53,906 bases of DNA, taken from the IMG/VR virus record IMGVR_UViG_3300036850_000179, positions 1-53,906 of that record; one strand, given 5' to 3'. The stretch is from a virus. The notes beneath the pieces are model-generated. The model made no database searches. It was not told the origin of the DNA and saw nothing but the letters and a program-made list of their open reading frames with translations. Both the position numbers and the translations under genes were made by a program. Shown in pieces: positions 1 to 53,906 of this stretch (position 1 is the stretch's first letter; each line of letters begins with the position of its first letter).

Positions 1-127
1 CCGCCCACGGCGAGCTGCACAGAAGGGAGCGAGGGTGAGCACCCCGGACTACCGCGAGACCCTCGCGTCGGTGGCCGGCGCGCTCGACCCATCGCCGGCC
101 GACTACCGCGAGGTCGCCCAGTGGGCG
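1..127. repeat. Terminal direct repeat, left copy (127 bp)
   Basis: Bases 1-127 are identical to 53780-53906. The repeat lies inside ordinary coding sequence (the end of one small gene and the start of the next). A length of exactly 127 fits the largest k-mer commonly used by short-read assemblers, so this is best read as the overlap of a circularly closing contig rather than a biological terminal repeat. Confidence 0.95.
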
Positions 128-238
128 TACGACGCCGCCGACGACATGCGGTCCCGCTGGGGGCTGTCCGCGCTGGACGCGCTCGGCTGGGAGCTGGAGC
201 GCGCCGCGCAGGACCTTGAAGAGCTGGAAGGGGCTTAA
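35..238 (+). CDS. Small acidic protein of unknown function
   Basis: 67 residues from a GTG at 35, with AAGGGAGCGAGG just upstream. It is rich in Ala, Asp and Glu and has a helical look, with Trp-Ala-Tyr-Asp in the middle. No family recognised. It overlaps the end of the preceding gene (GTGA overlap), which is read across the circular junction at 53617-53817. The next gene begins 2 bases after its stop, so it belongs to the rightward early operon. Confidence 0.75.
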   Translation: MSTPDYRETLASVAGALDPSPADYREVAQWAYDAADDMRSRWGLSALDALGWELERAAQDLEELEGA

Positions 239-240
239 CC

Positions 241-495
241 ATGTCCGACCACGGCTACCGTGACGACCTCCACGCCGAACCGGCGTTCGTCGAAGGTGAG
301 GAGTACAGCGACAGCCAACGGCTCGACGAGCTGTACACCGCCGACGACTACAACCGGTTCGAGGAGAACATGCTCGCGCTCGACCACGACCTGGAGCCCG
401 ACCCCGGCTGGGATGTGGTCGACGACCAGGAGTACGCCGAGCGGGACTTGGACATCGGCGACGGCGACCCGGGCGACTGGATGGAGGAGGGCTAA
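241..495 (+). CDS. Very acidic small protein
   Basis: 84 residues, start ATG at 241. About a third of residues are Asp or Glu and basic residues are few, so the protein should be strongly negatively charged. Acidic early phage proteins sometimes mimic DNA to block host DNA-binding enzymes, but nothing here proves that; this is only a possibility. Lies in the tightly packed early operon. Confidence 0.75.
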   Translation: MSDHGYRDDLHAEPAFVEGEEYSDSQRLDELYTADDYNRFEENMLALDHDLEPDPGWDVVDDQEYAERDLDIGDGDPGDWMEEG

Positions 496-496
496 C

Positions 497-790
497 GTGA
501 AGCTGCACATCCGTGCGGTCGGTGCGGAGCCGTACGACCTGACCGACGACTACTGGACGCTGGAGGAGGCGGTCGAGGAGGAGGCCCGGAAGCTCGCCGC
601 CGACGCCGGCTCCGAGGTGCTGGAGTCCCCGTCGGAGGCGTGCCGGGACGCCTACCGGCGGCAGGTCGCCCAAGAGGCCCTCGCCGGCCTGAACTACTAC
701 GGCGTGTACACCGACGACACCGGCGTCCAGTGGACGCTGGAGACGACCACCGAGGACGACTACCTCGACGACGGAGAGGACGGGTTCTGA
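497..790 (+). CDS. Hypothetical early protein
   Basis: 97 residues from a GTG at 497, right after the previous stop; GGAGGAGGGC upstream is a good ribosome site. Begins with a short beta-like stretch (KLHIRAV), continues with an acidic helical part and ends very acidic (DDYLDDGEDGF). No family recognised. Confidence 0.75.
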   Translation: MKLHIRAVGAEPYDLTDDYWTLEEAVEEEARKLAADAGSEVLESPSEACRDAYRRQVAQEALAGLNYYGVYTDDTGVQWTLETTTEDDYLDDGEDGF

Positions 791-792
791 CC

Positions 793-1197
793 ATGGACAG
801 CCGGCAAATTCGCAGCCTCGCGGAGCAGGAGCGCGGCATCCTGGAGTCGCTCGCGGCGACGTACAGCCTCCGCAACGGGGAGCTGGTCGCCAGCGCGAGC
901 TGGTCGCCCCGCCACATCGACCTGTGGGGCACCACTCCACTACCGGACCCGACGCCAGTCCAGGTCGGCGACCACGTCCTGGTCGAGTCGCGCGGGCATA
1001 TCCGCGCCGCGCGGGTGTACAGGGTCGGACGGAAGAACGTCACGGTGGCGTACGTGACCCCCGGCGGCATCCAGGAAGCCCGCGACTACATCGCGAAGGG
1101 CGGCCTGCGGCCGTGGAGGGCGACCATCACCGTCAAGACGGTCCCGGTCGAGGAGCTGCACGGCTGGGACGCGAACCCCGCGAACAGGAGGCCGTAA
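793..1197 (+). CDS. Hypothetical protein with an SH3-like barrel segment
   Basis: 134 residues, ATG at 793. N-terminal third is helical; the middle (VGDHVLVESRGHIRAARVYR) looks like a small SH3-like or KOW-like beta barrel found in many phage proteins. Fold assignment is an inference from pattern only. Sits in the early operon with a 2-base gap on each side. Confidence 0.75.
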   Translation: MDSRQIRSLAEQERGILESLAATYSLRNGELVASASWSPRHIDLWGTTPLPDPTPVQVGDHVLVESRGHIRAARVYRVGRKNVTVAYVTPGGIQEARDYIAKGGLRPWRATITVKTVPVEELHGWDANPANRRP

Positions 1198-1199
1198 CC

Positions 1200-1391
1200 A
1201 TGCTCAGGAACATCACCCAGGCGGACCTGGCCCGCATCCAGCTCGCGCTCCGACAGGACGCGCGATACTGCAAGAAGCTCGCGAAGGACAACCCCAACGG
1301 CGCCCAGACCGCCTACTTCACCCAGGAGGCGAACGCGCTGCGCGCGCTCGACGCCCTACTTCAGGGCGCGACCGTCATCCACGTCAAGTAG
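1200..1391 (+). CDS. Small helical protein of unknown function
   Basis: 63 residues, ATG at 1200. Predominantly helical, with a basic patch (RYCKKLAKDN). Last gene before a short non-coding gap that holds two CCAGTCAG copies and a promoter-like element, so it may end this transcription unit. Confidence 0.7.
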   Translation: MLRNITQADLARIQLALRQDARYCKKLAKDNPNGAQTAYFTQEANALRALDALLQGATVIHVK

Positions 1392-1424
1392 GGCTGCCCC
1401 CCCCAGTCAGGGACCAGTCAGGAG

Positions 1425-1448
1425 GTGTCCCCAGGGTCCTGCTACACT
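1425..1448 (+). promoter_or_regulatory. Early promoter-like element, copy 1
   Basis: GTGTCCCCAG, five bases, TGCTACACT. Matches three other elements at 6792-6815 (minus), 7703-7726 and 14385-14408 with identical spacing. TACACT preceded by TG-C fits an extended -10 box. It is 77 bases upstream of the next ATG, and the gap also holds a small GC hairpin around 1473-1491. Confidence 0.65.
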
Positions 1449-1524
1449 AGACGTACCACGCCCGCGACAATGCCCCGGGTGATGAGCCGGGCTATGGACG
1501 CCCGAGAGAGGGAGGAACTCCCCC

Positions 1525-1839
1525 ATGTTCGACATTCTGGTCTTCGACCACCGCCTCGGTGAGAACCGTCAGCTCGACTCGAAGTCGGAGCTGACCCGCC
1601 TGCTGTTCGGTTACACCACCGGCAACGGGCAGAAGTTCCCCGCGCAAGCGGAGTACGTCACCTTCGTGGAGCGGCCGTACGGCGGCGACGTGGTCGCCCA
1701 GTCGACTCCTCTAACTGGGGCGGAGGCAATCCGGTTAGTCGAGGCGCTCCACCAGAGGGTCCGGTTCACGTACCGGGCGGAGGGGCGGCGGGTCGAGGGC
1801 GAGCTGGCCTGGACCCGAGCCGGGCTGAGGGTGCGCTGA
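1525..1839 (+). CDS. Hypothetical protein, first gene after an early promoter
   Basis: 104 residues, ATG at 1525, with GAGGGAGGAAC upstream. Mixed alpha/beta look, basic C terminus. No family recognised. Its position directly behind the element at 1425 suggests it heads a transcription unit with the genes to about 4356. Confidence 0.75.
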   Translation: MFDILVFDHRLGENRQLDSKSELTRLLFGYTTGNGQKFPAQAEYVTFVERPYGGDVVAQSTPLTGAEAIRLVEALHQRVRFTYRAEGRRVEGELAWTRAGLRVR

Positions 1840-2507
1840 TGCCGACCTTGGAGCTGAACTGGCCGGAGCTGGCTGCGGTCCGGAAGGTCCTCGGCCGCTC
1901 CGCCTACAACACCGACGCGTCCATCAGCTCGGCGTTGGCGAAACTGGATACGCTCGCCGCGTCGAAGGTACTGGCGGCGTCCGGCCGGACGGTGTACTAC
2001 AAGGCCGCTCGGACCGACCTCCTAGGCCCGCACTACTCGGCCGGCATCGGCCGGTACCTCCCCGGCGGCATCTACACGCCGGACTGGCTCGACCCCGACG
2101 ACCGGGTGTCTTGCACGCATGGGCTGTACTACACCAGCCACATCCGTGTCGCGGCCCGGTGGGGGCCGGTCATCCTCCGGGTGAGGGTCCTCGGCGAGAA
2201 GGTGAAGGTGCAGCGGCCCGTCAAGCCGACGCAGGGCATCCCGGATAAGTCGGGGAGGTACTACAAGTACCGGACCGACCGGATGCTCGTGGAGGACATC
2301 GTCGCGCTGTCCGTCCACACCAGCGCCAACGGCGACGGCGCCCAGGCGTACCGGGCCGGTCTGCTACTCGGCCACCTCAACGGCGGTCTGGAGGGGACCG
2401 GGAACCACTACCGTCTGACCGGGAAGGTGCTGGAGCATCTCCGCACCCAGCCGGGCGACAGCGAACAGCACCGCGTCTGGGAGCTGGAGAGGGACGCGGC
2501 GTGGTGA
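1839..2507 (+). CDS. Hypothetical protein, 222 residues
   Basis: Starts at ATG 1839, overlapping the previous stop by one base. The central part (YYKAARTDLLGPHY, then CTHGLYYTSHIRVAARWG, then ILRVRVLGEKV) follows the pattern of small phage proteins in which a Cys-x-x-Gly-Leu-His/Tyr segment precedes an Ala-rich helix and a beta strand. I cannot name the family with certainty. Downstream, three zinc-knuckle-like or small genes follow in the same operon. Confidence 0.75.
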   Translation: MPTLELNWPELAAVRKVLGRSAYNTDASISSALAKLDTLAASKVLAASGRTVYYKAARTDLLGPHYSAGIGRYLPGGIYTPDWLDPDDRVSCTHGLYYTSHIRVAARWGPVILRVRVLGEKVKVQRPVKPTQGIPDKSGRYYKYRTDRMLVEDIVALSVHTSANGDGAQAYRAGLLLGHLNGGLEGTGNHYRLTGKVLEHLRTQPGDSEQHRVWELERDAAW

Positions 2508-2623
2508 AACGATGCAACGGGTGTGGCCGGCGCATCTGGCGCGCCGGGGTGACCGACTACCTCGGCATGCCTTACCATCGTCACTGCTTCCCGTGGGGAC
2601 GAGCGCAAAGGTGGAAGCTGTGA
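2504..2623 (+). CDS. Zinc-knuckle mini-protein
   Basis: 39 residues from a GTG at 2504 that overlaps the previous stop (GTGGTGA). Contains CNGCGRRIW and later HRHCF, a CxxC...HxxC set suitable for one zinc ion. Basic overall. Such mini-proteins usually bind nucleic acid or protein partners, but no function is established. Confidence 0.65.
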   Translation: MKRCNGCGRRIWRAGVTDYLGMPYHRHCFPWGRAQRWKL

Positions 2624-2934
2624 AGGACCAGGAGCAGGTCGTCCAGCGGGCCGCGACGTTCGGCTGGCGGCCAAAGTCGGCATACCCGGACCCGTGCCCG
2701 GCGAGCTTCCAGGGAGACTTCTCGGAGTGGATACGGCAGGCGAAGACGCCGGGGAGCTGCCCAACATGCGGCGCGCGGGTGCTGCTCGTCGTCACGACCA
2801 TCAAGGAGGAGGCCGTCTGGACGGCACCGCACAACCGGCAGGCCGACCGGGTGGAGGAGCTGCTCGGCGGTCGGCTCTCGGAACTGGAGACGGCCATCAG
2901 GAACGTGGAACGGCCGCCATCCTCCGGGAGGTAA
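2620..2934 (+). CDS. Hypothetical protein with CPTCG motif
   Basis: 104 residues from a GTG at 2620, overlapping the previous stop (GTGA). Has a Cys at residue 26 and a CPTCG pair around residues 47-51, so a partial zinc ribbon is possible. The C-terminal part is an amphipathic helix. No family recognised. Confidence 0.7.
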   Translation: MKDQEQVVQRAATFGWRPKSAYPDPCPASFQGDFSEWIRQAKTPGSCPTCGARVLLVVTTIKEEAVWTAPHNRQADRVEELLGGRLSELETAIRNVERPPSSGR

Positions 2935-2988
2935 GGACGGCAGCCGCGGAGGACGCGGACCGTTTCGGGACGTGGGAAGGAGACCTGC

Positions 2989-3234
2989 ATGTGCCAGGCA
3001 GAAGTTCAGCCGGACAGCAGCCTGCCGGAGGCGCTGACCATCGTCAACCACAACGCCCGGACGCTCTGGGAGCAGCTCGACAACGCCGCGAAGGTCGCGC
3101 GCGCCAGGCGCGACCGGGTCGTCGCCCGAGACCTGGAGCTGATGGGGCAGACCGTCGATGAGGTCGTCGTCCGACTCGGGGGGCTGTTCTCCATCGAGGC
3201 GAAGTTCCAAGCGACGAAGAAGGACGGGTCTTGA
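2989..3234 (+). CDS. Small helical protein of unknown function
   Basis: 81 residues, ATG at 2989, with GGGAAGGAGACC upstream. Almost entirely helical with a central basic stretch (KVARARRDRVVARDLE). The 54-base gap before it is longer than usual here but shows no clear promoter. Confidence 0.75.
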   Translation: MCQAEVQPDSSLPEALTIVNHNARTLWEQLDNAAKVARARRDRVVARDLELMGQTVDEVVVRLGGLFSIEAKFQATKKDGS

Positions 3235-3419
3235 TGGCCGCCATCGTCGCGACATTGACCATCCCCATCTCCGACGGCACCGCCGTCTCGGAGGTGGCGA
3301 AGGCGGTCGACTTCATCCGGGCGGGGGTGCACAACGTCGTGAAGCAGGTTCCTGCGGCGGTGTGGTCCGGTAAGACGGGACTGCCCGCCGTTCGCGTCGA
3401 GCTGGACCTGGACAAGTAG
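3234..3419 (+). CDS. Small alpha/beta protein of unknown function
   Basis: 61 residues; ATG at 3234 chosen because it overlaps the previous TGA as TTGATG. Starts with a strand (AAIVATLTIPI), then a helix (VAKAVDFIRAGVHNVVKQV), then a strand ending the protein. The compact strand-helix-strand pattern resembles a small ferredoxin-like fold, but this is not secure. Confidence 0.7.
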   Translation: MAAIVATLTIPISDGTAVSEVAKAVDFIRAGVHNVVKQVPAAVWSGKTGLPAVRVELDLDK

Positions 3420-3911
3420 ATGCTTGAAGTTCACGGAGACTTCTGGAGCTACGGTCCCGTCGACGCGCGCTGCATCACCACCAACGGGCATGTCACCGCC
3501 GCCGGGAACGCGGTGATGGGGCGCGGTGTCGCCAGGCAGGCGAAGGACCGCTACCCCGGCATCCATATGGTCCTCGGGCCGATGCTGCGACAGTACGGTC
3601 ATCACGTGCTGGAGGTCCTGCCCGCCGTCGCGCCGGGTAAGGGCTGGGGCCGGCCGGCGCTGCTGTCGTACCCGGTGAAGCCGCACATCACCTCGACGTG
3701 CGCCCCGTCGACGCCGTGCTGGCGGAACAACGCCAGCCTCGACCTCATCATCCGGTCGGCGTATGAGCTGGTCGAGCTGACCGACGCCCGGCGGTGGTCC
3801 CGGGTACTACTGCCGCGGCCCGGCTGCGGGGCCGGCGGGCTCGACTGGGACGTGGTGCAGTGGCCGCTGTCGGTCATCCTCGACTACCGCTTCCATGTCA
3901 TCGACTGGTGA
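3420..3911 (+). CDS. Macro domain protein (ADP-ribose binding or processing)
   Basis: 163 residues, about the size of one macro domain. Residues 18-38 (CITTNG..., Asn30, VMGRGVA) match the ADP-ribose pocket, and residues 132-143 (PRPGCGAGGLDW) match the second loop that holds the phosphate. The pattern is closest to the ADP-ribose-1''-phosphate phosphatase type (Poa1p-like) macro proteins. Known family members bind ADP-ribose or remove it from substrates; in phages they may handle NAD-derived products during infection (inference). It starts immediately after the preceding stop codon and overlaps the next gene by 17 bases. Confidence 0.85.
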   Translation: MLEVHGDFWSYGPVDARCITTNGHVTAAGNAVMGRGVARQAKDRYPGIHMVLGPMLRQYGHHVLEVLPAVAPGKGWGRPALLSYPVKPHITSTCAPSTPCWRNNASLDLIIRSAYELVELTDARRWSRVLLPRPGCGAGGLDWDVVQWPLSVILDYRFHVIDW

Positions 3912-4356
3912 CATCCTGACCCACCTGCTGGTGGAGCACGGGTGGGGGCCGGCGGACGAGCGCCGCTGGCCCGCCCCGTGCGACTGGCACGCCACCGTGC
4001 ACTACTGGCGGGCAGCCGACCACGGTCACCGGAGTATCCGGCCGGTGGTCGCGGTGGACCCACCGCCTCGCAGCCTGGAGTCGCCGTGGGACCGGTTCCG
4101 GGGGCAGCTCGAACGGCAGCAGCGCGGACCTATGGTCCCGTCTGGCCTTCGCCGTCGACGCCCCGTCCTTCCCTCCGCGGCCGAGAGGGACGCCCGAAAT
4201 GCATCTTTGGCTCGCGGCGCGTGGGGGCGCCGAGGCGTTCCTTCAGGCGGAGTTCGTGATACTCCCGGTTCGCCTGGACGGCTCGGGCGTTACAGCCCCG
4301 GCATAGATGTAGCCCCGTCGGGCCATTCCAGGTCGTCGGAGTCTTCAGGCAGGTAG
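3895..4356 (+). CDS. Hypothetical protein, convergent with the leftward operon
   Basis: 153 residues if read to the first stop. The first ~80 residues (ILTHLLVEHGWG... through SPWDRFRGQLERQQ) look like real coding sequence. Beyond about 4135 the reading frame runs antisense to a leftward gene and loses the strong G/C third-position preference of this genome, so the tail may be non-functional read-through. The gene ends the rightward unit started at 1425. Confidence 0.55.
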   Translation: MSSTGDILTHLLVEHGWGPADERRWPAPCDWHATVHYWRAADHGHRSIRPVVAVDPPPRSLESPWDRFRGQLERQQRGPMVPSGLRRRRPVLPSAAERDARNASLARGAWGRRGVPSGGVRDTPGSPGRLGRYSPGIDVAPSGHSRSSESSGR

Positions 4357-4435
4357 CACCGGTCGCGAGTGTCCCCTCGCACTGTTCCTTGCCGCGTTCG
4401 CCGCCGCGGTCGAAGATGTTGCTGGACAGCCCCAT
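4130..4435 (-). CDS. Small zinc-ribbon protein, end of leftward operon
   Basis: 101 residues from ATG at 4435. Cysteines at about residues 19, 29, 47 and 50 (EQCEG, ATC, LCRGC) are arranged like a zinc ribbon. A basic tail follows. Last gene of the leftward operon 6767-4130; its last 226 bases overlap the end of the opposing gene. A CCCTC/GAGGG hairpin near 4173-4192 could end transcription from either side. Confidence 0.65.
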   Translation of the reverse strand: MGLSSNIFDRGGERGKEQCEGTLATGATCLKTPTTWNGPTGLHLCRGCNARAVQANREYHELRLKERLGAPTRREPKMHFGRPSRPRREGRGVDGEGQTGP

Positions 4436-4439
4436 GCTG

Positions 4440-4928
4440 TCACCGTCCCGGGGTCCAGATGTGCTTCTCCGCGGCGTCCTTCCGGGCCTGCTGCGCTTTG
4501 AGCCGCTGCTCGGCGACATGCTGGTTGTAGAGGTCGGTCACTTCCGGGTCGAACATCGGGTCGGGCCGGTTCACCGGCCGTCCTCCCATCCGCCGGCCGC
4601 CGGGGAGGAACACCACCGCATTTGTCCAGCGGAATCTTGCGAACACGAGGGTGTCGCATGCGACGCATTCCGCGGCACATTCGAACACGCTGTCGGGGCC
4701 GTAATGCCCGCCGTACAATCCGACCGGGAACGCGAGCACACGGACGTACCATTTCTCTTCCTCGTCGGCGGTCGCGAACCACGCCGCCGCATCCACGCCC
4801 GGCGCGAAGACGTATTCTGCCTCCTTGCAGTCGTGCGTCGCGACCGCTATTTGCAGGTCGTCGTTCTCGTTCCGGATGGGGAAAACCTTGCCCGGGTTAT
4901 CGCGGGGGAATTTCCGTGTGATGGGCAC
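4440..4928 (-). CDS. Hypothetical protein, 162 residues
   Basis: ATG at 4928. Beta-rich N-terminal two thirds with three Cys in a CAAECVAC cluster, then a Gly/Arg-rich linker and a charged helix at the C terminus. No family recognised. Follows the 173-residue gene with a one-base gap. Confidence 0.75.
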   Translation of the reverse strand: MPITRKFPRDNPGKVFPIRNENDDLQIAVATHDCKEAEYVFAPGVDAAAWFATADEEEKWYVRVLAFPVGLYGGHYGPDSVFECAAECVACDTLVFARFRWTNAVVFLPGGRRMGGRPVNRPDPMFDPEVTDLYNQHVAEQRLKAQQARKDAAEKHIWTPGR

Positions 4929-4929
4929 G

Positions 4930-5451
4930 TCACGCCTCCTCGGACTCGTTCAGCTCGTTAGTGACCCAGCGTGCGCACCATTCCCGAAGGTGACGGAGTG
5001 CCGCGGTCCGGGCACGCCGGAGCGCCTTGTTGTCGGCGGGCGGCAGCGCGCGGTCGCGCATTGGTGGAGGCTTCGGTGGTACCCAGTTTGGGTCGCGAGC
5101 GAGCATGAACTCCTGGGTTCCGACGGGGTCGTCACGCCACTGCTGCCACACCAGCTCGTCAAGGTCGAGCGGGGGGCTGTCGCCGTTGAGGCCGGCGAGC
5201 ATGCGGACTGTTTGCCGATGCGACGCCCGCTGCCAGTAGAGCGCGTCGACCACGTCCTGATGGCGGGGCGGGAGCGTCAAGACGCCCTCCTCGGCGAGCG
5301 CGTCGACGAGACCGCGTTTCCGGACCTCCAGTCCGGCGAGAAGGTCAGGTTCGTAGCCGAGTTCGGTGTCGAGGTTGAAGATGGACAGCGGCAGCCACCG
5401 GCCAGCCAAGATGCGGCCGTGGCCGTCGGCGCGGCGGACGCTGCTACTCAT
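4930..5451 (-). CDS. Hypothetical protein, 173 residues
   Basis: Start ATG at 5451 chosen because it overlaps the preceding stop by a few bases, the pattern in this operon; a longer frame upstream is antisense noise. Mainly helical with a Pro-rich central loop (DPNWVPPKPPPMRD) and an acidic end. Function unknown. Confidence 0.75.
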   Translation of the reverse strand: MSSSVRRADGHGRILAGRWLPLSIFNLDTELGYEPDLLAGLEVRKRGLVDALAEEGVLTLPPRHQDVVDALYWQRASHRQTVRMLAGLNGDSPPLDLDELVWQQWRDDPVGTQEFMLARDPNWVPPKPPPMRDRALPPADNKALRRARTAALRHLREWCARWVTNELNESEEA

Positions 5452-5668
5452 CGCCCGGCTTCCACGGTCGGAAGAACGTCTCGATGTCATCCCACCGGTC
5501 GCGAGTTTCCCACGGGTGCTCGCCGTGGCGGAGCAGCCGGTTCCGCATCATCAGCAGCACAGCCCGTTCGTCGGTGGCGAAATACGGGCCGCCGTGTCCA
5601 CGCACGTACGCCACAACACCGCCGCCATTCGACGGCGCCCGGTTGGCGACCAACGCGCTCATCCTCAT
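5444..5668 (-). CDS. Small hypothetical protein
   Basis: 74 residues from ATG at 5668, which overlaps the kinase stop as ATGA; the frame continues upstream but only as a shadow of the kinase gene. Gly-rich centre followed by two helices. Function unknown; translationally coupled to the kinase. Confidence 0.7.
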   Translation of the reverse strand: MRMSALVANRAPSNGGGVVAYVRGHGGPYFATDERAVLLMMRNRLLRHGEHPWETRDRWDDIETFFRPWKPGDE

Positions 5669-6300
5669 CGCGGCCCCCTGATGTTTCCATAGGCGCCCCG
5701 CCGGTATTTCGACCCGGGAGGTGACCAGCCGTTGTGCCACACCGCGTCGAACAGGCCAGGCTGCCGCGAGCACGCGAACGCTTCCCGCTCCAGCGGATGG
5801 CCGAGTTCCTCTGGCGCCGGCGCCCTGCCGTTGCGGTGGATGAGCCGCTCCAGCCGCAGCTCCAGCGGCGACTCCATCCATATCAGCTTCCAGCCGTGCT
5901 GGTGGAGATACCGCAGCTCCGCCTCCCGCCGGGCGCCGTCGAGAACGACATCCTCGTCACGGTGATAGCGGGCAATCTCGTCGGTGATGTCGTAGACGAG
6001 ACCGAGACCGGCGTAGCCCGACAGCTCTGTGCCGAGCTGCTGAAGGGCGGCAACGTTCGGAGCGGGGAAACCGTGCCGTTCGTTCCAGACCTGCCGCACC
6101 TGGGCGCCGAACCCCCAACGCCACACCGTCCGTCCCCACTTCTCGCGGAACTGCTCGGCGATGCTGTCGGCGGCGAACGTCTTGCCGCTTCCCATCAGGC
6201 CGGAGACGGCGATGCGGAGGGGGCGCCGAAGGTCGAGAGCGATGCCGGCGAAGTCGCCGAGCGGCTTGTACAGGTGGTCGCCGTAACCATGAACGCTCAC
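5665..6300 (-). CDS. P-loop (deoxy)nucleotide kinase-like protein
   Basis: 211 residues from a GTG at 6300 that overlaps the previous stop (GTGA), with GGAGGTGACTG upstream. Residues 34-41 (GLMGSGKT) form a Walker A loop after a short strand; later segments (DVVLDGARREAELRYL, WMESPLELRLERLIHR) match the base-recognition and Arg-rich LID region of the deoxynucleoside monophosphate kinase group. It should transfer phosphate from ATP to a nucleotide, supplying precursors for phage DNA. An adenylate-kinase-like role on another substrate is possible. Confidence 0.8.
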   Translation of the reverse strand: MSVHGYGDHLYKPLGDFAGIALDLRRPLRIAVSGLMGSGKTFAADSIAEQFREKWGRTVWRWGFGAQVRQVWNERHGFPAPNVAALQQLGTELSGYAGLGLVYDITDEIARYHRDEDVVLDGARREAELRYLHQHGWKLIWMESPLELRLERLIHRNGRAPAPEELGHPLEREAFACSRQPGLFDAVWHNGWSPPGSKYRRGAYGNIRGPR

Positions 6301-6767
6301 CAGTCACCTCCGTACGGGTTGTCGCCGCACCACGACCACCACTGGCCGACCCGGTCTCGGAGGCTATGGAGTTCGAGGGCTGGGAGGACCAGCGCGGGGA
6401 AGACGACACACCAGACACGCCGTCCGCCGAGCTGGACCCCCTGCCGTGTATGCGCCGGCGTCGCCCCGGCCCCGAGCGTGAGAATGTGCAGCGGACCGTC
6501 GGTCATCTTCTCGCCGGCGTGGGCGACGACCCACACCTGCTGGTTCGTGGGGCGGGCGAGCGTCTCCAGCATGCGGTACTGCCCGGTCGGGATGGTGAGT
6601 TTCCCGTCGATGATGGGTTTCCCCTCGAAGAACACCACCCAACCACGACGTTCGATGACCTGGTCGATGTCGGACGCGCCGGTGGTCACGTCGTCGAGCC
6701 ACGAGAAGTCGTTGATGCTGCCCCGCCAGCTATCGTAGCTGCGGAGGACGGATGCCTGATGCCCCAT
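6297..6767 (-). CDS. Hypothetical protein heading the leftward operon
   Basis: 156 residues; ATG at 6767 chosen for the very good ribosome site AAAGGAGACACGT. Beta-rich, with several Trp (WWSWCGDN near the end). No family recognised. A promoter-like element on this strand at 6792-6815 lies just upstream, making this the first gene of the kinase operon. Confidence 0.75.
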   Translation of the reverse strand: MGHQASVLRSYDSWRGSINDFSWLDDVTTGASDIDQVIERRGWVVFFEGKPIIDGKLTIPTGQYRMLETLARPTNQQVWVVAHAGEKMTDGPLHILTLGAGATPAHTRQGVQLGGRRVWCVVFPALVLPALELHSLRDRVGQWWSWCGDNPYGGDW

Positions 6768-6791
6768 ACGTGTCTCCTTTCGTCGTGGCGG

Positions 6792-6815
6792 ATGATAGCA
6801 TGCGGCTGGGGTCAC
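6792..6815 (-). promoter_or_regulatory. Early promoter-like element, copy 2 (leftward)
   Basis: Read on the minus strand: GTGACCCCAG, five bases, TGCTATCAT. Same layout as the copies at 1425, 7703 and 14385. It sits 25 bases upstream of the first ATG of the leftward operon. Confidence 0.65.
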
Positions 6816-6831
6816 CAGCCAGGAGGTCCAG

Positions 6832-6915
6832 ATGTTCGGGTTTGTCGGAGAAGTGCTATGGTGGGTTGTTACGCTCCTGTTCGTCTTCATCTGGTGTGCT
6901 TTGCAGGAGGACTGA
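6832..6915 (+). CDS. 27-residue single-pass membrane peptide
   Basis: ATG at 6832 preceded by AGGAGGTCC, an ideal ribosome site and spacing. The translation is almost entirely a hydrophobic, Trp/Phe/Leu-rich segment (LWWVVTLLFVFIWCAL) with a short acidic tail. Too short for standard gene callers. It lies in the divergent control region ahead of the zinc/HTH regulator. Function unknown; small early membrane peptides in phages often affect host membrane proteins or superinfection. Confidence 0.6.
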   Translation: MFGFVGEVLWWVVTLLFVFIWCALQED

Positions 6916-6919
6916 CTCC

Positions 6920-7069
6920 TATACGCGCGCGCGCGTTATACGCGCGCAGGCCCGCGCCATCGCGCGCGGTGTCGCTATAGCTCTTGCCCTTCTGTACTGT
7001 ATGCCCCGCCCAGTTAGAGAGAAAGATAACTACTACCGCGCACGCACGTATGCCTGCGCGCGATGGCGC
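6920..7069. repeat. CG-alternating region with long inverted repeats
   Basis: Runs of alternating C and G (6923-6946, 7052-7074) border a less GC-rich core. Bases 6954-6967 are the exact reverse complement of 7056-7069 (14 bp), and 6941-6951 of 7052-7062 (11 bp). Alternating purine-pyrimidine tracts can adopt Z-DNA. The 198-base gap 6916-7113 holds nothing else that I can identify as a gene. Confidence 0.75.
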
Positions 7070-7113
7070 GCGCGTACGGGGGCAGGCGCCTACGCGCACG
7101 CGAGGGGAGCAGC

Positions 7114-7701
7114 ATGGTACGACCGGTGACGCCAGGTCTGACTCGGGGGCGGGTATGCAGGAACGGTCACGACGACTGGGTTCTCCGCGCATCCGGCAAG
7201 TGGGTCTGCAAACCGTGCAAGCGGGCTAACGTAGCCGACAATCGCAAATGGCATGAGGAGGAGGACATGAAACCGAAGCTGGACATCGGTCCGCTCGCCG
7301 GTGAAGTCGAGCGCCGGCTGAACGTCAATCGGGCCATCACTCGGTCAACGACTCGCGTGCACGTTGGCCCGACGAGCGAGCGCGCGCTGTTCGGCGCGGT
7401 GAACGGGGACGAGACGGCCGCCCACAAGGCGTGGCGGCGGGCGAAACGGCACGGGATGGTCACCCTCGACGCCCTCGACGACCTGTGCGTCTACCTCGAC
7501 GTTCACCCCCGGGAGCTGTACGGCGACGCCTACGACCAGCAGGCGTACGCCGGCGCGCTCCCGCCGGACTACATCCGTACCGACCAGGTCCCCCGCGACC
7601 TCGTCGCGCTGGTCCGTACCCGCCTCGCCGAGCCCCGGGAGGACCCATGGTGGTGGCATGCCGGCCGCCGGGGGCTGCCACGAGCGACCCGCCGGTTCTG
7701 A
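7114..7701 (+). CDS. Zinc-finger / helix-turn-helix regulator-like protein
   Basis: 195 residues from ATG at 7114 (GAGGGGAGCAGC upstream). Residues 15-35 hold Cys15, His19, Cys32 and Cys35, a small zinc finger. The middle (residues ~85-135: AHKAWRRAKRHGMVTLDALDDLCVYLDVHPRELYG) matches the C-terminal part of Cro/C1-type HTH domains seen in actinophages. An internal ATG at 7267 with its own GAGGAGGAC could make a shorter form without the finger. First sizeable gene of the long rightward operon and divergent from the leftward one, so an early switch role is likely (inference). Confidence 0.75.
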   Translation: MVRPVTPGLTRGRVCRNGHDDWVLRASGKWVCKPCKRANVADNRKWHEEEDMKPKLDIGPLAGEVERRLNVNRAITRSTTRVHVGPTSERALFGAVNGDETAAHKAWRRAKRHGMVTLDALDDLCVYLDVHPRELYGDAYDQQAYAGALPPDYIRTDQVPRDLVALVRTRLAEPREDPWWWHAGRRGLPRATRRF

Positions 7702-7702
7702 A

Positions 7703-7726
7703 GTGTCCACACGGTTCTGCTACCCT
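7703..7726 (+). promoter_or_regulatory. Early promoter-like element, copy 3
   Basis: GTGTCCACAC, five bases, TGCTACCCT, starting one base after the stop of the regulator gene. Same spacing as the other copies. The next ATG is 26 bases downstream of its end, leaving room for a short leader with an AGGAGGGA ribosome site. Confidence 0.65.
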
Positions 7727-7752
7727 GTCCGCATGCCGCATCAGGAGGGACG

Positions 7753-7974
7753 ATGGACCCCATCACTAGGAACATCGCACACAAGGTCCGCGCCGCCAAC
7801 CCGGATGACCCGCCTCAGTACCTCGGCCCCCGCCGGCCCGGTGCCGTCGAGGCGTGCCTCGTCGACGGGATGCACGTCATCAGCTACAAGGTCCACCGGG
7901 AGACCGGCTTCCACAAGCGGGCGATGGCCCGGCAGCGCCGGCAGGAGCGCGCCGCGAGAGGCTTGCTGACGTGA
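7753..7974 (+). CDS. Small basic protein of unknown function
   Basis: 73 residues, ATG at 7753 with AGGAGGGACG upstream. Basic C-terminal helix (HKRAMARQRRQERAARGLL). First gene behind the promoter-like element at 7703; overlaps the next start as GTGA. Confidence 0.75.
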   Translation: MDPITRNIAHKVRAANPDDPPQYLGPRRPGAVEACLVDGMHVISYKVHRETGFHKRAMARQRRQERAARGLLT

Positions 7975-8438
7975 TTCGGGTCGCGTTCGTGACCGGCAGC
8001 CGTGCGTTCAGGTCGACCGGTAGCGTGTGGGAGTGGCTGGACTGGCAGGCCCAGGCTGCCATCGCTCAGCGCGCGGACATGCTGGTGGTCATGCACGGCG
8101 CCTGTCCGTCCGGGGCCGACCACTACGCCCACACCTGGGTCGTCCAGCGTTCCTCCTCCTGGACCCGCCACGGCCTGAAGGTGCACGAGCAGGCCGACCC
8201 TGCGCTGTGGGCGGGTCTCCTCGGCAAGCATGCCGGCCCGGCGAGGAACAGCCGGCAGGCGCGCCGGCTCCAGGACTACCGCGAACATGGTGGCGTCGAC
8301 ATTCACATCGCGGTCGCACACTACGCCGTCGACCTCGATGCCTGCATGGCGTCCCACGGCGGCACCGCCGACCAGGCCAAGAGGTTGGTGCAGGCCGGGT
8401 TCGGCCGCGACGAGATGACCTACCTGGAGGAGACATGA
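7971..8438 (+). CDS. SLOG-fold (YspA/DprA-like) nucleotide-binding protein
   Basis: 155 residues from a GTG at 7971 overlapping the previous stop. Begins with a Rossmann strand and VTGSR loop, then a helix, then VVMHGACPSGADHYAHTW, then AGPARNSRQ, the order typical of the YspA-like SLOG family (VTGSR, HGxxxGAD, GPxRN). SLOG proteins bind nucleotides or NAD/ADP-ribose-like ligands; the substrate of phage members is not established. Its presence with a macro protein in one genome is notable. Confidence 0.8.
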   Translation: MIRVAFVTGSRAFRSTGSVWEWLDWQAQAAIAQRADMLVVMHGACPSGADHYAHTWVVQRSSSWTRHGLKVHEQADPALWAGLLGKHAGPARNSRQARRLQDYREHGGVDIHIAVAHYAVDLDACMASHGGTADQAKRLVQAGFGRDEMTYLEET

Positions 8439-8650
8439 AGCTGTCGCTGCGGCTGTCCCGGACCAGCTCCAGCCACGGGCCAGACTACTGGTCTGGCCGC
8501 ATCTTCGACGGCCGTCACAAGCTGCTGCTGGAGTTTGAGATGGGCAACGAGCAGTTTGCGAACCTGCTGTCGTCGCGGGAGGCGTTCATCGACACGACTC
8601 TCATCCCGAGGAACGTCGAGTCGGCACTCCCGGTCGGCCGGGAGGAGTGA
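8435..8650 (+). CDS. Small hypothetical protein
   Basis: 71 residues from ATG at 8435 (GGAGGAGAC upstream), overlapping the SLOG gene by four bases. Beta-rich N-terminal half, helical C-terminal half. No family recognised. Confidence 0.7.
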   Translation: MKLSLRLSRTSSSHGPDYWSGRIFDGRHKLLLEFEMGNEQFANLLSSREAFIDTTLIPRNVESALPVGREE

Positions 8651-8802
8651 TGCAGGTCCTCACCGAAGTTGCCCAGCCGGCCATCCTCGGGTGGCACTGC
8701 GAAGGCTGGGATGACGCCACCGAGGACGCCTGCGGGGCGTGGCGGCTGACCCGCGCCGACGCTCCCGACGTGGTGCCATGCTGGAGGTGCGGGGACGAGT
8801 GA
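8650..8802 (+). CDS. Zinc-binding mini-protein
   Basis: 50 residues, ATG at 8650 overlapping the previous TGA (TGATG). Contains HC at 16-17, Cys28 and a terminal CWRCGDE, four to five ligands for zinc. Overlaps the next gene by four bases. Too short for usual gene calling but has good coupling on both sides. Confidence 0.6.
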   Translation: MQVLTEVAQPAILGWHCEGWDDATEDACGAWRLTRADAPDVVPCWRCGDE

Positions 8803-9254
8803 CAAAGTCGAGCGCGAAGGGCTACCGCTGGGAGCGGGCCTGCGAGCTGTTCTGGAAAGCTCGCGGCGTTGAGGTGCGTCGCCCGCGCGCCGGCGACCCG
8901 GCTGATGTCGGGGACCTCATCGAAGCGCATCCTGCTACCAGCCTGTACGGCACCGTCCATGCCGGGGTGCTCGGGTGGACGCTCCAGTTGAAGAACTGGA
9001 GTCGCGGGTCGTTCGGCGACGGCACCCTTTGGGGTTGGTGGTTGGCGGTCCTGGCGCAGAAGCGGAACGGCTACGGCCGGTACGCCGCTCTCTGGGTGAA
9101 ACGGGAAGGCGTCGGTCACCCCGGCGGGAGCTGGGCCATCATGTCCATCGAGGAGCACGCGAAGCTGATGGAGGAGCTGCACAGCCTCCGCCGCACGGTT
9201 CGGGTTTACCAGCGTACATACGGAGATGGGAGGGTCCACCAGGATGCCACCTAA
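8799..9254 (+). CDS. Hjc-like resolvase / PD-(D/E)XK nuclease
   Basis: 151 residues from a GTG at 8799 (GTGA overlap). Residues 8-12 (GYRWE) match the conserved Gly...Arg-x-x-Glu helix; Asp36/Asp39 lie in PADVGDLIE; residues 63-65 (QLK) give the Q/E-x-K motif. This order is that of the Hjc-type Holliday junction resolvases, which cut branched DNA. It probably trims recombination or replication intermediates before packaging. A different PD-(D/E)XK nuclease role cannot be excluded. Confidence 0.7.
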   Translation: MTKSSAKGYRWERACELFWKARGVEVRRPRAGDPADVGDLIEAHPATSLYGTVHAGVLGWTLQLKNWSRGSFGDGTLWGWWLAVLAQKRNGYGRYAALWVKREGVGHPGGSWAIMSIEEHAKLMEELHSLRRTVRVYQRTYGDGRVHQDAT

Positions 9255-9423
9255 GCCGGGAGTTCCCCGCCGCGAGCGGAAAGCGGCCCGCAACGCCGAC
9301 CTGAAGGCCCGCCGGCCGCAGAAAAGCAAGGTCGGCATCGCCGGGAAGCAGGTCCAGCCGCCGCAACGGGTCGGCCGCAGCAAGGGCGCGACAAAGCGCG
9401 CCGTGAACAAGGGGAGTCGCTGA
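9244..9423 (+). CDS. Small highly basic protein
   Basis: 59 residues, ATG at 9244 with GGGAGGGTCCACC upstream, overlapping the nuclease gene end. More than a third Lys/Arg (RRERKAARNADLKARRPQKS), low complexity and probably disordered. A nucleic-acid contact is likely from charge alone. Confidence 0.65.
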   Translation: MPPKPGVPRRERKAARNADLKARRPQKSKVGIAGKQVQPPQRVGRSKGATKRAVNKGSR

Positions 9424-9662
9424 TGGCCGACAGGTACACCGGCCCGCCCATCAGGGGCGAAGGCACCGCGCTGCCGTTGCCGCCAACGCGGACGCTGACC
9501 ATCCGCTACACCGACGGCTGTATCATCTACGGGATGGTCGGTGCCGATGACCCGCTCATCATCGACGGGACGACGGAAGCTATCATCGACATCCCTGCGC
9601 CGGTCCGGCTGGTGCTCGGTCCTGCGCACCCCGCCGAGCGGGAGCGGTACCGTGGGGCGTGA
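9423..9662 (+). CDS. Hypothetical protein, 79 residues
   Basis: ATG at 9423 overlapping the previous TGA. Beta-rich (TLTIRYTDGCIIYG, PLIIDGTTEAIIDI, VRLVLGP), compatible with a small beta sandwich. No family recognised. Confidence 0.7.
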   Translation: MADRYTGPPIRGEGTALPLPPTRTLTIRYTDGCIIYGMVGADDPLIIDGTTEAIIDIPAPVRLVLGPAHPAERERYRGA

Positions 9663-10011
9663 ACGGTGGGAGGAGGCGCCGGTTCCTGGTCACGACGACC
9701 TGATGGTGTCGCGCGACCGGCAACAAGGCGGTCATGTCTCCATCCTCGACAGGCAGACCGGCCTCGCGGTCGCGTCCGGCATCGGGTACAGCGACAGCCT
9801 CGCTGAGGCGCAACGACTCGCGGCGGCGTACGTCGACAAAACCGACGAGTTCGCCGTGAAACAGCCCAGGGAGATACTCAACGAGGCGAAGTCGAAGCCC
9901 CTGCGTGCCGCAACTGTCCGCATCACCGCTCGGGATGCGGTGAAGGCGGGGCTCATCACGCAGCAGCTCGCCGACAGCATCGGCGGCGACACAATGGTGG
10001 AGGTAAGCTGA
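9652..10011 (+). CDS. Hypothetical protein, 119 residues
   Basis: Start GTG at 9652 is chosen because it overlaps the previous gene by 11 bases and follows GAGCGGGAGCGG; an upstream reading frame is only a shadow. N-terminal beta-hairpin-like part, then helices. Residues ~80-119 contain TVRITARDAVKAGLITQQLADS. Function unknown. Confidence 0.7.
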   Translation: MGRERWEEAPVPGHDDLMVSRDRQQGGHVSILDRQTGLAVASGIGYSDSLAEAQRLAAAYVDKTDEFAVKQPREILNEAKSKPLRAATVRITARDAVKAGLITQQLADSIGGDTMVEVS

Positions 10012-10262
10012 TGGCCTGCTGGGACTCGTTCAACATGCCGGGGGACATGCCGGACCTGCCCTCTCAGCAGGGGCGGGAGGCGTCCGACGCGGAGGTGGAA
10101 GAGTATCATCGGCGTGTCGCCGAGGCGTTCCCGATGAGCGACGACGAGTGGGGGGCGCTCGCTGCGGCCGGCCCGCTCCCGGAGGAAGACCAGGTCTTCA
10201 GTTCCGCCGGCGTGACCGACGTTTACTACTACGACGCCGCCGACGCCCCCGAGGAGGAATGA
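10011..10262 (+). CDS. Acidic hypothetical protein
   Basis: 83 residues, ATG at 10011 with GGAGGTAAGCTG upstream, overlapping the previous TGA. Acidic throughout with a Tyr-rich end (VYYYDAADAPEEE). No family recognised. Confidence 0.7.
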   Translation: MACWDSFNMPGDMPDLPSQQGREASDAEVEEYHRRVAEAFPMSDDEWGALAAAGPLPEEDQVFSSAGVTDVYYYDAADAPEEE

Positions 10263-10495
10263 TGCGGACGTTTGAGGTCACCGCCAGGGCCAGCTACCAG
10301 GTCACCGACGACGAGCTGCGTTCCAGCTACGGCGTCGACCCGCTGGAGCCGAACCGCGGCCAGCTCGCCGCCGACCTCGACGCGGAGAACTACATCGAGG
10401 ATGGCCTCGGGGCGCTCGAAGGCGACCTGGACTACGTCGAGGTCGTCGTTGTCGAGGACGGCACCATCATCGGCCGCGCGAGGAGGGACGCATGA
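10262..10495 (+). CDS. Acidic alpha/beta hypothetical protein
   Basis: 77 residues from the second of two tandem ATG codons (10259 and 10262); the second overlaps the previous stop and sits better behind GAGGAGG. Begins and ends with beta strands (RTFEVTARASYQV, YVEVVVVEDGTIIG). Function unknown. Confidence 0.7.
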   Translation: MRTFEVTARASYQVTDDELRSSYGVDPLEPNRGQLAADLDAENYIEDGLGALEGDLDYVEVVVVEDGTIIGRARRDA

Positions 10496-10587
10496 CGCCC
10501 GGGGCCGCATTCATCCTCCTGCTCATCATCGCCATCATCATCATCGCGTTCGGGCTCGCCGGCGCCGAAGTCGGCGTGTGGAAGTAA
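10492..10587 (+). CDS. 31-residue membrane peptide
   Basis: ATG at 10492 overlapping the previous stop, with AGGAGGGACGC upstream. Residues 6-22 are a continuous Ile/Leu/Ala membrane segment, then a short polar end (GAEVGVWK). Too short for standard prediction. Function unknown. Confidence 0.6.
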   Translation: MTPGAAFILLLIIAIIIIAFGLAGAEVGVWK

Positions 10588-10619
10588 CGCCCGCGACCTC
10601 AAGACTGGAGCGTGACAGC

Positions 10620-11000
10620 ATGGCTCGCACTACCGTGAAGGTGACCGCCGCGCGCCTCATCCTGGCGCTGGAGGCGAAGAAGGCGGAGCTGGAGGAGCAG
10701 CACCAGCGGAAGCTGGACGAGTACACCGACCGCGTCGACAAGGCGCTCGACGCGCAGCGGGAGACCCTCCGCGGCGCCTGGGCTGCCGTCGTTGGCGGCC
10801 AGCAGGTGGAGACGCTGCGGTACGCCGACAGCCAGCCGTCGTCGGGCTATCACGGCTTCCGGCTCCCACCCGCCGTTTACCCGCCGCGGCTCGACGTGGG
10901 CAGGTACGACAAGAGCATCGCCATCTTGAAGTTGGCGGACCCGGACGCGCTCATCCCCGTCCACGAGGACACCGACTATGCCAGGCTTCTGGCCGGCTGA
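10620..11000 (+). CDS. Coiled-coil N-terminal hypothetical protein
   Basis: 126 residues; ATG at 10620, with CTGGAGCGTGACAGC upstream. Residues 10-55 form a long charged helix (LEAKKAELEEQHQRKLDEY). The C-terminal third is mixed and ends with the next gene's ATG overlapping its TGA. No family recognised; located three genes upstream of the primase. Confidence 0.7.
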   Translation: MARTTVKVTAARLILALEAKKAELEEQHQRKLDEYTDRVDKALDAQRETLRGAWAAVVGGQQVETLRYADSQPSSGYHGFRLPPAVYPPRLDVGRYDKSIAILKLADPDALIPVHEDTDYARLLAG

Positions 11001-11173
11001 TGGTCCTCGGCCGGCTCCAGGTCGGGTGGCCGCATCGCGGCACCTGGCGTGACGGCGTCTGCTTCGACTGGCGCCTGAAGCCTCGCACCGGTGACCCGAC
11101 CTGGACCGACCGCGACGGTGGCCTGCATTACGTCCCGCGGTACCGGTTCATCCGGCTCTACATTCAGTGGTGA
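11000..11173 (+). CDS. Small aromatic-rich protein
   Basis: 57 residues, ATG at 11000 overlapping the previous TGA. Beta-like with many aromatic and charged residues (GGLHYVPRYRFIRLYIQW). Too short for the usual length cut-offs but flanked by coupled starts and with good codon bias. Function unknown. Confidence 0.6.
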   Translation: MVLGRLQVGWPHRGTWRDGVCFDWRLKPRTGDPTWTDRDGGLHYVPRYRFIRLYIQW

Positions 11174-11177
11174 GGAG

Positions 11178-12254
11178 GTGGGAAACATCCTGCGCCCCGG
11201 CGACCCGGAGCTATTCCTCCAGAAGTTCGAGGGCCGCACCGACCGGTACGCCCTCCAGACCCCACTCACCGGGCCGGCATGCGGATGGTCGGCCTGCACG
11301 TCCGGCCCCGGACACTACCATCAGGTGCACAAACGCCTCACCGTCGGGGCGGTGGAGGAGCATCTGCTCGGCACCGCCGACGGCCGCTACACCATCGGCG
11401 CGTACACCGTCGGTGCCGGGAACATGACCCGGCTGCTGGTGTGGGACATCGACGACGGCAGCATCGACACGGCACTGCTGGTGTGCGAGACACTCCACGA
11501 GCTGGGCGTCGGAGCGGAGAAGGTATACCTGGAGTTCTCCGGCAGGAGAGGCTACCACGTGTGGCTGCTGCTGGAGCGGCCGATGGACGCCGAGCCGGCG
11601 TACCGGGCGGCGCAGGCGGTTGTGCAGGCGTCCGGCCAGGAGTACATGGAGGCGTACCCGAAGCAGCCGGCGCTGACTGGCAAGGGGTACGGGAACTGCA
11701 TCAAGCTGCCGTGGGGCGTCCACGCCGCGAACAACGGCTGGTCCCGGTCGGTCCTGGAACCGGCGCCCGGGTGGCGCTACCCCGAATGGCGCGACGTAGC
11801 CTGGACTACGGAGGACGACGTACGCCGACTCGCGCAAACATACCGGGAGACCGTACGTCCGGAGGCCCCCGCGCTGGTCGCGGCGGGGTCGCCGCTGCCG
11901 CCGTGCATGCATCGCGTCCTCCACGAAGGCGTCGACAAGGGCATGCGGGATGTCGCCGGGTACACGCTGGCCCGTCACGCCCGGAAGAACGGGCTGACGG
12001 AGGATGAAGCCCTTGCCCGTCTACTCGCCGCCAGTCAGCACTTCTCCGGTGTTCCCGCGCCGACGGAGGCGTGGGCGCGTACGAAGGTCCGGAATGCCTA
12101 CCGCACCCAGGGCGGCATCGATTGCACCCAACCGTTCCTGCATAACCCCAGCAACCTACTATGCTCGTCATTGTGTCCGCGCTACCGCACCATCCCGGGT
12201 GCGCTGGCTACATCCGACGCACCGGAAGGAAGCGCTCATGCCCGTCATGAATAA
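11178..12254 (+). CDS. Fused PriS/PriL-like archaeo-eukaryotic primase
   Basis: About 358 residues from a GTG at 11178. The start is uncertain, because GAGGAGG sits directly against it; a non-ATG start 9-12 bases further in is possible. Residues 87-93 (LVWDIDDG) give the hDhD metal site of archaeo-eukaryotic primases, and residues 121-130 (SGRRGYHVWL, His127) give the second motif. Residues 240-333 then match the primase large-subunit pattern: LPPC at Cys243, then Cys316, Cys329 and Cys333, suited to a 4Fe-4S cluster. One chain would therefore combine catalytic and iron-sulfur primase parts. Flanked by replication genes (Cas4-like nuclease, DnaB-like helicase). Confidence 0.8.
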   Translation: MGNILRPGDPELFLQKFEGRTDRYALQTPLTGPACGWSACTSGPGHYHQVHKRLTVGAVEEHLLGTADGRYTIGAYTVGAGNMTRLLVWDIDDGSIDTALLVCETLHELGVGAEKVYLEFSGRRGYHVWLLLERPMDAEPAYRAAQAVVQASGQEYMEAYPKQPALTGKGYGNCIKLPWGVHAANNGWSRSVLEPAPGWRYPEWRDVAWTTEDDVRRLAQTYRETVRPEAPALVAAGSPLPPCMHRVLHEGVDKGMRDVAGYTLARHARKNGLTEDEALARLLAASQHFSGVPAPTEAWARTKVRNAYRTQGGIDCTQPFLHNPSNLLCSSLCPRYRTIPGALATSDAPEGSAHARHE

Positions 12255-12642
12255 CCCTGACAGCCCGAACAGGGGCGGGCGACCGTCGTACACGGTCCTG
12301 GCCCAAGAAAAGGCCGCGCTGGCGGAGACGGTCGACAGCCTGACGCGGGAACTGGCGGAGCAGACCCAGCTCCGCATGGAAGCGGATGAACAGCTCGCGA
12401 ACGAGCAGAAGCAACATCAGTACGACAACCACGGCTGCGCCGAGGCGCTCGACATCGCCGCCAGGAACATCGAGCGAGCGCGCGGGGAGGTCCCCGAGGG
12501 GGTCCTGAAGTTCGGTTGCGCGCACCCGTACAGCGCGTTCCCGAAGGATTACAACGGCACCCTCGTCACCGACGGGACCTTCTGGTATTGCACCTTCAAC
12601 CACATGCGGGTCGGCATTCTGTCCCGCGAAGGCCAAGCCTGA
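12238..12642 (+). CDS. Hypothetical protein with coiled coil, next to the primase
   Basis: 134 residues from ATG at 12238 (GGAAGGAAGCGC upstream), overlapping the primase end by 17 bases. Disordered N terminus, then a coiled coil at residues ~25-70 (rich in Glu, Gln, Ala), then a small domain with two Cys and several aromatic residues. Could be a primase or helicase partner given its place; no family recognised. Confidence 0.7.
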   Translation: MPVMNNPDSPNRGGRPSYTVLAQEKAALAETVDSLTRELAEQTQLRMEADEQLANEQKQHQYDNHGCAEALDIAARNIERARGEVPEGVLKFGCAHPYSAFPKDYNGTLVTDGTFWYCTFNHMRVGILSREGQA

Positions 12643-13697
12643 TGCCGCTCGCTCGCATCCGCTGCGCGTCGGCAAAACTGGAACGCCGCGGGGAGCTGTG
12701 GCTGCCGACCCCGGCGGAGTGCGTCCGGCATGGTATGGACCGCGAGGCGGACTGTGGCATGTCGGGGGAGCTGCTGGAGGCGATGTACGGGAAGCAGCAG
12801 AACCGCGGCGCGAACATCTCCACGACGGCGCTGATAGCGGACTGCCCGCGCCAGGTGGTGCTGGAGCGGCGGGAGAACTACACCGTCGACCCGCGTCGGC
12901 TGTACGCCGCGTTCCGGGGGGAGATGGCACACAAGGTCCAGGAAGGCCACATGCGGCCTGGCTCGTGGGGTGAACGCCGGGTGTGGACGGCGCATCCGCT
13001 GAACCCGGGGGAGTTCATCTCGTGCTCCCCCGACCGGGTCGACCCCGACCTCGGCTACCTGTGGGACATCAAGTCGTCGGAGGAGCTGCCGAAGGGGCAC
13101 TGGAAGACGCCGTACCCGAAACACGTCAAGCAGCTCCAAATCAACGCCTTCATCATCCGGAACGCCGAATGGATAGAACCGCTGGAGGCGTCGAAGGACG
13201 GCCTGCCGCCGCTGCCGAGACGGACGGTGATGTCCGGGGGGGTGAAATGGCGGGAGTTCTCCCCGAACCCGCTGTGGGAGCCGTTCCCGGAGGAGCTACG
13301 CCCCGCCAGGTTCGAGCGGCTGTTCATCGAGTACATCGCGTTCGAGGGTTCAACGGTGCTGGAGTGCCTGAAGTCCCAGCGTGTCCCGACCACCGACGGC
13401 AACGGGACGAAGTGGGGGCCGAAAGTCCCCGACGTATGGGACGACGGCCAGGTCATCGACATGATGGAAGAGAACTACTACGACGTGAAGCGCGGCCTCG
13501 ACAGCCTCGACGACCCCGTCGGCTATGTCCCTCCCGTCCCGCCGCGCCTGGCCGGCTGGCCGCTCGACAAGCGCTCCCCGTGCAACTGGTGCGATGTGCG
13601 CCCCCAGTGCATGCAGCGGGAACTGGACGAAGGGCTGCCGAGTCTGAAGGGCACCCCGGATGGGGTGCTCGACCCGAAGCTGCTGCCGGCGAGGTGA
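12642..13697 (+). CDS. Cas4/RecB-like PD-(D/E)XK nuclease with iron-sulfur cysteines
   Basis: 351 residues from ATG at 12642, overlapping the previous stop by one base. His97 (GEMAHKVQEGH), Asp131/Asp134 and the DIK motif at residues 142-144 build a PD-(D/E)XK active site. Cys68 (ADCPR) plus Cys314, Cys317 and Cys323 (CNWCDVRPQC) match the four-Cys iron-sulfur arrangement of Cas4 and AddB-type nucleases. Such enzymes degrade DNA ends, often 5' to 3'. In this phage it likely makes single strands for recombination or works with the primase. Confidence 0.8.
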   Translation: MPLARIRCASAKLERRGELWLPTPAECVRHGMDREADCGMSGELLEAMYGKQQNRGANISTTALIADCPRQVVLERRENYTVDPRRLYAAFRGEMAHKVQEGHMRPGSWGERRVWTAHPLNPGEFISCSPDRVDPDLGYLWDIKSSEELPKGHWKTPYPKHVKQLQINAFIIRNAEWIEPLEASKDGLPPLPRRTVMSGGVKWREFSPNPLWEPFPEELRPARFERLFIEYIAFEGSTVLECLKSQRVPTTDGNGTKWGPKVPDVWDDGQVIDMMEENYYDVKRGLDSLDDPVGYVPPVPPRLAGWPLDKRSPCNWCDVRPQCMQRELDEGLPSLKGTPDGVLDPKLLPAR

Positions 13698-13699
13698 GC

Positions 13700-13918
13700 A
13701 TGGGCAAGAAGCTGAACTTCGACCTGTTCTTCCTCGCGTCGCACTACAACGTCGAAGGCGACCAGGTGATGGACTCAACCGAGTTCGAGGTCGACGACGG
13801 CCAGCACGTCGAAGGGTGGGAACTGGTCGCCCACAAAGGGAATCTCGCGGTGCTGCTTGTCACCAGCGAGACGCTGCCAGCCAAGACAGTCGGCTTCAAC
13901 CGGAAGGAGCAGGCATGA
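13700..13918 (+). CDS. Small hypothetical protein
   Basis: 72 residues, ATG at 13700 behind GCGAGGTGAGC. Mixed strands with an acidic middle (DSTEFEVDDGQHVEGWE). Overlaps the following start by four bases. No family recognised. Confidence 0.7.
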   Translation: MGKKLNFDLFFLASHYNVEGDQVMDSTEFEVDDGQHVEGWELVAHKGNLAVLLVTSETLPAKTVGFNRKEQA

Positions 13919-14169
13919 GCCTCGCGCATCGCATCGGGCGCATCATCGTCGGGAAGCCGAAGCCGCCCGCCTTCACCACCGGCGAGTTCGTCATCAACAC
14001 CCTAGAGGTCCGCCTCGCCCCCGCCCCCGGCGACAAGCTGCTGCTGACGGCGTGGGGGTTCAACGGCGAGCCTCTCCACGAAGGTGATGGTGTCGTCGTC
14101 ACCCCCGACGAGGTGACCCAGGTGTTCATCCCCGTACGGCTGTGGGCCAAGCTCGGCGAGGCGCAGTAG
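13915..14169 (+). CDS. Small hypothetical protein
   Basis: 84 residues, ATG at 13915 (AAGGAGCAGGC upstream). Beta-rich after residue 20, ending with VTQVFIPVRLWAKLGEAQ. No family recognised. Confidence 0.7.
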   Translation: MSLAHRIGRIIVGKPKPPAFTTGEFVINTLEVRLAPAPGDKLLLTAWGFNGEPLHEGDGVVVTPDEVTQVFIPVRLWAKLGEAQ

Positions 14170-14172
14170 CCG

Positions 14173-14388
14173 ATGCAGCAGGGCGCGGGGCTGATGGGGC
14201 TGGTGCTTCTGCTGGCCGTCCTCGCCGTCCCGCTGCTGTTGCTCGGCCTGCTGTACCTCGGCGCGTGGTTGGAGAACTGGCTCCGCCGCCCGCCGGAACC
14301 GAAGGACTGGGACGACCGGTTGAAGGACTGGCCGCCGTACGTCCCGAAGCATGCCGCCCCAAGGAAGCGGCGCAGACCGGGGAAGTGA
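14173..14388 (+). CDS. Single-pass membrane protein
   Basis: 71 residues, ATG at 14173. Residues 7-30 form a strong Leu/Val membrane helix, followed by a charged cytoplasmic tail ending in Lys/Arg (RKRRRPGK). The stop codon lies inside promoter-like copy 4. Function unknown. Confidence 0.7.
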   Translation: MQQGAGLMGLVLLLAVLAVPLLLLGLLYLGAWLENWLRRPPEPKDWDDRLKDWPPYVPKHAAPRKRRRPGK

Positions 14389-14408
14389 CCCCAGCGACAT
14401 GGTAAGAT
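14385..14408 (+). promoter_or_regulatory. Early promoter-like element, copy 4
   Basis: GTGACCCCAG, five bases, TGGTAAGAT, in register with the copies at 1425, 6792 and 7703. It overlaps the stop of the membrane protein gene and lies 62 bases upstream of the next ATG. Confidence 0.65.
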
Positions 14409-14426
14409 TCTCGACATGGTGCAGTT

Positions 14427-14448
14427 GGGTCGCCACAGCGAGCGACCC
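14427..14448 (+). promoter_or_regulatory. Leader hairpin or operator
   Basis: GGGTCGC, eight bases, GCGACCC. A 7-bp perfect stem located about 20 bases after the -10-like hexamer and just before the AGGAGG ribosome site, so it would sit in the mRNA leader or act as a protein site. Confidence 0.5.
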
Positions 14449-14470
14449 ACGAACGACCAGGAGGTCGTGT

Positions 14471-15280
14471 ATGTACGAAGTCCCAGCCCCACAGCCGCAG
14501 GCCCAGGCGAACAGCGGCGGCGGCTACAGGGGCAAGAGTGGCGGCGGTCGCAAGGAGTACGACCCGCGCGCCACCGAGAAGGACTACCTGATGGCGGCGA
14601 TGAACGGCTGGTCGACAGCCGCCACGCTCGTCCAGCTCGAAGTCGCGGCGCGCACGGCCGCCGGCGGGGTGTTCTCCGAGGCGGAGGTGCTCCAGCGTGC
14701 GACCGCGGTGATGGAGCAGGTCTACGAGTCCATCAAGAAGCGGCGCGCCGACATGCAGCGGCCCGGCGGCACCGGGGCCGCGACGGGAGTCGCGACAACG
14801 ACCGCCACCGCACCCGCGCCGGTTCCCGCGTCGCTCGCGCAGCAGGCGCCACCCGCCCCGCAGGCGGCACCAGCGCCGGCCTACCAGCCGCCGCAGACAC
14901 AAGCCGCACCGCCGGCGCCCCAGACCGCGCCGGTCTACCAGCCGCCACAGTCGGCGGTGACCCCGGGCCTGCCGGTCGCCGGCGCGACGCCGTACGACCG
15001 CTTCCCATACGCCGACCATCTGGTCCCGTTCGGGCGGCACGCGACGGTGGATGGGCAGAAGGGCGTGCCGCACATCACCATCGCCGAGCTGGCCGCCGGC
15101 ATCGACCCGGGCTACCTGCACTGGGCCGCGAAGAAGGCGCCGGCCGGGAAGTACACCGACGCGCTCACCCGCGCCGGCAACCAGGGCACCTGCCCGTCGT
15201 TCCAGGAGCGGGTCATCCACTTCCTGAACGGCGCCGAGCAGGCCGGCACGCCGGTCCCGAACCCGGAGTACACCGGCTGA
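14471..15280 (+). CDS. Proline-rich two-domain protein, possible DNA-binding role
   Basis: 269 residues from ATG at 14471 (CAGGAGGTCGTGT upstream). N-terminal helical domain (residues ~25-100), then a long Ala/Pro/Gln/Thr linker with three YQPPQ-type repeats, then a C-terminal domain (VPFGRH...ITIAELAAGIDPGYLHWAAKK) resembling the small domain found after exonuclease or DUF3820-type proteins. It has its own promoter and lies before the helicase; a replication accessory role is an inference. Confidence 0.7.
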   Translation: MYEVPAPQPQAQANSGGGYRGKSGGGRKEYDPRATEKDYLMAAMNGWSTAATLVQLEVAARTAAGGVFSEAEVLQRATAVMEQVYESIKKRRADMQRPGGTGAATGVATTTATAPAPVPASLAQQAPPAPQAAPAPAYQPPQTQAAPPAPQTAPVYQPPQSAVTPGLPVAGATPYDRFPYADHLVPFGRHATVDGQKGVPHITIAELAAGIDPGYLHWAAKKAPAGKYTDALTRAGNQGTCPSFQERVIHFLNGAEQAGTPVPNPEYTG

Positions 15281-15306
15281 CGTAGTACCCGAAGGGCAGT
15301 CGGGTC

Positions 15307-15360
15307 GCCCCCGCCAAGCCAGCCACCTGGCCGAGCCAGGTCGAGAGCAGCGGCGGGGGC
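15307..15360 (+). other. Nested hairpin in the gap before the next gene
   Basis: An outer 9-bp stem (GCCCCCGCC at 15307 with GGCGGGGGC at 15352) encloses a second perfect stem (ACCTGGC, CGA, GCCAGGT at 15325-15341). It lies in a 102-base gap between stop 15280 and GTG 15383. It could be an attenuator, processing site or a leader structure controlling the genes up to the helicase. Confidence 0.6.
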
Positions 15361-15382
15361 GCAAGCCTCTGAGGAGGACATC

Positions 15383-15535
15383 GTGGACAAGTACCGTGTC
15401 ATTCAGGTCCTACGCGACCCGAACCTGCTGTCGCAGGCGCTCAACGAGGCCGGCGCCGAGGGCTACTGGCTCCAGGGCGGCATCCTGGACACCGGCACCC
15501 ACTTCGTCGCCGTCATGGTCCTGGAGGAGCAATGA
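15383..15535 (+). CDS. 50-residue hypothetical protein
   Basis: GTG at 15383 behind GAGGAGGACATC, an excellent ribosome site. Helix, then two strands (GYWLQGGIL, HFVAVMVLEEQ), a compact alpha/beta mini-domain. Its stop overlaps the next ATG (ATGA). Function unknown. Confidence 0.7.
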   Translation: MDKYRVIQVLRDPNLLSQALNEAGAEGYWLQGGILDTGTHFVAVMVLEEQ

Positions 15536-15984
15536 GACTGTGGGACGCAAGCGCCCGAGCCGAGAAGGCACTCGCCGCCTCGCACGAGAAGATGGTCGCG
15601 AAGCTCGCCGCCGACTCGGCGGTCGGGTCGTTCGTGTCGACCCTCCGGAACGAGGCCGCAACGTACGCCTCCGAGTCGGGCGACAGCCACCTCGGCAACC
15701 GCTCGTCCGTCAACGAGTTCTCCGCGCGGCTGGCGGAAGGGCATGAGCTGTCCCGACCTCCCGGCCGCACAGCACGGTCGGTCGACCCCGACACCCACAC
15801 CCACGGCCGCCCCGCCGCACAAATGTTCGCCGGCGGCGTCTTCGGTGCACGCCGCCCGGACGTTTACGGCAACATGCCGGTCGAGCGGTGGCCGTTCGAG
15901 TCGTGGCCCGCCGCCGACAGCGGCGGCGGTGGTGACAGCGGGCGCATCGAGAACCCGAACCCGCCGCCGGGGTACCGCTCGTGA
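15532..15984 (+). CDS. Hypothetical protein upstream of helicase
   Basis: 150 residues, ATG at 15532, coupled to both neighbours by four-base overlaps. Helical first half (ASARAEKALAASHEKMVAKL), Gly/Pro-rich second half that looks disordered. May be a helicase partner by position only. Confidence 0.7.
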   Translation: MRLWDASARAEKALAASHEKMVAKLAADSAVGSFVSTLRNEAATYASESGDSHLGNRSSVNEFSARLAEGHELSRPPGRTARSVDPDTHTHGRPAAQMFAGGVFGARRPDVYGNMPVERWPFESWPAADSGGGGDSGRIENPNPPPGYRS

Positions 15985-16961
15985 TAGGACCCGACCAGCT
16001 CCTCAACAGCGGCCAGCAGGCGTCGCAGTGGCAGAAGGAGGCCACCGACACCACCGCTGTCGCACCGACGGGCTTCCGGGAAATCGACCGGTACCTCAAA
16101 CGCCGTGGCTTCAGTCGCGGCAACGCGCACGCCCTCCTCGGTCGCTCCGGTGTCGGGAAGACGATGTTCCTCTGCAACCTCATCGAGCGGTGGCTGCTCG
16201 GCGGCTGGGGCGTGTTGTTCTCCAGTCAGGAGATGACCGCTGCGCAGGTCACGAACCGCCTCCTCGCCATCCGCTACCGGCTCGCCGTCGGGAAGATTGA
16301 GGAGGAGTTCCGCGGCGGTGGGATGGTCTCGCAGGTCGCTCCGCACCTCCAGCAGTACCCCCGGGACTTCGCTGGGTTAACGCTGTTCACCCACGACCGG
16401 CCGTCGTTCCGAGACCTAAAGGAAGCATGGCGGAAGGCCGGCCAGCCGGCCATCATCGTCCAGGACTACATGGGCCGCATGGCGGAGGTCCACGACGACG
16501 GCAGCCGCATGTACGGGTCGAAGAAGGACAAAACCGAGGAAGTCGCGTGGGGCTTCAAGACGCTCGCCCGTCAGCTCAACGTCATCACCCTCACCCTCGT
16601 CCAGACCTCCCGGTCCGCCGACGGCAGCGACCGGAAGGACCTCGGGCACATCCCGTTGACGATGGACGATGCCATGTACGGCGGCGAGGCCAGCTTCGAC
16701 GTGATGCTCGGCATCTTCCGGCCGGGGAAGAACCCGGACAGCTACCACGAAGACCTCCAGGAGGGCACGAACGCGGAGCAGTCCCGCTACCACCGCGCGG
16801 TCGGCATGCGGGAGAAGTACGGCGACAACATCATCGCCCAGGTGTTGAAGAACCGGTTCGAGCGGGACAACATCGCCGGCCACAAGCTGGAGACCGACTG
16901 GTCGACCATGCGGGTCGAGAGCACGACTGGAGAGCTGGGCTGGGCGGATGATGCGTGGTAG
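15981..16961 (+). CDS. DnaB-type replicative helicase (RecA-like core only)
   Basis: 326 residues from a GTG at 15981. Walker A at residues 54-61 (GRSGVGKT), the catalytic Glu at 84 (SSQEM), Walker B at 158-163 (IIVQDY) and the ALARQLN/TLVQTSR stretch follow the DnaB/RecA family order. At 326 residues it lacks the usual DnaB N-terminal primase-binding domain. It should unwind DNA as a ring using ATP, most likely with the primase encoded upstream. Confidence 0.85.
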   Translation: MIGPDQLLNSGQQASQWQKEATDTTAVAPTGFREIDRYLKRRGFSRGNAHALLGRSGVGKTMFLCNLIERWLLGGWGVLFSSQEMTAAQVTNRLLAIRYRLAVGKIEEEFRGGGMVSQVAPHLQQYPRDFAGLTLFTHDRPSFRDLKEAWRKAGQPAIIVQDYMGRMAEVHDDGSRMYGSKKDKTEEVAWGFKTLARQLNVITLTLVQTSRSADGSDRKDLGHIPLTMDDAMYGGEASFDVMLGIFRPGKNPDSYHEDLQEGTNAEQSRYHRAVGMREKYGDNIIAQVLKNRFERDNIAGHKLETDWSTMRVESTTGELGWADDAW

Positions 16962-16971
16962 GAGGTGAAGC

Positions 16972-17514
16972 ATGGCCCGGCGGGCGGTTGACGGCGTCAA
17001 GACTGGACGCCCCAGAAACGGCCAGAGCGGAACGCTGAACTCGCGCCAACGCCCCGATGGGCTGTACCCATGTTCCCGATGCAACCACGCTTATGCCGCT
17101 AAACACATGAGGGGCAACGCGAAGTACAGCGACCATATCGGGTCGGAGTGCCTCCGTTGCGTTAGGGTGCGTTCTCTCGCCCACAACATCGCCCGCCGCG
17201 CAGCAGTCCTCGTTCGCGTTCCGGACTGGTGCCGAGAGTGCGGTGAAGAACTTGACCCCGTAGTGGCAGAGTTCGACCACCTTCCGGGGCATGAGAAGAT
17301 GTTCGACATAGGCACGTGGGTCAACCGGTACGGCGGTCTCAGCCCTGAACTACGAACCATAGAAGCCCTGGCCGCCGAGCTAAAGAAGGGCGAGTGGGTT
17401 CACGGCGACTGCCATAAACGCCGAACGTACGAACGAGAAATAACGGACCAGGCTCGCGACGTACTCGAAGCCTGGGTGACCGAAACCGGTGCAATACCTT
17501 TGGAAACCACATGA
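16972..17514 (+). CDS. HNH endonuclease-like zinc protein
   Basis: 180 residues, ATG at 16972 (GGAGGTGAAGC upstream). Two zinc units: CSRC at 34-37 with Cys60 and Cys63, then Cys87 and Cys90 (WCREC). Asp102-His103 (EFDHLPGHEK) and Cys147-His148 (GDCHKR) complete an HNH-type active-site pattern. Its codon use is less GC-biased than its neighbours (several A/T-ending codons), which fits a recently acquired homing-type gene. It sits between the helicase and small genes without interrupting them. Confidence 0.75.
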   Translation: MARRAVDGVKTGRPRNGQSGTLNSRQRPDGLYPCSRCNHAYAAKHMRGNAKYSDHIGSECLRCVRVRSLAHNIARRAAVLVRVPDWCRECGEELDPVVAEFDHLPGHEKMFDIGTWVNRYGGLSPELRTIEALAAELKKGEWVHGDCHKRRTYEREITDQARDVLEAWVTETGAIPLETT

Positions 17515-17702
17515 CCTGCCCCCAACACGGCTACCCCCTGAAAGCCGCCTGGCCATACCTCAACCGCTGCTGGCGCTGCCTCGACGAAGGGGTTATCCCG
17601 AAGCCTGCCGTAGCTCCTGCCCCCGCCAGTCAGATGTCCTCATCCAACGTCTACCATATCGGCACATGCCGTTCGTGCCGTACCCGAGGAGAAGTCGCAT
17701 GA
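17511..17702 (+). CDS. Zinc-ribbon mini-protein
   Basis: 63 residues, ATG at 17511 overlapping the previous TGA. CPQHG, CWRC and CRSC pairs (Cys3, Cys20, Cys23, Cys53, Cys56) suggest one or two zinc sites. Overlaps the next start as ATGA. Function unknown. Confidence 0.65.
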   Translation: MTCPQHGYPLKAAWPYLNRCWRCLDEGVIPKPAVAPAPASQMSSSNVYHIGTCRSCRTRGEVA

Positions 17703-17851
17703 ACTGGGAAAGATACGCAGACGCCATCCACGACGCCTACTTCCCGCCCGGTCGGCCGAAGCTGCCGTGGCACCGGACCCGTTCGGGGCGGCTCGCGCTC
17801 GCCCTCGGCATCGCGTTCGGCATCGCCGCGTGGGCGCTGACGACAGCATGA
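17699..17851 (+). CDS. 50-residue membrane protein
   Basis: ATG at 17699 (CGAGGAGAAGTCGC upstream). Aromatic N-terminal part, then a membrane helix at residues ~32-48 (ALALGIAFGIAAWAL). Overlaps the next gene by four bases. Function unknown. Confidence 0.65.
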   Translation: MNWERYADAIHDAYFPPGRPKLPWHRTRSGRLALALGIAFGIAAWALTTA

Positions 17852-18057
17852 GGTGGCCGAGGGTGCGCCGGCGGCATGTCGACCAGGTCGTCGCCTGGGC
17901 GGTCATCATCATTGTCGTGACGTTCACGTTCACGCTGCTGTGGCTGACCGCGATGCTCCTCGCCGGCGCGGTCGAGTACCGGGGGGAGCTGACGACGCCG
18001 CCCCCGACGGCTGCTGACTGGCGGGGCGGTACACCTGGAGGAGTGAAGCCGGAATGA
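17848..18057 (+). CDS. Small membrane protein
   Basis: 69 residues, ATG at 17848. Basic start (RWPRVRRRH), one strong membrane helix (VVAWAVIIIVVTFTFTLLW), then a polar tail. The second of two adjacent small membrane proteins, perhaps acting as a pair. Confidence 0.65.
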   Translation: MRWPRVRRRHVDQVVAWAVIIIVVTFTFTLLWLTAMLLAGAVEYRGELTTPPPTAADWRGGTPGGVKPE

Positions 18058-18500
18058 GCGCGTCGCGGTTCAAGTCGTGGTGGACGTGGTACTCCGGCCC
18101 GGACGCCCGTACGGAAGACCTCCGGATGTTCGACACGGAGGAGGAGGCGCTGGAGTACCAGGCCGACCCGAAAGGGCGCGGGTTCCTCGGCGGGAAGTGG
18201 GTGCAGCGAGTCGCGGTCCGGCCGTGGGAGACGCCGACGTTCACCACCGACCCTCCGGTCCATTACCCCGGACCTGAGACGCAGGAGGAGTCGCAGCGCC
18301 GCATCCGGCTGGAGCTGCTCATCACGCGGCTGCGGAAGGCCGGCGACAACCCCGAGAAGATGACCTACGTCGAGAGGGAGCTGGAACCGACCGACGACGA
18401 ACTCGCCCAGGCGTGGGCTATACTCGCTGAGGAGCAAGCCAAGAAGGACGAGCGCGCCCGGCAGCGGGCCGTCGCGAAGGGGGCAGCAGGACATGCCTGA
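18054..18500 (+). CDS. Hypothetical protein, 148 residues
   Basis: ATG at 18054, coupled to the previous stop. Tryptophan-rich start, then two long helices; ends basic (KKDERARQRAVAKGAAGHA). A -10-like TATACT with an upstream GCCCAG at about 18405-18424 lies inside its coding sequence and could serve the next gene. Function unknown. Confidence 0.7.
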   Translation: MSASRFKSWWTWYSGPDARTEDLRMFDTEEEALEYQADPKGRGFLGGKWVQRVAVRPWETPTFTTDPPVHYPGPETQEESQRRIRLELLITRLRKAGDNPEKMTYVERELEPTDDELAQAWAILAEEQAKKDERARQRAVAKGAAGHA

Positions 18501-19062
18501 GTTGACCATCCCGGGGCTGGTGTTCATCGCCCTGGTCCCGTTCATCCTCGCCGCGGTGCTCGCGTGGCGGGAAGTCGCCAAGACGTACAAGGCGAGCCTG
18601 GAGCATCAGGACCGCATGGCGACGCTGCGGTACGACCAGGAGCAGCGCGACCGGGCCGGCGACTTCATCGCCGCGGCGGCGGTCGAGGCGGTGTTCGCGA
18701 CGGAAGAGTGGGCCGCGCGGGTCGGCTACCACGACCTCGCGAAGCTGGAGTACGCAACGACCTACCTGGAGAAGCTGCTCGACGACGAGGGCATCAAAGT
18801 CGAGCACGAGCAGCGGGTGAAGTACATCGACGCGGCGCTGACCCGGGTCCGCCCGCAGCTCCCCGCGACAGCGTCGGAGGTGGCGGAGCTGGCGCAGTCG
18901 CTCAACCGGGAGCAGCTTGACGCCGCGCTCGCGGGGCAGGAGCGCGTTCTCTTGGACGCGCCGGCCGACATCCCGGAGGAGCTGAACCGGCCGCTCAACA
19001 CCCAGGCGCGGGCGTTGTCCCCCGGGGAGCATCGGGCCGCCGCGGAAGGGAGCGCCGACTGA
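18493..19062 (+). CDS. Holin-like membrane protein (LL-H-type pattern)
   Basis: 189 residues, ATG at 18493. One membrane helix at residues ~6-25 (IPGLVFIALVPFILAAVLAW), then a long helical domain with AVEAVFATEEWAARVGYHDLAKLEY, reminiscent of the LL-H holin family, in which a membrane helix is followed by an aAEQ...G...K pattern. Two genes downstream lies a lytic transglycosylase, which supports a lysis or wall-related role. The match is by pattern only. Confidence 0.5.
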   Translation: MPELTIPGLVFIALVPFILAAVLAWREVAKTYKASLEHQDRMATLRYDQEQRDRAGDFIAAAAVEAVFATEEWAARVGYHDLAKLEYATTYLEKLLDDEGIKVEHEQRVKYIDAALTRVRPQLPATASEVAELAQSLNREQLDAALAGQERVLLDAPADIPEELNRPLNTQARALSPGEHRAAAEGSAD

Positions 19063-19322
19063 TGATACGAGTCACGGTCGAGCTACTACCGGCCGGCGAC
19101 GAGGAGCGGAAGCGGCTCCTCGGTGTCGCGACCATCGCCAACGACGGCTCCAGCCTCAACCCCTCGTTCGGCAACTACGTCGTGTACCTGTCGAAGTGGG
19201 CGCCCCATCAGAACCGGACGTGGAAGGCGGGGGCGGTGACGAAGTTCAACCGCCGCACCCGCGGCCCGTGGGACCTCTTGTACGTCGCGCTCCGGAACAT
19301 CGTCGGGGACAGGAACCCGTAA
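19062..19322 (+). CDS. Small hypothetical protein between holin-like and transglycosylase genes
   Basis: 86 residues, ATG at 19062, overlapping the previous TGA by one base. Beta-rich with several aromatic residues and a basic central part (NRTWKAGAVTKFNRRTRG). Function unknown. Confidence 0.7.
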   Translation: MIRVTVELLPAGDEERKRLLGVATIANDGSSLNPSFGNYVVYLSKWAPHQNRTWKAGAVTKFNRRTRGPWDLLYVALRNIVGDRNP

Positions 19323-19331
19323 GGGGGTAGG

Positions 19332-20072
19332 ATGCAGCGGCGGCCGTACCGGTCCCGGCAGTCGAAGTTGACGTACTGGCGTCGACGCCTGGTCGTCGTG
19401 TGCATCCTCATCATCGTCACGCCGTTCATCCTCGCCGAGGCTGCCGCCCTCGCCGACCGTGCCATCCATCCGGAGCCGCGCGCCCGGTCATGGGCGACGA
19501 ATGAGTTCGGGGCGCCGTACGCGCCGGCCGACAAGGCATGGGCACCGCCGACGACGCGGGCCAAGCCGAAGCCCAAGCCGAAGGTGAAGCCGGCGAAGGC
19601 GAAGCCTGGTGCCTGGCCGGCGTGTAAGCCGAAGCGCCGGCCGAAGGACATCCCCGCGAACGCCTTCCGGGAGTACGTGAGGGCGGGGAGGTGCGATTGG
19701 TGGGTTCTCGCCGGCGTCGGGTTCGTCGAGTCCAACCACGGCCAGTCGAACGCGCCGGGGGTGAAGTCGGGCGTCAACCGCTTCGGCTGCTGCGCCGGCC
19801 CGATGCAGTTCCACATGGGCGGCACCGCGCAGCAGTATGGACTGGACAGTCGCACGGTGTACCAGTTGAAGTACGCCGTTCCGGCGGCGTTCCGTCTGCT
19901 GCACGACAACGGCCTCGGGAACAGGAAGCTGGTCGGCCGCTGTGCGTCGACCGCCCGGCGCTACAAGGTTCCGACCGGGACCGCGAATGCGCTGTACCAC
20001 TACAACCGCGCCTGCTGGTATGTCGCCGGGACGCTAGGACCCGGACTGCACTACAGATATGAGGCTGGCTGA
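19332..20072 (+). CDS. Membrane-anchored lytic transglycosylase (SLT fold)
   Basis: 246 residues, ATG at 19332 with GGGGGTAGG upstream. Basic N terminus, membrane helix at residues ~20-41, then a Lys/Pro-rich linker (residues 72-104), then an SLT domain: catalytic Glu133 in FVESNHG, GPMQF at 156-160, and YNRACWYV at 224-231. These are the classic lysozyme-like transglycosylase motifs. The enzyme would cut peptidoglycan outside the membrane. Unusually it is encoded with the early/replication genes, not in the late operon. Confidence 0.85.
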   Translation: MQRRPYRSRQSKLTYWRRRLVVVCILIIVTPFILAEAAALADRAIHPEPRARSWATNEFGAPYAPADKAWAPPTTRAKPKPKPKVKPAKAKPGAWPACKPKRRPKDIPANAFREYVRAGRCDWWVLAGVGFVESNHGQSNAPGVKSGVNRFGCCAGPMQFHMGGTAQQYGLDSRTVYQLKYAVPAAFRLLHDNGLGNRKLVGRCASTARRYKVPTGTANALYHYNRACWYVAGTLGPGLHYRYEAG

Positions 20073-20308
20073 TGCAAGACCGCGACGAAGGTCGCGATGG
20101 CGATTACGTCGTCACCGCGCAGTGGATAGGGGAGCACCTCCTCGCCGGTGGGTCGTACTTCGGTAGCGTCCAGGCCGCCCGGGAGTGGGCGGCCGGGTGC
20201 CTCGGCGTCGACCCGTCGGAGGTGGAGGTAGTCGTCTCCGACCAGTCGTCGCCGGACCCTCCGCCGCAGCGTGCCCTCTTCGAGGAGAACGGAATCGCGG
20301 GCGTCTAA
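20072..20308 (+). CDS. Small hypothetical protein
   Basis: 78 residues, ATG at 20072 overlapping the previous TGA. Alpha/beta with a helix at 30-40 (VQAAREWAAGCLG) and a strand VEVVVSDQSS. No family recognised. Confidence 0.7.
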   Translation: MQDRDEGRDGDYVVTAQWIGEHLLAGGSYFGSVQAAREWAAGCLGVDPSEVEVVVSDQSSPDPPPQRALFEENGIAGV

Positions 20309-20325
20309 CACCGAAAGGGTAGAAC

Positions 20326-20628
20326 ATGACAGAAGAGACGATGGTGCTGTTGAAGCACTGCGAGAAGCACATGCCGGACGCTGCCCTCCGGGCCGACTTC
20401 CAGGACTGCGTCCTGCCGGAGGCGAAGGACGACCACGCTCGGGAGGTCCTCCAGGACTACTACAACCGCCGCCGGCGGCACCGGAGTTTCCAGCCGGGCA
20501 GCTTCACCCACAACAACCACATCGAGGCGCTCGCGACCGTGGCGGGTCGCTGCGAGGTCTGCGGGAAGCCCGCCCGCGGCCGGACATGCGGCGCCCGGTG
20601 CCGCAAGACCCTCTCTAGGGGGGTGTGA
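20326..20628 (+). CDS. Zinc-ribbon-ended small protein, last gene of the rightward operon
   Basis: 100 residues, ATG at 20326. Helical first half with HCEKH; the end has CEVCGKPARGRTCGARCRK, four Cys (CxxC and CxxxC) of a treble-clef or ribbon. Followed at once by two hairpins, so it closes the operon. Function unknown. Confidence 0.7.
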   Translation: MTEETMVLLKHCEKHMPDAALRADFQDCVLPEAKDDHAREVLQDYYNRRRRHRSFQPGSFTHNNHIEALATVAGRCEVCGKPARGRTCGARCRKTLSRGV

Positions 20629-20646
20629 CACCGACACCCCCCAGTT
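20618..20646 (+). terminator. Rho-independent terminator, rightward
   Basis: GGGGGGTGT, seven bases, ACACCCCCC, followed by AGTTTT. A 9-bp G/C stem overlapping the stop codon of the last rightward gene, with a short T run. Confidence 0.7.
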
Positions 20647-20717
20647 TTAGGTGTGACAAACCGCAGGTCAGAGGGGGTGCCCCCGGACGGTTTGGTCACT
20701 ACCCTACCGGAAACACA

Positions 20718-20744
20718 AAAGCCCAGGTCAGAGACCTGGGCTTT
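20718..20744. terminator. Bidirectional terminator between convergent operons
   Basis: AAAGCCCAGGTC, AGA, GACCTGGGCTTT: a 12-bp perfect stem with a 3-base loop, ending in A/T pairs so that T tracts appear on both strands. It lies between the rightward stop at 20628 and the leftward stop at 20770. Confidence 0.9.
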
Positions 20745-20769
20745 GTGCGTCAGAACGGCTTGTAGAGGC

Positions 20770-21324
20770 TCAGTTGAGGGCGGCGTACGTCGGCCCCCAC
20801 ACCGACGACATGTTCTTCAGGACTTCGGTGCCGTCGGCGAGGAGGAACCGCACCTGGCCGGCTTCCGACTTCCCGCGGACGCGCATGAGGTCGTGGTCGT
20901 CGAGGTGCCCCGCCCACTCCCGCCCGGAGTCGGTTCGCCACCCCGTCGTCTCGGGGGTGCCGCATGGGACGCACCAGCCGACCGACGAGTGGACGTGCCA
21001 GTCGGGGATGTTCTCCAGCTTCCATTGCGTCTCGACGGTGCTCGTCCAGCGGCAGCCGTCGTAGATGGCGGCGTTGCGGTAGCAGCGGTGCCGGACGACA
21101 CCCTCGACCGTCCAAAAGTCGGCACCCTGAACCGGCACGCCGACACAGACGTTGACGGTGTCCTCGTAGAGGTTCCCCGCCGCGGTGACGTGGAACGCCG
21201 TCTGCTGCTCGCCGGTGCACGACTCGGCGGGGATGAGGTCGGTCGAGTCGTGCGCGCCCGCCGGCACCATGCCGACCAGGACGAACGCCACGCTGAGCAG
21301 CATGGCGACGAGAACTCTTCTCAT
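20770..21324 (-). CDS. Secreted Cys-rich protein A (signal peptide)
   Basis: 184 residues from ATG at 21324. Typical signal peptide: MRR, a hydrophobic core, then a cut after MVPAGA at about residue 24. The mature part has seven Cys (for example NVCVGV, HRCYRN, GCRW, CVPCG) and many aromatic residues, fitting a disulfide-stabilised extracellular domain. It is the last gene of the late operon. Its length, layout and some spacing resemble the second secreted protein at 23547. Function unknown. Confidence 0.8.
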   Translation of the reverse strand: MRRVLVAMLLSVAFVLVGMVPAGAHDSTDLIPAESCTGEQQTAFHVTAAGNLYEDTVNVCVGVPVQGADFWTVEGVVRHRCYRNAAIYDGCRWTSTVETQWKLENIPDWHVHSSVGWCVPCGTPETTGWRTDSGREWAGHLDDHDLMRVRGKSEAGQVRFLLADGTEVLKNMSSVWGPTYAALN

Positions 21325-21334
21325 GCGTCTCCTC

Positions 21335-21514
21335 TCAGGAGCCGGCGAAGCGCCGCCGGCGCCGGCCTTCCTCACCGGGCTGCTTCCGGATGTTGGCGAC
21401 CTTCTTGCGGGTCGGAGCCATCGGGGCGGTCCCGGCCTGCATGTCCTCCCGGACGCCGGCGCCCCGCTGGCCGCCTTCCGGACCCGACTTCGAGCCCTTC
21501 CTGGCCTCGGCCAT
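21335..21514 (-). CDS. Small basic protein with GSKSGPEGG motif
   Basis: 59 residues, ATG at 21514 with GGGAGGTACG upstream. Contains RKGSKSGPEGG near the start and an Arg run (RRRRRF) at the end. The next gene upstream has the near-identical RRGSRSGPEGG, so the two may be diverged copies. Function unknown; late expression suggests a virion or packaging role. Confidence 0.65.
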   Translation of the reverse strand: MAEARKGSKSGPEGGQRGAGVREDMQAGTAPMAPTRKKVANIRKQPGEEGRRRRRFAGS

Positions 21515-21527
21515 CGTACCTCCCCTC

Positions 21528-21752
21528 TTACGCCCCGTCGAGGCGGATTGCCGAACCCGCCATGTGCTTCTTGGCTCTGCCTGCCCTGGACACCCGTGCG
21601 GTTGTCGCCGGGTTCGTCTCGGCCGGCACCTGCTTGACGGCCTGCCGTGCGCCGCCTTCCGGCCCGGACCGGGAGCCGCGCCTTGCCGCCGGCGCCGGCT
21701 CCGGGAACTCCATCAGGTGCTCGCCGTAGAGCTGCTGGCCGTAGTCCGCCAT
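21528..21752 (-). CDS. Small basic protein with GSRSGPEGG motif
   Basis: 74 residues, ATG at 21752 (overlap ATGA with the previous gene). Shares the RRGSRSGPEGG segment with the neighbour and ends basic (RAGRAKKHMAGSAIRLDGA). Low complexity, probably disordered. Function unknown. Confidence 0.65.
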   Translation of the reverse strand: MADYGQQLYGEHLMEFPEPAPAARRGSRSGPEGGARQAVKQVPAETNPATTARVSRAGRAKKHMAGSAIRLDGA

Positions 21753-21880
21753 CACCACACCACCCGCTCGTCGGGGTCGCTGATGCGCCGGACGGTGGCG
21801 CCATCGGTCGCCCTGATGAAGAGGATGTCCTCACCGGCGAAGCGGATGGTGTAGTCGTCGGGGATGTTGACGTGGTACAT
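21752..21880 (-). CDS. 42-residue hypothetical protein
   Basis: ATG at 21880 with AGGAGGACCGC upstream. Beta-rich: YHVNIPDDYTIRF, EDILFIRATDGATVRRI. Could be a single small beta domain. Its stop overlaps the next start. Too short for standard calling. Confidence 0.6.
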   Translation of the reverse strand: MYHVNIPDDYTIRFAGEDILFIRATDGATVRRISDPDERVVW

Positions 21881-21889
21881 GCGGTCCTC

Positions 21890-22039
21890 CTAGTAGGTGA
21901 GGCTCCCGCCCCCACCACCGCGGGTGTACCGACGGCGGATGCGGCGGGGAGGTTTCGTTCTGCGAACGGGCCGGCGCCGGCCGCCGGAGGTCAAGCTGAA
22001 CCGTTGCGGCCGGGGCAGCCCCTTCCGGCGGCGGGCCAT
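21890..22039 (-). CDS. Arg-rich small protein
   Basis: 49 residues, ATG at 22039 overlapping the preceding stop. More than one third Arg/Lys, ending in a Gly run (YTRGGGGGSLTY). Protamine-like composition suggests nucleic-acid contact. One of a set of Arg-rich late genes (22039, 23287). Confidence 0.6.
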   Translation of the reverse strand: MARRRKGLPRPQRFSLTSGGRRRPVRRTKPPRRIRRRYTRGGGGGSLTY

Positions 22040-22239
22040 CAGTAGCCCCGGCGTCTCGACCGGGTCGACAGCGGCCGCATCGGGCGGAAGCGGCCGACCC
22101 GCCGGGGGGTTCCCGGCGTCAGGTTCCTGCCGACCCGCCGTCCGGGCATGCGGGTCTGCCGCTTCGCCATCGGCCGGATGGGGGTGAAGCGGATGCTCCT
22201 TCGCATGCCCCATGCGCGCCGGCGTCGTGTCATCGCCAT
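22039..22239 (-). CDS. Arg-rich small protein
   Basis: 66 residues, ATG at 22239 just inside the end of the previous gene. About 20 Arg, with many Met, Pro and Gly (MTRRRRAWGMRRSIRF). Probably disordered and DNA-binding by charge. Late operon. Confidence 0.6.
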   Translation of the reverse strand: MAMTRRRRAWGMRRSIRFTPIRPMAKRQTRMPGRRVGRNLTPGTPRRVGRFRPMRPLSTRSRRRGY

Positions 22240-22670
22240 CGTTTCTCAGCCTCTCGTGTGGCTGCCCCGTCTACTGGTGTCCTCGCGGGCTCGCCCTTCC
22301 GTGCGGCGGCCTGCCGTTCTGCCTCCTCCTCGAACAGCCGGTCGAGCCCGACACCGAACGTCTGGTCGAACTGGTCGAGGTCGACCCGCCACGGCTCCTG
22401 CGCGACCGCCTGCGCGGCCTGCGCGCGGGTCATCTGACCGGCGTTGTACGCCGCGGCCTCCGCCGGGTGCCTCGCCGCCCACGCCTCACCGATGTCCTTC
22501 TCGGTGATGAAGTCGGCGGTCCACTTCTCATGTCCGGTCGCGGCGTCCGCCCACCGCGTAAGGGCGGCGGCGACGGTACCCGCGGCGGACCTGAAAGCCA
22601 CGGCCAACACGACCGCGGCGGAGACGCTCCCCGCGGCCAGGACCGCGCTGGCGGCCAAGACTGGGTCCAT
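22230..22670 (-). CDS. Membrane-anchored hypothetical protein
   Basis: 146 residues from ATG at 22670 (GAGGGTGACGC upstream). Ala/Val-rich membrane helix at residues ~4-30, then an amphipathic helical domain with acidic stretches (GVGLDRLFEEEAERQ). Its first 143 bases overlap the end of the 223-residue gene in another frame. Function unknown. Confidence 0.65.
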   Translation of the reverse strand: MDPVLAASAVLAAGSVSAAVVLAVAFRSAAGTVAAALTRWADAATGHEKWTADFITEKDIGEAWAARHPAEAAAYNAGQMTRAQAAQAVAQEPWRVDLDQFDQTFGVGLDRLFEEEAERQAAARKGEPARTPVDGAATREAEKRWR

Positions 22671-23199
22671 GCGTCACCCTCACATTCGTCGAGATGTACT
22701 TCGCTGACGTGGCCTGCATCCGTCGGAAGCGTGCCATCGTGTCGGGGATGCCGTACGGGTTCGGCAGTGCCGTCCCGGGTGTGTTGTCGCCGCGGACGCC
22801 CCACTCGGCGAGGAGCTTCCCGGGGCCTTTCACTTCCAGGTCGAACTCCGTCGCGATGTGCATTTTCCAGCCGGCCTGCCGGAGGATGGCCTGTCCGAGC
22901 GCGACCTGCGAGATGACCGCGGGGATGGCCCCGAAGAACGTCCCGAGCACGACGATGACGGTCTTCTGGTTCGGGAGGTAGAACTCCGGCGCCCACGCCG
23001 GCAGCAGCGTCTTCGCGAACACCGGAGGGTTCGACCACTTCGACACGGGCAGGCGGTAGTAGAACCGGACGCCCCACCCGACGAGGGTCAGCCACATCTT
23101 CGCGTCGGCGCTGGAGATGTCCGGCATGGGGTTCTGCCAGCCGGGGACCGGGACATGGAACCCGCCACGGGTCCTGCGGGGGTACCGGTCCCGGTCCAT
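22528..23199 (-). CDS. Hypothetical late protein with Arg-rich tail
   Basis: 223 residues from ATG at 23199 (AGGGCGGTGAGC upstream; a GTG six bases earlier is also possible). Residues ~1-170 look like a folded domain with a hydrophobic segment (KTVIVVLGTFFGAIPAVISQ). The last ~50 residues are very Arg/Gly-rich and are read over the start of the next gene in a different frame, so the true end could be by frameshift or the tail could be real. Function unknown. Confidence 0.6.
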   Translation of the reverse strand: MDRDRYPRRTRGGFHVPVPGWQNPMPDISSADAKMWLTLVGWGVRFYYRLPVSKWSNPPVFAKTLLPAWAPEFYLPNQKTVIVVLGTFFGAIPAVISQVALGQAILRQAGWKMHIATEFDLEVKGPGKLLAEWGVRGDNTPGTALPNPYGIPDTMARFRRMQATSAKYISTNVRVTHGPSLGRQRGPGRGERLRRGRVGRGFQVRRGYRRRRPYAVGGRRDRT

Positions 23200-23209
23200 G
23201 CTCACCGCC

Positions 23210-23278
23210 CTAGAAGATGTTCGTGACGAGCAGGTCGATGAACAGCAGCACGTCGATGATGATGAGGTTCACGACCAT
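23210..23278 (-). CDS. 22-residue hydrophobic peptide
   Basis: ATG at 23278, with GAGAAGCTGG upstream. Almost all Ile/Leu/Val/Phe (NLIIIDVLLFIDLLVTNIF). Placed tightly between two late genes. Could be a membrane peptide; evidence is position and composition only. Confidence 0.45.
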   Translation of the reverse strand: MVVNLIIIDVLLFIDLLVTNIF

Positions 23279-23286
23279 CCAGCTTC

Positions 23287-23523
23287 TCAACGTCTCCTCC
23301 TCCTGCCCCGCAGAACGTTCTTCGCGAACAGCGCCCGCCGCTTCGCGAGCTTCCCGTACCGGCCGGCCCTGGCCGCCCGCATCTTCGACGCGGGTATCTT
23401 CCTGCCGGCGGGGACGCCGAGCTGCCGGTGCAGCGCGCCCTTCTTGAACCGGATAGTCTTCTGCCCCTTCCGTCGCGGCCGGACGTAGCCGTAGCGTGTG
23501 CTACGCCGGCGTCTCCGCGCCAT
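23287..23523 (-). CDS. Highly basic Arg/Lys-rich late protein
   Basis: 78 residues, ATG at 23523 with GGGAGACCTTC upstream. Starts MARRRRRS and ends GRRRRR; over 40 percent Arg/Lys. Composition resembles histone- or protamine-like minor virion proteins of some large viruses. May condense DNA or line the capsid (inference). Confidence 0.65.
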   Translation of the reverse strand: MARRRRRSTRYGYVRPRRKGQKTIRFKKGALHRQLGVPAGRKIPASKMRAARAGRYGKLAKRRALFAKNVLRGRRRRR

Positions 23524-23546
23524 GAAGGTCTCCCATCTTGCCCCGT

Positions 23547-24101
23547 TCAGACCGGACAGCCGGTGTTGGCCTCCGCGATGTAGCTGTCATGGTTGTGGTC
23601 GCTCCCGACCTGGCCACTGGAGGACTGCGCCTGGAGGTTGTTGGTGATGGTGCGGTAGTGGTCGATGCCGGGCTCGCCGTCGTTGGGGCACACCCAGGGG
23701 GTGTAGTAGTCCTCGGAGGTGTCGTTGTAGGTGCCGGTGGTGTAGATGGCCGTCGCCTCGGAGACGTAGTAGCCGTAGAAGGCGTCGTAGTGGTAGAGGT
23801 TGATGGTCACGTCGCCGTAGATGATGTTGCACTCGTCGTTGCTGTCAGGCCCGTATGTGCCGAGACGGCACCGGACCTTCGTGTGGCCTCGGAACGCACC
23901 TTCGTTCGGGCCGGAGGTGGCCCTCTCGGTACAGGTGCGAGCCTCGAACACCTGCCCGTTGTTGAACGCCGACAGGGTGCTGAACGTGCTCGCGCCAGGC
24001 TTGCAGTCCATCTCGACGGCGTACGCGGGGGTGGGCGCGAACCCGACGAGGGCGAACGCAACCGCCAAGAGGAGCGGAATGAGAGCAAGCTTCAGTTTCA
24101 C
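23547..24101 (-). CDS. Secreted Cys-rich protein B (signal peptide)
   Basis: 184 residues from ATG at 24101, overlapping the lysin stop. Signal peptide MKLK plus hydrophobic core, with a cut after PTPAYA at about residue 28. Mature part has six Cys (MDCKPG, RTCTE, VRCRLG, DECN, WVCPN, GCPV) and many Tyr. Same length and plan as the secreted protein at 20770 and coded just after the GH25 lysin. Function unknown; may act outside the cell or on neighbouring cells. Confidence 0.8.
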   Translation of the reverse strand: MKLKLALIPLLLAVAFALVGFAPTPAYAVEMDCKPGASTFSTLSAFNNGQVFEARTCTERATSGPNEGAFRGHTKVRCRLGTYGPDSNDECNIIYGDVTINLYHYDAFYGYYVSEATAIYTTGTYNDTSEDYYTPWVCPNDGEPGIDHYRTITNNLQAQSSSGQVGSDHNHDSYIAEANTGCPV

Positions 24102-24721
24102 AGCACGAACTCCCTGGTCAGGTCCTCAGCTTCGCCGAGGAACGTGTCATCATCGCACGGCCGGTCGATGCCCGCCACCACCCGTGCGTTGTCCCGCTGC
24201 CAGAACCGCAGCGCCCGCCGCCGGTCGTCCGGGAGCATGCCTGGCGTGTCGGACCAGCGCGCAACCCACAACGGCCATCCTGGCGGCCACGGCCGTCCGC
24301 CGTACACGTTCGTCCAGTAGTTCAAGTTGACGTACACGATGGGGTAGCGACCGAGCGCCGACCGCATCGCCTCCATGTACCCCTCCAGGACCATCCACGA
24401 CGGGTCGCTGAAGGACCCGTCCCGGAAGTGGCGGCGTTCCACGTCGACGGCGTGCATGATGCCGCGCGGGTCGCTGACGGTCCGGAGGTACTGGTCGGCC
24501 TGCTCCAGCCCGGTCCATTCCGCGCGGAGGAAGTGGTAGCCGCCGAAGACGACCCCGGCAAGCATCGCCCGGCGGCGGTGGTCCCCGAACGTCGGGTCCT
24601 GGTAGTCGCCACCCTCCGACGCCTTATGGAAGTCGAAGGTCACACCGCCCTGCTTCAGCTCCGTGTAGGAGCGGACGACGACCCAGTGGCTCGTGTCGAC
24701 GCCACGGCAGGTACTAGACAT
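24098..24721 (-). CDS. GH25-type muramidase (lysin)
   Basis: 207 residues, ATG at 24721. GH25 order is clear: GVDTSHW with Asp9, FDFHKASEGGDY (KASEG at 33-37), GGYHFLRAEW at 61-69, AVDVE with Asp93 and Glu95 (the catalytic pair), PLWVARW, FWQ and a C-terminal Asp-rich segment. It should cut the glycan chain between MurNAc and GlcNAc. No signal peptide, so it would need a holin or virion carrier. Close to the tail genes, so a virion-associated role is possible. Confidence 0.85.
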   Translation of the reverse strand: MSSTCRGVDTSHWVVVRSYTELKQGGVTFDFHKASEGGDYQDPTFGDHRRRAMLAGVVFGGYHFLRAEWTGLEQADQYLRTVSDPRGIMHAVDVERRHFRDGSFSDPSWMVLEGYMEAMRSALGRYPIVYVNLNYWTNVYGGRPWPPGWPLWVARWSDTPGMLPDDRRRALRFWQRDNARVVAGIDRPCDDDTFLGEAEDLTREFVL

Positions 24722-25028
24722 CGCCGACGACGAGCGGCCCGTACCGGTAGGTGACGGGGTGGGACGCGATGGTCACGACGATGCGGTACCAGCCGAACCC
24801 GACCGCGAGGGCGGTGACGGTGTCTTCGAGCTGGACGGTGAAGATGCCCGCCGCCTCGTCGGTGACGACCCCGGCGATGGTGACGCCGCTGGCGTCCGAC
24901 GCGGTCTTGCTCGACTTCGCGATGAACGCGATGCTAGCGCCGGCGAGGCTTTTGCCGGTCACGAACGTCAGCAGCGGTTCGTCGCTTTCGGGTATCGGGA
25001 GGGGGACCTCCTGCGGGAGCGTCGCCAT
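24714..25028 (-). CDS. Small beta-rich tail-associated protein
   Basis: 104 residues, ATG at 25028, next to the tail fibre stop. Ig-like beta pattern (GVTIAGVVTDEAAGIFTVQLEDT, YRIVVTIA...VTYRYGPLVVGDV), like receptor-binding or baseplate Ig domains. It may be an accessory to the fibre. Confidence 0.65.
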   Translation of the reverse strand: MATLPQEVPLPIPESDEPLLTFVTGKSLAGASIAFIAKSSKTASDASGVTIAGVVTDEAAGIFTVQLEDTVTALAVGFGWYRIVVTIASHPVTYRYGPLVVGDV

Positions 25029-28000
25029 CTACTCCTCCGGGTCGTAGTCGGGCGCCGGCGACCAGAACGTCCAGTCCGGCGGGTCGATGTAGAACGTGTA
25101 GTCCGGCGGGGGCAGGTCGACAACCTCGACGGGACCGGGGCCGGTCACGAACCCGTCGATAGGCTGCGCCTGCTCCGCCTCGACAACTTGGCCGAGCTGA
25201 TGGACCTGCGGGACACCGACGAGGCCGCCCATCGGCTGCGCCTGCTCCAGCTCGACGACCTGCCCGAGCATAACAGTCTTCGTGACGCCGAGAGGCTGCG
25301 CCGTCTCCGTCTCCACAGACGGACCTATCACCCAGAGCTGGTCGGGCGACTCCGCGAGGGCGTTCATCCCGAGGATGAGGTCCTGGTACGCCGCGCCGTC
25401 TTCGGTGGTGTTGTCCTCCAGCGAGACGCTGTCGCTGCGGGCGTTGAACAGCGTCAGGTACTCGCAGTGGTAGTCGACGTAGGTCTGGAGGGTCGCGAGT
25501 ATCCGCTGGAACCCGAGCGCGCGGTGCGCGCGGGTGCCGCGGTTCCCGCCGGACGCACACAGGACCGTCCCGCCGCCGAGGTCCATCCCGTACTCGGAGA
25601 CGGCCAGTTTCCGGCCGTCGAGGTCGGACCACTGCCGTGTCGCGGTGCGGTTGTCCCGGAGGTACTGGAAGTCCTCCGCGTGCTTCGTCGCGATGTTCGT
25701 CGTCGACCCGCACGCGATGTAGGACTGCTGCGACACGATGTCGATGAAGTTCACGCCGCCAGCCAGCGTCGGCCACAACGCCTCCATCCGAGATGGGGTG
25801 AAACTGTGGCTGTTCATGTAGGTCATCTGCCAGCGAACCCGCGTGCCGACGCCGGCGGCCTGGAACCGGGCGTACACCCGCCGCCATGCCGCGATGTAGT
25901 CGGTCGGGGTCATCCCCGAGCCGGGGGTGGTGTTCTGGTCGTTCTCCCCCTCATGGTGCCAGGTGTACTTGATGGGGCGGGCGGGGTCTATGTTCGCGAC
26001 GATGCTGGCCGCGAGCGCATCGAAGTTCGCGTCGCCAGCACCCGACCCCTGGCCGGCCCAGTTCACCCCGGCGGCGCCCTTGTGGTACAGGAGAATATCA
26101 TGGCCCTGGTTGTACGCGGTGATGACTTCCGCGGGGAGCGCGGAGCCGTTCGCAAGGTAGTACGACCACGGCCCGTCGAAGTTCCCGTCGAACATGGCGA
26201 TGTCGCGGTTCAGCTTCGTCCGCCACGACCCCGTCTCGCTGTTACCGGCGAGGTCCTGGTACCACTGGTTCTTGTCGCGCCACAGGCCGACCCGGAGCGG
26301 CGTCCCGCCGGTCGGGAGCATCGGCTGTGCCGTCTCCGTCTCCACGATTTGGTTGAGTGGCACCTCGCGCGCCCCAGTCAGCCCTTGCGGGGTCTCCAGC
26401 TCCGTGACCTGCCCGAGAGGAACCGTGATGGAGCCGCCGCCGAACACCATCGCCTGCGGCGTCTCCGTCTCCGTCACCTGGTTGAGGGGAACGTACTTCA
26501 CGACGCTGACGGCCTGGGCGGTCTCGACTTCGGAGGCTTGGCTGACTGCGGGGGCGGACTGGACAGTCAACCCCTGCGCCGTCTCGGTCTCCTGGACCTG
26601 CCCGACGGGGACCCGCGTCGTCCCGCCGGTGCCTTTCACCGCGACATGGATGATGGCCTGCCGGCCGGTGAACGTCCCCGCGTCGGTCGTGAACGTCTCC
26701 CCACCGAACGTCCCCGCCTGCCGCGAGTACGTCCCGCCCTGGTTGCGGATGCTGCACGACACCGCATAGTTCGTCGAGCCACCGGCGTCGTCGCTGTCCT
26801 TCTCCGACAGCTCCTCGTGGTTGGTCGCCTGCGCGAGGGTGAAGTCGGGTACGCTGCCTTTCCGGAACCCGTACCCGACGAGCAGGACCGACCCTGGCGT
26901 CGAGATGGTCTGGTTCGGCAGGACGATGCTGCTGTCGGTCCCGAGCGACGTATCGGAGGTGTCCGTCGCATCGAACCCGTTCGTGGACCGGAGGAGCTGC
27001 CCCGCGACAGCGCTGTTGCTTGACACGTCCAGGTTGATGGTCGCTTCCGGCTCCGACGCGCCCGCAATGCGGGTGAGGTGGTTGAGCTGCATGCTGCTGT
27101 TCATCACCGTCGTCCGGACGGTGTACGGCGCGCCGCCGAGGCCGGTGGCGGACACGACCGGGGTGATGGACGACACCAGCACAAACAGCTCGATGAGGTC
27201 GCCAGCTACGGCGACACCGGCGATGCCGGAAGTCTGGTACGACGTGGTCGACCGGGCTTCTCCGGTGATGTCGCCGACGGGGGTGATGGCGGCGCCCTGC
27301 TGGACGCCTATCGCTTGCGCCGTCTCCGTCTCGACCGTCTGAGCGACCGTGACCCGCTTCTCCGCGGTCATCCCGAACGGCGTCTCGGTCTCGGTGACCT
27401 GCCCGAGTGGAACGTACGTCGCTGGAGTGACCGCCTGAGCCGTTTCGGTCTCGGTGGTCTGACCGACGGCTACGTCCAGCTCGACTGTGAGGCCCTGGCC
27501 CGTCTCCGTCTCGACAACCTGCGCGACGGCGACACTCTTCTCAACTGTCACCGCTTGCGCGGTTTCCGTTTCGGTCACCTGGCCGACGGGGACGTTCTGG
27601 TCTCCACCGGCGCCGACGGTGATGGCCTGCGCCGTCTCGGTTTCAGTTACCTGCGCGACGGTGACATCTTTCTCGACCGTCAGCGCTTGGCCGGTCTCCG
27701 TCTCTGTCACCTGCGCGACCTGCACATCGAGTTCGACGGTGAGCGCCTGCGGCGTCTCCGCCTCCACGACCTGTCCCAACGGGACGTATGTCGCCGGCGT
27801 GACCGCCTGAGCGGTCTCCGTCTCGGTGACCTGCGCGGCAGCGACATCCTTCTCGACAGTCACCGCCTGGCTGGTCTCCGTTTCGGTGACCTGCCCGAGG
27901 TTGACGGTGACGCCGCTAGCGACCTCACGGACGGCGACGCCGACAGCGACCGCGTCGTCGGCGGCGGCGGTGAAGTCGACCGTGATGGTGCCGCCGGTCG

Positions 28001-28562
28001 CGATGTTCGTCCGTCGGACCGTGACTCCGCTCTTGGTGCCGTAGTCGAACGTGTTGGCGCTGGTGTAATCCGCCCCCACGGTGATGTCGGCAGGAGCGTT
28101 CGCGCCGGAGAACAGCGTCGCCGCGATGAACGTCTCCACACCCGCCGGCGTCACCAGTGACAGCGCCGGGTTTGCTAGCGAGTCGCTGTTCAACGTGTCG
28201 GTGTCGACGACCTCCGTGTCAGCCGCCGCTGTCGCCGTGAAAACGTGAACCTTCAGCGAGGTCGCTGCCGCACCCTGCCTGGTGACGACGCAGTCCTGGG
28301 TGCCGTCGGGGATGGTGTCGCGGTCGCCGAGAAACCACCCGTGAGCGGAGCCAAGCTCCCCGGTGGTGTGCAACACCGGCGAGCCGGTGACCTCGGCGAG
28401 GGACTGGCCGCCGTATGTGATGGACGCGACCTCGTCTGCTGACGTGAGGTACTGGACGAGGACGAGGACGCCGGCGACGTTCGCCGCCGCACCGGCGTGG
28501 GAGACGGTGACGGTTGCACCCGTGCCAGCGCCATTCGTGTAGGTGTCGAAGGCGATGGCCAT
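25029..28562 (-). CDS. Tail fibre with glycoside hydrolase domain and 18 short repeats
   Basis: 1177 residues, ATG at 28562 with CAGGGAGGCGAA upstream. Beta-rich lectin-like N-terminal (~220) and central (~200) domains are joined by three blocks of a ~19-residue repeat ending in VTETETAQA: about ten copies at 27300-27905, five at 26320-26620 and three at 25150-25320. Between blocks two and three lies a GH26-like hydrolase (WHHEGEND with Glu871; VSEYGMD with Glu990). The fibre would bind and trim a host surface polysaccharide. The exact sugar cannot be told. Confidence 0.85.
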   Translation of the reverse strand: MAIAFDTYTNGAGTGATVTVSHAGAAANVAGVLVLVQYLTSADEVASITYGGQSLAEVTGSPVLHTTGELGSAHGWFLGDRDTIPDGTQDCVVTRQGAAATSLKVHVFTATAAADTEVVDTDTLNSDSLANPALSLVTPAGVETFIAATLFSGANAPADITVGADYTSANTFDYGTKSGVTVRRTNIATGGTITVDFTAAADDAVAVGVAVREVASGVTVNLGQVTETETSQAVTVEKDVAAAQVTETETAQAVTPATYVPLGQVVEAETPQALTVELDVQVAQVTETETGQALTVEKDVTVAQVTETETAQAITVGAGGDQNVPVGQVTETETAQAVTVEKSVAVAQVVETETGQGLTVELDVAVGQTTETETAQAVTPATYVPLGQVTETETPFGMTAEKRVTVAQTVETETAQAIGVQQGAAITPVGDITGEARSTTSYQTSGIAGVAVAGDLIELFVLVSSITPVVSATGLGGAPYTVRTTVMNSSMQLNHLTRIAGASEPEATINLDVSSNSAVAGQLLRSTNGFDATDTSDTSLGTDSSIVLPNQTISTPGSVLLVGYGFRKGSVPDFTLAQATNHEELSEKDSDDAGGSTNYAVSCSIRNQGGTYSRQAGTFGGETFTTDAGTFTGRQAIIHVAVKGTGGTTRVPVGQVQETETAQGLTVQSAPAVSQASEVETAQAVSVVKYVPLNQVTETETPQAMVFGGGSITVPLGQVTELETPQGLTGAREVPLNQIVETETAQPMLPTGGTPLRVGLWRDKNQWYQDLAGNSETGSWRTKLNRDIAMFDGNFDGPWSYYLANGSALPAEVITAYNQGHDILLYHKGAAGVNWAGQGSGAGDANFDALAASIVANIDPARPIKYTWHHEGENDQNTTPGSGMTPTDYIAAWRRVYARFQAAGVGTRVRWQMTYMNSHSFTPSRMEALWPTLAGGVNFIDIVSQQSYIACGSTTNIATKHAEDFQYLRDNRTATRQWSDLDGRKLAVSEYGMDLGGGTVLCASGGNRGTRAHRALGFQRILATLQTYVDYHCEYLTLFNARSDSVSLEDNTTEDGAAYQDLILGMNALAESPDQLWVIGPSVETETAQPLGVTKTVMLGQVVELEQAQPMGGLVGVPQVHQLGQVVEAEQAQPIDGFVTGPGPVEVVDLPPPDYTFYIDPPDWTFWSPAPDYDPEE

Positions 28563-28574
28563 TTCGCCTCCCTG

Positions 28575-29075
28575 TTACGCGGAGCGGTAGAACCCGGTGG
28601 CGGCCACCTGAAGCACGACGTTGTTGCCGTCGGGGGTGATGGAGACGGCGTGGGCGGTCAGGGGGATGACGGCCGTGTCGGCGGAGCCGGTGTCCGGACG
28701 GAAGCAGAGCAGCACCTTCCCGATGGCGTTCCCGCCGAGGGCGGTGTACGTCTGGTCGGGGACATCCAGCTCGAACCGGTTGTTGGTGTCGTCCGGTGCC
28801 GGCACCGCCGCCAGCTCCGTCTCGGTGAGGACCTTCCGGGCCTGGTTCGTCTGCTCGTTGTTCGCGGCGGCGAGCAGCGCCGACAGGTCATCATAGTTGT
28901 TGAGCGTGTCGTCCGCTTCGATGCCGGTCGTCTCGACGAGGACCACCACGAACGCGGCGTTCGCCGTCGACGTGAACTCACCCGCCGACGCGAGCACCAG
29001 CGAGTTCTCGACGGCGTAGTAGTAGTACTTCGCCTTCCCGCGGGCGAAGTTGAACATGAAGTCGGAGCCGGCCAT
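28575..29075 (-). CDS. Hypothetical virion protein
   Basis: 166 residues, ATG at 29075. Starts with a short aromatic segment (FMFNFARGKAKYYYYAVENS) and continues with a beta-rich body containing VLLCFRPDTGSADTAVI. Between lysis and fibre genes. I would guess a fibre-attachment or structural role. Confidence 0.65.
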   Translation of the reverse strand: MAGSDFMFNFARGKAKYYYYAVENSLVLASAGEFTSTANAAFVVVLVETTGIEADDTLNNYDDLSALLAAANNEQTNQARKVLTETELAAVPAPDDTNNRFELDVPDQTYTALGGNAIGKVLLCFRPDTGSADTAVIPLTAHAVSITPDGNNVVLQVAATGFYRSA

Positions 29076-29076
29076 G

Positions 29077-29796
29077 TCAGACGGTCCCTTCTCTCAGGGC
29101 CGTCTTCACGGCCTCGACGGCTTGCTCTGGGGTGATGCCACCGCCAGGCCCGGTGGGGATGGCCGCGATGGCGGCGAGCACGCGGGTCTCCAGCCCGGCG
29201 ATGAGGACGCTGAGGGCGGTCTCCGCCGCGGAGACCTTGTTCACGACCTCACCGGCCTTGGTGTTGACCTGGTTGTAGGTCTTCTCGACCTTCTCGACCG
29301 CTTGTGTGATGTCCAGGCCCCGAGCGCCCCTCATGTCGGCGATGGCCGCCAGGATGTCTTCGCGTGCACCCACGAGTTCGTCCTCCTCTAGTGGAACGTG
29401 GTAGTGATGGCGGAACAGCGGGTCGTTCGCGCCGCGCGCTTCAGCGCCGACGAGGACACCCCGCCCGCCGCGGGCCTCGACGTTCAGGCCGTCGATGGTG
29501 CCGGCGGTGTGGCCGATGCCCGACGCCGACTCCCACGGGAAGATAACCCCGATGGTGAAGTCGACCGCCCCCCCTGCACCGGCACGGAAGCCGATGGCGG
29601 CGTACACCGAGTCGATGGTGCCGGTGCCGAATTGGCGGTTGTTACAGACCTGCCGGCCGTACAGGACGTTGAGGATGCCGCCCATGTAGCCGGAGCAGTC
29701 CCACCCGTCGCAGCCGTCGCCACCCCACACATACGGGTCGCCGGCTTCACCGCGGGCGAACGTGACCGCCCTCGCGAAGTCCTCGACGGTGGGCAT
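29077..29796 (-). CDS. NlpC/P60-type peptidase (endolysin or virion hydrolase)
   Basis: 239 residues, ATG at 29796. Cys34 in GWDCSGYMG and His96 in GIGHTAG are the catalytic pair of NlpC/P60 enzymes, spaced as usual. The last ~90 residues (from IADMRGARGLDIT) form a helical/coiled-coil domain that may bind the wall or multimerise. It would cleave peptide bonds in peptidoglycan. Downstream of a four-helix membrane protein, so it is part of a lysis cassette. Confidence 0.8.
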   Translation of the reverse strand: MPTVEDFARAVTFARGEAGDPYVWGGDGCDGWDCSGYMGGILNVLYGRQVCNNRQFGTGTIDSVYAAIGFRAGAGGAVDFTIGVIFPWESASGIGHTAGTIDGLNVEARGGRGVLVGAEARGANDPLFRHHYHVPLEEDELVGAREDILAAIADMRGARGLDITQAVEKVEKTYNQVNTKAGEVVNKVSAAETALSVLIAGLETRVLAAIAAIPTGPGGGITPEQAVEAVKTALREGTV

Positions 29797-29912
29797 CAGT
29801 TCACCGTCTCGTCTTGCCAGTCGGGCGTGTCGTCCTGCTGCGCCGACTCGTAGATGGCGCGGACCTCCTCGGGGGTCAGGTCCGCCCCTTCCTCCGGGGC
29901 CTTCTCAGTCAT
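29796..29912 (-). CDS. Acidic 38-residue protein
   Basis: ATG at 29912; TGA overlaps the ATG of the NlpC/P60 gene. Very acidic (EKAPEEGADLTPEEVRAIYESAQQDD). Too short for normal prediction, but the coupling on both sides and the ribosome site AAAGGACC support it. Confidence 0.6.
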   Translation of the reverse strand: MTEKAPEEGADLTPEEVRAIYESAQQDDTPDWQDETVN

Positions 29913-30276
29913 GCTGGTCCTTTCTGCTCAGCCACCCCTGACCGCCACCACGGCGCGCGAAGTGAACGTACAGCCCGACCGTGAGTAACGCCATCGCCGG
30001 CACAACAGCCGCGAGGATGATGAACACGCTGATGAGCCTGCCATACAGCGTTGTCGCGACGGGGGCGTCGCCGAACACCAGCCGCCACGTCACGAGGATA
30101 CTGTACACGATAGCGGCGACGCTGTCGGTAACGAGCGCGACGGTGACGAGCAGCCGGACCGGTCCCGGCAGTAACGCCCGACCCGGCAGCCCTTTCCGGA
30201 AGTACAGAACCAGGAACGCGAAGCCGGCGATGCCGCCTGCACCAGCGAGCAGCTCCAGGAACAGACGGAATGTCAC
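29905..30276 (-). CDS. Four-helix membrane protein, holin candidate
   Basis: 123 residues, ATG at 30276. Four hydrophobic segments (about residues 10-28, 40-60, 60-75, 85-108) with a charged C terminus, similar to actinophage holin or antiholin proteins next to endolysins. It lies directly upstream of the NlpC/P60 gene. Assignment rests on topology and position. Confidence 0.6.
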   Translation of the reverse strand: MTFRLFLELLAGAGGIAGFAFLVLYFRKGLPGRALLPGPVRLLVTVALVTDSVAAIVYSILVTWRLVFGDAPVATTLYGRLISVFIILAAVVPAMALLTVGLYVHFARRGGGQGWLSRKDQHD

Positions 30277-30288
30277 GGCTGAGCCTTT

Positions 30289-30468
30289 CTACGTTCGGGG
30301 TTTCGCGCCGAGGAGCGCCGCGGCGAGTGCCACAAGATGGTTCGCGTCGGTGAACTCGCGGGTGCGTTCCGTCTCCCGCTGCGCCTCCTTGACGACCTTC
30401 TCGGTCGCCCGAGCCTTCCGTCTCGCTTCGTCGAGCGGGTCTGGACCGGTACGCCGCCGCCAAGGCAT
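30289..30468 (-). CDS. Small basic helical protein of lysis region
   Basis: 59 residues, ATG at 30468. The MPWRRR-x-x-DPLDE start followed by an Arg/Lys/Glu-rich helix is a pattern I associate with small actinophage proteins encoded beside holins (not proven here). Ends with a short hydrophobic helix. Confidence 0.6.
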   Translation of the reverse strand: MPWRRRTGPDPLDEARRKARATEKVVKEAQRETERTREFTDANHLVALAAALLGAKPRT

Positions 30469-30470
30469 GG

Positions 30471-30749
30471 CTACCTTCTCTCCGCCTGCCCTGCGAGCCG
30501 CTCCGCCTGCAACCGGAGGGCGTCGAGCAGGTCGTTGTTAGCGCGTGCGCGCTCCACACCGGATTCCTTCAGTTCCGCTTCGAGCCTGTCTGCGCGCTTC
30601 TCATGGATTGCCGCGACCTGGTCTTTCAACGCCAGCTCACGGTCGACCTGGAAACCCCACCGGACGACACCGCGGGCTTGGGCGAGGATGAACGCGATAA
30701 GGAACGCGAGTACATCACCGCGCTGCTGGAGGAGCGTCACCCAATCCAT
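30471..30749 (-). CDS. Membrane plus coiled-coil protein (possible spanin-like partner)
   Basis: 92 residues, ATG at 30749 (GGAGTAGGAGCGGCGC upstream). Hydrophobic segment at residues ~14-27 (VLAFLIAFILAQARGV), then a long coiled coil of Glu, Arg, Ala, Leu. The layout is like Rz or holin-associated proteins. Confidence 0.6.
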   Translation of the reverse strand: MDWVTLLQQRGDVLAFLIAFILAQARGVVRWGFQVDRELALKDQVAAIHEKRADRLEAELKESGVERARANNDLLDALRLQAERLAGQAERR

Positions 30750-30758
30750 GCGCCGCTC

Positions 30759-31325
30759 CTACTCCGGAAGTTCGTCGTTACCGGTGACCTCCAACGCGAA
30801 CCAGGTCTTGTTGTCGGCGGTGGCCTGAATGTTCCCAGTGCCCGACCCGGACACCCGGGAGTATTTCAACTGGAACGTTTTGTACGCGGTCGCGTCGGGA
30901 ATGTACATCCACGTGAACGTCCCGCCGAACGCGCCGACGTTCGCTATAACCATCTTCGGTCCGAGCGCCGCCCCTATCGCGGCGCCCCCTTCGTCACGGA
31001 CCTGGATGGCAAACCCGAACCCGACCGTGTCGGCGGTGAAGCTACGAGCGTGGAACGTCAGCTTGTACATGACGCCCTTCAGCACCCGCGTGCTGATGAG
31101 CAGACCGGCGTAGGAGACCTCCGTTGCGCCGGTGGCGTCAGGACCGTTCGATTCGGTCTCCTTGTACCAGTCGGTCCGCATGCCGAGAGCGGCTTCCGAC
31201 TTCGGTGCTTTCGACTCCCGGTCGAGCGCCGGGCCGCCCGGCTGCCCGTCCCGCCGGCGGGCTTTCCCGCGGAAGACAGCTTTCGTCTCCCGGTGCGGCT
31301 CCCGGTCCATCGCCAGCTCCGGCAT
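30759..31325 (-). CDS. Beta-rich virion protein, possible fibre or decoration
   Basis: 188 residues, ATG at 31325. The basic N terminus is disordered (~40 residues); the rest is a beta-sandwich-like domain (AGLLISTRVLKGVMYKLTFHAR, KMVIANVGAFGGTFTWMYI, KTFQLKYSRV). Could be a lectin-type or decoration protein. Sits between the nozzle-like gene and the lysis cassette. Confidence 0.65.
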   Translation of the reverse strand: MPELAMDREPHRETKAVFRGKARRRDGQPGGPALDRESKAPKSEAALGMRTDWYKETESNGPDATGATEVSYAGLLISTRVLKGVMYKLTFHARSFTADTVGFGFAIQVRDEGGAAIGAALGPKMVIANVGAFGGTFTWMYIPDATAYKTFQLKYSRVSGSGTGNIQATADNKTWFALEVTGNDELPE

Positions 31326-31326
31326 G

Positions 31327-33234
31327 CTACACCTCAGCCAGCGTCAGCCGGAACCAGTGCGACTCTGTCGCCTGGCCCTGGGCGTCCTGCCCACGGGGCA
31401 TGTCCGTCGCCTTCGTGTAGTCGAGCACGGCGACCTGGTAGGCGGTGCCGTCCTTGTCGACGAACTCGACGGTCTGCTTCTCCGGGTCGCGCAGCATCGT
31501 CTCCAGCTTCGCTTCCAGGCTTTCTGGCGTCTCGCCGTACTCCGCCCCACCGACCATCCGCATATCGGTCCGGCGCGCTGCGACGGTGAACGTCCAGCCC
31601 CACCGCACATCGGGGACGACCTGATAGTCGACCTCGAACGACGCGACGATGGGGCGGGCATTCGTGGCGGAGCCGCTGAACGTCGCTGGGGTCAGCGTCA
31701 GCCGGTACCGGAGCGTCTTCGAGCGGCGGAGGTTTGCGAGGGCCGGCACCGCAGCAGCCTTGAAGCGGGCGGTCTGCTCACCCGCGACCGCCATCGTCCC
31801 GACGGTCGCCCACGACCCGCCGGCGAGGAAGCTGGTGCCGTACACCTGGTCGGCGGTGACCTCCACCGTCACGGAACACCCCGCCGGAAGCGGTTCCTTC
31901 AGCCGCAGCCGGAACTCGTGCCACAGCTTGTCCTGGTCGGGCAGCTCCGCATCGAACTCGCTGCTGATGATGGTGCTGGCCTGATACTCCCGGAACGCGG
32001 GGTCTTCGACGTTGAGAAGGGCTTCGTTGTACGCCGCCGCGACGAGCCGGTTCTGGTACACGATGGTGTTCGACACCCACCCGTCGGTCGTGAGGTCCAT
32101 GCTTTTCAGGCTCGGGCCGGGCAGGACGGCATCCTTCCCGGGGTCGTAGTAGAACAGCCCGCCGTAGCCGTGGGTGAACACGAGCCACTGTCGGTACGAC
32201 ACCGACTTCGAGAACCGCGCGGTCAGCCCCCCAGGGCCTTGGTCGGCGAAATGGGCGGGGGCTTCGTAGATGAGTTTCATCGTCTCGCCGTCGTAGCCCC
32301 AAAGCTGCCCGACGGTGGAGACGTTATCGTCGGTGTACGCGAACCCGGTGACGTACAGGACACCCTCGTGGAGGGTGATGCCCCTCGCGCGGAAGTTCGA
32401 CGGCCAGATATGCACCGCCTGGATGGTAATGAGGTCGGTGATGTACAGGCACGACAACGTGCGGCGGTCGGTACCGAGGATGTAGAACCGCTGATTCCAG
32501 AACTCCCCGTCGATGATGTCGAGGTCGGTGTTCCCGACCGGCGACCATCCGGCGTTGTCCTCCCGCCACTTCCACAACCGCTGCTCCGCGGCCATGATGT
32601 CCTGCTTCCCGAACCCGCCCGCGAGCATGGTGATGGTGTCGGCCGCCTGGCCGTTCAGCTTCGTGTTGATGGTCTCGGAGGAGTGGCCGATGGTGTACAC
32701 CGAGCCGTCCTCGGCCCCGAGGTGCATCGCGTACATGCTCGCCGACGCGGCGTTCGACCGCGCCATTGCGGTGAGCAGGTCCGCGTTCGGCATGTTCATC
32801 AACGTCGACGCACCCGTCAGCGACGCGACCCGCCGGAGGTATGTCGCGCCCTCGCTGCCGAAGTACAAGTTCGGGTTGCTGTTCTCGTTCTGCGCGCGGA
32901 CGACTAACAGCTTCTCGCTCGCGCCGTTCACCAGCCCCTCCGTGCGTTGCTGGAGGGTGAACCGCGGCTGCGCGTAGCCGTCGCGTACGTCGGCGGTGCC
33001 CCAGTAGAACATGCTGGCGCCGGCTTCGTCGCCGTACCAGCGGAACCTGCCGATACCCCCCGCCCAGTCAGCCTGCTTCCATGTCGAGAACGGCCCGAGG
33101 GTCTGCGGCTCACCCTGCCTGACTGGGGCGCGGGCGTACAGGGCGGAGGCGTTCGACTTCACGTAGGAGTCCGGGGCGATGAGGAGCCCCGTCCCGTCGA
33201 GGGTGACGACACCGGCCGCCGGCGGGGTCGGCAT
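31327..33234 (-). CDS. Large tail tube/nozzle-like protein
   Basis: 635 residues, ATG at 33234. Beta-rich, with repeated strands and aromatic turns (QLWGYDGETMKLIYEAPAHF, LFYYDPGKDAVLPG, VSNTIVYQNRLVAAAYNE) consistent with a propeller-like body, followed by a C-terminal beta domain. By size and position just after the connector it fits the tail nozzle of podoviruses. Sequence identity to named families is not clear. Confidence 0.7.
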   Translation of the reverse strand: MPTPPAAGVVTLDGTGLLIAPDSYVKSNASALYARAPVRQGEPQTLGPFSTWKQADWAGGIGRFRWYGDEAGASMFYWGTADVRDGYAQPRFTLQQRTEGLVNGASEKLLVVRAQNENSNPNLYFGSEGATYLRRVASLTGASTLMNMPNADLLTAMARSNAASASMYAMHLGAEDGSVYTIGHSSETINTKLNGQAADTITMLAGGFGKQDIMAAEQRLWKWREDNAGWSPVGNTDLDIIDGEFWNQRFYILGTDRRTLSCLYITDLITIQAVHIWPSNFRARGITLHEGVLYVTGFAYTDDNVSTVGQLWGYDGETMKLIYEAPAHFADQGPGGLTARFSKSVSYRQWLVFTHGYGGLFYYDPGKDAVLPGPSLKSMDLTTDGWVSNTIVYQNRLVAAAYNEALLNVEDPAFREYQASTIISSEFDAELPDQDKLWHEFRLRLKEPLPAGCSVTVEVTADQVYGTSFLAGGSWATVGTMAVAGEQTARFKAAAVPALANLRRSKTLRYRLTLTPATFSGSATNARPIVASFEVDYQVVPDVRWGWTFTVAARRTDMRMVGGAEYGETPESLEAKLETMLRDPEKQTVEFVDKDGTAYQVAVLDYTKATDMPRGQDAQGQATESHWFRLTLAEV

Positions 33235-33235
33235 G

Positions 33236-33823
33236 TCAAACCGCCAGCCCCGGTAGGGACATGCCGGCGCCTTCGCCCATCATCCTCGTGAACTTCGTGA
33301 AGTACATGTCCGCGAGGTTGAGCAGCTCGTTCTCGTCGACCCGGTCCGGGTCGGACGGCTCCCAGTTCTTCCACCGGGCCTTCTCGAACACCATGTTCTC
33401 CGCGACGAGACCCGCCGCGTACGTGAGCGCGCGGTCGAGGGCGGTGTCGGGGATGGTGTACGCCGTCGACGTGGGGACCGGGAACGGTTCGTGTGACACG
33501 ACGACATAGGCGGTGGACGGGTCCAGGCCACCGAGTTCGCTGCCGCGTTTGAACCACGGCAGGCTGGTGCTGGTGCCCTTCTCCGCGGCGTCTTCGATGT
33601 CGAAGACGTGGTCGACGTACTGGCCGACCGGTACCGCGACGAAGCCGGCGGTGTCGGTGGTGACGTTCGCGCTGTACACGATGCGGTAGTACACCGGGTA
33701 CAGCTCCGCCATTGCACCCTCAGCCACTTCGTCGAGCAGCTCGTCGGGGAAGGCCGCCCTCGTGTCGTCACGGAGACGACGGCGCAGCCTTCGCCTCCAG
33801 CCGGTCAAGTCGAGGGAGGCCAT
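33236..33823 (-). CDS. Head-tail adaptor-like protein
   Basis: 195 residues, ATG at 33823 with AGGAGTAGGAC upstream. N-terminal helix (LTGWRRRLRRRLRDD), then mixed alpha/beta, and a helical C-terminal half (ALTYAAGLVAENMVFEKARWKNWE). Size and place match the gp11-type adaptors that join portal and tail tube. Confidence 0.65.
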   Translation of the reverse strand: MASLDLTGWRRRLRRRLRDDTRAAFPDELLDEVAEGAMAELYPVYYRIVYSANVTTDTAGFVAVPVGQYVDHVFDIEDAAEKGTSTSLPWFKRGSELGGLDPSTAYVVVSHEPFPVPTSTAYTIPDTALDRALTYAAGLVAENMVFEKARWKNWEPSDPDRVDENELLNLADMYFTKFTRMMGEGAGMSLPGLAV

Positions 33824-33826
33824 GTC

Positions 33827-34072
33827 CTACTCCTGGTAGCTGGCGGGGGCGGAGGAGGGCTTCTGGGTCTCCCGGGCGATAGCGGCGATGGCTTGCTGCT
33901 GCGCCTCCGCCAGCTTCCGGACGGCGAGGGTCTGCTCCGGCCCGGAGGCGGTCCGGCGGACAACCTCCTGCGCGAGACGCTTGAACCGCTCCCGGAGCCA
34001 CTCCATCCGCTGCTGCTGCTCCTCGTCGGGGCGGTGGTAGTCGAAGATGTTGTCGAGGTCGAAGTAGGCCAC
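33827..34072 (-). CDS. Small helical protein in the head-tail block
   Basis: 81 residues from a GTG at 34072 with GGAGGGCAGC upstream. Mostly a charged, Gln-rich helix (RPDEEQQQRMEWLRERFKRLAQEV). Could be a head completion or scaffolding accessory. The frame extends upstream as noise only. Confidence 0.65.
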   Translation of the reverse strand: MAYFDLDNIFDYHRPDEEQQQRMEWLRERFKRLAQEVVRRTASGPEQTLAVRKLAEAQQQAIAAIARETQKPSSAPASYQE

Positions 34073-34101
34073 GCTGCCCTCCAATACGGGAGCAGCCCGT
34101 A

Positions 34102-34123
34102 CCCCTCGGGGGCATCCGAGGGG
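34102..34123 (-). terminator. Hairpin after the major capsid gene
   Basis: CCCCTCGG, GGGCAT, CCGAGGGG: an 8-bp stem 36 bases downstream of the capsid stop (leftward). There is no clear T run on the leftward strand, so it may only reduce read-through and so raise capsid over tail protein levels. Confidence 0.5.
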
Positions 34124-34158
34124 CCGGGCCACTCTGTCGTGTCGCCGTGGGCGGCGGC

Positions 34159-35298
34159 TCAGGTGTCGATGTCGGTGATGACGACGACCGCGTGGGCCTT
34201 CTCGTTCTTCACCTTCAGACCGAACTCGCCGACCATCTGCTCCTTCTCGGTGTCGCCGGTCTTCGCGAGCGGCTCCGAGAACCAGTCGTCGAACACCTCC
34301 AGCCACACGTACTCGTCCTGGATGGCGAGCGCGCGGTTCCGCGGGAAGTGCCGGTTGACCTCCAGGTTCAGCTCGCCGAAGTCCGACTCGTACACCGAAC
34401 GGACCTGGCCGGCGCCGGGGTCGTCCCGGTCGACGCGGACCTTGTCGGTGTTGAGGGAGGAGAACTTCCGCTTGAACAGCGGCGACACCATCAGCCGGCT
34501 CGGGGAGCCGCCGAGGTTGTACGCCGACTGGAGCGCGTCCGCGAGGGCGACCTCGCCGACGGCGAAGTTGGTGCCGGCGGTCGCGGCGGTCGCGACGTTG
34601 GTGGTCACCTGCGCGAGAAACCCGGCGAAGGTGCGCTGCTTCGTCGACGCGCCGCCGACGAGGTTCCGGACGGAGTGGACGAGCGCCCGCTCCAGCCGAA
34701 TCGCGAGTTCCTTCACCTTCCGCGCCTTCGCGCGGGCCAGCGGGTCGGTGATGCCCCACTGCCTCTGCTTCCGGGCCGACCGGGAGGCGTCCACCAGCTC
34801 TTGGAAGATGGCGGTGTAGTTGAACTTCCCGGACGGGTCGCCGTCCCTCGACGCCTGCGGGTCGGCCCCCTCGTAGGGGACCTGGCCGATGATTTCGAGG
34901 ACGACGCCGTTGGAGAGGGTGTCGGGGGTCGTCGACGCCCACATCGTCGCGTTGGTGGTGACCTGGGTCGCCGACGGCACCGCCGTGACCTCCCAGATAC
35001 CGGTCGGGTTCTCGACCAGCCCGGCCGCCGGCACGACCTTCAGCAGGTCGCGGACGCGGATGTTGGACGAGTCGACGACGGGGATGATGTCGGTCGCCTC
35101 GACGCCGGTCGCGGTGACCGTCTGCGTGTCGAGGTCATCCTCCAGCCACTCGTACTTCGTGTTGTCGACGCCTTCCCGCTGGAGGCTGGTCTGGAGCGGC
35201 ACGTCGAACTTGTTCAGCAGCAAGATGACATCGTCCATCGTCTGACGGACGGTGGCGGCTGCCTGGTTGCCGGTGGTGCGTGGTCCCTGGATTGCCAT
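34159..35298 (-). CDS. Major capsid protein, SU10/DUF5309-like
   Basis: 379 residues, ATG at 35298 (GGAGACCACGCCGTC upstream). The N-terminal Asp-x-x-Leu-Leu stretch, NTKYEWLEDDL, the central Arg/Ala/Lys-rich E-loop-like part and the ending SEPLAKTGDTEKEQMVGEFGLKVKNEKAHAV fit the SU10-type capsid group as I recall it. It forms the shell. Preceded by a scaffold gene sharing a dedicated promoter-like element, consistent with high expression. Confidence 0.85.
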   Translation of the reverse strand: MAIQGPRTTGNQAAATVRQTMDDVILLLNKFDVPLQTSLQREGVDNTKYEWLEDDLDTQTVTATGVEATDIIPVVDSSNIRVRDLLKVVPAAGLVENPTGIWEVTAVPSATQVTTNATMWASTTPDTLSNGVVLEIIGQVPYEGADPQASRDGDPSGKFNYTAIFQELVDASRSARKQRQWGITDPLARAKARKVKELAIRLERALVHSVRNLVGGASTKQRTFAGFLAQVTTNVATAATAGTNFAVGEVALADALQSAYNLGGSPSRLMVSPLFKRKFSSLNTDKVRVDRDDPGAGQVRSVYESDFGELNLEVNRHFPRNRALAIQDEYVWLEVFDDWFSEPLAKTGDTEKEQMVGEFGLKVKNEKAHAVVVITDIDT

Positions 35299-35317
35299 GA
35301 CGGCGTGGTCTCCGGTC

Positions 35318-36103
35318 TCAGCCGGACTGGTCCGCCTTTCCGCTGCGGTCCCATGAGGAGTACACGGTGCCGCCCGGGACGAGCGTCACGTCCGGGTGTT
35401 GGGCCTTGAAGGCGAGGTAGTCCTGCATCTTCTTCTCCGGGGACTGCCTGGAGTTGAAGATGGCGCGCAGCTCGGCCGCCGGGTCTTCCCCACCCGTTGG
35501 GGTGGGAGACGGCGCGGAGGGCGCCCCACCAGCAACCCGAGGTTCCGGAGTCGCGGCAGGAGCCGCCGGCGCACTTCCGGGCACCGTTGCTGGTGCCGGG
35601 GCGGCCGGCGCACCACCAAGTCGGGTGTTCAGCTTCTCCGCGTCCGCGAGGATGGCCTCGGGCGTGTCGCCTTCGAGCCGGTCCCGGAACGGAGCGACCG
35701 CAGGAAACTTCGCCACCGCCGCGTCAACGGCGCTGGTGTAGCGGTCGAGCACCCGCTCGGTGAACAGCATCTCCACCATCGTCTCCAGGTCGGGCCTGGC
35801 GGCGGGTGGAGCCTGCGGGGTCGGCGCCGGTGCGGGACCTGGCTGGGTCGTCGCTGGCGCCGGCGTTGCCGCCGGCGGCGCTTGCTGGGTCTTCTGGCCG
35901 GTCTGCGGGTCGATACCCGCCGCCCGGAGGAAACCGAGGGCGCGCTGGTGGCTCGCCATGAGGCCGTCGTGTCTGGCCTTCTCCACGAAGCCATCGGGAG
36001 TCGTGCCAGGCTGACCGGCTGGCGGTGCGTCTGCCGCGGGGTTCGCCGTCCCAGGCTGAACCTGGGAAGGGTCCGCGGGAGGGACCGTCGGGTCGGTACT
36101 CAA
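35318..36103 (-). CDS. Scaffolding protein
   Basis: 261 residues from a TTG at 36103, chosen because AAGGAG lies six bases upstream; the frame continues to 36148 but without such a site. Long Pro/Ala/Thr/Gln disordered stretches flank a helical core (residues ~110-165) and a C-terminal helix (RQSPEKKMQDYLAFKAQHPD) that would contact the capsid protein. Composition and place directly before the capsid gene are typical of scaffolds. Confidence 0.75.
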   Translation of the reverse strand: MSTDPTVPPADPSQVQPGTANPAADAPPAGQPGTTPDGFVEKARHDGLMASHQRALGFLRAAGIDPQTGQKTQQAPPAATPAPATTQPGPAPAPTPQAPPAARPDLETMVEMLFTERVLDRYTSAVDAAVAKFPAVAPFRDRLEGDTPEAILADAEKLNTRLGGAPAAPAPATVPGSAPAAPAATPEPRVAGGAPSAPSPTPTGGEDPAAELRAIFNSRQSPEKKMQDYLAFKAQHPDVTLVPGGTVYSSWDRSGKADQSG

Positions 36104-36133
36104 CGTGCACTCCTTTACGTCGTCTGCCCCTTC

Positions 36134-36158
36134 ACTATAGCCCGGCAACTGAGGACAA
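36134..36158 (-). promoter_or_regulatory. Late promoter-like element, copy 1
   Basis: Minus strand: TTGTCCTCAG, then TTGCCGGGC, then TATAGT. Nearly the same as the copy at 48457-48481. It straddles the stop of the giant gene and lies 31 bases upstream of the scaffold TTG, so it would drive scaffold and capsid separately. Confidence 0.65.
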
Positions 36159-39100
36159 CTAGTCCCGAAGTGCAGGTCTGCTCGTCACGCTCGCCGTCTC
36201 CGCGACCAGCGGTCGCATGCCCCACCGGTCGACGAGGACCTTGATGTACGCAGTCTGGTCGGCGAGGTACTGCTTTGCGAGGTCGGGGTAGTCCCCGAGG
36301 GTCTTCGCGACGAGACGGAGGAACTGCTCGTAGCGGCGGTGCCGCTCGTTCGCGAAGTACTCTTGCAGCTCCGGGTGGGACGCCGCGAACGCCTGCTTCG
36401 TCGACGGGTCCTTGATGGTGAAGTACCGCTGCGCCAGGTCGAAGAGCTGCCGCTCCCGCCCGGTCCGCAGCGCGCGCCAGTACGCGACCAGCTCCGGGTG
36501 CTTCTGGAGGAACTCATCCCGCGCGTACGTCGGCAGCTCGGAGAACTGCTCCATCAACGTCGACATCGGGTCCTGCCGTTCCGTCCACAAACCATACCGG
36601 AACATGATGTCCCGGACGACTTCCTGGTACGGCTCCGGCATGTTCGCCATCGGGCCGCGCTGGAGCCACCGGCCTATCTCCGGATGCAGCTCCAGGTACG
36701 ACGCCTTCTTTTTTCCCGACGGCATCTTCAGCCACAGCTCGTACGCCCGCGGCGCCTGCTCGCCCGGCTTCCGCTTCGTGTACTGCGCGAGCTGTGTCCG
36801 CGCAAAGCCTATCTCGATGGCGTCGTTGTAGGTCGCGGCGCCACCCTCGACGGTGTCGTCCCACCGGCCGTACTTCGTCATGATGAACCGGACGATTTCG
36901 GCGACGCCGGGCGGCATGTTGAACATCGGGCCGGCGCGGAACCACGCCTGCAACCGCGGGTGGGTGCGGATGTACTCCGCACGGAGGACAGGGTTGTCGC
37001 CGATTTTCTTCAGCTCGTCCAGCTCCGCCTGCGGCGCGGCCATTCCTTCCCGGCGGGAGTACTGCTTGAACATCTCCAGCGCGAACGCCAGCTCCCCGAA
37101 CCCGTCGCCAAGACGGTGGCCCCATACCTTCCATTCGTACCGCTTCCACCGGGACCAGCGGCCCCGACCGCGGGCGCCTGTCCCGCCGTCGCCGTCGGCC
37201 TGCATGCGCTTCCACTTCTCGATGGTGTCTTTGTCGACCATCCACGAGTCGCGGAGCAGGTCCTTCTGGAAGTTCGTCAGCCAGTCCCACTCCAGCCGGC
37301 CGCGACCGGACGCCTGATTCAGGCGGTCGCGTAGGTCCCGGATGGTCTCCTCCTGGACGTGCGGGGGCATCCACGCGAACCGACGCTCCTCGAAGCCTTC
37401 CTCCGTGTCGAAGCCCATCCGGCGGAAGTCGAGGGGGCTGCCGGCGCGGCCCATCTCCTCCCAGTTGCGATATGCCCGCATGAGGCGTATCTCGTCGTGG
37501 ACATCGTGGAGGATGGGGACGGTGTTGTAGAGCGAGTCGTTCAGGGCTTTCTTCTGCGCGTACAGCGCGGTCCGCTGCGAGGTAAGCTGCTTGATTTGGG
37601 CGCCGAGGCCATCCACCCAGACGTGGTTCGCTTTCGCCCACTCCAACTTCTCAAACAGCTTCGACAGCTTCGCGTTGACGGCGTCGAGCTGGCCATTCAA
37701 ATGGCCCAGCCGGGAGCCGACGTTGTCTTTCCGCTCCTCCCAGTACGTCTTCGCGGCCAGCTCGCCGTCGCGGTACGCCGGGTTCTTGCTGCCCAGCTCC
37801 TCGTGGTACTTGTCGTAGGTCTCCCGGCGGATGCCGTAGTACTTCCAGAACTCGTCGAGGTCGTCGGTCAGCCGCATCTGGTTCTCGACCCATTTGATAG
37901 CCTCGGCGGGGGTCAGCTTCTCCCGGGCGAATGTCTCCGCGTCCATGCCCTTCGTCTCGCGCCACAGCTCGTCTATCTGGTCGAAGGTGCGCGCCTCCGC
38001 CCACAGGTTCTTGTGCCGCAACCCGGCGCGCCAGTCAGCCGTGTAACCGTCGAACTTCGCCTGGGAGACGTTGTTGCCGACCCGCCACGCCTCCAGCTCA
38101 ACACGCCGGTCGCCGGCGGGCAGCGACATGATGGCGTCGAACTCGATGTCGCGGTCGTACAGCTCCTTCATCTTCGCCCACGCCGGCTCGTCGGACCACT
38201 TCCGCTCCCACTCCCGGATGGCGTCGACACGCTCGTACGGGTCGAGCAGGTCACCGATGGCGCGCCGCTCCGTGAACATCTCCCCGAGCTTTGCCGCGTC
38301 GTCGAGGACTTTCCGGTAGGCGGCCGGGTCCATAACCGAACGGGAGCCGACGAACGCAGCCCACTCCTCCTCGCTGGTGAGGTCACGCCAGTCCTCGACG
38401 GACAAGTTCACCAGCAGCGCCTTCGCGCGGTCGGGGTTGTCGGCCTTCAGCCGGTTCCACCAGTCTTTCCCGTACCGCTTCTGGTAGTCACCGACATCCT
38501 TCGCGAAGTCGTACCGGTTGACGTACGGGACGAGTTCCGGATGGTTGGTGAGGAGCATTCCCCACTGCACCTCACCGTCGCGGGTGTACCGGTCTATCTG
38601 CCGCTGGAACTCCAGTTGCCCGGCGTAGGTCTGCTGACTGGCGGCGGGGATGAACAGACCGAAGAAGAACTTCAGGGCGAAGGCGCCGCGGAGGGCCTGC
38701 TCAACCTCCTCCGCGGTCGGTGTGCGACCGAGGCGGAAGTACAGCTCCCGGACCATCTTGTCGGCGAGGACGTTGTTCTCCCGCGTCGACCAGCCACCTC
38801 CCACGAGCGCGCCGAGGAGATACCTGGCTTCGGGCCGGCCGATGACGGCGGTGAGGAGCTGCTCCGGTTCCAGTTCATGCGGCCGGACGCCGAGCGGCGG
38901 GCCGGCAGGGAACAACCACCGGCGCAGCATGCTCTTATGCGGGTACAGTTCCGGATGGGTCGACAGCGCGACCGCCATCCCCGAGCTGTACCACGGGCCG
39001 CCGGGGGTCGGGATGAACGCGCCGGCGACGTACTGGAGGAACAGGTTGTCGCCGATTCTGGCAGCCTCCAACGGCAGCGTCATGAAGATGTCCCGTAGTT

Positions 39101-42100
39101 TGAACGACAGCTCCAGGTCTTCCAGCGCGCGGCCGTAGCCGACTTCCTTCGCGGCGGCGTCGAACGGCACCCAGTCCGGCGCGATGTCCGCGTACCAGCG
39201 GGCGACACCCTCTACCGCCTCCGGTATCTTCAGGCGGACGCGCCACTCCCCGAAGTCGTCCTGCACCAGCGGGCTGTTCTCCGCGTGGGTGCCCTGCGAG
39301 AACAGACGGGCGTAGCGGATGTACGTCGCCGCGGCGGCGGCGGGACGCTCCCGCAGAAGACGACCGGCGACCCGGAGCTGCTCCTCCCGTGCTGACTGGA
39401 ATGGGAAGATGAGTTCCATCTTCTGCGCGAACACGGAGCGCTGACCGGCGTCGTACATGATTTGGTTGGTCCGCCGGACAGCGTGGAGGTTCGCGAGCCG
39501 CGACGCCTCCGGGTACGGCACACCAGAAGCGGTGAGGGCGCGCAGCTCCCGCTGGTATTCGATGAACGCGAACGGCTGCCGGGTCAGGCCGGTCGTGCCC
39601 GACTCGAACGTCATCCGCTCCAGCGACTTCCACGGGTGCTTCACGACATCCAGCGGGCCGCCTATCTGCGGACGGCCGTACACCGCGATAGGGAGGTCGC
39701 CCGGGGCGAGCGCGCGCACCTCCGCTAGCGAGATGAGGCCGCCGAGGCGGCGCTGCGCGACTTCGTCGCTGCGGACGATGGACCGTGCCCATTCGGTGAA
39801 CGCTTGGACGACTTCCTCCGCGTCTTTCGCGCCGTTCATGCTGCGGTACATCGCGAGGTACGGGCGCCCTTCGGCGCTGCGGAGCCACTCGACCGCGTTC
39901 CGGTACGCGATGTCCCACTCGTCGGTGCCTTCCCGCCACAGCACCCCGAGCATGTAATGCGCGACCGACTCCGAGTCGGGGTTGACCTGTCGGTTCAACA
40001 GGTGCCACAAGTTCTCCTCGAACCCGGCTTCGCCCTGCTCGATGACTTGGGTGTCGCCGCCTCGCGCCCAATGCTTGTACGCGAAGTAGTCGGGGACTTC
40101 CTCCAGTCCGATGCCGGACCAGGAGCCGAAACCTTCCCGTTCGACCGCCATCATGTGGTCGCTCGCGCGCCGCGCGGTCGCTCCGATAGCGAACGCCGGC
40201 CCCATTCCCTGCGCGACCTGCGCGCGGGTCTTCTCCTCTAAGGTGATGCGGAGGACGTACCGCGGGGCGGCGAGGGTCAACACCGACCACTTCCACAGCC
40301 GGTGGACGGGCCATAGCACCGATGAGGCGGCGGCCATCGCCCAGGTCGTTGCGTACCCGCTGGTGACGGCTGCGCCGATGGTGTTGCGGCCTTCGTCGAG
40401 GGCGCGCCGGAGCTGGATGGCGTGCGACCACGCCTTCAGCATCTCCGGGTCGACGAGGCCGACGAAGTTCGCCGACTGGGTGAGCGCCTGCGGCGACGTG
40501 ACCGCCTCCAGGACATCCTCGCCGTCCTTGTCGACCTTCACGATGGCGCCGTATACCTTCTCGTCGCCCGGTTTCGCGGGGCCGGTGCCCTTGCTGGTGT
40601 ACTCCATCCCGGAGCGGCCGTACCGGAAGTCCCGTTTCGCGGCCGGACCGACACGGAACGGGCCTATCTCCACCATCCCCCACTTTGGGGCGTTCTGGCG
40701 GAGCCATTCCCGGAACCCGTCGCGGTGGAGGGCCATCAGCTCGTTCACTTCGGCGACGGTGTGGCCGCGGCGGAAGGCGTACTGCTCCACGAGCCCGTCG
40801 ATGACGGCCTGGATGTCCTCAACACGTTTGCCGGGGTCGATGCCGGCCTGGTACACCCGCCACGCCGCCTCGCCGGCTTCCGCCTCCGACGCGCCAAGGT
40901 AGCGGGCATAGTCGGTCATCAGCTTCGCGGTCGTCTCGACGTTCTCGATGGACGCTGTCAGCTTCGTCGGGTACATATCGAACGGGGCCAGGAGCACCTT
41001 CGCGAGGCGCTGCCGCCCCCGCCCCGCCAGCCCGCGCATCTGGTCGGGTCCTATCTGGAATCGCTGCATCTCCCGGTACGCTGCAACATCCCGCAAGAAC
41101 GCCTGCTCGGCGAGGTCGTACGCCTCCTGCGGCGTCCGCAGCGCGACCGCGACATCCTTCTCCAGTTGCGCGAACCGCTGGTGCAACTCCTGGGACAGCT
41201 TCACCCGCCCGAACCGCTCCATCACCGCAGTCACGTCGTTGACGGCCTGCGCCCACTTCGCGTACATCGGGGTACCGAACGTCTTGAACGCCGACGCCGT
41301 CCGGAGGTCCCGCAATGCTTTCAGCCAGTCCGGGTCCTGACCGAACAACGCCTGCTGTGCCGGCGTCATCCTCGCGGCGATGTCATCGATTTCCTGCTGG
41401 TACGCCGCCCGGACACCTTCGAGCCGGCGGATGAGCGCGTCGCGCATCGCCGAGGGCGGCAGCAGGCCGATGTACGTCGCGGCGTTGACCTGCCGGACGG
41501 CCATCTCATGGACGGCCTTCCCGGGCTTCAGTTTCGGCGCGCCCGCCTTCGTGACCCCGACCTGGACGCGGGATATCTGGTCGAGGGCGGCCTTCAGGTC
41601 CTTATAGTCGGGGTCCTCAGCAAACCGGCGGAGATATGGCGCGATGTTGCGGAGGGTCGGGTCGTCGGCAAGACGCCGCCCGAGGTATGCCCGCCGTTCC
41701 GTCCCGCGTAGCGTCCGACGCATATGGTGGGACAGCGCGTAGGTGTGCGCGGAGCGAGTCCACAGCGGCATCTGCTGGAGGACTTCCTGGATACCGTCGA
41801 CGGTCCCGAGATGAGACATCAGCGCGACCTGACCGACGCCCTGAGCGACACGGGTCGGGAGGGAGATGAGTGGCTTCCACTCCCGCCCGAGCGCGAACGT
41901 CAGCAACGCCGCGAGCTTCTGCTCGTCGAGCGGTCCGTCGCCGAGCTGCTGCGCGAGCGTACGGGCTTCATTCTGTGCCTTCTCCGCGGCGGCCTGGTTC
42001 GGGCCGCGCCGCGGTCGGGCGTTGATGTAGCGAGCGAGGTACTCCCGCGCCTTCCCGCCGGTCGGGTCGGTCAGCGCGGAAACTAGCTTGCTTTCCTGCG

Positions 42101-43523
42101 CGGCAGCATTATCGAGGCCGCGAACGGTCTTCAGCAGCAGTGACACGTCCCGGTTCGCGCCGGCACGGGCCGCCTGTGTCGCAGCCTTCCCGATGATGGC
42201 GCGCCCCGCGGCGGTGGAGGCGAACCGTTCCGCCTTCGCGGCGTCGCTGATGATGAGCAGCGGCCGGACGCCCTTGCCGAGGACGAGGGTGGGGTCGAAG
42301 AGGAGCTGGTAGGAGAAGTCTCCGACCCGCGAGATGACGGAACCTTCGTAGGACGACTGGCCGTAGCCGGCTTCCGGGCGGCCGGCGGACAGCAGGAATG
42401 CCCGCCGTAGCCGCTCTGTACGGCGTGTAGCGTAGTCCTCTAGTGCACGGCCGGTCAATCCCTGTTGACGGCCGAGTTCACGGGCCGCCTTCATGGTGTG
42501 CTCGCGGCCCATCAGGTCACGTGCGAACCGCTGGCCGAACGACTCCATCTGACGGGTCAGGGCGAGCTGGTCCCGTTCCGCCCGGTCGTCGGTCGCCTCA
42601 GCGATGGTGCGGGCGAACGTCCCTTCCGGGAGCAGCCCCGCGGTCCGGGTCGCCGATGCGGCGCCAGCGAATACCGCCTCGCCGAACGCTCCGAGAGTCT
42701 CGTCGAACGCTTCGCGCGCCTCCCGGAACGCGACGCCGGGGACGAACAGCCGCTCGAAGATGCTCGGTCCGCCGCCGGTTTCCCGCCGGAGGTCCTGCGC
42801 GGTCTGAAGGTCGAGGCTGCGCTGGAAAGCGTACCCGAACCGGCTGGGGAACTCCAGCAGCGTCCGCGCGGGGGCGGTGTCCAACCCAGCCAGCCGCACG
42901 CCGGCCTCCAGGGCGGTTCCCGCCGCCGACTTCACCCGCCCGAGGAACGTGTGCGCCTCCGCCGCCTGGCGGGCCTGCGCTGCCGCCAGCGCCGCACTCT
43001 CCCGCGCCTGGCCGGTCTCCAGCTCCCCGAGGGTCTTCACGCGCTTCGCGGCAGCCTCCGCCTGCTCGCGGAAGATGCCCGACTCGCCGGTGAACCCGGC
43101 GATGAACCGGGCGATGGACGCCTCACGGGTGAGGGCGTCCTCGCCGCGCATCGCGCGCTGGATGCCCTGGAGCCCGCGCTGAAACGCCGCCTGGTCGCGG
43201 GCGACCTTCCGCTGGTACTCCGCGACCGCCGCGGCGGCACCCTTCGTCTGAAGTGTCACGCCCCTCTGGCGGGACAGATAGACGTAGGAGTGGTACGCGC
43301 GGGAGGTCTGCGGACCCCACTTCCCGTCGACGGCGACGTTGAAGCCGGCAGCGCGGAGGAGCCGCTGGAGGTCACGGACGTACGCCGGGTCGCGCGTGAG
43401 GCGGGCCTGCTGCTGCGGGATGGTCTCGAACTGGCCGGGGAGCCGGTTGTAGCGGGTCGGGAACCGACGCTTGATTTGCGTCGGTGTACCCGCCCGGCCA
43501 CCTACCCCTGGGACAGGAGGCAA
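36159..43523 (-). CDS. Giant virion protein (2454 residues), probable ejected internal protein
   Basis: Starts at a TTG at 43523 (AGGTGAACT upstream), 11 bases after the portal stop. Residues ~48-80 (RDLQRLLRAAGFNVAVDGKWGPQT...) form a peptidoglycan-binding type 1 motif. The bulk is helical with many Arg/Ala/Leu segments and no transmembrane block. The final ~450 residues carry at least four spaced copies of a motif like YxxxHPELxxY or HPRLQAWF, with further single copies before. Such very large proteins in short-tailed phages are injected with or before the DNA. I find no polymerase motif. Confidence 0.8.
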   Translation of the reverse strand: MPPVPGVGGRAGTPTQIKRRFPTRYNRLPGQFETIPQQQARLTRDPAYVRDLQRLLRAAGFNVAVDGKWGPQTSRAYHSYVYLSRQRGVTLQTKGAAAAVAEYQRKVARDQAAFQRGLQGIQRAMRGEDALTREASIARFIAGFTGESGIFREQAEAAAKRVKTLGELETGQARESAALAAAQARQAAEAHTFLGRVKSAAGTALEAGVRLAGLDTAPARTLLEFPSRFGYAFQRSLDLQTAQDLRRETGGGPSIFERLFVPGVAFREAREAFDETLGAFGEAVFAGAASATRTAGLLPEGTFARTIAEATDDRAERDQLALTRQMESFGQRFARDLMGREHTMKAARELGRQQGLTGRALEDYATRRTERLRRAFLLSAGRPEAGYGQSSYEGSVISRVGDFSYQLLFDPTLVLGKGVRPLLIISDAAKAERFASTAAGRAIIGKAATQAARAGANRDVSLLLKTVRGLDNAAAQESKLVSALTDPTGGKAREYLARYINARPRRGPNQAAAEKAQNEARTLAQQLGDGPLDEQKLAALLTFALGREWKPLISLPTRVAQGVGQVALMSHLGTVDGIQEVLQQMPLWTRSAHTYALSHHMRRTLRGTERRAYLGRRLADDPTLRNIAPYLRRFAEDPDYKDLKAALDQISRVQVGVTKAGAPKLKPGKAVHEMAVRQVNAATYIGLLPPSAMRDALIRRLEGVRAAYQQEIDDIAARMTPAQQALFGQDPDWLKALRDLRTASAFKTFGTPMYAKWAQAVNDVTAVMERFGRVKLSQELHQRFAQLEKDVAVALRTPQEAYDLAEQAFLRDVAAYREMQRFQIGPDQMRGLAGRGRQRLAKVLLAPFDMYPTKLTASIENVETTAKLMTDYARYLGASEAEAGEAAWRVYQAGIDPGKRVEDIQAVIDGLVEQYAFRRGHTVAEVNELMALHRDGFREWLRQNAPKWGMVEIGPFRVGPAAKRDFRYGRSGMEYTSKGTGPAKPGDEKVYGAIVKVDKDGEDVLEAVTSPQALTQSANFVGLVDPEMLKAWSHAIQLRRALDEGRNTIGAAVTSGYATTWAMAAASSVLWPVHRLWKWSVLTLAAPRYVLRITLEEKTRAQVAQGMGPAFAIGATARRASDHMMAVEREGFGSWSGIGLEEVPDYFAYKHWARGGDTQVIEQGEAGFEENLWHLLNRQVNPDSESVAHYMLGVLWREGTDEWDIAYRNAVEWLRSAEGRPYLAMYRSMNGAKDAEEVVQAFTEWARSIVRSDEVAQRRLGGLISLAEVRALAPGDLPIAVYGRPQIGGPLDVVKHPWKSLERMTFESGTTGLTRQPFAFIEYQRELRALTASGVPYPEASRLANLHAVRRTNQIMYDAGQRSVFAQKMELIFPFQSAREEQLRVAGRLLRERPAAAAATYIRYARLFSQGTHAENSPLVQDDFGEWRVRLKIPEAVEGVARWYADIAPDWVPFDAAAKEVGYGRALEDLELSFKLRDIFMTLPLEAARIGDNLFLQYVAGAFIPTPGGPWYSSGMAVALSTHPELYPHKSMLRRWLFPAGPPLGVRPHELEPEQLLTAVIGRPEARYLLGALVGGGWSTRENNVLADKMVRELYFRLGRTPTAEEVEQALRGAFALKFFFGLFIPAASQQTYAGQLEFQRQIDRYTRDGEVQWGMLLTNHPELVPYVNRYDFAKDVGDYQKRYGKDWWNRLKADNPDRAKALLVNLSVEDWRDLTSEEEWAAFVGSRSVMDPAAYRKVLDDAAKLGEMFTERRAIGDLLDPYERVDAIREWERKWSDEPAWAKMKELYDRDIEFDAIMSLPAGDRRVELEAWRVGNNVSQAKFDGYTADWRAGLRHKNLWAEARTFDQIDELWRETKGMDAETFAREKLTPAEAIKWVENQMRLTDDLDEFWKYYGIRRETYDKYHEELGSKNPAYRDGELAAKTYWEERKDNVGSRLGHLNGQLDAVNAKLSKLFEKLEWAKANHVWVDGLGAQIKQLTSQRTALYAQKKALNDSLYNTVPILHDVHDEIRLMRAYRNWEEMGRAGSPLDFRRMGFDTEEGFEERRFAWMPPHVQEETIRDLRDRLNQASGRGRLEWDWLTNFQKDLLRDSWMVDKDTIEKWKRMQADGDGGTGARGRGRWSRWKRYEWKVWGHRLGDGFGELAFALEMFKQYSRREGMAAPQAELDELKKIGDNPVLRAEYIRTHPRLQAWFRAGPMFNMPPGVAEIVRFIMTKYGRWDDTVEGGAATYNDAIEIGFARTQLAQYTKRKPGEQAPRAYELWLKMPSGKKKASYLELHPEIGRWLQRGPMANMPEPYQEVVRDIMFRYGLWTERQDPMSTLMEQFSELPTYARDEFLQKHPELVAYWRALRTGRERQLFDLAQRYFTIKDPSTKQAFAASHPELQEYFANERHRRYEQFLRLVAKTLGDYPDLAKQYLADQTAYIKVLVDRWGMRPLVAETASVTSRPALRD

Positions 43524-43534
43524 AGTTCACCTAC

Positions 43535-45373
43535 TTAGGCTGGGGGCGCTCCAGGTTCAGGGGTGCCTTGGGCGCCCCGCTGCTGGCGTGCCTGGAAACG
43601 GACGAGGTCTGCCTCCTCGGGAGGCAGGGTGCGGCCGGTCAAGTCCTGGATGTTCCCGGCCGAGGTGGTACCGAACCCGGGCGGCGTCTCGTTGAGGGTC
43701 TCGAAGTCGGCGCCCTCCGGCGGCGTCTCCTCGCCTTCACCTTCGACGGCCTGTTGGTCGACCTGCTGCTGTTGCGCGTTCGCGCGGGTGAGTGTCGCCT
43801 GGCCCTCCGGGTTGAGGTCCGGGTCGCGCTGCTCCTCCTTGATGAGTTCCAGCTCGTCGCCGGGGTAGCGGACGCCCAGCTTCTCCATTCCGGTCCGGCG
43901 GGACAGGACGCCGGCACCGACCTGTTCGATGACGAGGCGGGCTGCGCCAATGTCGTCCTTCGGGAGCACGCCCGGCCAGGTGATGATGACCCGGCGGTGG
44001 CCCTTGATGTCCTTCCCGGTCAGTTTGATGAGGCCGCTGCTGCCGCCGGCGGACATCCCGCCGGTCTCGGTGACGATGCCGATGTCCTTCATCTTCTCCA
44101 TGTGGTAGAGCATCTGCCCCATCACGCGAGACAGCCCCGTCGTCCAGTTAGTCCGTTTCAGGTCGAGGGTGGCGAGGACGTTGGTGAAGTTCACCGTCAG
44201 GCTCGCGCCGGTGTTGATGCTGCCGCCGGCCTCGCCGGAGAATGCCAGCTCCGACAGGCCACCCAGCTCGACGCCGTACATGCGAAGCCGGTCGACAAGG
44301 TCGCCGTACTCGGCGGGGAGGACGGGGATTTCGAGGAGGCTCACGTCGCTGCGGCCGTACAGCGGCAGAATGCCGCCGCCACCAGCGATACGGGTCGCGA
44401 GGTCGACGTAGTTCTCGGGGGCCATGAGCCACTTGTATGTCGGGTTCATGTACCGCTTCTCGATGTACGCCATGTGCGACACGAGCTGGTTAAGTTCCTC
44501 GTTGATTTCGAGGATTTGGTCTACGTCAGATTCGCCGTAGATGCCGAACCCGCCGTCGATGTTCGGGATGAACGTGAACGGGATGAACTCGTACGGATTA
44601 CTACCGTTCTCCTGCTCCTGCCCGCCGACCCAGTAGGCATACTGGTCCGGCGTCCACACCTCCAGGACCGGAATGCGGCGGTCCTGCACCTGCGTCGACA
44701 CCGCCCCGGCGTAGTTGCCGGTGACGATGTACGGCTGCCCGCCGGTACCGGCGTTCGACAACCGCGCGCCGACGACACCCGGCCCCTTGTAGGTGTCCTC
44801 CACCTCCCGCTCCGACTGGAAGCTGGCCGCGTCCGCGCCGAACATCGCGGCGGCCTGGTGGCGGTCGATAGTGTAACCGTAGAAGACCTTCGCGAGGTCG
44901 AGGTCGTTGTCGCCGCGGGTGATAGGGAACGCCAGCTCCGGCTGGATGGCGTGGAAGTCGGCGACATCCTTCCCCTCGACCTTGTTCATAAACGTCTTGA
45001 AGCCGGACACGCCGAGCAGCGACCCCAGGATGGCGGAACGGTTGAGATGCTGCCGGCGGCTGCCGGTCGCGAGGAGATGCGCGAGCGCCTTCTCCGGCGC
45101 CTCCGTCGCGTCACGGGCGCTGGTGGAGTCGTCGAGCGGTTCCACGTCCAACTCGAACAGCTTCCCCATCAGCATCGCCGCGTGGACGAGGACCATCTTC
45201 TTGATGAGGGGAACGCGCAGCTTCGGCTTGTTCGCGGGCCAGTCGTCCGGCCAGCGGAACAACCCCTGGAACGCCTGCCGGAGCAGCCAGAAGTCGGCGT
45301 TGCGGGCCTGCTGGTCGCCGCGGAGCGCGCGGAACTCCTCCAGCTCGGCGGCGAGGTCAAGGGCGTCAGCCAC
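43535..45373 (-). CDS. Portal protein
   Basis: 612 residues from a GTG at 45373 with TAGGAGAACGAC upstream. It lies between terminase and the head genes. The middle contains long helices and a Trp-rich turn (WTPDQYAYWVGGQEQENG), then SHMAYIEKRYMNPTYK and a helical C terminus with a long Gln-rich tail (NAQQQQVDQQ). Length and place fit a portal that forms the DNA ring at one capsid vertex. Confidence 0.8.
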   Translation of the reverse strand: MADALDLAAELEEFRALRGDQQARNADFWLLRQAFQGLFRWPDDWPANKPKLRVPLIKKMVLVHAAMLMGKLFELDVEPLDDSTSARDATEAPEKALAHLLATGSRRQHLNRSAILGSLLGVSGFKTFMNKVEGKDVADFHAIQPELAFPITRGDNDLDLAKVFYGYTIDRHQAAAMFGADAASFQSEREVEDTYKGPGVVGARLSNAGTGGQPYIVTGNYAGAVSTQVQDRRIPVLEVWTPDQYAYWVGGQEQENGSNPYEFIPFTFIPNIDGGFGIYGESDVDQILEINEELNQLVSHMAYIEKRYMNPTYKWLMAPENYVDLATRIAGGGGILPLYGRSDVSLLEIPVLPAEYGDLVDRLRMYGVELGGLSELAFSGEAGGSINTGASLTVNFTNVLATLDLKRTNWTTGLSRVMGQMLYHMEKMKDIGIVTETGGMSAGGSSGLIKLTGKDIKGHRRVIITWPGVLPKDDIGAARLVIEQVGAGVLSRRTGMEKLGVRYPGDELELIKEEQRDPDLNPEGQATLTRANAQQQQVDQQAVEGEGEETPPEGADFETLNETPPGFGTTSAGNIQDLTGRTLPPEEADLVRFQARQQRGAQGTPEPGAPPA

Positions 45374-45382
45374 GTCGTTCTC

Positions 45383-47017
45383 CTAGATGTTGATGTCGGC
45401 GAAGCCAGGCGTCGTCGCCTGCTCCAGCGATTCCAGGTCGGTCGGGTCGGCGGGACCGACCACCTCCGCGGTTGGCCGCGGGGCGTTCTCTCGGACGAGG
45501 TCCGCCAGGATACACATAGCCATGACGGTGTCCTGCTTCAGCTTCTTGTCGTCGGGGTAGCGGTAGCGGTAAAACTCGCTCCGGCGGTCGATGAGGAGCG
45601 GATAGTTCACCGGGTCGGGCCATCGCCACCGGCCGATGACGGCCTTCTGGACGATGGGACCGGTACCGTCGAGATGCTCATGTTCCCAGTACGTCCACCG
45701 CGCTTCCATGTCCGACTGGAGGCCGCGTACGAGGTCGTGCTTCTTAGCGGCGGTGCCACCGAAGTGGTACGGCTCGATGGGGAGCCCGCGCCGTTCCAGC
45801 TCCTCCTGGACGGCGTCGCCGGCGGGGCCGGTCACGTCGACACCGACGACGAGGGGACGGTGCGTCCGCCACCGCTGCTCGATGATTTTGTACTTCTTCT
45901 CCCACGACGCCTCGCCACCTTCCAGGTAGACAAGGTCGGCTACGAGGTACGGGAGGCGGTTGGGGTACACCACGCCGGTGATACCGACGGTGGCGTCGCT
46001 GTTGGGGCTGGAGCCACCGAGGTCCCACGCCTGGAACACCAGCGGCCGGACGGTGTCCCCGCGCCCGCCGCTGTGGCGTCGCACGAGCGGCTGCGGGACG
46101 TACCAGGTGTGGTCCGACTTGAACATCTGCCGGACCGCAGTCCGGAGGAACCACTTCCGGCCCGACTGGGCGAACTCCCCGAGAATGACCTGCCGCCCGA
46201 GCGGGGTGAACTCCCCATCCGGACGGACGAGGTCCGGGTCGGCCATGACGCGGTCGCGGTCCGACTGCGGCCAGAACGGATTCTCACGGGCGTCGCCGGT
46301 CTGGCTGTAGACCCGCGGGTGCTCCTCCTGGCCGTCCTCGAACATCTCGAACACGAACTCGTCCGTTTTCGGCTTCGGGGTGCCGTACCAGTCGTGCGCG
46401 CCAGACACGCCGAGCGTCCGCGGGTTGAGGATGTTCCCGTGGACGGTCCGCATGTCGGGGATGAGCCCGACCTCGTCCACTTTGATGCGGCGGCGACGGA
46501 CCGCCTCGACGTGCTTGCCGCCTTCGTCGAGGGAGCCCCAGTTGATGATAGCGCCGTTCTTCAGCCGCACCCAGGCGGGGTTGACCGCCGAGATACCGGC
46601 GATGATGCTGGCGATGGGGTCGCCGCGCTCATACCACTGCCGGACCCGCTCGAACGACTCCCTGGCGGTCGCGTACTGGAAGCTGGCGACAAGCCCGCGC
46701 CAGTCGAGCCGTTCCCACTCGTCCCACGTTTCGTCGCTGTCGGCGAACCACCGCCCCCGCCGGTCGAGGTCGAGTTTGTACCACGCCCGCATCAACATAT
46801 CGCGGGCGATATGCTCAGTCTTCCCCCACGAGTTCCCCGGGCTGAGCAGGTTGATGGCCTTCGTCGACTTCACCGAGAACTGGACCTGGCCCCACCACAT
46901 CGGGCTCATCCGCTTCCGGTCGTCCCGGAATAGCAGGGAGTTGAATCCGTGGACCCCCTGCGGGGTCGACGGGTCCAGCGCCATCAATGGATGGAGTTGC
47001 AGCCCCTTGCTCGACAA
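45383..47017 (-). CDS. terL: Terminase large subunit
   Basis: 544 residues from a TTG at 47017, with GGAGG six bases upstream. ATPase: Walker A-like GNSWGKT at residues 61-67, Walker B VDEVG at 180-184. Nuclease: WDLGGSSPNSDAT with Asp332 and VVGVDVTGP with Asp394, the RNase H-like metal sites. The protein drives DNA into heads and cuts it. Its first ~200 bases overlap the end of the small subunit gene. Confidence 0.9.
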   Translation of the reverse strand: MSSKGLQLHPLMALDPSTPQGVHGFNSLLFRDDRKRMSPMWWGQVQFSVKSTKAINLLSPGNSWGKTEHIARDMLMRAWYKLDLDRRGRWFADSDETWDEWERLDWRGLVASFQYATARESFERVRQWYERGDPIASIIAGISAVNPAWVRLKNGAIINWGSLDEGGKHVEAVRRRRIKVDEVGLIPDMRTVHGNILNPRTLGVSGAHDWYGTPKPKTDEFVFEMFEDGQEEHPRVYSQTGDARENPFWPQSDRDRVMADPDLVRPDGEFTPLGRQVILGEFAQSGRKWFLRTAVRQMFKSDHTWYVPQPLVRRHSGGRGDTVRPLVFQAWDLGGSSPNSDATVGITGVVYPNRLPYLVADLVYLEGGEASWEKKYKIIEQRWRTHRPLVVGVDVTGPAGDAVQEELERRGLPIEPYHFGGTAAKKHDLVRGLQSDMEARWTYWEHEHLDGTGPIVQKAVIGRWRWPDPVNYPLLIDRRSEFYRYRYPDDKKLKQDTVMAMCILADLVRENAPRPTAEVVGPADPTDLESLEQATTPGFADINI

Positions 47018-47456
47018 CGTAGACCTCCGTACTCGTGGTGCCGCGGAGCAGCTCCCGAAGTGCGTCGAGGCCGCCTTCCTTCTTCGACTTCAGCGCGTTC
47101 GCTGCCGCCATGCCGGCTTTCAGGTCGGGACCGTGCCGGCCGAGGTACAACACCTGCTCCATCAGGACCATGTACAGCATACGGTCGACGGGGTCGTCGG
47201 CGCTACGGGCCTGCTTCACGAGGGCCTCGAACAGGCCGACCGCTTCCGTCTGGAGGAGGGTCACGAGGTCTTCGACATGGCCGGGAAGCATGTGGTGGAG
47301 GTGCTCCGAGATGCCCGGTTGCGAAACCGGCTTCGAGAGCGCGTAGTGCTCGGTGATGTACTCCCCCAGCTCCCGCTGTTTCAGGTCGGGATGCTCCCGG
47401 ATGAACCGGTCTATCTCCACTCGCGCCTTCGAGTGACAGATTGCACACCCTGTCAT
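46815..47456 (-). CDS. terS: Terminase small subunit
   Basis: 213 residues, ATG at 47456 with AGGGGGCAAAC upstream. N-terminal CAICHS segment may bind zinc; residues ~25-60 (LKQRELGEYITEHY...SQPGISEHLHHML) form an HTH-like DNA-recognition unit; then helices for oligomerisation. The C-terminal ~65 residues, rich in Pro, Gly and Asp, are read over the start of the large subunit, so this tail may be disordered. Confidence 0.75.
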   Translation of the reverse strand: MTGCAICHSKARVEIDRFIREHPDLKQRELGEYITEHYALSKPVSQPGISEHLHHMLPGHVEDLVTLLQTEAVGLFEALVKQARSADDPVDRMLYMVLMEQVLYLGRHGPDLKAGMAAANALKSKKEGGLDALRELLRGTTSTEVYVVEQGAATPSIDGAGPVDPAGGPRIQLPAIPGRPEADEPDVVGPGPVLGEVDEGHQPAQPGELVGED

Positions 47457-47479
47457 GTTTGCCCCCTAAACTGCCAAAA

Positions 47480-47502
47480 GGCCGCCCCAGGCGGGGGCGG
47501 CC
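47480..47502 (-). terminator. Leftward terminator between late gene 2 and terminase
   Basis: GGCCGCCCC and GGGGCGGCC form a 9-bp stem (loop AGGCG). On the leftward strand the stem is followed by TTTT. It lies inside the 156-base gap upstream of the small terminase gene, so packaging genes may depend on partial read-through or a separate start. Confidence 0.7.
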
Positions 47503-47612
47503 CTTGGCTTCTCGCCACTATCGCGTGCGGAGCGCCCTTGGTCTCCCGGCGGGTCCGGAGCCCCATCTGTTCGGGGGCGGGCGGCCGGGGCAGTAGCCGT
47601 CAGCCCCCGCCG

Positions 47613-48221
47613 TCACGCCTCCGCGGGCTTACGGGTGCGACGCTTGGGCACCTCGCCGGCGGCCCCGGAGCCGGCGGCCGGCGCCGCGTCGGCGCTGTCG
47701 CCTTCCCCCGCGGCCCTCTTCGCGGCCTCGACGCGGTCGGCGTAGCCCTGCGCGAAGCCGGGGTCGACCTCCGAGAGCATCAGGCCGGCGCGGAGGCCCT
47801 CCTCACGAGCCCGGGTGACGGCCTGGTGAGGGTTCGCGAACGGGTCAGGCAGACCCGCCTCGGCGGCGAGGTCGCTGTAGGACTGGTGCAGACCCGAGCT
47901 GACCATCGCCGGGTCGGGGTGCGCCAGGACGGTCGTGTCGACCGGCTCCGCCGGCGCAGGCGGCCCGCTCGGGGCGGGCTGGGCGCCCTTGAACATGCCG
48001 CTCCCGTCGAGCTGCTCCGCGTCGATGCGGGCGTCGAGGGCCTCGGTCTGCTCGTCGGTCGGGTCTTCGATGAGCCGGACCTTGCTGGCGGCCCACTGCT
48101 CCTGCGAGCTGAAGTGCTCCGGCTCGACGTTCAGGTAGCCGTCCTGGGTCGTGATGACACGCCCGAGACGGCCGTCGTCCATGTGCTGGACGACATCTCC
48201 GTGCTTGTAGCTGAGCGACAT
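47613..48221 (-). CDS. Hypothetical late protein with SH3-like start
   Basis: 202 residues, ATG at 48221. The first ~60 residues (KHGDVVQHMDDGRLGRVIT, YLNVEPEHF) resemble a small beta barrel; a Pro/Ala linker and helical part follow; the end is basic and disordered (PKRRTRKPAEA). Second gene of the late operon. Function unknown. Confidence 0.7.
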   Translation of the reverse strand: MSLSYKHGDVVQHMDDGRLGRVITTQDGYLNVEPEHFSSQEQWAASKVRLIEDPTDEQTEALDARIDAEQLDGSGMFKGAQPAPSGPPAPAEPVDTTVLAHPDPAMVSSGLHQSYSDLAAEAGLPDPFANPHQAVTRAREEGLRAGLMLSEVDPGFAQGYADRVEAAKRAAGEGDSADAAPAAGSGAAGEVPKRRTRKPAEA

Positions 48222-48264
48222 GAGGGAACCCTCTCCTTCGGTCGGTCGCGAGCGGGCCGGTCGG

Positions 48265-48444
48265 TCAGCCGGCCTCGTGCTCGCCGGTGGACGTGTCGGC
48301 GTTCTTGACGAAGTACGTCGCGAGCCAGGCGGCGCCGGCGACGGCAGCCTTCGCCCACAGCGGCGCGTCGGCGGCGAGGGTCGCCGAACCGAACGCGGCC
48401 AGCATGGCGACGAACGCCTTGTTGGTGGTGAAACCTTGCAGCAT
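48265..48444 (-). CDS. Small holin-like membrane protein, first late gene
   Basis: 59 residues, ATG at 48444 with GTGAGGAGGTCACC upstream, the best ribosome site on this strand. Two hydrophobic segments (AFVAMLAAFGSATLA, WAKAAVAGAAWLATYF) with a polar C terminus. Two-helix topology and small size fit a class II-type holin. It lies directly behind late promoter-like copy 2. Confidence 0.65.
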   Translation of the reverse strand: MLQGFTTNKAFVAMLAAFGSATLAADAPLWAKAAVAGAAWLATYFVKNADTSTGEHEAG

Positions 48445-48456
48445 GGTGACCTCCTC

Positions 48457-48481
48457 ACTTAAGCCCGCGAACTGAGGACAC
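48457..48481 (-). promoter_or_regulatory. Late promoter-like element, copy 2
   Basis: Minus strand: GTGTCCTCAG, then TTCGCGGGC, then TTAAGT. Matches the copy at 36134 in order and spacing. The GTGAGGAGG ribosome site of the first late gene begins at the last bases of the element, so the mRNA leader would be extremely short. Confidence 0.65.
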
Positions 48482-48904
48482 CGCGCGAAGAACCTCTTGT
48501 TTTGCCCAGATTTGTCGCTCGCGACCGTTTTGCGAACCTGCCCCCTCAGAAGGCTCCGAGTCAGTCGTCGCCTTCTTTCACCCCCTGCGCTATCGGCCGC
48601 GAGCCTATCGCGAGCGGAGGGGATTGGTTCATTAGACCGCGTTCATGTACTAGAACGCAATACCCCATCGGTACCAGGTTTTGTACTATCGTCTCATGTA
48701 GTAGTCCTGGGCTAGTAGCATGCCCCCGCCAGTCAGAACCTCTTTCTCGAAGGATGGGAGACTGACTCCCCAACCCATGGCTGACTGGGCGGGGCAGTAG
48801 GGCTACAGACCACAACCCGCCACCCCGAGGAACCCCGATGGGTTCCACCCTTCTCCGCTCACTGGTCCTCTGACTGCCCGCCCCATTTGGGGGCCTCCTT
48901 TTCA

Positions 48905-49190
48905 AGAAATCGCCGTCATCAATAGGGGGTCATATTATATATACTCTCTTCTTATTTAATACTACCCCCTATTGGAACCTCCGGAGTCCATATAGGAACT
49001 AAAGAGACCGTTCTCTCTCCATTTCCCACTAAACATATGGGTATGGGGGTCTATATAGGTGAGAGAGGTCGTTCTACATCATAGTGAACACCATTCACTA
49101 TGTAAACGCTGTTTACCCAGTGGTTTAGTGGGTAAGATAGACCCTCCTCTCTCATCCCCACACTCACACCACTAGACAGACCTGTCTACC
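48905..49190. repeat. AT-rich, palindrome-dense stretch
   Basis: Inverted pairs: CAATAGGGGGT (48920) with ACCCCCTATTG (48964); CCCACTAAAC (49025) with GTTTAGTGGG (49123); CATAGTGAA, CACCA, TTCACTATG (49080-49102); GTAAAC, GCT, GTTTAC (49102-49116); and TAGACAG, AC, CTGTCTA (49173-49188). It is the only clearly AT-rich segment in the window, which makes it a natural unwinding site. Confidence 0.8.
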
Positions 49191-49888
49191 TACCCCATCC
49201 TGGGCTGACTGGGGCGGGCGACCAGTCCATACAGACGGCGGGCCACGCCGACGTAGGCTGGCCTACGGTGTACTCCGCATCTAGGATTCACTACCACACC
49301 GGTATGTCCGGTCTTGCCTGCCTGCTCCGTCTGTATGCATTCTCGTCTAGTCCTCTGACCTGCGACGTTGCAGGTCGCAAGTCTCTGACCAGGCCATTTG
49401 ACACGTCGGATAGGATGGGCGCGAACCATCGCCCACCAGGAAGGACCTCGACAAGACGGCAGCCGGAAGTGACTCCCCGGCTGGAATCGCAAGTACAGAG
49501 CACGGCCCGCCAGTAGGGGAAACGCCAAGACTCGACCATCGGACCTCACGGGCCGGTCGAGACAGAAGACATCCCGAGGAGCGGCAGGGCGGTTGGCCCA
49601 GCAAGCCAGACCAGGACCCTGGAATCGAGCGGATACCGCGAACCATCCGGTGTACCCACCTCCAGCGCATCCCGCGCTGCTGGGTAGCCTAGTGGTCGCG
49701 CCATCACTCCAGCCGGGCTAGCCTCGCGTCGCGAGGACCATCTAGCCGGGTGAGCCGGTAGGCGAGTGGGAGTGGCAACGCGAACAGCACGGGCTGCGCA
49801 AGCCAGCGGCAACGGAGCGCCCATGGTGGACGACGGGGAACCGAGATGCCACAAGCTATCCGCACGGCCGAGCATCGGCCTTAAGACA

Positions 49889-49999
49889 GCAGCGAACGGA
49901 CCTACCCTCATACCTCTGCGCCATCGCGACTTCTGTCGCGGTCTCGGGCCGTCGGGCATGGCGGCCGGCTACATGTATGCAGCGAACGGACCTACCCTC
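49889..49999. repeat. 21-bp direct repeat with hairpin between copies
   Basis: The 21 bases starting GCAGCGAACGGACC at 49889-49909 are repeated exactly at 49979-49999. Between them CGCGAC, TTCT, GTCGCG can form a small stem at about 49926-49941. Non-coding. Could be an iteron pair or a duplicated RNA element. Confidence 0.75.
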
Positions 50000-50128
50000 T
50001 GTCCTCTACTGCTGACGCTCGGATGAATCACGCGTCCACCTTGCGGACGCGCATGCTCGCGGGTATGCCCGACCAGCCATCGCATGGCGCGCGAGCGCGA
50101 CCCGTATCCGACCTCCTTGGAGGTTCGC

Positions 50129-50407
50129 ATGTATTCTGTCCTGTTCAACCGTGCCGGCGCGCGGCTCAGCGGCTCCGCCGTCTATGAGCTGGAGACGCCG
50201 GACGGTATCATCATCGCGACCACGGGCATGGAGGTCCCGTCGGTCGTTGCGGCGCTTCTCGGCTACGACGTGGCGCGACCGCGGCGCTACAGCTACCGCG
50301 ACCTGGTCACCCTGGCGAACGCGCTCAACGGGGCGCGCCAGTCGGGTCTCCGGTCGCTGCTGGTCGACTACAGCGACCTGGTCGAAGCCAGGAAGCACCA
50401 GCGATGA
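50129..50407 (+). CDS. First early gene of the rightward operon, hypothetical
   Basis: 92 residues, ATG at 50129 with TTGGAGGTTCGC upstream. Beta strands at the start (YSVLFNRAGARLSG, YELETPDGIIIATTG), then two helices. No family recognised. First gene after the long non-coding region. Confidence 0.75.
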   Translation: MYSVLFNRAGARLSGSAVYELETPDGIIIATTGMEVPSVVAALLGYDVARPRRYSYRDLVTLANALNGARQSGLRSLLVDYSDLVEARKHQR

Positions 50408-50523
50408 GCGTCCTCCGCCATCTGGCCGACCGCCGTCACCATCCCGCGTCGCTTCCTGATGTCGGCGCGCTGCTCATCTGGGCTGGCGTGCTACTGTTCC
50501 TGTTCCCTGGCCTGCTACGGTGA
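50404..50523 (+). CDS. 39-residue membrane protein
   Basis: ATG at 50404 overlapping the previous TGA. Basic start (RHLADRRHHP), then one membrane helix (VGALLIWAGVLLFLFPGLL). Too short for usual calls. Function unknown. Confidence 0.6.
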   Translation: MSVLRHLADRRHHPASLPDVGALLIWAGVLLFLFPGLLR

Positions 50524-50534
50524 AGGAAAACGCC

Positions 50535-50648
50535 ATGACGGAAGCGGAACGCTTCCTGGACTCGGACCCGTCCCGCTGGCTGAGCCAGGGCGGGGCTGTC
50601 AAGGACAGCAACGACGACTTGCCGGCCGATGTGTCGGCGGAGAGGTGA
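50535..50648 (+). CDS. 37-residue acidic protein
   Basis: ATG at 50535 with GAAGGAAAACGCC upstream. Acidic, helical start and disordered end (SNDDLPADVSAER). Function unknown; coding support is the ribosome site and operon packing. Confidence 0.5.
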   Translation: MTEAERFLDSDPSRWLSQGGAVKDSNDDLPADVSAER

Positions 50649-50650
50649 CC

Positions 50651-50857
50651 ATGCAAATCGTGGCAGTGTTCACCGGTCGCGGACACGACGTTCTGACGGA
50701 GGACGGTCCGCGCGACCGGAAGGTGGCGCTGGTCCGTAACCTGCTCGACGGCGTCGACTCCGGCCGGGTCCGCGCGTTCGCGGTCATCGGTGCGGGCGTG
50801 CTTGGCCTCGGCGAAGAGGCTGAGCTGGTGGAAGCCCTAGACCCGTCACCGCGCTAG
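50651..50857 (+). CDS. Small alpha/beta protein
   Basis: 68 residues, ATG at 50651 (GGAGAGGTGACC upstream). Strand QIVAVFTG, helix, strand FAVIGAGVLG, helix: a half-Rossmann-like pattern. Function unknown. Confidence 0.65.
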   Translation: MQIVAVFTGRGHDVLTEDGPRDRKVALVRNLLDGVDSGRVRAFAVIGAGVLGLGEEAELVEALDPSPR

Positions 50858-50866
50858 ACGGTACGC

Positions 50867-50888
50867 CACGGCCGACGCCGTGGCGGTC
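50867..50888 (+). terminator. Hairpin in early operon gap
   Basis: CGCCACGGC, CGAC, GCCGTGGCG: a 9-bp perfect stem in the gap between the stop at 50857 and the next ATG. No T tract follows, so attenuator or processing site fits better than a full terminator. Confidence 0.5.
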
Positions 50889-50891
50889 CGC

Positions 50892-50906
50892 GTGGCACGG
50901 TGTCAC
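50892..50906. promoter_or_regulatory. Palindromic operator-like site, copy 1
   Basis: GTGGCAC, G, GTGTCAC. One mismatch from a perfect 7-1-7 palindrome. The same GCGTGGCACGGTG sequence recurs at 51148, each time shortly upstream of a gene. Confidence 0.55.
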
Positions 50907-50923
50907 GAGAAACGGAGGCAATC

Positions 50924-51100
50924 ATGTCCGCAGAGCCTATCACCCGCTCGGCTGCCATCAAGGAGTTCTTCTCGGTGCCGGGCCACCCGGTCACGCTGAA
51001 GGAGCAGCGTGAGTTCATGTCCGCCGACCGCGAGGGCTACCGCTGGGTGGGCGAGCAGGCCGCCGCCGCGCTCGGCCGTCCCGTGAAGGAGACCGCGTAA
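50924..51100 (+). CDS. Small helical protein
   Basis: 58 residues, ATG at 50924 with ACGGAGGCAATC upstream. Helix-turn-like content (ITRSAAIKEFFSV, TLKEQREFMSADREGYRWVGEQAA). DNA binding is possible but not shown. Lies between the two palindromic sites, so it is a candidate for autoregulation. Confidence 0.65.
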   Translation: MSAEPITRSAAIKEFFSVPGHPVTLKEQREFMSADREGYRWVGEQAAAALGRPVKETA

Positions 51101-51147
51101 GACACGCGCCAGACCGTAGCGCCCGGGTTGTTGACGGGCGCCTCGGC

Positions 51148-51162
51148 GTGGCACGGTGCCAC
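51148..51162. promoter_or_regulatory. Palindromic operator-like site, copy 2
   Basis: GTGGCAC, G, GTGCCAC: perfect 7-1-7 palindrome, preceded by a GCGCCCG...CGGGCGC hairpin (51119-51141). Placed 43 bases upstream of the glycosylase-like gene. Confidence 0.6.
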
Positions 51163-51204
51163 AGTATGACCCTTGCCCGTTGAGAAGGGCAGGAAGGGGA
51201 CAAG

Positions 51205-51876
51205 ATGAACGTCTTCGCGAGCGTCTCGGTCGACGAGATGACCGCCAACATCCTCACGGCATGGCGCGCCAGCGACGCGCATTGTCGCCACCAGGGCGCC
51301 ACCTGGTACCCGCGGGCGCACGCCTACGTCCGGGCGCTTGCCGACTACAGCGGCCTGGACGTTGCCCAGACGGCAGCCATTGTGGCGATGCTGTCGCCGC
51401 GTACGCCCTGGGCGCGGAACAAGGTCAACGCTGCGGCGCTGCTGGTCGAAGCCGGCCATTTGGCTCCGGCGGACGCCGTCAAGGTCCTGGCGGAGTCTGG
51501 AACGGCCGCTAGCGCCGACGATGTGTGGGAGCCGCGCGGGCTGCCCAACAACATCAGGAAGGCCCGCCTGGTCGCGAACGGCGGCAACACCGCGACGCTC
51601 GTGACCGGCCAGAAGGTGACGAGCTTCTACTACAACATCCTCGACCCCTGGAACAGCGACGATGTCACCGTCGACGCGTGGTCGGCCGGCGTCGCGGTCG
51701 GGCGGAGGCTCGCTAACGCGGAGCTGTCCGGTCTAACGGCCGTTCAGTATCAGCGGGTCGCACTGGCGTACACGTTCGCGGGGGTGAAGCTCGGCAAGCT
51801 GCCGTCGACGGTGCAGGCGACAGGATGGTGCTGGGCTCGGAATCAGACCGGCTACGGCCACGACCGACACCAGTAG
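51205..51876 (+). CDS. Helical protein, DNA-glycosylase-like pattern
   Basis: 223 residues, ATG at 51205 with AGGAAGGGGACAAG upstream. Contains WYPRAHAYVRALADYSGLDVAQTAAIVAMLSPRTPW..N.., a pattern I associate with phage proteins resembling HhH-GPD glycosylases, and a later VTVDAWSAGVA with a possible catalytic Asp. It may act on modified bases or lesions; substrate unknown. Preceded by a hairpin and a palindromic site, suggesting its own control. Confidence 0.6.
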   Translation: MNVFASVSVDEMTANILTAWRASDAHCRHQGATWYPRAHAYVRALADYSGLDVAQTAAIVAMLSPRTPWARNKVNAAALLVEAGHLAPADAVKVLAESGTAASADDVWEPRGLPNNIRKARLVANGGNTATLVTGQKVTSFYYNILDPWNSDDVTVDAWSAGVAVGRRLANAELSGLTAVQYQRVALAYTFAGVKLGKLPSTVQATGWCWARNQTGYGHDRHQ

Positions 51877-51883
51877 GGAGGCA

Positions 51884-52030
51884 ATGATGGCCGTGCAGAA
51901 GCGGCTCACCAGGGAGCAGCTCCGCGCGAAGCGTCGCATCCGCGCGAAGGACCAGGCGTGGCGCGAAGCCCGTGAGGTTTGGCGTCCGACTGTCAACCCC
52001 GTCACGGGGCGGGAGAAGGGCAGGGCATAG
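51884..52030 (+). CDS. Small very basic protein
   Basis: 48 residues, ATG at 51884 with GGGAGGCA upstream. Basic helix (TREQLRAKRRIRAKDQAWREAREVW). Overlaps the next GTG by one base. Nucleic-acid binding likely by charge only. Confidence 0.6.
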   Translation: MMAVQKRLTREQLRAKRRIRAKDQAWREAREVWRPTVNPVTGREKGRA

Positions 52031-52458
52031 TGGCCGACCACATCAGTTTCCTCCCAGGGAGCGTGCAGAACATCATCATCCGGCTCGACGAGCGGCACGT
52101 CGCTGACGGCCGTTGGACAGCGGAAGACTACGCGAACCAGCGCGCCTACCGGGCGCTGTTCCACGAGCTGGGCGGCAACATCGCGAACGACCTCGACCTG
52201 GCGGTCCCGGAGCCGGGCGGACAGACCTGGGACGTGGAAGTCTGGGACCGCACCGGCACCGTGCGCTACGTCGGCCACAGGTGGGCGAACCTCCAGCTCG
52301 CGGGCGTGCTGGCCGACCTGGCGGTCCCGGACTACGACGGCTACGACATCTACCGGAACGACCGAGACCTCTGGACGGAAGTGGACGCCAACGGCGGCGA
52401 CTTCCACGACTTCGACGACCCGTTCGACGGCCCTCCTGGGCCTGAGCATGAGGAGTGA
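52030..52458 (+). CDS. Acidic hypothetical protein
   Basis: 142 residues from a GTG at 52030 overlapping the previous TAG. Alpha/beta, very acidic C terminus (DFHDFDDPFDGPPGPEHEE). No family recognised. Confidence 0.7.
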   Translation: MADHISFLPGSVQNIIIRLDERHVADGRWTAEDYANQRAYRALFHELGGNIANDLDLAVPEPGGQTWDVEVWDRTGTVRYVGHRWANLQLAGVLADLAVPDYDGYDIYRNDRDLWTEVDANGGDFHDFDDPFDGPPGPEHEE

Positions 52459-52462
52459 CAGC

Positions 52463-52705
52463 ATGCCACTGCTGACCCCCGACCCGAGCATCGGCCCCGG
52501 TTTCAAGACGACCAGTCCGGAGCTTACCCTGAGAGGAGTACATAACCCAATCACGCTGGAACTCAACGAGCACACCAGCGGCGGGTTCTCCGCCGCCCTT
52601 TTCCAGACCGACTCGACCGGCCGGCGCAACATGGTCCTGCTGGGTTCAGAGCAGACCGACCGCCTCCGCCGGCTCCTGAACCGGGCCTACCGAGAGAGAG
52701 GGTAA
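52463..52705 (+). CDS. Hypothetical protein
   Basis: 80 residues; ATG at 52463 preferred because GAGGAGTGACAGC precedes it (a start 15 bases earlier lies in the previous gene). Beta-rich first two thirds, helix with Arg at the end. Function unknown. Confidence 0.7.
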   Translation: MPLLTPDPSIGPGFKTTSPELTLRGVHNPITLELNEHTSGGFSAALFQTDSTGRRNMVLLGSEQTDRLRRLLNRAYRERG

Positions 52706-52707
52706 TC

Positions 52708-52932
52708 ATGGGGCCTATCCGCACCTCCCGCCCGCTACCGAAGACGCACGCGCAGAAGCGCACCGAGGACGGCGGCACCGTCCGGAAGCCGCTCTGCGGC
52801 ACGACCAGCATCCACCGCGACCCGTACACCGTCGACCCGCTGTTCGAGTATCAGGTGGACTGCGAGCGCTGCTGGCGCCTGCTCGACCAGGAAAAGGCCG
52901 CTAAGGCGGAGAAGGAGAACGCGACCTCATGA
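52708..52932 (+). CDS. Small zinc-site-like protein
   Basis: 74 residues, ATG at 52708. Cys30 (KPLCG), then a Cys-x-x-Cys (DCERCWRLL), with His in between: a possible zinc site. Overlaps the next ATG by four bases. Function unknown. Confidence 0.7.
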   Translation: MGPIRTSRPLPKTHAQKRTEDGGTVRKPLCGTTSIHRDPYTVDPLFEYQVDCERCWRLLDQEKAAKAEKENATS

Positions 52933-53315
52933 CCGTCTACGCCGCTACCGTGACCATCGGCCGGAACATCCCGCCGTCGAAGTCGACCACCGGGGAGTCC
53001 GTTCCGATGCCCCCGGCTCCCTGGACCGCATTCCGCGCGAGCGTACGGAGCCTCCTCCTCGAACGGGGCGGCATCTTGACCGTCAGCAGCATCGGTCAGG
53101 GCGGCTGGGAGGGCGACCCGGAGGAGAACTACGTCGCTGTCGCCATCTTCGAGTTCGACGGCGCTGACGCCGGCCACCCTAACGGGTGGTTCGATGGCGG
53201 CGGGAACACCCCCAGCGACGTGCGAGTCGCGCTGGCCGAGGAGCTGACTGGCCTAAAGTTCATCTACAAGCAGGACGCCATCGCGTTCGCGTGGGGTCCA
53301 AGCGAGCTGCTGTAA
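52929..53315 (+). CDS. Hypothetical protein, 128 residues
   Basis: ATG at 52929. Beta strands (YAATVTIGRNI, YVAVAIFEFDG) around a helix (WTAFRASVRSLLLERG), with an end strand KFIYKQDAIAFAWG. No family recognised. Followed by a highly structured non-coding stretch. Confidence 0.7.
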   Translation: MTVYAATVTIGRNIPPSKSTTGESVPMPPAPWTAFRASVRSLLLERGGILTVSSIGQGGWEGDPEENYVAVAIFEFDGADAGHPNGWFDGGGNTPSDVRVALAEELTGLKFIYKQDAIAFAWGPSELL

Positions 53316-53318
53316 CAA

Positions 53319-53458
53319 CCGCCCTAGGGCGGCGCGGTGACGCCGCCTGCGCCGTCCTAGGGTCCAAACGTCCCGGCGTTTCACCGACGGCAGGCCGGCC
53401 AAGCACCCGCCCGGGGTAAGGCACCCCACCTGCGCGCACGGGTGTGCCTGCCGTCGGT
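53319..53458 (+). other. Structured non-coding stretch
   Basis: Starts with the palindrome CCGCCCTAGGGCGG (53319-53332) and a GGCGGCG/CGCCGCC stem (53328-53347). Then ACCGACGGCAGGC (53383-53395) pairs exactly with GCCTGCCGTCGGT (53446-53458) across 50 bases, which hold smaller stems (GGGGT/ACCCC and GCACCCG/CGGGTGT). It looks like a folded RNA in the gap before the next gene. Confidence 0.6.
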
Positions 53459-53483
53459 CGAATGCCGGGGAGGAGGAAATCCG

Positions 53484-53606
53484 ATGGCTGCCGTCCCGGC
53501 GCCGCACTGCCACGCCTGCGGCCAGTTTGTCCCTGTCCGGCGTGAGCGCGACCCGCTCGACCATGACGAGCCCCAAGACGAGCATCTGTGCCCGTATGGG
53601 GACTGA
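53484..53606 (+). CDS. 40-residue zinc-finger mini-protein
   Basis: ATG at 53484 with GGGAGGAGGAAATCC upstream, the strongest ribosome site in the early operon. CHACG at 9-13 and a later HLC make a CxxC...HxC zinc set. Function unknown. Confidence 0.6.
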   Translation: MAAVPAPHCHACGQFVPVRRERDPLDHDEPQDEHLCPYGD

Positions 53607-53616
53607 GGAGGCATCC

Positions 53617-53817
53617 ATGCCCGTTTCCGGTTGGACCGGCGCCGGCCTCGGCGCCGGCGACAACGCCGAACACGTCCGGCTGCACCGCCGCATCGGTCTG
53701 CTGCGCCGCCACCAGGCGCGCATCGGCCCGGTGGGGTGGGCACGGTCGAAGGTCCGTCCGTATCTCGCCGAGGCGAACGCCGCCCACGGCGAGCTGCACA
53801 GAAGGGAGCGAGGGTGA
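53617..53817 (+). CDS. Small basic protein (continues across the circle junction)
   Basis: 66 residues, ATG at 53617 with GAGGAGGCATCC upstream. Basic, with Gly-rich start and helical centre (VRLHRRIGLLRRHQARIG). Its last 38 bases are also present at window positions 1-38. Function unknown. Confidence 0.65.
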   Translation: MPVSGWTGAGLGAGDNAEHVRLHRRIGLLRRHQARIGPVGWARSKVRPYLAEANAAHGELHRRERG

Positions 53818-53906
53818 GCACCCCGGACTACCGCGAGACCCTCGCGTCGGTGGCCGGCGCGCTCGACCCATCGCCGGCCGACTACCGCGAGGTCGCCCAG
53901 TGGGCG
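53780..53906. repeat. Terminal direct repeat, right copy (127 bp)
   Basis: Identical to 1-127. Removing one copy gives a 53,779-bp circle in which the small gene at 53617 is followed without a gap by the gene at 35. Confidence 0.95.
53814..53906 (+). CDS. Partial copy of the first small acidic gene
   Basis: GTG at 53814 and the next 31 codons are identical to the gene at 35-238. It is cut by the window end and is not a separate gene. Confidence 0.9.
   Translation, partial: MSTPDYRETLASVAGALDPSPADYREVAQWA

What the first reader, a model, noticed from the sequence alone, without database searches (positions are those of the whole stretch)
11178..12254. Single-chain primase joining PriS-like and PriL-like (Fe-S) parts
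The chain shows the hDhD site (Asp90, Asp92) and SGRRGYHVW motif of archaeo-eukaryotic primases, followed by a C-terminal part with Cys243, Cys316, Cys329 and Cys333 in the LPPC...C...C...C order of the iron-sulfur domain of PriL. Fusions of this type are rare and not commonly described in tailed phages of bacteria. It may also serve as a polymerase.
Basis: partly seen in the sequence, partly recalled or inferred. Interest (0 to 1): 0.75.

Follow-up and report, generated by a model that had tools for sequence, protein, structure and literature searches.

The report
Phage primase with PriL-like cysteine domain
This tailed-phage gene encodes a compact one-chain DNA primase whose tail resembles the iron-sulfur half of archaeal and eukaryotic primases; similar one-chain primases are already known in archaea, plasmids and a few phages, so it is a sound but modest find.

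Summary
The 358-aa frame at 11178-12254 (+) has Asp90/Asp92, SGRRGYHVW and Cys243/316/329/333 where stated. Residues 11-189 are an archaeo-eukaryotic primase (AEP) domain of the TOTE/CAPP kind (Pfam PF22548, E=1.6e-19), closest in structure to the Prim-Pol of Marinitoga CAPP (Z 22.7), not canonical PriS. The C-terminal part is a compact relative of the PriL Fe-S domain. All four Cys are invariant in 13 divergent relatives. A profile of the domain matches the PriL part of fused DPANN primases (hhalign 96.7%, none of 200 shuffles near), and its model best fits PriX, with PriL Fe-S domains behind. The PriL N-terminal domain is missing. The model cannot show whether the Cys cluster in space or bind Fe-S rather than zinc. 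The record is a tailed phage with a nearby DnaB-like helicase and no DnaG or PolA/B/C match, so this is most likely its replicative primase. Single-chain PriS-PriL primases are published (DPANN archaea, plasmid pTN2, a Bacillus provirus), CAPPs carry a Cys-containing C-terminal domain, and at least nine other uncultivated phage contigs plus two GenBank phages share this layout. It is a new member of a known kind.

The parts
11178..12254 (+). Single-chain AEP primase gene (358 aa, GTG start assumed)
   Evidence: Open frame, AEP-TOTE hit, four invariant Cys
11208..11744 (+). AEP (Prim-Pol) catalytic domain, residues 11-189; hDhD D90/D92, SGRRGYHVW with H127, E158-PKQ, K176, H182
   Evidence: PF22548 E=1.6e-19; MpCAPP Prim-Pol hmmsearch E=6e-43 with the family profile; model Z 22.7 to 7nqf over residues 4-225
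11892..12176 (+). PriL/PriX-like C-terminal domain, residues 239-333, with C243, C316, C329, C333
   Evidence: hhalign 96.7% to the PriL part of DPANN fused primases; model fits PriX Z 7.8-8.8 and PriL Fe-S domains Z 4-5
12238..12642 (+). Small ORF (134 aa) overlapping the end of the primase gene; function unknown
   Evidence: Open frame; no Pfam match over cut-off
12642..13697 (+). Possible PD-(D/E)XK nuclease (reading by eye only), neighbour of the primase in related phages
   Evidence: SPDRVDP..DIKSSEE motif read by eye; homologues beside the primase in 7 other phage contigs; no PDB match and no Pfam match over cut-off
15981..16961 (+). DnaB-like replicative helicase, C-terminal domain only
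   Evidence: PF03796 E=3.4e-19; phrog_19 E=4.8e-30; homologues near the primase in 8 related contigs

Best explanation
It is the phage's own replicative primase. The N-terminal TOTE/CAPP-type AEP domain joins nucleotides with a two-metal site built on D90/D92. The C-terminal helical domain, a compact PriL-CTD/PriX homologue, is covalently attached and so acts in cis: it holds the template and the 5'-triphosphate end of the initiating nucleotide, helping the first dinucleotide to form and setting where priming stops. Its four Cys bind a metal centre that folds the domain, most likely 4Fe-4S by homology. The nearby DnaB-like helicase opens the fork and a host polymerase extends the primers. Shown here: domain identity, conservation of the catalytic and Cys residues, gene context, absence of matches to DnaG and PolA/B/C. 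Inferred: primer synthesis, cis action, cluster type, use of the host polymerase.
For: AEP-TOTE hit far above cut-off. CAPP Prim-Pol match by sequence and by structure, Z 22.7; that domain primes and polymerises in vitro, and mutating its two Asp abolishes activity (PMC8211822). The CAPP CTD is modelled as acting like Pri2/PriX on the initiating nucleotide (PMC10345425). Four Cys invariant in 13 relatives. CTD profile vs PriL part of DPANN fused primases 96.7%, score 60.9 vs 17 for the best of 200 shuffles, 95.4% with Cys masked. A PriL-CTD HMM built from those archaeal genes finds the CTDs of five phage relatives, E 9e-7 to 9e-4, and NCBI's PriL model finds that of L015, E=9e-10. Cys spacing 73-13-4 here, mostly 72-12-6 in DPANN. 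DnaB-like neighbour with conserved gene neighbourhood. No DnaG or PolA/B/C match.
Against: No PriL family hit on the window protein itself: PF04104 gives nothing in the record, and PriCT_1 is below its cut-off. The local profile alignment covers only the first Cys and the helices; the last three Cys align only in global mode. The model is poor beyond residue 319 (pLDDT under 50), so Cys clustering is not shown. The MpCAPP Prim-Pol domain primes efficiently without its CTD (PMC10345425), so the CTD may be dispensable. The record may be incomplete, so absences are weak.
Confidence: 0.78

Rival explanations
1. The four Cys bind zinc rather than a 4Fe-4S cluster. The C-terminal domain is then a PriCT-like helical bundle stabilised by zinc, and the 'Fe-S' label is wrong although the primase role stays.
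For: The last two Cys are only four residues apart (C-x3-C), shorter than the spacing I recall for eukaryotic PriL; most phage AEP homologues fetched here lack the four-Cys pattern (41 of 57); AF2 gives no metal and low confidence there.
Against: C...C...C...C order and spacing match the DPANN PriL part (72-12-6); the PriL family is a known 4Fe-4S domain; PolpTN2 with its four Cys was purified light brown and lost the colour without them (PMC3973330).
Confidence: 0.25
2. The enzyme is chiefly a repair, recombination or defence-related primase-polymerase (CAPP- or TOTE-like) rather than the replicative primase.
For: The nearest solved relative is CRISPR-associated and the Pfam family is named for a conflict system; a possible nuclease lies just downstream.
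Against: No helicase-nuclease TOTE fusion and no CRISPR genes seen near it; the gene lies with a DnaB-like replicative helicase, repeated in 8 related phage contigs; no DnaG-type primase found.
Confidence: 0.12
3. It is the phage's main DNA polymerase as well as its primase.
For: No PolA, PolB or PolC match in the record; CAPPs and PolpTN2 extend primers in vitro (PMC8211822, PMC3973330).
Against: AEPs lack proofreading and are thought to act mainly as primases (PMC5862659); many phages use host polymerases; the record may be incomplete.
Confidence: 0.07

Closest known systems
CRISPR-associated Prim-Pols (CAPP; MpCAPP 7nqf, PMC8211822) and their phage homologues
   Same: Same type of Prim-Pol domain (Z 22.7); followed by a PriCT-like C-terminal domain reported to hold conserved cysteines
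   Different: No TPR domain, no CRISPR genes seen; scores 70.7 against the CAPP model's cut-off of 200
Fused PriS-PriL primases of DPANN archaea and Nanoarchaeum equitans (PMC7414124)
   Same: One chain of catalytic domain plus PriL Fe-S domain; Cys order and spacing nearly equal (72-12-6 vs 73-13-4)
   Different: Their catalytic domain is described as PriS, ours is TOTE/CAPP-type; theirs is the cellular primase
PolpTN2 of Thermococcus plasmid pTN2 (PMC3973330, PMC5862659)
   Same: AEP plus PriL-like part with four Cys in one chain of a mobile element
   Different: 923 aa, with PriCT-1, a full-length PriL-like part and a winged-helix domain; ours is 358 aa
Primases of Dinoroseobacter phage vB_DshS-R5C and phage 023Pt_psg01
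   Same: AEP plus xPPC...C...C...C tail; R5C is the third structural match in BFVD
   Different: Longer (592 and 514 aa) with a further C-terminal part; 20-22% identical
pRN1 primase helix bundle / PriX / PriCT-1
   Same: Same helical fold (PriX Z 8.8, pRN1 Z 4.3); PriCT is published as related to PriL Fe-S_N (PMC5862659)
   Different: I recall no four-Cys motif in them; not tested here

Membership tests
AEP-TOTE (Pfam PF22548) | Score above the curated cut-off | tested here: met
   70.9 bits vs 27, residues 11-189
AEP-TOTE (Pfam PF22548) | AEP catalytic motifs hDhD and sxH | tested here: met
   D90, D92 and H127 present and invariant in relatives
CAPP (NCBIfam NF040561) | Score above the curated cut-off | tested here: not met
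   70.7 bits vs 200
CAPP (NCBIfam NF040561) | CRISPR-Cas operon and N-terminal TPR | tested here: not met
   AEP domain starts at residue 11, leaving no room for TPR; neighbours tested that gave a match are phage replication and DNA-metabolism genes
PriS-PriL fused primase | Catalytic domain of PriS type (PF01896) | tested here: not met
   16.8 bits vs cut-off 26.8
PriS-PriL fused primase | PriL Fe-S domain: four Cys in C...C...C...C order on a PriL/PriX-like helical fold | tested here: met
   window protein itself does not reach PF04104
PriS-PriL fused primase | PriL N-terminal domain | tested here: not met
   Only about 50 residues lie between the AEP domain and C243; the roughly 430-aa DPANN fused primases are also short
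PriS-PriL fused primase | 4Fe-4S cluster bound by the four Cys | not testable with these tools
   Needs purified protein; the model is of low confidence there and coordinates are not given
PriCT_1 (PF08708) | Score above the curated cut-off | tested here: not met
   16.8 bits vs 21.1, residues 248-289

The most novel reading that the evidence does not exclude
A phage lineage of its own uses a minimal one-chain Fe-S primase (TOTE/CAPP-type catalytic domain plus PriL-derived domain) with a bacterial-type DnaB helicase as its standard replication cassette, perhaps with the cluster's redox state controlling primer hand-off as proposed for eukaryotic primase.
Probability: 0.15. Interest if true: 0.55.

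Novelty: new member of a known kind. Interest (0 to 1): 0.32.

Why it matters
If the cluster is confirmed, these 340-360-residue phage proteins would be unusually small self-contained primases with a PriL-type domain, useful for studying how that domain helps start a primer without a partner subunit. They also show that PriL-like Fe-S-type domains occur in phages of bacteria, bearing on the open question of how PriL and PriCT domains passed between mobile elements and cells (PMC5862659).

Tried and rejected
Single-protein searches for relatives found nothing in viral contigs or named phages at E 1e-5; a two-sequence alignment also gave none in viral contigs. A six-sequence alignment was too divergent to search. 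A degenerate DNA pattern of the SGRRGYHVW motif worked. The short CTD profile found no PriL chain in the PDB by sequence; profile-profile comparison and folding did. Spatial clustering of the Cys could not be measured: model coordinates are not in the box. I rejected a chance Cys pattern (invariance), a spurious frame (domain hits and codon composition) and a host-chromosome origin (TerL, portal and major head protein in the record). My first choice of + strand ORFs beyond 20 kb was wrong: the structural genes are on the - strand (against 84).

Full report
OBSERVATION. Its codon-position composition is coding-like. The start codon is not certain: the frame is open back to 11091 and the Shine-Dalgarno-like GAGGAG lies directly against GTG 11178.

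CATALYTIC DOMAIN. Residues 11-189 match Pfam AEP-TOTE at E=1.6e-19, 70.9 bits against a cut-off of 27. DNA_primase_S (PriS) and LigD_Prim-Pol are below their cut-offs. NCBI's CAPP model is hit but far below its cut-off. PHROGs give two primase families. Among solved structures the nearest is the Prim-Pol domain of the Marinitoga CRISPR-associated Prim-Pol, E=2.6e-9 by single sequence and 6e-43 with a family profile. The AlphaFold2 model (mean pLDDT 77) aligns with it over residues 4-225 at Z 22.7, rmsd 2.5. So the part called PriS-like is an AEP domain of the TOTE/CAPP branch. MpCAPP residues D177/D179 are essential (PMC8211822); D90/D92 are the matching hDhD pair.

C-TERMINAL DOMAIN. Relatives were found with a degenerate pattern of the HVW motif and from an alignment of four of them. 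In a 13-protein alignment (relatives 20-31% identical to the window protein) all four Cys are invariant. The set holds nine IMG/VR contigs, a Halobaculum plasmid and the GenBank phages R5C and 023Pt_psg01. Six-frame reading of 57 distinct AEP homologues from the fetched loci found the 4-Cys tail in 16, the window included; that sample is biased by how it was fetched.

To test the link to PriL, PriL-family genes were taken from a DPANN phylum. The ten read in full were one-chain PriS-PriL primases themselves, as published for DPANN (PMC7414124). A profile of 12 AEP-tail domains against 29 of their PriL parts gives hhalign 96.7%, score 60.9. The best of 200 column shuffles scores 17.0; with all Cys masked it is still 95.4%. 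The local alignment covers the first Cys and the helices; in global mode the other three Cys also line up. Cys spacing is 73-13-4 here and mostly 72-12-6 there. An HMM of the archaeal PriL part finds the tails of five phage relatives at E 9e-7 to 9e-4, and NCBI's PriL model finds that of L015 at E=9e-10. PF04104 gives nothing on the window itself.

By structure, residues 239-330 of the full model fit PriX at Z 7.8. The domain predicted alone (pLDDT 72) fits PriX best (Z 8.6-8.8), with yeast, Xenopus and human PriL Fe-S domains next among primases (Z 4-5; saposin also reaches 6), then the pRN1 helix bundle. For a small helical domain these Z values alone would be weak; they count because the top families are the ones the sequence profiles point to. 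Only the CTD of PriL is represented; the N-terminal domain is absent.

CONTEXT. The record is a tailed phage: major head protein (E=1.6e-57), portal and large terminase on the - strand. Its left part carries a RusA-like resolvase, the primase, a small ORF, a possible nuclease, a DnaB-like helicase (E=3.4e-19) and an HNH gene on the + strand. Homologues of the DnaB-like gene lie near the primase in 8 other contigs of the 4-Cys group, and of the possible nuclease in 7. No PolA, PolB, PolC or DnaG N-domain match is found in the record, which may be incomplete.

MECHANISM. Most likely this is the replicative primase: catalysis by the AEP domain, with the attached C-terminal domain binding template and the triphosphate of the first nucleotide, as described for Pri2/PriX and modelled for the CAPP CTD (PMC10345425). 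In pRN1 primase the matching helix bundle must be covalently joined to the catalytic domain for primer synthesis (PMC8076596). Fe-S binding is inferred by homology with PriL; PolpTN2 was light brown and lost the colour without its Cys region (PMC3973330). Zinc is the main rival.

NOVELTY. One-chain fusions of AEP and PriL-like domains are published for Nanoarchaeum and other DPANN archaea, pTN2 and Bacillus provirus phBC6A51. CAPPs have a C-terminal PriCT domain with conserved Cys, and CAPP homologues are noted in phages (PMC8211822). PriCT domains are considered homologues of the PriL Fe-S part (PMC5862659). This protein is therefore a new member of a known kind. Close relatives are absent among 50,697 named phage records at E 1e-5, so the sub-lineage itself looks undescribed.

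Noticed in passing
36159-43523 (-): A 2454-aa ORF between the scaffold-like and portal genes, with only a sub-threshold peptidoglycan-binding motif near its N-terminus; possibly a large virion protein delivered with the DNA.
   Followed up: partly
25029-28562 (-): An 1177-aa ORF with many VGQVTETETAQAVTVEK-like repeats and what reads like a glycoside-hydrolase-type stretch; likely a tail or fibre protein. No PHROG match.
   Followed up: partly
9229-9310 (-): ARAGORN calls one tRNA-Ala (CGC) on the strand opposite to the surrounding genes, overlapping + strand ORFs; may be a false positive.
   Followed up: no
12642-13697 (+): Conserved neighbour of the primase with a D..DIKSSEE motif and a late Cys-rich stretch (CNWCDVRPQC), like RecB/Cas4-type nucleases by eye, but no PDB match and no Pfam match over cut-off.
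   Followed up: partly
L083-L092: PriL-family hits in the DPANN phylum sampled are one-chain PriS-PriL primases of roughly 410-485 aa that, like the phage protein, seem to have no room for a PriL N-terminal domain.
   Followed up: partly
PDB 2atz against residues 7-208 of the model of 11178-12254: The uncharacterised Helicobacter pylori protein HP0184 (2atz) is the best structural match after CAPP (Z 13.3, 157 residues), suggesting an AEP-like fold.
   Followed up: no
7854-8438 (+): YAcAr/SLOG-family protein (cpYpsA-related), just below the Pfam cut-off.
   Followed up: no
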